IMG/VR virus record: IMGVR_UViG_3300031758_000674
Location: 1 to 21,383 of that record
Source of the DNA: a virus
Reading direction: 5' to 3' (one strand)
DNA length: 21,383 nucleotides
Of the stretch, positions 1 through 21,383 are shown one piece after another. Below the pieces are notes generated by a model, which saw only the letters and a list, made by a program, of their open reading frames with translations, ran no database searches and was not told where the DNA came from. A program made the translations under genes and the position numbers. Every line of letters begins with the position of its first letter. Positions within the stretch are counted from its first letter, which is position 1.

Positions 1-2
1 AA

Positions 3-41
3 GCTGTAAACAGAAGGTTGGAAGAATTGGCGAGTTTTTAA
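3..41 (+). CDS. 3' end of an upstream gene (partial)
   Basis: One reading frame is open from the window edge and stops at TAA 39-41, giving the last 12 residues AVNRRLEELASF. The next gene starts 18 nt later on the same strand, as expected inside an operon. The fragment is too short to identify; the Arg/Glu/Leu-rich end would fit a helical C-terminus. Only the position of the stop codon supports it. Confidence 0.4.
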   Translation, partial: AVNRRLEELASF

Positions 42-48
42 ACAAAAA

Positions 49-56
49 TATTTATA
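49..56 (+). promoter_or_regulatory. AT-rich TATTTATA element before the first head gene
   Basis: TATTTATA lies 3 nt before the ATG at 60. The same TATTTAT core occurs in the gaps before the genes at 2667, 4903 and 18002, none of which has a clear TTTG/TAnnTTTG promoter directly in front of its start. It may belong to a late-promoter or regulator site, but AT-rich spacers produce such words by chance. Weak call. Confidence 0.2.
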
Positions 57-59
57 AAA

Positions 60-2594
60 ATGGGTTACAAAATCATTGAATTAGAAATTGACGATAACAT
101 ATTGTCAGGACAAACCGGTGTGGATAGTGTAGCATTCGTAGAAATGCCAGCAATTGAAACCGAATTCATGTACTTTGGAAGACAGAAGTTCTACAAAGCA
201 CCTGACTATGTCGCACAAAAAGCGTGTCAAGCAATAAAACAAAATGAGGAACGTGGAAATCCTGCGGGAACTCAGGTAGGAAAAGTAAGAGCACAGCAAT
301 TGTGTTCCCAATCTGAGATATCATTGGACACGATTAAGAGAATGAAGTCATTCTTGGAACGTGCCGCAACATACAACACAGGTAATTGGGATGACAATGG
401 AACCATCGCTTATGGATTATGGGGTGGTGAAGAAGCTCTCAAATGGGTTGATAATGTATTGTCTCAAATTGAGAATCAAGATATGGATATTGATGTATCA
501 GGTTTACCTGAATATGTAAATTATCCCACTGGTGACACGAAGAATGATATGTTAATAAAACCTATTCTTTTTGTAGAGAAAGTTGCTGGTGAGTCAAAGA
601 ATGACTATCTACAAAGATGTATTCCCGTATTGAGAACTGAAGGATACGATGAAGACCAAGCGGTTGCAATTTGTATTGACAGTTTTGGTAAATGTGGTGA
701 CTGCAAACAATCTTTGGCTATAACACCAAATCCTTGTTGGGAAGGTTATGAGCCCTATGGATTAAAATCTGACGGTTCACCAAATTGTATTCCTATTGAA
801 AATAAAAAACAAGAATTTACCCTATTGGGATATATGGATGGTATTCCATATTTCTCAAATCCCGTAGATGCTGAAGCATACGGTAAAATCAATTATAACT
901 GTGAGGGTTACCATGTACATCAAGATGAAGATGGAAATGATGTCTATATGTCATGTGAGACTCATGGTGATATTCCTGATGGTGGTATCGAACTTGAATC
1001 ACTATTGGAACAAGGATGGGTAATTGAAGATGTAAAAGAAATTAACCCTGAAGAATTATTAAAATCTGTTAAACAAAAATACTCTCAAATTACTGAGCAA
1101 GAATTTTACAGAATTGTATCGGACCCAAATGAAAATTCAATACAAGATTTTGCTGGTGCAAAAATTAGATATGTTTATGTATCAGGAATGGGTTCAGATA
1201 TTATTGCAACCACAAGAGAATTCTGTAGAAGAATGATGGGTGGAAAACAGTATGTATTCCGTTACGAAGATATTATGAGATTGAATGCGGAAATAACCGC
1301 AGAAGATTCTGAAAGAACAATCATACCAAGACCTGTTGGTACTGCACCTGATATTATGTTGTATAAAGGTGGTGCAAATTGTAGACATTATTGGTTACAA
1401 TTAATCTTTGGAAATCCCAATCCAAATGTGGGTTATGAAGAAACTATTACTAACAGAAAATATGATGAAATTAGAAAAGCGGAATTAACAAATCCTGCAA
1501 CAGGTCAAGCGGGAATAGTTAATCCAAAAGCCAATCCACAAAAAGGTAGTAGAGATGGATTCTCCAAAGCGTTTAATAATACAATAATAGTTGATATTGA
1601 TGACACATTGTTTGATGGATTATCACCAAATCAAAGTGTTGTGGATTATGTAAATTCCAAATGGGGTAATAATAGAATTGTTATTATAACAGCAAGAAAC
1701 CAAGCAAGAAAAATTGAAACCATTTCTCAACTATCACGTGCTGGTGTAAGATATGATGATTTGTTCTTGGTTGAATCTCCATATAACAAACAAAAGAAAG
1801 CCAAGGAATTGATGCAAGATGGATTAAGAATAGTTGAAGCTATTGAAAACAATCCAATGACAGGTCAAGATTATCGTAGTTTGGGTATCATGAAAATAAC
1901 CAATCCTGATTCATTGACCAAAATGATTCCAACAGGATTTATCCAAGGATTACCTGTATTCGAAGATAAGGTTATGGCATCTGATTACTCTTATGCAAAT
2001 GGTTGTGGTGGTATTGTTGAACCTGTTGAATACATGGGTAAAAGAATGTATCAATCATGTTCTTATAATTCATCAAAGAAAGAAGATTTCAATCGAGTTA
2101 ATTTCAGCAGTGATGATGACAAACGAATGATTTATGGACCATTAATGTTACCAAATATTTTGATTCCAAGATTGGATGAAACCACAGGTGAAAAATATTA
2201 TGTGAAATTCAAACCACAAACAATTGAAAAGATTCAAAGAAAGTTCATGATTGATGGATATCAAAGAGCCACAAATCTTGAGCATACCAACAAAACATTT
2301 AAAGATGTTGTATTGGTTGAGAATTGGATTGTTTCAAGCGAACAAGATAAAATCTATTCTCTCGGATTTACCAAAGAACAAGTTCCATTGGGTTCTTGGG
2401 TCGGAGGTTATTATGTATTACCAACCAAAGAAGGTGATATGATTTGGGAAGAATTAATTAAAACCGGTAAGGTAAAAGGATTTAGTGTTGAAGGTATGTT
2501 CAATCTTAAATTCTTCAAAGACTACTTTACCAAAACTGATGATGATGTTTTACTTGATGAAATCATCGATATATTAAATCGCATAAATGATTGA
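60..2594 (+). CDS. Mosaic head protein: MuF-like region, HAD phosphatase domain and XkdF-like prohead protease
   Basis: The 844-aa product is a chain of phage head domains. Residues 51-140 hold a helical segment (RAQQLC, then TIKRM and LWGGEEA) of a type I associate with phage head proteins. Residues 253-305 and 624-670 are two copies of a short G-x-x-x-G-[IL]-P module with paired cysteines. Residues 350-450 end in GGANCRHYW, resembling the C-terminus of Mu gpF-type minor head proteins. Residues 507-600 are HAD-like: DIDDT (Asp512, Asp514), then Thr544 in IITAR, then a Lys-rich stretch near 577-582. Residues 688-820 resemble the XkdF-like protease, with candidate catalytic His742 (LEHT) and Ser809 (GFSVEG). 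Scaffold and capsid genes follow, the usual place for a maturation protease. The protease assignment is firmest. The HAD domain is clear by motif but its role is unknown. The MuF assignment is tentative. Confidence 0.8.
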   Translation: MGYKIIELEIDDNILSGQTGVDSVAFVEMPAIETEFMYFGRQKFYKAPDYVAQKACQAIKQNEERGNPAGTQVGKVRAQQLCSQSEISLDTIKRMKSFLERAATYNTGNWDDNGTIAYGLWGGEEALKWVDNVLSQIENQDMDIDVSGLPEYVNYPTGDTKNDMLIKPILFVEKVAGESKNDYLQRCIPVLRTEGYDEDQAVAICIDSFGKCGDCKQSLAITPNPCWEGYEPYGLKSDGSPNCIPIENKKQEFTLLGYMDGIPYFSNPVDAEAYGKINYNCEGYHVHQDEDGNDVYMSCETHGDIPDGGIELESLLEQGWVIEDVKEINPEELLKSVKQKYSQITEQEFYRIVSDPNENSIQDFAGAKIRYVYVSGMGSDIIATTREFCRRMMGGKQYVFRYEDIMRLNAEITAEDSERTIIPRPVGTAPDIMLYKGGANCRHYWLQLIFGNPNPNVGYEETITNRKYDEIRKAELTNPATGQAGIVNPKANPQKGSRDGFSKAFNNTIIVDIDDTLFDGLSPNQSVVDYVNSKWGNNRIVIITARNQARKIETISQLSRAGVRYDDLFLVESPYNKQKKAKELMQDGLRIVEAIENNPMTGQDYRSLGIMKITNPDSLTKMIPTGFIQGLPVFEDKVMASDYSYANGCGGIVEPVEYMGKRMYQSCSYNSSKKEDFNRVNFSSDDDKRMIYGPLMLPNILIPRLDETTGEKYYVKFKPQTIEKIQRKFMIDGYQRATNLEHTNKTFKDVVLVENWIVSSEQDKIYSLGFTKEQVPLGSWVGGYYVLPTKEGDMIWEELIKTGKVKGFSVEGMFNLKFFKDYFTKTDDDVLLDEIIDILNRIND

Positions 2595-2617
2595 TTATCG
2601 TGTAAAATCATGTAGAC

Positions 2618-2625
2618 TATTTATC
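2618..2625 (+). promoter_or_regulatory. TATTTATC element before the scaffold gene
   Basis: TATTTATC sits in the 72-nt gap between the protease and scaffold genes and is followed 9 nt later by ATAAA, forming a loose TTTAT...ATAAA dyad. Similar arrangements occur at 4859 and 17929. No TAnnTTTG box is present in this gap. Candidate late regulatory site only. Confidence 0.2.
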
Positions 2626-2666
2626 ATATGACAATAAACATTGTAATAAAATAAATCTAAAAAAAT

Positions 2667-3260
2667 ATGACCAGTAAAGAAGCAATCGAAAAGATTAAAA
2701 GCGTGTTGAATCTTTCTTTTAAAACAGAAAAATTTGCCACTACATCTTTAGAAGATGGTACTGAAGTCACCAATAACTTAGATTCGGATTTTCAAATCGG
2801 ACAAGTTCTCTACGTAGTTGGAGAATCTACATTAACGCCAGCACCTGAAGGTACTCACACCACTCGTGAAGGTTATAAAATTACTGTAGATAGTTCATCT
2901 GTAATCGTTGCAATCGAATCATCTGTAGCAGATGCCGAGAAAGAAACAACTGATGAAACCAAAGAAGAAAACATGTCAGAAGAAGCCGAAGCTATTGTTG
3001 AGGAGACTCCAACCGCTGTTAAGGATGAGGTCATTGCTGAAGTTGTAGATGCGTTACTTCCTCTTGTTGAAGAAGTAAAATCTTTAGCTGAAGAAATGAA
3101 AAAACTAAAAACAAAAATGGAGCAAGAAATGAGCTCCCTAAAAACCGACTTTGACTCATTTAAAAAGTCACCTGAAAAATTCTCTGTGGTTGAAAAGAAA
3201 ACCTTCAAAGAATCTTTGGACGATTACAAATTAGATGTAATCAAAGCAATGAGAAGATAA
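2667..3260 (+). CDS. Putative head scaffolding (core) protein
   Basis: The product has 197 aa. The N-terminal 85 residues look like a small beta-rich domain (GQVLYVVGE, then EGTHTTREGYKI). Residues 90-125 are very acidic (Glu-rich, with ETKEENMSEEAEA). Residues 125-165 form a predicted coiled coil (VKSLAEEMKKLKTKMEQEM), and the C-terminus is basic (IKAMRR). An acidic, helical protein lying between the protease and the major capsid gene is the classic position and composition of a scaffold that the protease digests during head maturation. No sequence signature proves this. The start is the ATG after an A-rich leader; an internal ATG at 2973 (MSEEAEA) could give a shorter product but has no special support. 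Confidence 0.65.
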   Translation: MTSKEAIEKIKSVLNLSFKTEKFATTSLEDGTEVTNNLDSDFQIGQVLYVVGESTLTPAPEGTHTTREGYKITVDSSSVIVAIESSVADAEKETTDETKEENMSEEAEAIVEETPTAVKDEVIAEVVDALLPLVEEVKSLAEEMKKLKTKMEQEMSSLKTDFDSFKKSPEKFSVVEKKTFKESLDDYKLDVIKAMRR

Positions 3261-3282
3261 AAATAAACAAACAATTAAAAAC

Positions 3283-4227
3283 ATGGAAAATAACAAAAAG
3301 TTTAAATTCAACTATGATTTGACTAACCTTCCAACTTATAACAGTTACGGTTCAGACATGTTGATAAAATCAATTTTGGGATTAACCCTTCCAAAATATG
3401 CAACCATTCGTCCTAACTTAAAAGGTACGACTGAAAAAGTTGGTTTCGTAACCAACGATGTGATTCTACAGGATTTAGACTGTGGATTCTCTCCTACTGG
3501 TGCTACCACTCAAAACTTGGTAACCGTAGACCTTTGTAATAAAAAAGTAAACCAACAACTATGTCCTTACGATTTGTATGACACATATTTGTCACAGTCT
3601 CTTTCAAACGCTAACTTCCAAGAGTCAGTTCCATTTGAAGAAGTAATCTTGACAGATATCTCTAACAGAATCGCTAACCAAGTTGAAAAACAATTGTGGA
3701 ACAACACAGTAGCTACAGGTGGAACTTATGGTTCAGCTTGTTTCAATGGTGTTGGTGCATTGATTACTTCAGGTAACGGTGCTACTCAAATTGCTTACAC
3801 AGGTGCAACTTCATCTAACGGTTTGGATGTATTCTCTACAATCTACCAAAACATTCCAGCAAACGTATTGCACAGAGATGACTTAGTAATTTACTGTTCT
3901 TATGCTAACTACAGAGCGTTGGTTGCTTCTATGAGAAACAGTTCATTCGTGAACTTATTTACTCTTGATGCAGCAGGTGCTGCTTCAGGTGAAGAATGGT
4001 CATTAATACTTCCTGGTACAAACGTAAGAGTTATCCCAACTGTAGGTCTTGACGGTGTATCTGCTTACTACGCAGGTCCTGCTTCTTACTACATGGTTGG
4101 TATGAACTCTGAAATCATGACAGTGAAGTCTGTATATGACCCATTCGAGGACATCGTTAAGATTATGGCTAACGTAACTTACGGTATCGGTGTGTTCGAC
4201 CCAGCTTCATTCTGTATCTGCAAATAA
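3283..4227 (+). CDS. Major capsid protein
   Basis: The 314-aa product would form the phage head shell. Its size, position directly after protease and scaffold genes, and sequence style support this: an N-terminal segment, then VPFEEVILTDISNRIANQVEKQLWNNT (helical spine of an HK97-type fold by my reading), and a C-terminal part with YYMVGMNSEIM and GIGVFDPASF. Codon choice differs from neighbours: AAC, TTC, TAC, ACT and GCT are used far more than in the fibre genes, as expected for the most highly expressed phage gene. The leader is A-rich (AACAATTAAAAAC before the ATG), typical of Bacteroidota translation starts without a Shine-Dalgarno. HK97 membership is inferred from context and length rather than from a diagnostic motif. 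Confidence 0.85.
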   Translation: MENNKKFKFNYDLTNLPTYNSYGSDMLIKSILGLTLPKYATIRPNLKGTTEKVGFVTNDVILQDLDCGFSPTGATTQNLVTVDLCNKKVNQQLCPYDLYDTYLSQSLSNANFQESVPFEEVILTDISNRIANQVEKQLWNNTVATGGTYGSACFNGVGALITSGNGATQIAYTGATSSNGLDVFSTIYQNIPANVLHRDDLVIYCSYANYRALVASMRNSSFVNLFTLDAAGAASGEEWSLILPGTNVRVIPTVGLDGVSAYYAGPASYYMVGMNSEIMTVKSVYDPFEDIVKIMANVTYGIGVFDPASFCICK

Positions 4228-4262
4228 GCATAAACTTTAAATTAAACTAACAAAAATAAATT

Positions 4263-4808
4263 ATGAGTTGTTTTATAGAAAATGGTTATACTCTTGATTG
4301 TCGTAACGAATCTACAGGTGGTATCAAAGCTTTGTGGATTTTGGGAGACTCAGGTTCAACCATTACTGGTATCACTTACAATGCAAGTGATGCCATCACT
4401 GGAATCAGTGGTGATGGAACATTCTATAAGTTTGAGTTAGTACGTCAATCATCTTCTTTAACTGAAGATGTATTGGTAAACGGTACTAACCAATCTATAG
4501 TTTTCCAACCGACTGTGGTAGTAAACCTACCAAAACTAAACCAAGCCTTGAGAAATCTATGGTTTGAATTGGTAAAACAAAATGCGTTGTACATGATTGT
4601 TTTGGATAACAACGACCGTTATTGGGCTGTTGGATTCGAAAATGGATTGTACATCAGTGCAGGTCAGTTATTATCAGGATTAGCGTACAACGACGCGAAC
4701 GGTGCAAACATGACGTTCCTCGGTGGTGAACCTAACCCATCTGCTGAAATCGTTGTAGCAACAACCTTGGCAGCTGTGATGACAGGTATCAACGTTAACG
4801 CTGAATAA
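4263..4808 (+). CDS. Virion structural protein, possibly tail-tube-like
   Basis: The product has 181 aa and lies 35 nt after the major capsid gene, ending just before a strong terminator. The sequence alternates beta strands and turns (FYKFELVRQSS, SIVFQPTVVVNLPKL), with a helix LNQALRNLWFELVKQ and a C-terminal strand region ending in small residues. Codon choice is still capsid-like (AAC, GGT, ACT), so it is probably abundant in the particle. Size and predicted fold would suit a major tail-tube subunit or a capsid decoration protein. I cannot separate these from sequence alone. Confidence 0.6.
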   Translation: MSCFIENGYTLDCRNESTGGIKALWILGDSGSTITGITYNASDAITGISGDGTFYKFELVRQSSSLTEDVLVNGTNQSIVFQPTVVVNLPKLNQALRNLWFELVKQNALYMIVLDNNDRYWAVGFENGLYISAGQLLSGLAYNDANGANMTFLGGEPNPSAEIVVATTLAAVMTGINVNAE

Positions 4809-4831
4809 TATGATATCTAATTAGGATACCG

Positions 4832-4860
4832 AAAAGGGGGCGTAAAAAACCCCCTTTTTA
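4832..4860 (+). terminator. Strong intrinsic terminator after the capsid operon
   Basis: A 9-bp stem AAAAGGGGG (4832-4840) pairs with CCCCCTTTT (4850-4858) around a 9-nt loop, and the T run continues to 4859. It lies 23 nt after the stop codon of the 181-aa gene and separates the highly expressed capsid block from the fibre/portal block. Confidence 0.92.
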
Positions 4861-4887
4861 TTTATCCTATAATAAAAATTATTTATA
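4859..4887 (+). promoter_or_regulatory. TATTTATC/TATTTATA region before the fibre operon
   Basis: Just after the terminator come TATTTATC (4859-4866), an ATAAA 6 nt after its TTTAT core, and then TATTTATA (4880-4887), 15 nt before the ATG at 4903. TATATTTT at 4885-4892 is one base from the TAnnTTTG box, but no TTTG lies at the right distance upstream. Transcription must restart or read through here, so this is the likeliest place for a late promoter. Confidence 0.3.
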
Positions 4888-4902
4888 TTTTAAGAAAACA
4901 TT

Positions 4903-5706
4903 ATGGGATTTAATTGGGGAGGAAAAAAATGGAGACCGGCTGATATGGCAAAAAAACAGCCAAAGATTAATCAATCTATAGAAGAATTATTAAAACCTTT
5001 ATCTGAGAAAACTTGGAAAGGTAATGTTTGGGGTTCTCAAATTATGAACGTTGAAAAGGAGACATCCACTCCTGATGTTAGTCCTTCACCAACTCCAACA
5101 GTTACTCCGACACAATCGGTAACACCAACCCCTACACCAAGTATTAGTATTACTCCCACACCAACAATTACCCCTTCACCATCACCGGTTCCTTTATCAT
5201 TTCAACAAACCAACGATGTTCCATCGCCAGCTTTAACAGATAGTGCTAACTGTATAAGTAGGACTGCTGGTGCCGCTGTATTAAGAACTACGGCAACTGT
5301 TGGTGGAACCGCTGGTAGTACTGAATTTACTTCAAGTTTCGGTAATTTTGCAACTAATATATATTTTTATCAATGTAAATTAGAAATACCACCTGGCACA
5401 AATTGGAATGCTGGAACATGGACATGGAGAATAGATATGAATGGTAGTGGTTTTGTAAGATTACGTAATATTGATATATGTAGAGTAAATTCATCTGGTG
5501 TTTCTCAAGCAACAATTGCTACAGTAAGCACAGACCAATCTGCAAATAGTACAAGACAAGTTTTTTCTGATACTGTTCCAGGTATAGCACAAACACCTTC
5601 ATCAGGTGATTATGTAGTAATAACTTATTCATTTGCTGTTACATCAAGTGGTGGTAGAACAATTAATATATACCCAACACAAATTATCAATTCACCATAT
5701 ACCTAA
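4903..5706 (+). CDS. Virion protein with Pro/Thr linker and C-terminal beta domain
   Basis: The product has 267 aa. Residues 1-55 are basic and Trp-rich (MGFNWGGKKWRPADMAKK, later KTWKGNVWGS), suggesting an anchor that docks on the particle. Residues about 58-98 are a flexible Pro/Thr/Ser linker ([15 protein letters not shown]). Residues 100-267 look like a beta sandwich (KLEIPPGTNWNAGTWTWRI, DYVVITYSFAV). The anchor-linker-head layout matches the giant fibre gene two genes downstream, and the linkers are alike in DNA as well as protein, so both are probably exposed appendages with exchangeable heads. The role could be adhesin or decoration protein; no binding partner can be named. Confidence 0.6.
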   Translation: MGFNWGGKKWRPADMAKKQPKINQSIEELLKPLSEKTWKGNVWGSQIMNVEKETSTPDVSPSPTPTVTPTQSVTPTPTPSISITPTPTITPSPSPVPLSFQQTNDVPSPALTDSANCISRTAGAAVLRTTATVGGTAGSTEFTSSFGNFATNIYFYQCKLEIPPGTNWNAGTWTWRIDMNGSGFVRLRNIDICRVNSSGVSQATIATVSTDQSANSTRQVFSDTVPGIAQTPSSGDYVVITYSFAVTSSGGRTINIYPTQIINSPYT

Positions 5707-5942
5707 TGTTGAATGTAAATAAGAAATTAATACTCGAAGGAATAGAATATGATGGATACCAAATTGAATCAATGGAAATAAATTTTCAAACAGATTTGGT
5801 ATCAATTAAAGTTTCTTATTATAATAGAAGTAAACATCTAAAATCTGTTAGAGATTATCCCATTAAAATTGGTGATGAAATCAATCTATTAGATGCAGTT
5901 AATCAGATACACGAAATACATAATAATATAATAGTACAGTAA
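5706..5942 (+). CDS. Small hypothetical protein (78 aa)
   Basis: This short gene starts inside the stop codon of the previous one (TAATG at 5704-5708) and ends 3 nt before the giant fibre gene, so translation is probably coupled. The product is a mixed alpha/beta protein with no signal peptide or membrane segment (KLILEGIEYDGYQIESMEI...). I do not recognise it. Its fixed place between two appendage genes suggests a chaperone or attachment factor for them, which is inference from position only. Confidence 0.6.
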   Translation: MLNVNKKLILEGIEYDGYQIESMEINFQTDLVSIKVSYYNRSKHLKSVRDYPIKIGDEINLLDAVNQIHEIHNNIIVQ

Positions 5943-5945
5943 AAG

Positions 5946-8900
5946 ATGGCAAGAAATTTTTTCAATAAGAAGTTCTCAGATTATTTGGGTGAACAACGAG
6001 CATTGTTGGACATCATTACACAATTCTTTGGTGCAACACCAACTCCTACACCCACTCCTTTCGCTTCTCCATCTCCAACTGCAACTCCCACTCCAAGTGT
6101 TACCTCATCATTAACACCAACACCAAGTGCAACCACAACTCCAACGGTTACTCCAACAAGAACCGTTACCCCAACAGTCACCCCATCACCATCACAAACA
6201 CCATTTCCTTCACCATCAAATTCTGTAACTCCAACAACAACTCCAACCGTAACACCAAGTCCTACTGCAACACCAAGCGCAACCCCATCGGTTACCGCAT
6301 CACCAACACCATCATTGACTCCAAACGCAAGTCCAAGTCCTACACCAACAAAGACACCAACCCCAACTCCATCAACCACACCGGCTGTAGCTGAATTTAG
6401 ATTTACGATTAATACAAATATTACAAATGAATCAAGTAGTAATGTATTTTCATTTAATTTACCATGTAATGGTTCAGGATATTCTGCAACTGTAAATTGG
6501 GGTGATGGTAATTTTGAAAATATTAGTGGTACATTAGGTAATGTATTACACATCTATTCAACACCTGGTGTTTATCAAATAAGAATTTCAGGGATTTTCC
6601 CAACAATATATTTTAACAATACATTAGACTGTATTAAAGTAACATCACTTGACCAATGGGGTACAGGTGCATGGACTACTTTGGAACATGGATTTGATGG
6701 TTGTTTAAACATGATATACAATACCACAGATGTACCTGATTTAAGTTCTTGTACATCTTTGGCTTATCTATTTAGATTTAATAGTTCAAACTCATTTAAT
6801 GGTACATTAGGAACTTGGGCGGTATCAAATATTACAGATTTATCTTACACTTTTGCTGGTTGTTTTAATTTAGTAGAAGATTTAGATAACTGGGATACTA
6901 CCAATGTTACATCATTGGAAGGTACATTTCAAACATGTCTTAATTTCTTCAGTGATTTAGGTATATGGGACACTTCAAGTGTTACCAATATGTCATACAC
7001 ATTTAGTGGAGCACAAACATTTAATGGAAATATTAATAACTGGATTACCAGTGGAGTAACAGATTTCTCTTGGATGTTCTACAAAGCAGCATCTTTTAAT
7101 GTTGATATTGGTAATTGGAATACATCAGGAATTGTTGGTCCAAATTCTATGGATTATATGTTCCAAGGAGCAACCATATTCAACCAAGATTTAACTCTTT
7201 GGTGTGTATTACCAATACCATCTGAACCACCTTCATTTAGGGTCGCTTCAGCATTGATTGATGGTAATCTTCCAATATGGGCAACTTGTCCAACTATACC
7301 TTCACCAACACCTACAGTCACCCCAACAAGAACACCAACTCCAACCGTTACACCAACAACAAGTCCGAGTGTTACTCCTACTTCAAGTGTAACCCCAAGT
7401 ATCACTCCATCAATAACACCAAGTATCACACCATCAGAAACACCAACACCATCTATTACTCCTTCAATTACACCAAGTATTAGTCCAAGTGTTACTGTAA
7501 GTCCAACCCCATCCTTGACGCCAACTCCAACAATGACACCTACACCAAGTCCATCACCGATTGCAAGTAATAATTTTGAATTTATAGTTAATACAACAAA
7601 TTCAGGTTCGGCTTCAGATACATTTGTTTTACCAACAAATGGTGGAGGATATTCTGCAACGGTATATTGGGGTGATGGAAACTCTACAGCATTATCAGGT
7701 ACACCTGGTGCAGTATCACATCAATACGCATCAGGAGGAACTTATACAATTAGTATTACAGGAACATTTCCGAAAATTTATTTCTTAGGCGCTCAAGATA
7801 CACAAAAAATAACCAATATAACTCAATGGGGTGATATTCAATGGACGGCATTTGATGGGGCATTTTATGGATGTTCAAATCTTAATGTTACCGCAACAGA
7901 CGCACCAATATTAACAGGTGTTACAACAACAGCGGCTATGTTCCATAGTTGTTCATCTTTAGTTGGTACATCAGCCTTTAATACATGGAACATGAGTAAT
8001 GTTACCAGCGTGGCAGAAATGTTTTGGGGAACTACATCATTTAATCAAAACATTGGAAATTGGAATGTTAGTAACGTAAGCAATTTTGCTTATATGTTCA
8101 GAGATAACTTTGGTTCATTTAACAATGGTGGTTCACCAAGTATTAGTGGTTGGACAACATCATCGGCAACCAATATGACAAATATGTTTTGGTCGGCAAC
8201 AGCATTCAATCAACCAATTGGAGCGTGGGATGTTAGTAATGTAACCAATTTTGAAGGAATGTTTTTAAATGCTACAACATTCAATCAACCAATTGGAACA
8301 TGGGATGTAAGTTCAGGAACCAATTTTGGAGGTATGTTTGCTATCGCATCTAACTTCAACCAAAACATTAGTGGATGGGATATGTCATCAGCAACAAATG
8401 TTTCTGGTATGTTTAGTTCATCATCGTTTAATCAACCAATTGGAGCATGGAATGTTAGTAACGTAACTAATTTTTCGGAAATGTTCTTTGGAGCAACAGC
8501 ATTTAATCAGGACCTTAGTACTTGGAATACTTCAAGTGCAACCAATATGAGATTAATGTTCCGTGATAACCAAAGTAACGTTGATGTCACCAATTGGAAT
8601 GTTTCAGGTGTTACCACATTTGAAGCAATGTTCATGGGTAACGGTTCATTCAATAGAAGTTTAAACAATTGGAATGTAAGTTTAACTAACAATTATTGGT
8701 CTCAATTATTGTTTAACTGTTCAGGATACAACCAACCTATTACAGGATGGACATTGAACAATTCAATTACTGGTATGAACGATATGTTAACCAATAGTGC
8801 AATATCTGTTGAGAATTATTCAAGAACATTAATTGCATTTGCTAACGATGTTTATAACGATGGTGGTTTACCATTAGTCACACTTGGAGCGTCTGCACAA

Positions 8901-11684
8901 TATGACTGTATTGATTATGTAATTGGTCAACAATATACCAACGCGGTTGCCGCAAGAGCGTACTTGGTTGGATTAGGTTGGGTCATTACTGATGGTGGAC
9001 AATCAGGAGTATGTCCATCACCAACTCCTACACCAACTCAAACCCCATCACTTACACCATCACCAAGTATAACTCCATCACTTACACCATCACCAACAGT
9101 TACTCCAAGTATTTCTGTAAGTCCAACTCCAAGTGTAACACCAAGTATTTCTGTGAGTCCTACACCTACACCAACTCCATCAACTTCAGGAGGATTTGTT
9201 CCTATTGATGCATCAGGTGGTACAGTAACTACAATATCTGCTCTTGGACAAAATTGGAATGTACACACATTTACAGGTGGAACAAATAGTTTCATTGTTA
9301 ATAATCTTGGTACAAATGGTAAAATTGAATACTTAGTAGTTGCAGGTGGTGGTGCTGGTGGTGATGGAACTGCGGGTGGTGGTGGAGCCGGTGGTTTATT
9401 GACCAACGTATCAGGAACACCACTATCAATTTCCGCAACGACATATACCGTTACAGTTGGTGATGGTGGTCCATATATATTTCAAAATAAACGAGGACCT
9501 AATGGTGAAAATTCATCGATTTCAGGTTCAGGAATAACAAGTATAATTGCAATCGGTGGTGGTGGCGGTGGTAACCGTGATTTTGAATTTGACGGTGCGT
9601 CAGGAGGTTCTGGCGGTGGTGGAGGTGGTTCCGACTCACCTGTGGGTGTAGGAGGAGCTGGTACATCAGGTCAAGGATTTGCTGGTGGTACTGCCCAAGG
9701 TGGTGGTGGAGACAGTGCCGGTGGTGGCGGTGGTGGAGCAGGAATGTCAGGTTTCACATGTAGTGTTGCTAAACAAGGTGCTGCTGGTGGAGACGGTGTT
9801 CAAAACGATATTAATGGAACTAACACTTGGTACGCAGGTGGTGGTGGAGGTGGTTCACACTCCGCATACAATGCACCAGGTGGTCAAGGTGGTGGTGGAC
9901 AAGGAGCTGAGCTTAACACAACCGATGCTGGTGACGGTGTAGACGGAACCGGTGGCGGTGGTGGCGGTGGAGCCGGTGGTGGTTATGGTAACACAAGAGC
10001 TGGTAACGGTGGTAAAGGTATTGTAATTATTAGATATCCATTGAATAGTCCAATTCCTCCGCCAAGTCCTTCACCAACACCAAGTATAACTGCATCAGTT
10101 ACCCCAACACCATCAACAAGTGTTGCTCCATCAACAATGTTTATCGCTGTTGGTCAATCAGGAACTACTGGTAATAATGCCTTAGGATATTCTTATGATG
10201 GATTAATTTGGAGTGGAAACACAAACGCAAATATTGTTTGGGGTCCAACCAATCGTATCTTAAATGCCGTAAAATGGAATGGTTCGATGTGGGTTGTTGC
10301 AGGTAGTACAACACCAAGTGGTAATCAGGTTATGGGTTATTCATATGATGGATTGACATGGTCAGGTTCAACCAATAGTAAAAATTATTTAAATATTGGC
10401 TATGATGTAGAATACGGAAATAATAAATGGATTGGGGTAGGTTCAACAGGGTCTACCGCATCTACACCTGATAGAATTATATTATCCGATGATGGTATAA
10501 CATGGAGTGGGGCAACTTCTTTAGGAGGTAACTCAAATACTTTATTTGTATCAAGAACACTTTTAGGTATTAAATGGAATGGTTCATATTATTTGGTTAC
10601 GGGAAGTGGTACCGGTACTGCACCAAAAATTGCATTATCTTATGATGGTATAACATGGACAGGTTCTACAAATGGAAATACTGTATTCAGTGCTGGTCCT
10701 GAAAAATCATCATGGGATGGATTTAAATGGGTTGTAGCTGGTGGTGCTTCCGCCAATAAATTAGGATATTCATATGATGGATTGACATGGTCAGGTTCAA
10801 CAAATGGTAATTCAATTTTCACTTCAAGTGTAAGAGATGTAGTATGGAATGGTTCTATATGGGTTGCTTGTGGTAATGGTACAAATATCTTAGGATATTC
10901 ATATGATGGATTGACATGGTCAGGTTCAACAAATGGTAATGCTATATTCAGTGGTGATACTCTCGATGTTGCATATAATGTAACTTGGAATGGTTCAATG
11001 TTCTTATGTGGTAATTCAGTGGGTACATCCAATGTAAGTAATAAAAATACAATTGGTTATTCATATGATGGTATTACATGGTCAGGAGCAACAAATGATT
11101 TAAATGTCATTAGTAGAACTGTGTTTGATATTGGTTATAAACCAACATTCAATCCACCAGCTACCACACCTACACCTACTCCAACTTCAAGTCCATCAGT
11201 GACTCCTACACCGAGTATAACACCATCTGAATCGGTAACTCCGACACCAACACCTACGGTTACACCATCTTCTCCATCATTCACCTTACAATATGATGTT
11301 GGATTTATTGGAAGTTCAGGTGGTACTAGTAAAACTTATGATTTAATGGATGCATCCATGAGTGTAGCTGGTTGTACAATTACTTGTAATACATTTACTA
11401 CATCTTCAAGTAGTGGTGGTGCGACTCAAGTATCACAAAGTTTAGGAAGTTCATGTTTAGCGGGTACTTTAAATGTAAGTCGAAGGGTAAGTGTGAATGC
11501 GTTTACTCAAAGAACACAATCTACTATAGTGACAAAAATTAATAATGTTACTGTAGATACTCATACTATTAGTACAACATCAAATATAACAAGCGGGAAT
11601 CCATTAGCTGAAACATATTATCCACCTGTAACACCATCTAATGGTGATATAGTTTCGGTAGTTTGGACAGATACTTTAATATAA
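5946..11684 (+). CDS. Giant modular phage fibre/adhesin: PKD-like, BspA-type repeats, Gly-rich domain, seven-repeat propeller
   Basis: This 1912-aa protein is a string of binding modules joined by Pro/Thr/Ser linkers. Residues 1-29 are an anchor ([17 protein letters not shown]). Linkers lie near 30-148, 448-538, 1023-1080, 1369-1397 and 1738-1777. Residues 150-240 and 541-635 are two related PKD-like domains ([11 protein letters not shown] and [11 protein letters not shown]). Each is followed by BspA/DUF285-type repeats of about 24 residues ([17 protein letters not shown]). Residues 1083-1367 are a Gly-rich domain with long GGGG runs, like the Gly-rich modules of phage adhesins. Residues 1398-1737 hold seven repeats of S-x-D-G-[LI]-x-W-[ST]-G, one per likely propeller blade. 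The last 135 residues form a further beta domain. The most likely job is host-surface binding. Its place between capsid and portal genes suggests a head-borne fibre, but a tail location is not excluded. Confidence 0.8.
6031..6390 (+). repeat. Low-complexity Pro/Thr/Ser linker DNA (longest of six)
   Basis: About 120 codons read almost only CCA/CCT, ACA/ACT/ACC and TCA/AGT, coding a TPTPS-type linker. Shorter versions lie near 5077-5190, 7291-7563, 9016-9189, 10051-10134 and 11156-11278. They share many short stretches and are likely points of recombination and length change. They also create long artificial reading frames on the other strand. Confidence 0.8.
10761..10811 (+). repeat. 51-nt direct repeat in the propeller, copy 1
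   Basis: A 51-nt stretch starting TTAGGATATTCATATGATGG and ending in AATGGTAAT is repeated without change 129 bp downstream. Each copy encodes one blade motif ([17 protein letters not shown]). Exact identity at the DNA level suggests recent duplication or gene conversion between blades. Confidence 0.85.
10890..10940 (+). repeat. 51-nt direct repeat in the propeller, copy 2
   Basis: Second identical copy of the 51-nt blade repeat at 10761-10811. The sequences on either side of the two copies differ, so the identity is confined to the blade motif. Confidence 0.85.
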
Positions 11685-11690
11685 TTTAAG

Positions 11691-12140
11691 ATGATACCTA
11701 TAAATCAATCCGAATTAAACACAGTGGTGGCAACTTGTAGTCGTAACAAACAACTAACAGGTAATGTGTATTATTTGTGGACAATGACCCACAAGTTAAC
11801 AAAACAGAATTGGAAGTTCATTCCATACCTGTTACCAGCTACTGGTGCAATTGGGTATGAACCAAGTTATGACCAATTTCAAATTGATGTTGATTCTGCA
11901 AGTGCAGAAGTATTCATCGCAACAGGAACTATAACACCAGTAAACTTGCACTTAATACCGGGTCAATATTATGTGAAAATCTATGAACAAGCGTCTTCGA
12001 CAAATTTGAACCCAATAACAGCATTCGATGTGGTATATGAAGGAATGGCCAATGTAATTGGAACCAATCCTGTATATAACGATATTGTTAGTTACACTGG
12101 CAATTCATCGAGTCAAATATTTAAAGTATATCAAGGATGA
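11691..12140 (+). CDS. Putative virion protein (149 aa)
   Basis: The gene lies 6 nt after the fibre gene and overlaps the portal gene by ATGA (12137-12140), so it is translated as part of the portal operon. The product appears beta-rich (NVYYLWTMTHKLTKQNWKFIPYLL, PGQYYVKIYEQ) with no membrane segment. The YVKIYEQ strand and final IFKVYQG strand would suit an Ig-like or decoration fold. I do not recognise the family. Position between fibre and portal suggests a small structural or adaptor protein, perhaps one that attaches the fibre; this is inference. Confidence 0.6.
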   Translation: MIPINQSELNTVVATCSRNKQLTGNVYYLWTMTHKLTKQNWKFIPYLLPATGAIGYEPSYDQFQIDVDSASAEVFIATGTITPVNLHLIPGQYYVKIYEQASSTNLNPITAFDVVYEGMANVIGTNPVYNDIVSYTGNSSSQIFKVYQG

Positions 12141-13210
12141 TTAACATTGAAAAATTAAAATTTGGTGCAAACACCCTGACTAGTTTTCAGGAGGTGTTTA
12201 ACCGCAACGAGGTATTCATACGTTGGGGTGGAGATAATATGTTCGTAAATGAACTATATCTGTTGAATGATGCATCACCAATACAAAACGCATGTGTTCG
12301 TTCCAAAGTGGATAACGCTGTTGGAATGGGTTATATGACCGATTATAAAGTTAACAGCAAAGAGTATATCAATGATGTTGCAAGAAAAATGTATTATGAG
12401 TTTATTACAACTGGTAATCTATTTTTGGAAGTTGTATGGAAACAAGATAGGTCTCAAGGTCTTGCTGGTTTCCACGTAATCCCATCTCGTTATATGAGAT
12501 TAGGTAAACCAAAAGAAATGGGTGAACCTGTAACCAAATTCATGTATTGTAGAGATTGGGCCAATTGGAGAAAAGCGGGAATAGTTGAATTTTCTGAATT
12601 TGACCCAAAGAATTTCACAGATAGACAAATTGTCCATATCAAACAATATCAATCAGGATATGATTATTATGGAGCACCCGATTGGTTATCTGTAATCAAT
12701 GATGTTAGATTGAACCATGCAATTACTGTATTCAACTTAAGTAACATTCAGAATGGTTTATCACCATCTCTATGGGTACACTTTAACATGAACGCACCTG
12801 ACAGTACAAACGAACAGAATCAAATTTTACGTTCAATTGAAGATAGATATATGGGTCCTGAGAATGCTGGTCGTGTAATTGTATCTTATGGTGAATCAGA
12901 ACAAAAACCTGATATCACTCAAATTCAATCAACAGTTGAATCAGGATACTTCTCAAACATATTCGATTTGGTTCAAAAACAAATCATGAGTGGTCATAAG
13001 ATTATCGATGGTAGTTTAATTGGTCTTCCAAATCCTGGTGGGTTTACAAGTAGTGCAGACCAATTGGAAACTGCATATAAGTTATTTATGAATACATCTG
13101 TTAAACCAATTCAGAACTTCATGAACAGAGAAATACAACCTATACTTGAACTCATCTATCCTGACCAAGAAATAAGCTTAGTTATACAACAAAATCAAAT
13201 CTTATCATAA
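12137..13210 (+). CDS. Portal protein
   Basis: The 357-aa product should form the dodecameric ring at the capsid vertex through which DNA enters and leaves. It shows the usual portal order: an early segment around SPIQNACVRSKVDNAVG, then a wing region with the GNLFLEVVWKQD strand, HVIPSRYMRLG, VHIKQYQSGYDYYGAPDW, and the C-terminal stem/clip helices with QLETAYKLFMNTSVKPIQNFMNREIQPIL. The YYGxPDW motif and the stem segment are characteristic of PBSX/HK97-type portals. At 357 aa it is shorter than many portals but close to compact ones. It overlaps both neighbours (ATGA in front, TAATG behind). Confidence is high from motif order and from the terminase and capsid genes in the same window. Confidence 0.9.
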   Translation: MINIEKLKFGANTLTSFQEVFNRNEVFIRWGGDNMFVNELYLLNDASPIQNACVRSKVDNAVGMGYMTDYKVNSKEYINDVARKMYYEFITTGNLFLEVVWKQDRSQGLAGFHVIPSRYMRLGKPKEMGEPVTKFMYCRDWANWRKAGIVEFSEFDPKNFTDRQIVHIKQYQSGYDYYGAPDWLSVINDVRLNHAITVFNLSNIQNGLSPSLWVHFNMNAPDSTNEQNQILRSIEDRYMGPENAGRVIVSYGESEQKPDITQIQSTVESGYFSNIFDLVQKQIMSGHKIIDGSLIGLPNPGGFTSSADQLETAYKLFMNTSVKPIQNFMNREIQPILELIYPDQEISLVIQQNQILS

Positions 13211-13848
13211 TGAATAACGTATTATTAATATCAGAAGAATTATTAAAGACCTATTCGTACATTAACGAGAACGTTCAATCGGATGAGTTAAGATACGCTA
13301 TTATGGTTTCTCAGAATATAGAAATCCAAGAATCCTTGGGTACAAATCTATATCAACATATTTTGGATTTGGTTGATAACGGAACCATTGGTGATGCTGG
13401 CAATTCAAACTACAAAACCTTATTGGACAAATATATTCAACCAGCATTAATTGGTTATGCTTTGTTCAGGGCTGTGGATAACTTCATGGCCAAACTAATG
13501 TCAGTTGGAATTGTACAGAATCGTTCTGAACAAGGTAGTAATATTGATTTTAAATTATTCTTGCACATTAAGAACCAAGCAAAAAATGATGCCGAGTTCC
13601 AAGATAATTTATTAAGAAGACATTTAATATTCAGGTCAGGTTTATATCCTGAATATAACAACGGAAACTTGAACGATGGACAATTACCCCCAATCCCTCA
13701 ATCTCCATTCCAATCACCAATAACATTACCTGGTAGTAACTACTATTGGAAAAACGGTAAAATGTATGGATGTACTTCACCACTATGTGTTGACAGTCCA
13801 TTTCCACAATGGTATGGTTCACCAAATAATTCAGGAAACGTACATTAA
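13210..13848 (+). CDS. Head-tail connector-like protein (resembles DUF6712)
   Basis: The product has 212 aa. Residues 1-130 are helical: an N-terminal helix pair (SEELLKTYSYINENV), then IQESLGTNLYQHILDLV and a second helical block ALIGYALFRAVDNFMAKL. This resembles the head-completion/adaptor proteins that follow the portal in Bacteroidota phages (DUF6712-like, by my reading). The last 60 residues are different: Pro/Ser/Tyr-rich with two Cys (CTSPLC), probably an extension that contacts neighbours in the particle. It starts on the portal stop codon (TAATG), so the two are translationally coupled, consistent with assembly on the portal ring. A head-completion role is inferred from place and fold. 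Confidence 0.65.
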   Translation: MNNVLLISEELLKTYSYINENVQSDELRYAIMVSQNIEIQESLGTNLYQHILDLVDNGTIGDAGNSNYKTLLDKYIQPALIGYALFRAVDNFMAKLMSVGIVQNRSEQGSNIDFKLFLHIKNQAKNDAEFQDNLLRRHLIFRSGLYPEYNNGNLNDGQLPPIPQSPFQSPITLPGSNYYWKNGKMYGCTSPLCVDSPFPQWYGSPNNSGNVH

Positions 13849-14123
13849 TGAGTCAATTACCAGTATCAGAAATAGTTACGGCTATCATAGCCGGTATTAT
13901 TGGTTGGGTAACATCAGGAAGATTTACCAAACAATCAATTGAAGTACAGAACGCTCAAGCCGTGTTGGAGATGTGGAAAGAAACCGCAACCGCACAAAAA
14001 CTTGAGATTCAACAACTAAAAGAAGAAATGAAATCCATGGTCAAGAGAATTGACGAATTGGAGAATCATGTAATTCGATTGGAGAATGAAAATCGTGAAC
14101 TGAAAAAACAGTTACAATCTTAA
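13848..14123 (+). CDS. Small membrane protein with coiled coil
   Basis: The 91-aa product has one hydrophobic segment at residues 8-22 (EIVTAIIAGIIGWVTSG), followed by about 60 residues of charged heptad-like coiled coil (LKEEMKSMVKRIDELENHV... to the C-terminus). It begins on the stop codon of the connector gene (TAATG) and is the last gene before a terminator. A single-pass protein with a long coiled coil at the end of a late operon could be an inner-membrane spanin, a holin partner or an assembly factor. No lysis enzyme is present in the window to support a lysis role, so function is left open. Confidence 0.65.
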   Translation: MSQLPVSEIVTAIIAGIIGWVTSGRFTKQSIEVQNAQAVLEMWKETATAQKLEIQQLKEEMKSMVKRIDELENHVIRLENENRELKKQLQS

Positions 14124-14152
14124 CCAAACACAAAACCAATCTATGAATGAAG

Positions 14153-14180
14153 TCCCACTCTAACAGGTGGGATTTTTTAT
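14153..14180 (+). terminator. Intrinsic terminator ending the portal operon
   Basis: TCCCAC (14153-14158) pairs with GTGGGA (14167-14172) around an 8-nt loop and is followed by six T. It lies 30 nt after the stop of the membrane/coiled-coil gene and before the next promoter, so it isolates the late block from the moron-like gene. Confidence 0.88.
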
Positions 14181-14209
14181 TTTAGTCTGGCAAAATATTT
14201 TAAAAAAAA

Positions 14210-14242
14210 TTTGGATATCTCAAAAAAACTAGAATATCTTTG
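14210..14242 (+). promoter_or_regulatory. Bacteroidota-type promoter for the exported membrane protein
   Basis: TTTG at 14210-14213 and TATCTTTG at 14235-14242 match the Bacteroidota -33 (TTTG) and -7 (TAnnTTTG) elements with a 21-nt spacer. The ATG at 14246 lies only 3 nt after the -7 box, so the transcript would be leaderless or nearly so from that codon, or would carry a leader of about 20 nt if ATG 14267 is used. Confidence 0.8.
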
Positions 14243-14245
14243 TGT

Positions 14246-14698
14246 ATGAAATCAAAAATAAAAAACATGAAAACTCTATTTGTAAGTTTGTTGTTCACTT
14301 TAGTAACAACCACAGCCATGGCACAAACAATGAAACCATCTTATGATTGGGAACAGTTTGATGAGCAATCTTCTAAAATTTATAAAGAGGAATTGATTCA
14401 GTATTATGATTCCAAAAAACAAGAGATTATTAAAGAATATAGTTCTGGTTGGAAAAGTAATTATCCTGAATCCAAAAAAATGGATTTAGAACAAAACGAA
14501 AGAAACCGTAAATTTTATTTGGAAGATTGGGAGTTCAATTATAAATGGGCAACCAGAACACAATTAGAAAAGACAATCGACAGTATTCAAGTTTTTATAC
14601 ATTCCAATAAATTTAGATATGGTATTGGTCCAATTTGTTTAGGAATTGTGATTGGTCTATTAATTAGATTTTTTCGAAAAGTTCAAACCCAATCATAA
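14246..14698 (+). CDS. Exported membrane-anchored protein, moron-like
   Basis: From ATG 14246 the product is 150 aa; from ATG 14267 it is 143 aa. Both starts leave a good Sec signal peptide: basic start, hydrophobic FVSLLFTLV, then AMAQ, a likely signal peptidase I site. The mature part is highly charged, helical and Tyr/Trp-rich (YDWEQFDEQSSKIYKEE). A second hydrophobic segment near the C-terminus (IGPICLGIVIGLLIRFF) is followed by a basic tail, so the protein would be held in the inner membrane with its body in the periplasm. The gene has its own promoter and terminator between the late block and an inverted accessory block, the layout of a phage moron. A superinfection-exclusion or host-envelope role is plausible but unproven. 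A TTG at 14240 is unlikely as start because it is part of the -7 box. Confidence 0.75.
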   Translation: MKSKIKNMKTLFVSLLFTLVTTTAMAQTMKPSYDWEQFDEQSSKIYKEELIQYYDSKKQEIIKEYSSGWKSNYPESKKMDLEQNERNRKFYLEDWEFNYKWATRTQLEKTIDSIQVFIHSNKFRYGIGPICLGIVIGLLIRFFRKVQTQS

Positions 14699-14702
14699 TT
14701 AT

Positions 14703-14730
14703 AAACCCCACTTATTCGGTGGGGTTTTTT
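14703..14730. terminator. Bidirectional terminator between converging genes
   Basis: AAACCCCAC (14703-14711) pairs with GTGGGGTTT (14719-14727), loop 7 nt, followed by a T run on the plus strand to 14730. It ends the moron-like gene. The HNH gene converges on it: its last codons (Asn-Pro-Thr-Glu-stop) lie inside the loop and one arm. The minus-strand T run is weaker (TTTATAATT). Confidence 0.88.
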
Positions 14731-15164
14731 ATTTTCCTAAATTGATTGTTTACCAAATTGCATATATAACTTTGGGACACATTCCATTCATCGGCAAGAA
14801 CTTGTTGTTTCTCACCGTTTCTATATCGTTGTCTAATTATTTCAACAACATCATCAGGTATATTTCTTTTGTAATTTCTTCTACGTTTATTTTTATCAGT
14901 TAGTAATGGAGCCCATTCCAAATTGGTTGCATCATTATTAAATCTATTCCCATCTTTGTGTTTAACAAATTTATATCCTTCAGGATTGGGAACAAATAAT
15001 TCAGCAACGATTCTGTGTACATAAAAGAATCTCATTTTTTTATTTATATACAACATAAGTTGAGCATAACCATTAACATGTTGTATGAGTTTCTCCTTAC
15101 CCCTTTTAGTGAAAACATTACCTTCTTTGGTTACTTTATAACCACTATTTCTAAAATTTTTCAT
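14712..15164 (-). CDS. HNH homing-type endonuclease with C-terminal HTH
   Basis: The 150-aa product is a compact HNH nuclease. Residues 8-45 are a NUMOD4-like lead segment (YKVTKEGNVFTKRG, then NGYAQLMLYI). The catalytic core is VHRIVAELFVPNPEG (His50), VKHKDGNRFNND (His69, Asn73, Asn77) and NLEW (81-84). Residues 103-136 form a helix-turn-helix (VVEIIRQRYRNGEKQQVLADEWNVSQSYICNLV) that probably gives DNA site choice. Such free-standing enzymes spread between phage genomes by cutting and gene conversion. An in-frame TGA directly before the ATG leaves 15164 as the first possible start, and a perfect promoter ends 4 nt upstream, so its mRNA appears leaderless. It opposes the surrounding modules, consistent with an accessory insertion. 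Confidence 0.9.
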   Translation of the reverse strand: MKNFRNSGYKVTKEGNVFTKRGKEKLIQHVNGYAQLMLYINKKMRFFYVHRIVAELFVPNPEGYKFVKHKDGNRFNNDATNLEWAPLLTDKNKRRRNYKRNIPDDVVEIIRQRYRNGEKQQVLADEWNVSQSYICNLVNNQFRKIKNPTE

Positions 15165-15168
15165 AACT

Positions 15169-15199
15169 CAAATATATCCATAAATATTGATTAATCAAA
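15169..15199 (-). promoter_or_regulatory. Bacteroidota-type promoter of the HNH gene
   Basis: Read on the minus strand, TTTG (complement of 15196-15199) and TATATTTG (complement of 15169-15176) are 19 nt apart, a full match to the -33/-7 pattern. The HNH start codon begins 4 nt after the -7 box, so transcription should start at or just before the ATG. Confidence 0.82.
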
Positions 15200-15210
15200 A
15201 TCAATTGCAT

Positions 15211-15265
15211 AAAAAACCCCGCCACTCTTGTATAATATGGGAACAACTTAGAGCGAGTGACGGGG
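15211..15265 (-). terminator. Terminator hairpin closing the minus-strand RNA
   Basis: On the minus strand an 11-bp stem (CCCCGUCACUC with GAGUGGCGGGG, from 15255-15265 and 15217-15227) is followed by six U (complement of 15211-15216). One pair is G-U in this RNA but A-C on the plus strand, which favours minus-strand transcription. The 27-nt loop is long for a terminator and carries a motif shared with the hairpin at 15337-15392. Confidence 0.8.
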
Positions 15266-15336
15266 CTAATGAAAAAAAAGAAACTTCTATTAAAAAAGTT
15301 ATCTATAATTATCACGGTTTTGTAATACGATGCAAA

Positions 15337-15392
15337 CCATTCCCCCACCGAATGGCGAATTCAAATATGGATAATTTAGAGTGAGGGAATGG
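15337..15392 (-). other. Hairpin B of the candidate RNA
   Basis: Minus-strand arms CCAUUCCCUCAC and GUGGGGGAAUGG form 12 continuous pairs including one U-G. The 32-nt loop begins UCUAAAUUAU, then CCAUAUU, and contains a small inner stem (GAAU...AUUC). The loop motif is repeated in the terminator hairpin at 15211-15265, so the two hairpins look like a diverged tandem duplication. Confidence 0.7.
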
Positions 15393-15445
15393 AACAATCA
15401 CAGAGACATGGATTGTTTTTGTATGTAATCACAGAATTACTATAT

Positions 15446-15477
15446 CAAATATAAGAATAAATTTTGAAACTACCAAA
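15446..15477 (-). promoter_or_regulatory. Bacteroidota-type promoter of the candidate RNA
   Basis: On the minus strand TTTG (complement of 15474-15477) and TATATTTG (complement of 15446-15453) are separated by 20 nt. The -33 element overlaps the last codons of the HTH gene. Transcription should start near 15442 and enter a region with no plausible reading frame. Confidence 0.8.
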
Positions 15478-15880
15478 TCTTATTTTTAAACTTATCATGA
15501 TTTTCTTGTAACACTTCCAACGTTGGAATGGTATCAAATAACTTACTAAATCTCTCACCAGTTAACTTATCTTGTAAGTAATGGAGTATGATATAAACTT
15601 TTCCATTTGGAGTGATTACAGGACAAATTTGACTGGTAATTGAATATGACCCATGAACAAGATTTATGGTATCGCAAATACAAGGAAGGTCATCTATTTC
15701 TTCAATTTGAGATTTAACCTTATCTCTTTCTTCTGGCCAACGATTACCGTTTCTAATCATATTGATTAATGGTCTTGATACCCCATACATTTTTGCAATT
15801 TCTGAATCAGATAGATTCTGTTGGAACAGATTTTTAATTTCTCTAACCTGTTCTACTTTAAGTTTGAACGCTCCTAGCAT
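15470..15880 (-). CDS. Helix-turn-helix protein, putative regulator
   Basis: The product has 136 aa. Residues 8-48 form a clear helix-turn-helix (KVEQVREIKNLFQQNLSDSE, then IAKMYGVSRPLINMIRNGNRW), of the type also found attached to homing endonucleases and recombinases. Residues 49-136 are unfamiliar, with one CxC (PCIC), and no nuclease motif is visible, so it may be a DNA-binding regulator or a remnant that kept only the DNA-binding part. It lies 7 nt after the zinc-finger gene and is probably cotranscribed with it. As the only clear DNA-binding regulator-like protein near the divergent promoter region at 16220-16355, it is a candidate for controlling that region. That role is inference. 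Confidence 0.65.
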   Translation of the reverse strand: MLGAFKLKVEQVREIKNLFQQNLSDSEIAKMYGVSRPLINMIRNGNRWPEERDKVKSQIEEIDDLPCICDTINLVHGSYSITSQICPVITPNGKVYIILHYLQDKLTGERFSKLFDTIPTLEVLQENHDKFKNKIW

Positions 15881-15887
15881 TTTTGTT

Positions 15888-16220
15888 TTAATTTAATTTA
15901 TGTTTATTTTTGAATTGTTCGTGAATTGTTGTTTCACCGGTAAAGGTATAACCCAAACATACAAGGAGTTCTTGCACATTTTTGAAGTCACTCTCTTTGA
16001 TGGGGTCAAGTTTGAGATATGACATTTCAGGGTCATCTTCTTCTGTTGTTCGAGTATAATGGATTTTACATTTAGCATCCAATCCCCATTTGCCACCTTT
16101 CTTATGATAGAATTGGTCCTCATCTACATATTTTCCACATAATCTACAGAAGAACATCCAACCTTTGGGACCCATGATTCTTCTGCTCAAGTATAATTCA
16201 AATTTCTTTTTACCTGACAT
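15888..16220 (-). CDS. Small zinc-finger protein (110 aa)
   Basis: Residues 23-54 hold a CxxC...CxxH metal site: Cys25 and Cys28 (FCRLCGKY), then Cys51 and His54 (AKCKIHY), with the FYHKKGGKWGLDAKCK spacing seen in zinc ribbons that often accompany phage HNH proteins. The N-terminus is basic. The C-terminal half (ESDFKNVQELLVCLGYTFTGE) is a small alpha/beta segment I do not recognise. There is no HNH active site, so it is probably nucleic-acid binding without cleavage. It is the first gene of the minus-strand pair and diverges from the DUF6291-like gene. No clear TAnnTTTG promoter was found upstream on this strand. Confidence 0.65.
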   Translation of the reverse strand: MSGKKKFELYLSRRIMGPKGWMFFCRLCGKYVDEDQFYHKKGGKWGLDAKCKIHYTRTTEEDDPEMSYLKLDPIKESDFKNVQELLVCLGYTFTGETTIHEQFKNKHKLN

Positions 16221-16248
16221 TGTTTCTTTTTTCTATAAATATCATATA

Positions 16249-16255
16249 TATAGGA
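16249..16255. promoter_or_regulatory. TATAGGA half-site in the divergent control region
   Basis: TATAGGA at 16249-16255 is the reverse complement of TCCTATA at 16324-16330 on the other side of the same intergenic region. Related copies lie at 4865-4871 and 17958-17979. It could be a shared operator half-site for the divergent genes; chance is possible in AT-rich spacer DNA. Confidence 0.25.
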
Positions 16256-16302
16256 AAAAATACATAAACAATTCGGTATTTTGAAATTTTTTTGTGTATT
16301 TA

Positions 16303-16334
16303 TTTGTAAATATGGGTAACTATTCCTATATTTG
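16303..16334 (+). promoter_or_regulatory. Bacteroidota-type promoter of the DUF6291-like gene, with overlapping dyad
   Basis: TTTG (16303-16306) and TATATTTG (16327-16334) are 20 nt apart. The -7 box sits inside an inverted repeat ATTCC (16322-16326) / GGAAT (16334-16338), so a protein bound there would block RNA polymerase. The start codon follows 20 nt after the box. Confidence 0.8.
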
Positions 16335-16354
16335 GAATTAAAAAAAGAATTATT

Positions 16355-16966
16355 ATGGCGAAAACATCTAAAACAACAAGGGAACAATTCACCTTCTACT
16401 TGAGTTACTTCGACGCTCTTAATGAATTGGAATCAGACGAAGATAAGGTACAATACTTAATGGCAATATGTAATAAACAATTTTATGGTATTGAACCAAT
16501 CAATCTTAGTAAAGATGTTAGATTGGTATATAAGAGTCAAAAACATTCCATGGATAAATCAATAATTGGTTGGGAATCCCAAGCTGGTGTTAAGTTACAA
16601 CCACCTACGGGAGGTACTACCCAAGTACCCTACCAAGGTAGTACCCAAGTACCCCACCTAGTACCTTCGGTACAAGTACAAGAACAAGTACAAGTACAAG
16701 TACAAGAACAAGAACAAGAACAAGTACAAGAACAAAAAGAAGTACAAGTAGAAGAACAAGTACAAGTAGAAGGGGAAATTCAATTTGAAAAGAAAAGAAA
16801 ATTAAGAAAAGATATATTGGATTTATTTGGTATGGCAATACCAGAACAAAGATTATTCAAATATATTGCAATTGCTGATTATAATTCGATTGAACAATTT
16901 ACTGGTATGGAAATTACTTCAACAGATATTGAATTATTTGAAGAATATAATAATGCAATTAATTAA
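16355..16966 (+). CDS. DUF6291-like protein with Val/Gln/Glu repeat tract
   Basis: The product has 203 aa. Residues 1-75 resemble the DUF6291 domain found in phage and mobile-element proteins of Bacteroidota, often near replication genes (REQFTFYLSYFDALNEL, then DKVQYLMAICNKQFYG and SMDKSIIGW). Residues 86-106 are Pro/Thr/Gln-rich (TQVPYQGSTQVP). Residues 106-140 are almost pure Val-Gln/Glu-Gln dipeptides coded by 6-bp units. The last 60 residues are a separate helical domain. The role is probably in DNA replication or its initiation, inferred from family context. Its own promoter with an overlapping dyad suggests regulated early expression. The repeat tract is likely to vary in length between relatives. 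Confidence 0.65.
   Translation: MAKTSKTTREQFTFYLSYFDALNELESDEDKVQYLMAICNKQFYGIEPINLSKDVRLVYKSQKHSMDKSIIGWESQAGVKLQPPTGGTTQVPYQGSTQVPHLVPSVQVQEQVQVQVQEQEQEQVQEQKEVQVEEQVQVEGEIQFEKKRKLRKDILDLFGMAIPEQRLFKYIAIADYNSIEQFTGMEITSTDIELFEEYNNAIN
16613..16771 (+). repeat. GTAC-rich tandem repeats in the DUF6291-like gene
   Basis: Two near-identical units of about 20 bp (GGTA[CG]TACCCAAGTACCC) at 16613-16653 are followed by many 6-bp units, GTACAA or GAACAA, from about 16669 to 16771. They encode TQVP repeats and then VQ/EQ repeats. The tract looks like a slippage-prone microsatellite and concentrates the tetranucleotide GTAC. Confidence 0.85.
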
Positions 16967-16986
16967 CCCTCCTCAACGTAAGAACA

Positions 16987-16998
16987 CCAGTATACTGG
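16987..16998. promoter_or_regulatory. Perfect 12-bp palindrome next to an early promoter (candidate operator)
   Basis: CCAGTATACTGG is a perfect palindrome lying 6 nt upstream of the -33 element at 17005. A half-site (CCAGTATA) also occurs at about 17483 inside the operon. This placement suits binding of a dimeric regulator, either activator or repressor. I saw no second full copy in the window. Confidence 0.5.
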
Positions 16999-17004
16999 GT
17001 AAAT

Positions 17005-17035
17005 TTTGAAATTAAAATAAACTTCAATATATTTG
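17005..17035 (+). promoter_or_regulatory. Bacteroidota-type promoter of the small early operon
   Basis: TTTG (17005-17008) and TATATTTG (17028-17035) have a 19-nt spacer. The ATG at 17041 lies 5 nt after the -7 box, so the first gene of the operon would have almost no leader. Confidence 0.82.
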
Positions 17036-17040
17036 TATAT

Positions 17041-17295
17041 ATGGAACAAGATAACCTCAACAAAGAAATTGCTAGCATCCTTTTCAATGTAAAGGATGAG
17101 CCAAGGAATGTATCCAAAATGGAAATCAAAGAAATGATTGCAAAGATTTTAGGGTATGGCCAACATTTAATTAATGTGCAACTATTGAGAGGTAAAGATA
17201 CCTTCACCAACTTATTTGGTAATAGAATGGAGCAGGACCCACTATTAGAAGAATTAATAAACTTATACTACTCAGAAGAACAATGGAACAATTAA
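17041..17295 (+). CDS. Small hypothetical protein (84 aa), first gene of an early-type operon
   Basis: The product is helical and charged, with no membrane segment or Cys motif (EIASILFNVKDEP, MEIKEMIAKILGYGQHLINV, DPLLEELINLYYSEEQW). I do not recognise it. It starts 5 nt after a perfect promoter box and overlaps the next gene by 13 nt. A nearby palindrome suggests tight control. Small helical proteins at this place in phages are often host-takeover or replication accessory factors, but nothing here shows which. Confidence 0.65.
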   Translation: MEQDNLNKEIASILFNVKDEPRNVSKMEIKEMIAKILGYGQHLINVQLLRGKDTFTNLFGNRMEQDPLLEELINLYYSEEQWNN

Positions 17296-17543
17296 TAAAA
17301 AAATACGGTAGAGCAAATGGCATGGTGCTAGACCTAATGAAAAAAAGATGTGACTTCAATGCCGAGCATAATAAGTTTGAATGGACTGGCGAACTTAAAA
17401 CACACCAAATAATGGAAGCGACTGGCTTAACAGAACAAGAAGTAAAAGATGCTGTTCAATATTTACTTGGTGTAGGATTTATTAGCCAGTATAAAACCTT
17501 TGAGGTTTATTCAATGAATATTTTGGTAATCAATAATCACTAA
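17283..17543 (+). CDS. Small protein with winged-helix-like fold
   Basis: The 86-aa product starts inside the end of the preceding gene (13-nt overlap). Residues 34-66 read like a winged helix: TGELKTHQIMEATGLTEQEVKDAVQYLLGVGFI, a helix-turn-helix followed by a GFI strand, then KTFEVYSMNILVINN as the wing. This pattern is typical of small DNA-binding or replication-initiation accessory domains. It may regulate its own operon or help replication together with the DUF6291-like protein upstream. Assignment is by pattern only. Confidence 0.6.
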   Translation: MEQLIKKYGRANGMVLDLMKKRCDFNAEHNKFEWTGELKTHQIMEATGLTEQEVKDAVQYLLGVGFISQYKTFEVYSMNILVINNH

Positions 17544-17552
17544 TATAAAATT

Positions 17553-17813
17553 ATGAATATAGAAGATTTCAACAACTTTGAGAAAGCTCCCGATTATGCA
17601 GAGAGTAAATGCGTAATCGTTCCAATGGATATTTTTACATTAATTCATTCTCACGAATTTAAATTACTAGAACCAACTCTAACTGATAAGATAATGAATG
17701 AAGGGTTGGAATCTCTAACACCAGAAGAATCTGAAAGATTCAAAAGATTACAAATAGATTTGTCTTATCACTTCAACCAAGTATTCAATACACCTCACAC
17801 CGACAGAAAGTAA
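17553..17813 (+). CDS. Small hypothetical protein (86 aa)
   Basis: The gene follows the winged-helix gene after 9 nt and is probably the last of the three-gene operon. The product is acidic and helical (MDIFTLIHSHEFKLLEPTLTDKIMNEGLESL, then TPEESERFKRLQIDLSYHFNQVF), with no signal peptide or membrane segment. I do not recognise it. A new promoter begins only 4 nt after its stop codon, so the operon and the RNA unit that follows are tightly packed. Confidence 0.6.
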   Translation: MNIEDFNNFEKAPDYAESKCVIVPMDIFTLIHSHEFKLLEPTLTDKIMNEGLESLTPEESERFKRLQIDLSYHFNQVFNTPHTDRK

Positions 17814-17816
17814 TAT

Positions 17817-17847
17817 TTTGCAATCTGAAAAATTTGACATATATTTG
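17817..17847 (+). promoter_or_regulatory. Bacteroidota-type promoter facing a short untranslated unit
   Basis: TTTG (17817-17820) and TATATTTG (17840-17847) are 19 nt apart, a full match. Downstream there is no ATG and no reading frame before a terminator ends at about 17930. Confidence 0.8.
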
Positions 17848-17850
17848 TAG

Positions 17851-17930
17851 AAGATAAGAATAAGGTTTATACCTGTTTTTGTTTTTCATTTTTAAACCCT
17901 CAACGACTGGTGTACGTTGGGGGTTTTTTA
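17851..17930 (+). ncRNA. Candidate small RNA or attenuator leader, about 80 nt
   Basis: Promoter 17817-17847 and terminator 17894-17930 bound a transcript of about 80 nt that contains no ATG. It has a small AGGU...ACCU hairpin near its 5' end, then a U-rich single-stranded stretch (CUGUUUUUGUUUUUCAUUUUU), then the terminator stem. Either it is a free-standing small RNA, or it is an attenuator leader for the packaging operon whose first gene begins at 18002. No known RNA family is recognised. Confidence 0.6.
17894..17930 (+). terminator. Intrinsic terminator of the short RNA unit
   Basis: A 12-bp stem (17894-17905 with 17915-17926, one T-G pair, 9-nt loop ACTGGTGTA) is followed by T to 17929. 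It lies between the early operon and the packaging operon. Confidence 0.9.
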
Positions 17931-17956
17931 TTTATCCTACAAAAATAAAATGAATA

Positions 17957-17982
17957 ATCCTATATTTATCAAATAGGATAAA
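17957..17982. promoter_or_regulatory. Dyads upstream of the packaging operon (candidate operator or promoter)
   Basis: ATCCTAT (17957-17963) and ATAGGAT (17973-17979) form a perfect 7-bp dyad, and TTTATC (17965-17970) with GATAAA (17977-17982) forms a second, overlapping one. Another TATTTATC lies at 17929-17936. No TAnnTTTG promoter is present between the terminator and the ATG at 18002, so this is the best candidate control site for the packaging genes. Confidence 0.4.
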
Positions 17983-18001
17983 CACACAACTAGTTATCAT
18001 T

Positions 18002-18301
18002 ATGGAAAAGTTTTTCGAAAAAATAGAAGAAAGAGCAATCAATTATTTCACAATGACTGATGAGGAAAAAGATGAATTGCTGGCTGATTTTGCAAACATA
18101 TACATCAAAGGGAAATTCAAAGTAGGAATAACCTTCAAACATATTATAAATGATTTGGAGAAGGATATAGAGCGTATTGAATCTCAGAACAGATATGAAC
18201 TTGCGGCGTTGTTAAATGACGTTAGAATTAGTCTGGCTGAAGTTGCAGATGAGTTGGATGCTCAACATAAAAAACAAATCAATAAAGACAAGAATGTGTA
18301 A
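18002..18301 (+). CDS. Small hypothetical protein, first gene of the packaging operon
   Basis: The 99-aa product is almost wholly helical and charged, with a likely coiled-coil part (HIINDLEKDIERIESQNRYELAALLND) and a Lys-rich end. No known motif is visible. It overlaps the next gene by 8 nt and begins a run of eight head-to-tail genes ending in the chaperone-like gene. Position suggests a packaging or regulatory accessory, but I do not recognise the family. Confidence 0.65.
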   Translation: MEKFFEKIEERAINYFTMTDEEKDELLADFANIYIKGKFKVGITFKHIINDLEKDIERIESQNRYELAALLNDVRISLAEVADELDAQHKKQINKDKNV

Positions 18302-18566
18302 TTGCAAAGGAAAAGGGAAATCACAAACGATTAACAATTTGGACAATGTTGATGTAATCAATTACGCCAAACAAATTTATGATAACATAATCACTCCAAA
18401 TACAACAGGAGAATATTCTGATTTGGATAAGATTGAAATTATTGGGGCGTATTCATCTTTATACCCCAACGCATCACAAATACCATCACTACAAGATGCA
18501 ATTGATAATATCCGAATTGGAATAGAATTATATAACGACAAACATACAAAAAGATTTAAACGATAA
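18294..18566 (+). CDS. Small hypothetical protein (90 aa) with N-terminal CxC
   Basis: The start at ATG 18294 is chosen over an upstream in-frame start because it gives an 8-nt overlap with the previous gene and a sensible N-terminus, MCNCKGKGKS. The upstream extension (MTLELVWLK...) lies inside the neighbour and looks like its shadow. The body is acidic and helical (VINYAKQIYDNII, LQDAIDNIRIGIELYND). The function is unknown. It ends on the start codon of the small terminase gene (TAATG). Confidence 0.6.
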   Translation: MCNCKGKGKSQTINNLDNVDVINYAKQIYDNIITPNTTGEYSDLDKIEIIGAYSSLYPNASQIPSLQDAIDNIRIGIELYNDKHTKRFKR

Positions 18567-18997
18567 TGGAATCACAAAGAAGACCTGGTAGACCAAGGGT
18601 CGAAAACAATTTAGCTGATGGTTGGGTAGATATAATCATCCAATCAGGAAAAGAAGGAAAACATATCACCGACTTCCTAATCATATTGGGAATTAGTTGG
18701 GATGCACATTGGGCTCTAATGGAAAGAAATAAAGATTATTACCGAGCCGTCAAGGAATATGAAAAGTTCTGTGAACAATATTGGTATAATCAAATGCATG
18801 CTCAAATGGAAGAAAACGGTGGAGCTGGTTATAATTCAAGACTATGGTCTTTGATTATGAGAAACAAATTTGGTGATAGATGGTCTGAAGCTAGTAAGGT
18901 TGATTTAACATCCAAAGGTGAACAAATTGAAACCAAAGCACCAATTCAAATTGAAATTATAAAGAACACAATAAAAGAAGACGATGCCGAAAAGTAA
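18566..18997 (+). CDS. Terminase small subunit
   Basis: The 143-aa product should recognise the packaging site on phage DNA and load the large subunit. The basic N-terminus (RRPGRPRVENN) is followed by a helical DNA-binding part (ITDFLIILGISWDAHWAL). The central motif NSRLWSLIMRNKFGDRW, followed by VDLTSKGEQIE, is typical of small terminase/DNA-packaging proteins from Bacteroidota phages. The large subunit gene begins about 410 nt downstream in the same operon, separated only by three tiny genes. Length suits the family. Start is on the stop codon of the previous gene. Confidence 0.8.
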   Translation: MESQRRPGRPRVENNLADGWVDIIIQSGKEGKHITDFLIILGISWDAHWALMERNKDYYRAVKEYEKFCEQYWYNQMHAQMEENGGAGYNSRLWSLIMRNKFGDRWSEASKVDLTSKGEQIETKAPIQIEIIKNTIKEDDAEK

Positions 18998-19154
18998 ATT
19001 GAGAGGTGGCAAGAAAGCTCACCGTAAAAGAGTAGCGAATAGAAATAACGTTATACACCAAAAGAAACTTGCATTAACTAAACAGATAATTGCACAAATG
19101 AATGAAAAAAACAACGCAAACCAAGATAACAACCAAGTCGGGGAAGGTGTATAA
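18984..19154 (+). CDS. Tiny basic protein between the terminase genes (56 aa)
   Basis: ATG 18984 overlaps the end of the small terminase gene by 14 nt; the frame stays open for 56 codons to TAA 19154. The product begins MPKSKLRGGKKAHRKRV and is strongly basic, then becomes Asn/Gln-rich. Arg/Lys-rich micro-proteins of this type occur just before the large terminase in related phages, to my recollection. It may bind DNA during packaging. No other frame here explains the sequence as well. Confidence 0.65.
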   Translation: MPKSKLRGGKKAHRKRVANRNNVIHQKKLALTKQIIAQMNEKNNANQDNNQVGEGV

Positions 19155-19287
19155 TTACCAATACAATTACCAACCAGTGTGGTTGAGACCTGAGATTCAT
19201 GCCAAACTAAAAGACGTTGCATCAAAGTATAAATTGACATTGAATAAACTTATAGAAAAATTTGTAGATAGCGATGGCGAAAACTAA
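19102..19287 (+). CDS. Small ribbon-helix-helix-like protein (61 aa)
   Basis: This frame starts inside the previous gene (53-nt overlap, long for this phage) and continues alone to 19287. Residues 1-25 are basic and polar; residues 27-55 (VWLRPEIHAKLKDVASKYKLTLNKLIEKFVD) read like a ribbon-helix-helix DNA-binding unit: a strand, a helix, a turn and a second helix. It could regulate the packaging operon or take part in DNA recognition. The C-terminal half is the best-supported part. Confidence 0.6.
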   Translation: MKKTTQTKITTKSGKVYNYQYNYQPVWLRPEIHAKLKDVASKYKLTLNKLIEKFVDSDGEN

Positions 19288-19414
19288 GACACAATCGGTT
19301 GCAACAAGAACATCAAGACCAAAAGTCAAAAGACCTGGTATTCACGCTAAAACAAAATACTCCAACAATAAGAAATCAAAACTATACAAGAAGGTAAACA
19401 GAGGACAAGGATGA
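19274..19414 (+). CDS. Tiny basic protein before the large terminase (46 aa)
   Basis: ATG 19274 overlaps the previous gene by 14 nt and the stop TGA overlaps the terminase start as ATGA (19411-19414). The 46-aa product is very basic: RTSRPKVKRPGIHAKTKYS, then a Lys/Asn-rich end. The RPGIHAKTK motif is one I associate with small proteins next to large terminases in Bacteroidota phages. The precise overlaps on both sides support it as real. Confidence 0.65.
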   Translation: MAKTKTQSVATRTSRPKVKRPGIHAKTKYSNNKKSKLYKKVNRGQG

Positions 19415-20562
19415 GTATAAAAACAACGGTAGTCTTTGAGGAATTACTTAAATCAGATGAATTAGATAAAAGAATTGTTATCGCTCAGGGAGGTTCTCGT
19501 AGTGGTAAGACGTTTAACATTCTAATCTATTGGATTTACCGTCTTTTGCAAGAGGATAAGAAGACTTTGACCATTGTCCGTAAGACTTTACCATCTTTAA
19601 AAAATAGTGTCTTAAAAGACCTTATTCAGGTTCTTGAGTTATTTGAGATATATGACCCCAACAAATTCCACAAACAGGAAGGATTCTATGAGTTAGGTTC
19701 CAACATAATCAATTGGACCAGTGTCGATGAACCACAAAAGATTCGTGGTATGAAACGTGACTACTTGTATTGTAATGAAGCCAATGAATTGAAAATAGAG
19801 GATTGGAACCAATTAATTTTTCGAACAACCGATAAGGTAATCTGTGACTTGAACCCATCTGAACTAAACAGTTGGGTTTATGATTTGGAGAAAAGAGATG
19901 ATTCTTATATGTTTAAAACAACTTGGAGAGATAATCCATTTGTATCTGACACAATCATCAAAGAGTTGGAATCACTGAAAGAGAAAGATGAAAACTTGTA
20001 CAGAATCTACAATCTTGGTGAGAAAGGTATTGCAACCCAATTGGTGTTCACAAAGTTCTCTACGATTGAGAAAATCCCTGAAGGAATGAAACTGTTGGGT
20101 AGAGGAATGGACTTTGGTTACAACTCACCAACCACACTAATAGAAATCTATAAGGATGAGGATAATCTTTATATACGAGAATTGTTATATACCAAGAATA
20201 AAACAATGCCAGATATAATCTATCAAATGGAAGAATTGGGTTTTGATAAGACAGATACCATTTGGTGTGATTCTGCATTACCACAAAATATTGAAGAATT
20301 AAAACGAAGTAGATTCAATGTAAAACCGGTAAATAAGAAATCTATATTACACGGAATTGACCTAATTAAACGTCATCATATTTGGATTGAATCCACATCA
20401 ACAAATACAATCAAAGAATTTCAAACATATCGATTCAAAGAAGATAAGGATGGTAATCTAATTGATACACCTGAGGATGACAATAACCACTCGGTTGATG
20501 CCATCAGATATGTATTGGAATCAGAACTAAATAAAAAGAGTGGAAAACTAACAATTATATAA
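19411..20562 (+). CDS. Terminase large subunit (packaging ATPase and nuclease)
   Basis: The 383-aa product pumps DNA into the capsid and cuts it. ATPase motifs: Walker A GGSRSGKT at residues 27-34; Walker B DYLYCNEANE with catalytic Glu123; coupling motif DLNPS at 146-150. Nuclease motifs: Asp234 in GMDFGYN, Asp287 in WCDSAL and Asp363 in HSVDAIRY, giving the three acidic residues of an RNase H-like fold. This matches PBSX/Terminase_3-type proteins in order and length, and all key residues are present. It starts with an ATGA overlap and ends on the next start codon (TAATG). Headful or cos packaging cannot be told from the sequence. Confidence 0.95.
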   Translation: MSIKTTVVFEELLKSDELDKRIVIAQGGSRSGKTFNILIYWIYRLLQEDKKTLTIVRKTLPSLKNSVLKDLIQVLELFEIYDPNKFHKQEGFYELGSNIINWTSVDEPQKIRGMKRDYLYCNEANELKIEDWNQLIFRTTDKVICDLNPSELNSWVYDLEKRDDSYMFKTTWRDNPFVSDTIIKELESLKEKDENLYRIYNLGEKGIATQLVFTKFSTIEKIPEGMKLLGRGMDFGYNSPTTLIEIYKDEDNLYIRELLYTKNKTMPDIIYQMEELGFDKTDTIWCDSALPQNIEELKRSRFNVKPVNKKSILHGIDLIKRHHIWIESTSTNTIKEFQTYRFKEDKDGNLIDTPEDDNNHSVDAIRYVLESELNKKSGKLTII

Positions 20563-21275
20563 TGGAAAAATTAGAATTAGTAATAGATGATGAAGTAGTT
20601 GAAATACCTGATGAAATTACCATTGGTATATATCAACAATTGATGATGAATCCTGAATTATATGACAATAATCCAAACATGGTTATTTCATTATTCACAG
20701 GTATTCCATTACCTGATTTAAAGAATTTACAAGTAGACCAAATACAACTTCTACAAGCATTTGTTTCACAAAGATTTATTATACCTAAAGAGAATGAATT
20801 AATATTGACATTCTCTTATAAAGATATTGAATATGGATTGGAAAATGATTGGTCAAAATTAGCATGGGGAGCATGGTTAGATTTTGAAGTTTATTCAGCA
20901 GATAATATCTATGCAAATCTGCATAAAATTATGTCAATTTTATATCGACCAATTATTTCAAAGGATAAAAAAAATGCAAAAAATTATAAGATTGCTCCAT
21001 ATAAATCAGATGAAATTGAATATAGAGCTGAAACAATGAAAGAGGTTCCTGTATCCTATTGGTTGGGAGCTTCACAGTTTTTTTTTTCAATCGCAGAAAT
21101 ATTCATAAAAAATATGCAGGCTTCTTTGATATTGGAGAACAAGATGAACGAGAAGATTCTGAAGGGATGGACGATGCTCCCAAAATTTCTGCAAAAGAAA
21201 CTACCGCTAGATTCTATTTTAATCTCACGTACCAACTCGCAAAAGAAGACATTACCAAATTTGAGGAAGTCTTAA
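20562..21275 (+). CDS. Tail assembly chaperone-like protein, zero-frame product
   Basis: The zero frame gives 237 aa. Residues 1-180 look genuine: a small beta domain (LELVIDDEVVEIPDEI), helical parts with WSKLAWGAWLDFEVYSADN, HKIMSILYRPII and a hydrophobic helix GASQFFFSIAEIFIKNM. After about residue 184 the frame becomes Leu/Lys-rich and loses its character (KGWTMLPKFLQKKLPL), while the -1 frame continues with clearly protein-like sequence past the window end. This is the pattern of tail assembly chaperones (lambda G/GT type), where a fraction of ribosomes shift by -1. A frameshift error at the T10 (21078-21087) or A6 run would look the same. The chaperone role is inferred from this layout and from similar genes in Bacteroidota phages. 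Confidence 0.6.
   Translation: MEKLELVIDDEVVEIPDEITIGIYQQLMMNPELYDNNPNMVISLFTGIPLPDLKNLQVDQIQLLQAFVSQRFIIPKENELILTFSYKDIEYGLENDWSKLAWGAWLDFEVYSADNIYANLHKIMSILYRPIISKDKKNAKNYKIAPYKSDEIEYRAETMKEVPVSYWLGASQFFFSIAEIFIKNMQASLILENKMNEKILKGWTMLPKFLQKKLPLDSILISRTNSQKKTLPNLRKS
21107..21113 (+). promoter_or_regulatory. Candidate -1 slippery heptamer
   Basis: In the zero frame the codons ATA AAA AAT contain A-AAA-AAT, which fits the X-XXY-YYZ slippery pattern. It lies where the protein-like sequence changes from the zero to the -1 frame. A T10 run 20 nt upstream is a second possible slip site. Confidence 0.5.
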
Positions 21276-21383
21276 ACTCCAATTTATATATCTGTTTAAA
21301 CATTGCGTCAATATTGAAAGATAGATATGAAAGAGAACGAGATGAACAAAGAAAATTAGAACAAAAATACCAGTCACAAAGAC
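21113..21383 (+). CDS. -1 frame continuation of the chaperone-like gene (partial)
   Basis: In the -1 frame an open stretch continues to the window end: YAGFFDIGEQDEREDSEG, then ARFYFNLTYQLAKEDITKFE, EVLNSNLYICLNIASILKD and RYERERDEQRKLEQKYQ. The acidic linker and helical domain look like real protein. Upstream this frame is open only back to a TGA at about 21029-21031. It would be the T part of a GT fusion. An alternative is a separate overlapping gene beginning at ATG 21167 (MDDAPKISAKE) after GAAGGG, a Shine-Dalgarno-like sequence rare in this genome. Confidence 0.6.

Follow-up and report, generated by a model that had tools for sequence, protein, structure and literature searches.

Complementarity between a predicted structured phage RNA and the start codon of a divergent replication operon

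Introduction

The sequence considered here, which we call the window, is the whole of a 21,383-base IMG/VR virus record, and it raises a simple question: what occupies the gap on its minus strand between the genes for an HTH protein and an HNH_3 endonuclease? A preliminary description, made from the sequence alone, proposed an undescribed, independently transcribed structured RNA that might be a regulatory RNA, the partner of a neighbouring protein or a decoy. The existence of such an RNA is now well supported computationally, its transcription being still unobserved. Of these roles the regulatory one has support, in that the RNA is complementary to the start codon with which the divergent operon begins; for a partner or a decoy there is no positive evidence, and neither is excluded. 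Our principal contention, to which we give a probability of about 0.6, is that the locus encodes a trans-acting antisense sRNA that would block translation initiation of the phage's replication operon; transcription, pairing and repression are all inferred.

Genomic context of the locus

The window contains a portal gene at 12137 and a terminase gene at 19411, both on the plus strand, and a divergent minus-strand block that includes the gap (Table 1). The order ZR-HTH-RNA-HNH is preserved in the close relatives (portal identity 91% or more, intact copies compared), while more distant relatives carry other cargo in its place, so that the earlier description of an accessory block was a fair one. 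The RNA, HTH and HNH genes are always found together. A structure model of the HTH protein shows an N-terminal HTH at low confidence (pLDDT 67). Beside the HNH gene of one relative, L087, lies a 211-aa ORF (L087:2348-2983) that starts MKQCIVYQHRRLDNNEIFYIGIGQ and looks, by eye, like a GIY-YIG endonuclease. Elsewhere in the window, 5946-11684 (+) encodes a protein of 1912 aa in which many PTPTPT-rich linkers join repeated domains; it probably serves in the tail or in receptor binding. The virus is assigned to freshwater bacteria, and its host could not be identified beyond its promoter type, since bacterial genomes contained no relative of the HTH protein and a search with TerL gave only a single distant Clostridium locus.

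Table 1. Features of the RNA locus and of the predicted target operon in the window.
Feature	Position	Strand	Remarks
HNH_3 endonuclease, 150 aa	14712-15164	-	downstream neighbour of the RNA
Full promoter of the HNH gene	15169-15199	-	lies downstream of the RNA terminator
RNA, about 232 nt	15210-15441	-	both ends deduced from the promoter and the U-tract
Intrinsic terminator hairpin, 12 bp, and U6	15211-15266	-	15266-15255 with 15227-15216; U6 15216-15211
Hairpin 2, 12 bp	15337-15392	-	15392-15381 with 15348-15337; abuts hairpin 1 directly
Antisense motif UUCGCCAU	15352-15359	-	loop of hairpin 2; exact complement of 16355-16362
Hairpin 1, 7 bp	15393-15417	-	15417-15411 with 15399-15393; conserved pairing
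RNA promoter TTTG-N20-TATATTTG	15446-15477	-	Bacteroidota sigma-A type, full form
HTH protein, 136 aa	15470-15880	-	upstream neighbour; always accompanies the RNA
ZR, zinc-ribbon-like ORF, 110 aa	15888-16220	-	named by eye from cysteines; no family matched
Target operon promoter TTTG-N20-TATATTTG	16303-16334	+	
Predicted target, first gene of divergent operon, DUF6291 family	16355-16963	+	starts AUGGCGAA; weakly primosomal-like in relatives
Possible second target, MEQDN...	17041-17292	+	AUGGAACAA complementary to 3' strand of hairpin 1 and partly to terminator loop; p = 0.013, uncorrected
Possible third target, MEQLI...	17283-17540	+	AAUGGAACAAU complementary to junction of hairpins 1 and 2; p = 0.003, uncorrected

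A conserved structured RNA, very probably free-standing

Full promoters of the TTTG-N20-TATATTTG type occur eight times in the window against 0.71 expected from shuffles, and most of them stand before transcription units, including the HNH gene, the divergent operon and the gene at 17041; the same -7 box consensus has been reported in Flavobacterium psychrophilum (PMC9723704). The preliminary description had claimed one such promoter ahead of the RNA on the minus strand, of the form TTTG-N20-TAnnTTTG, and this held (15477-15446), as did its three hairpins of 7, 12 and 11 bp with a closing U6, except that the third measures 12 bp. The unit of about 230 nt also held in size and position; with its promoter it runs from 15477 to about 15209, the U6 tract closing the RNA at about 15210. 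For the minus strand the folding energy is -67.2 kcal/mol (z = -5.4), a value that none of 200 shuffles equalled; the plus strand reaches z = -2.35, and the minus strand still gives z = -3.2 with the terminator left out. No conserved reading frame is present in the ten relatives, in keeping with the original mention of no convincing frame: the longest ATG frame is 0-16 aa in nine of them and 46 aa in one. A scan of 15205-15480 against Rfam 15 returned nothing, even with E allowed to reach 1, and the family is thus not previously described in Rfam.

Ten distinct IMG/VR contigs carry the RNA between HTH and HNH genes, and they fall into two subgroups, A (the window, L080, L082 and L083) and B (L084, L085, L086, L087, L088 and L100). 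All ten have the promoter, as TT[TG]G-N19/20-TAnnTTTG, and the three helices and terminator are likewise retained. The preliminary description was to be refuted if homologous phages left the region unconserved and without compensatory changes; the opposite was found, the ten relatives both conserving and compensating. MAFFT misaligned hairpin 1 across the subgroups, so that plain RNAalifold gave only 16 pairs there, and we therefore took the pairing statistics from a model-fitted alignment of nine of the ten relatives. In this alignment 96.3% of pair cells hold standard pairs, and 12 of the 31 pairs (39 cells in total) have changed on both sides; none of 500 shuffles reached the observed pairing percentage or covariation score, and shifting the partner by 1-3 bases reduced pairing to 41-54%. 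Hairpin 1 has both-side changes at four of seven pairs with every cell paired, its variants including AACAATC/GATTGTT, AACGGTC/GACCGTT and AAACCAC/GTGGTTT; hairpin 2 has them at five of 12 pairs with 98% of cells paired; and the pairs of the terminator also covary.

A referee might object that a model-fitted alignment leans towards structure, and for this reason we added a transfer test between subgroups. A model trained on subgroup A alone recovered every member of subgroup B at 67-75 bits (E from 3e-13 to 1.5e-11), while a sequence-only model built from the same rows scored them at 19-28 bits (E from 7e-7 to 3e-4) and missed L088. Read in the minus-strand sense, G-U cells outnumber A-C cells by 22 to 3, which indicates that the RNA itself is under selection and not its complement. 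Promoter, conserved structure and strand are in this way shown by computation. Beyond the family the search was negative: no copy of the RNA turned up in the complete records of the wider circle of relatives; scanning viral contigs for the pattern of hairpin 2 brought up 58 of them, among which only known family members score with the model; and DNA similarity to named phages was at chance level.

Two explanations would deny the RNA an independent existence. The first holds that it is a cis-acting leader of the HNH gene, an attenuator or riboswitch working by premature termination; in its favour, every relative has a terminator hairpin some 45 bases upstream of where the HNH gene begins. Against it, a separate full promoter for the HNH gene lies beyond the terminator, the terminator pairs covary with no alternative antiterminator fold to be seen, and no riboswitch or leader in Rfam matches, and we regard it as very improbable. 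The second explanation, that the region is no more than the tail of the HTH mRNA, an untranslated 3' end with a terminator and no function of its own, draws support from its position directly after the HTH stop codon in most relatives. It too is most unlikely: the RNA's own promoter persists in 10/10 relatives, even where ORFs have been inserted after HTH, and a mere terminator would have no need of the other two helices, with their compensatory changes. In both L085 and L086 the RNA is separated from HTH by one or two ORFs, yet it keeps its promoter box. Extra small ORFs at this position are L086:5475-5714 (79 aa) and L085:2391-2531 (47 aa), each with a promoter-like box before it. The box retained behind these insertions, together with the HNH gene's own promoter, leads us to conclude that the RNA is most likely neither an HNH leader nor merely the end of the HTH mRNA; it is very likely a real, free-standing, structured RNA, with its transcription inferred and not observed.

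A loop complementary to the start codon of the replication operon

What might this RNA act upon? The sequence UUCGCCAU, exposed in the loop of hairpin 2 with an unpaired probability of 0.81 in the window, has as its exact complement AUGGCGAA, the eight bases, start codon included, with which the first gene of the divergent operon begins. This complementarity to a replication-operon start codon is new and is shown computationally. The first divergent gene begins ATGGCGAA in 8/8 RNA-bearing contigs that include it, the gene being missing from the contigs of L083, L099 and L100, and in L086 the second divergent gene begins AUGGCGAA as well. Among the other ZR-bearing contigs with a callable first gene, where the RNA is absent or its presence unknown, none starts ATGGCGAA. 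The motif is not fixed to one hairpin: it lies in the hairpin 2 loop in subgroup A, and in subgroup B it is absent from that hairpin and found in the terminator loop, with unpaired probabilities of 0.70-0.98 among the relatives.

Could an eight-base match be fortuitous? Dinucleotide-shuffled versions of the RNA contain UUCGCCAU with a probability of 0.004 for the window and 0.004-0.007 per genome. Among mechanically called ORFs of at least 60 codons, 9/125 gene starts in RNA-bearing contigs are AUGGCGAA, against 2/935 in related contigs, and where a gene begins Met-Ala-Lys/Asn the alanine codon is GCG in 9/11 RNA-bearing cases against 2/32. The first gene ranks first or second among all genes for start-codon pairing in 8/8 genomes, and in the window the best three matches among 25 genes are the first three of the operon (16355, 17041 and 17283). 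The complementarity extends over 8 bp, or 9 in L085, with local duplex energies of -11.8 to -14.9 kcal/mol. Two broader measures gave no support: counting any start-codon match of at least eight bases per genome was not significant, and a ranking of 1060 gene starts by duplex energy told us nothing, dominated as it is by unrelated GC-rich phages. The relatives are also not independent, and we count about four leaders and five gene families as separate contexts, not eight. One further contig, L006, comes from the same metagenome as L083 and is possibly the other half of that phage; its RNA status is unknown, and the corresponding start reads ATGGCTAA (AUGGCUAA). Were it to carry the RNA, a loop reading UUAGCCAU would be the strongest covariation of all and a loop reading UUCGCCAU a mark against our proposal.

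The genes behind this start codon form five groups with no detectable mutual similarity: a DUF6291 group (the window, L084 and the second gene of L086), an O-like/DnaD-like initiator group (L080 and L085), and three different small ORFs (L082; L086; L087 and L088). In L082 and L088 the small ORF overlaps, or ends a few bases before, a gene for an HTH_36 initiator-like protein, so that translational coupling is plausible, by inference. The predicted targets resemble O-like/DnaD-like replication initiators, and their nature, like the exact conserved complementarity and the accessibility of the loop, is shown computationally. Within the predicted target gene of the window, 16640-16780 (+) is a low-complexity GTACAAGTACAAGAACAAG repeat encoding a VQVQEQ stretch. 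The 8-mer ATGGCGAA occurs only three times in the window; a basic 46-aa ORF just upstream of the terminase gene (19274-19414, +) also begins with it and could be another target.

An alternative reading makes ATGGCGAA a DNA element, either an operator, bound by the HTH protein or some other one, or a junction at which recombination swaps first genes. L084, L085 and L086 do swap first genes behind a conserved leader that ends in ATGGCGAA, and a gene for a DNA-binding HTH protein adjoins. Yet the start codon is invariably where ATGGCGAA begins, whichever of several leaders precedes it, and the copy in the RNA gene sits in a transcribed loop, far from the promoter and always antisense; we find this reading very hard to sustain.

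A second alternative is that the real partner lies elsewhere (host mRNAs, the HTH or zinc-ribbon protein, or a host defence factor for which the RNA is a sponge or decoy) and that the match to AUGGCGAA is incidental. The constant association of RNA, HTH and HNH could be so explained, known phage sRNAs often target host RNAs (PMC12197685), and no target has been proven for a second conserved loop sequence, UUAUCCAUAUUU. This loop matches gene 2 of L082 over 9 nt, and the window RNA matches gene 2 of L006 over 14 nt, with UUAUCCAUAUUU as candidate second seed, although the window lacks that gene; a 12-nt match at 16311 falls within the promoter spacer. A second seed is thus no more than a possibility. 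We consider another partner unlikely, since it would leave unexplained both the 8/8 start matches over five protein families and the persistence of complementarity when the motif changes hairpin; the extra ORFs between HTH and RNA in L085 and L086 also count against it.

A proposed mechanism

Returning to the antisense reading, we propose that the RNA would be made from its own minus-strand promoter and stopped by its intrinsic terminator, and would fold into three hairpins, two of them abutting and the third the terminator, with unpaired loops exposed, one loop showing UUCGCCAU. This loop would pair with AUGGCGAA at the operon's start codon and so block ribosome entry. The first gene encodes a DUF6291 or replication-initiation protein, or is a small ORF immediately before an initiator gene, so that repressing it would limit or delay phage DNA replication. 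The start codon is a natural site to block because a Shine-Dalgarno sequence is probably absent from Bacteroidota-type mRNAs. Translation initiation in Flavobacterium is independent of Shine-Dalgarno sequences (PMC9723704), and GibS, a chromosomal sRNA of Bacteroides thetaiotaomicron, represses by pairing across start codons (PMC7366714), so that blocking of this kind has precedent in the phylum. Those features of a trans-encoded sRNA that sequence can show are present: an own promoter and intrinsic terminator, no conserved ORF, and an unpaired seed complementary to a target and conserved with it (8/8). With no expression data to draw on, we can only infer that the RNA is transcribed, that it pairs with its target in the cell, that it represses instead of activating, and when it acts.

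It is possible, and not established, that several operon genes are targets, the matches to the following genes being weaker. For the genes at 17041 and 17283 the matches involve bases that are paired in the fold and are suggestive only. The former has its own promoter (17005-17035, +), whose TATATTTG box ends five bases before the gene's ATG (17028-17043, +); this spacing suggests that its mRNA might be leaderless, and the HNH gene and the target gene of L080 and L082 look alike in this respect. A bolder reading, which we offer only as a possibility, is that several anti-start-codon loops with CCAU motifs silence consecutive genes of the replication operon, and that the RNA fixes the first eight bases of the first gene while different initiator genes swap behind them.

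Comparison with known systems

Our proposal is closest to GibS in its same-phylum expression signals and in a pairing across the start codons of mRNAs without Shine-Dalgarno sequences that represses, as we infer for the phage RNA. However, GibS is encoded on a chromosome, has a 5' end largely without structure, and directs a linear seed at metabolic genes, whereas the RNA described here is phage-borne and folded, with seeds in hairpin loops aimed at a phage replication operon. Plasmid copy-control RNAs offer a functional likeness: RNAII of pMV158 is a small structured RNA that limits translation of a replication initiator (PMC4485353). CopA of R1 limits initiator translation by way of a preceding reading frame to which the initiator is coupled. 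Both, however, are cis-encoded and fully complementary countertranscripts, while the phage RNA lies about 0.9-1 kb from its target, on the other strand, and matches it over eight bases only; it does not, therefore, belong to this class. A cis-encoded countertranscript in the manner of CopA, RNAII, sar or OOP is ruled out by the distance of about 0.9 kb and the match of 8-9 nt.

Other phage antisense RNAs that regulate genes of phage development are sar of P22, OOP of lambda, c4 of P1/P7 and VpdS of VP882, the last also acting in trans on phage replication (PMC12197685). Of these, sar and OOP differ in being cis-antisense and VpdS in being about 50 nt long and from a Vibrio phage; the fold and start-codon motif of the present RNA recur in none of the four, as far as tested (no Rfam match). 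Finally, the HEARO/OMEGA RNAs beside IscB-type nucleases are also structured RNAs adjoining an HNH-type gene, but the protein here is a 150-aa HNH_3 homing-type enzyme with its own promoter. A HEARO/OMEGA RNA is ruled out, there being no Rfam match up to E 1 and a partner with HNH_3 only, where RuvC and HNH are needed.

Significance

Regulatory RNAs of Bacteroidota phages are almost unknown. If our reading is correct, we have here a family of phage RNAs whose target can be named and tested and stays conserved over a number of unrelated initiator genes, and phages whose hosts do without Shine-Dalgarno sequences could control translation and, with it, the timing of replication by covering a start codon. 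The same reading puts a rule within reach of a test, that the target site of an RNA constrains the modular exchange of replication genes. Should the bolder reading also hold, the RNA would enforce a plug-in socket for replication modules.
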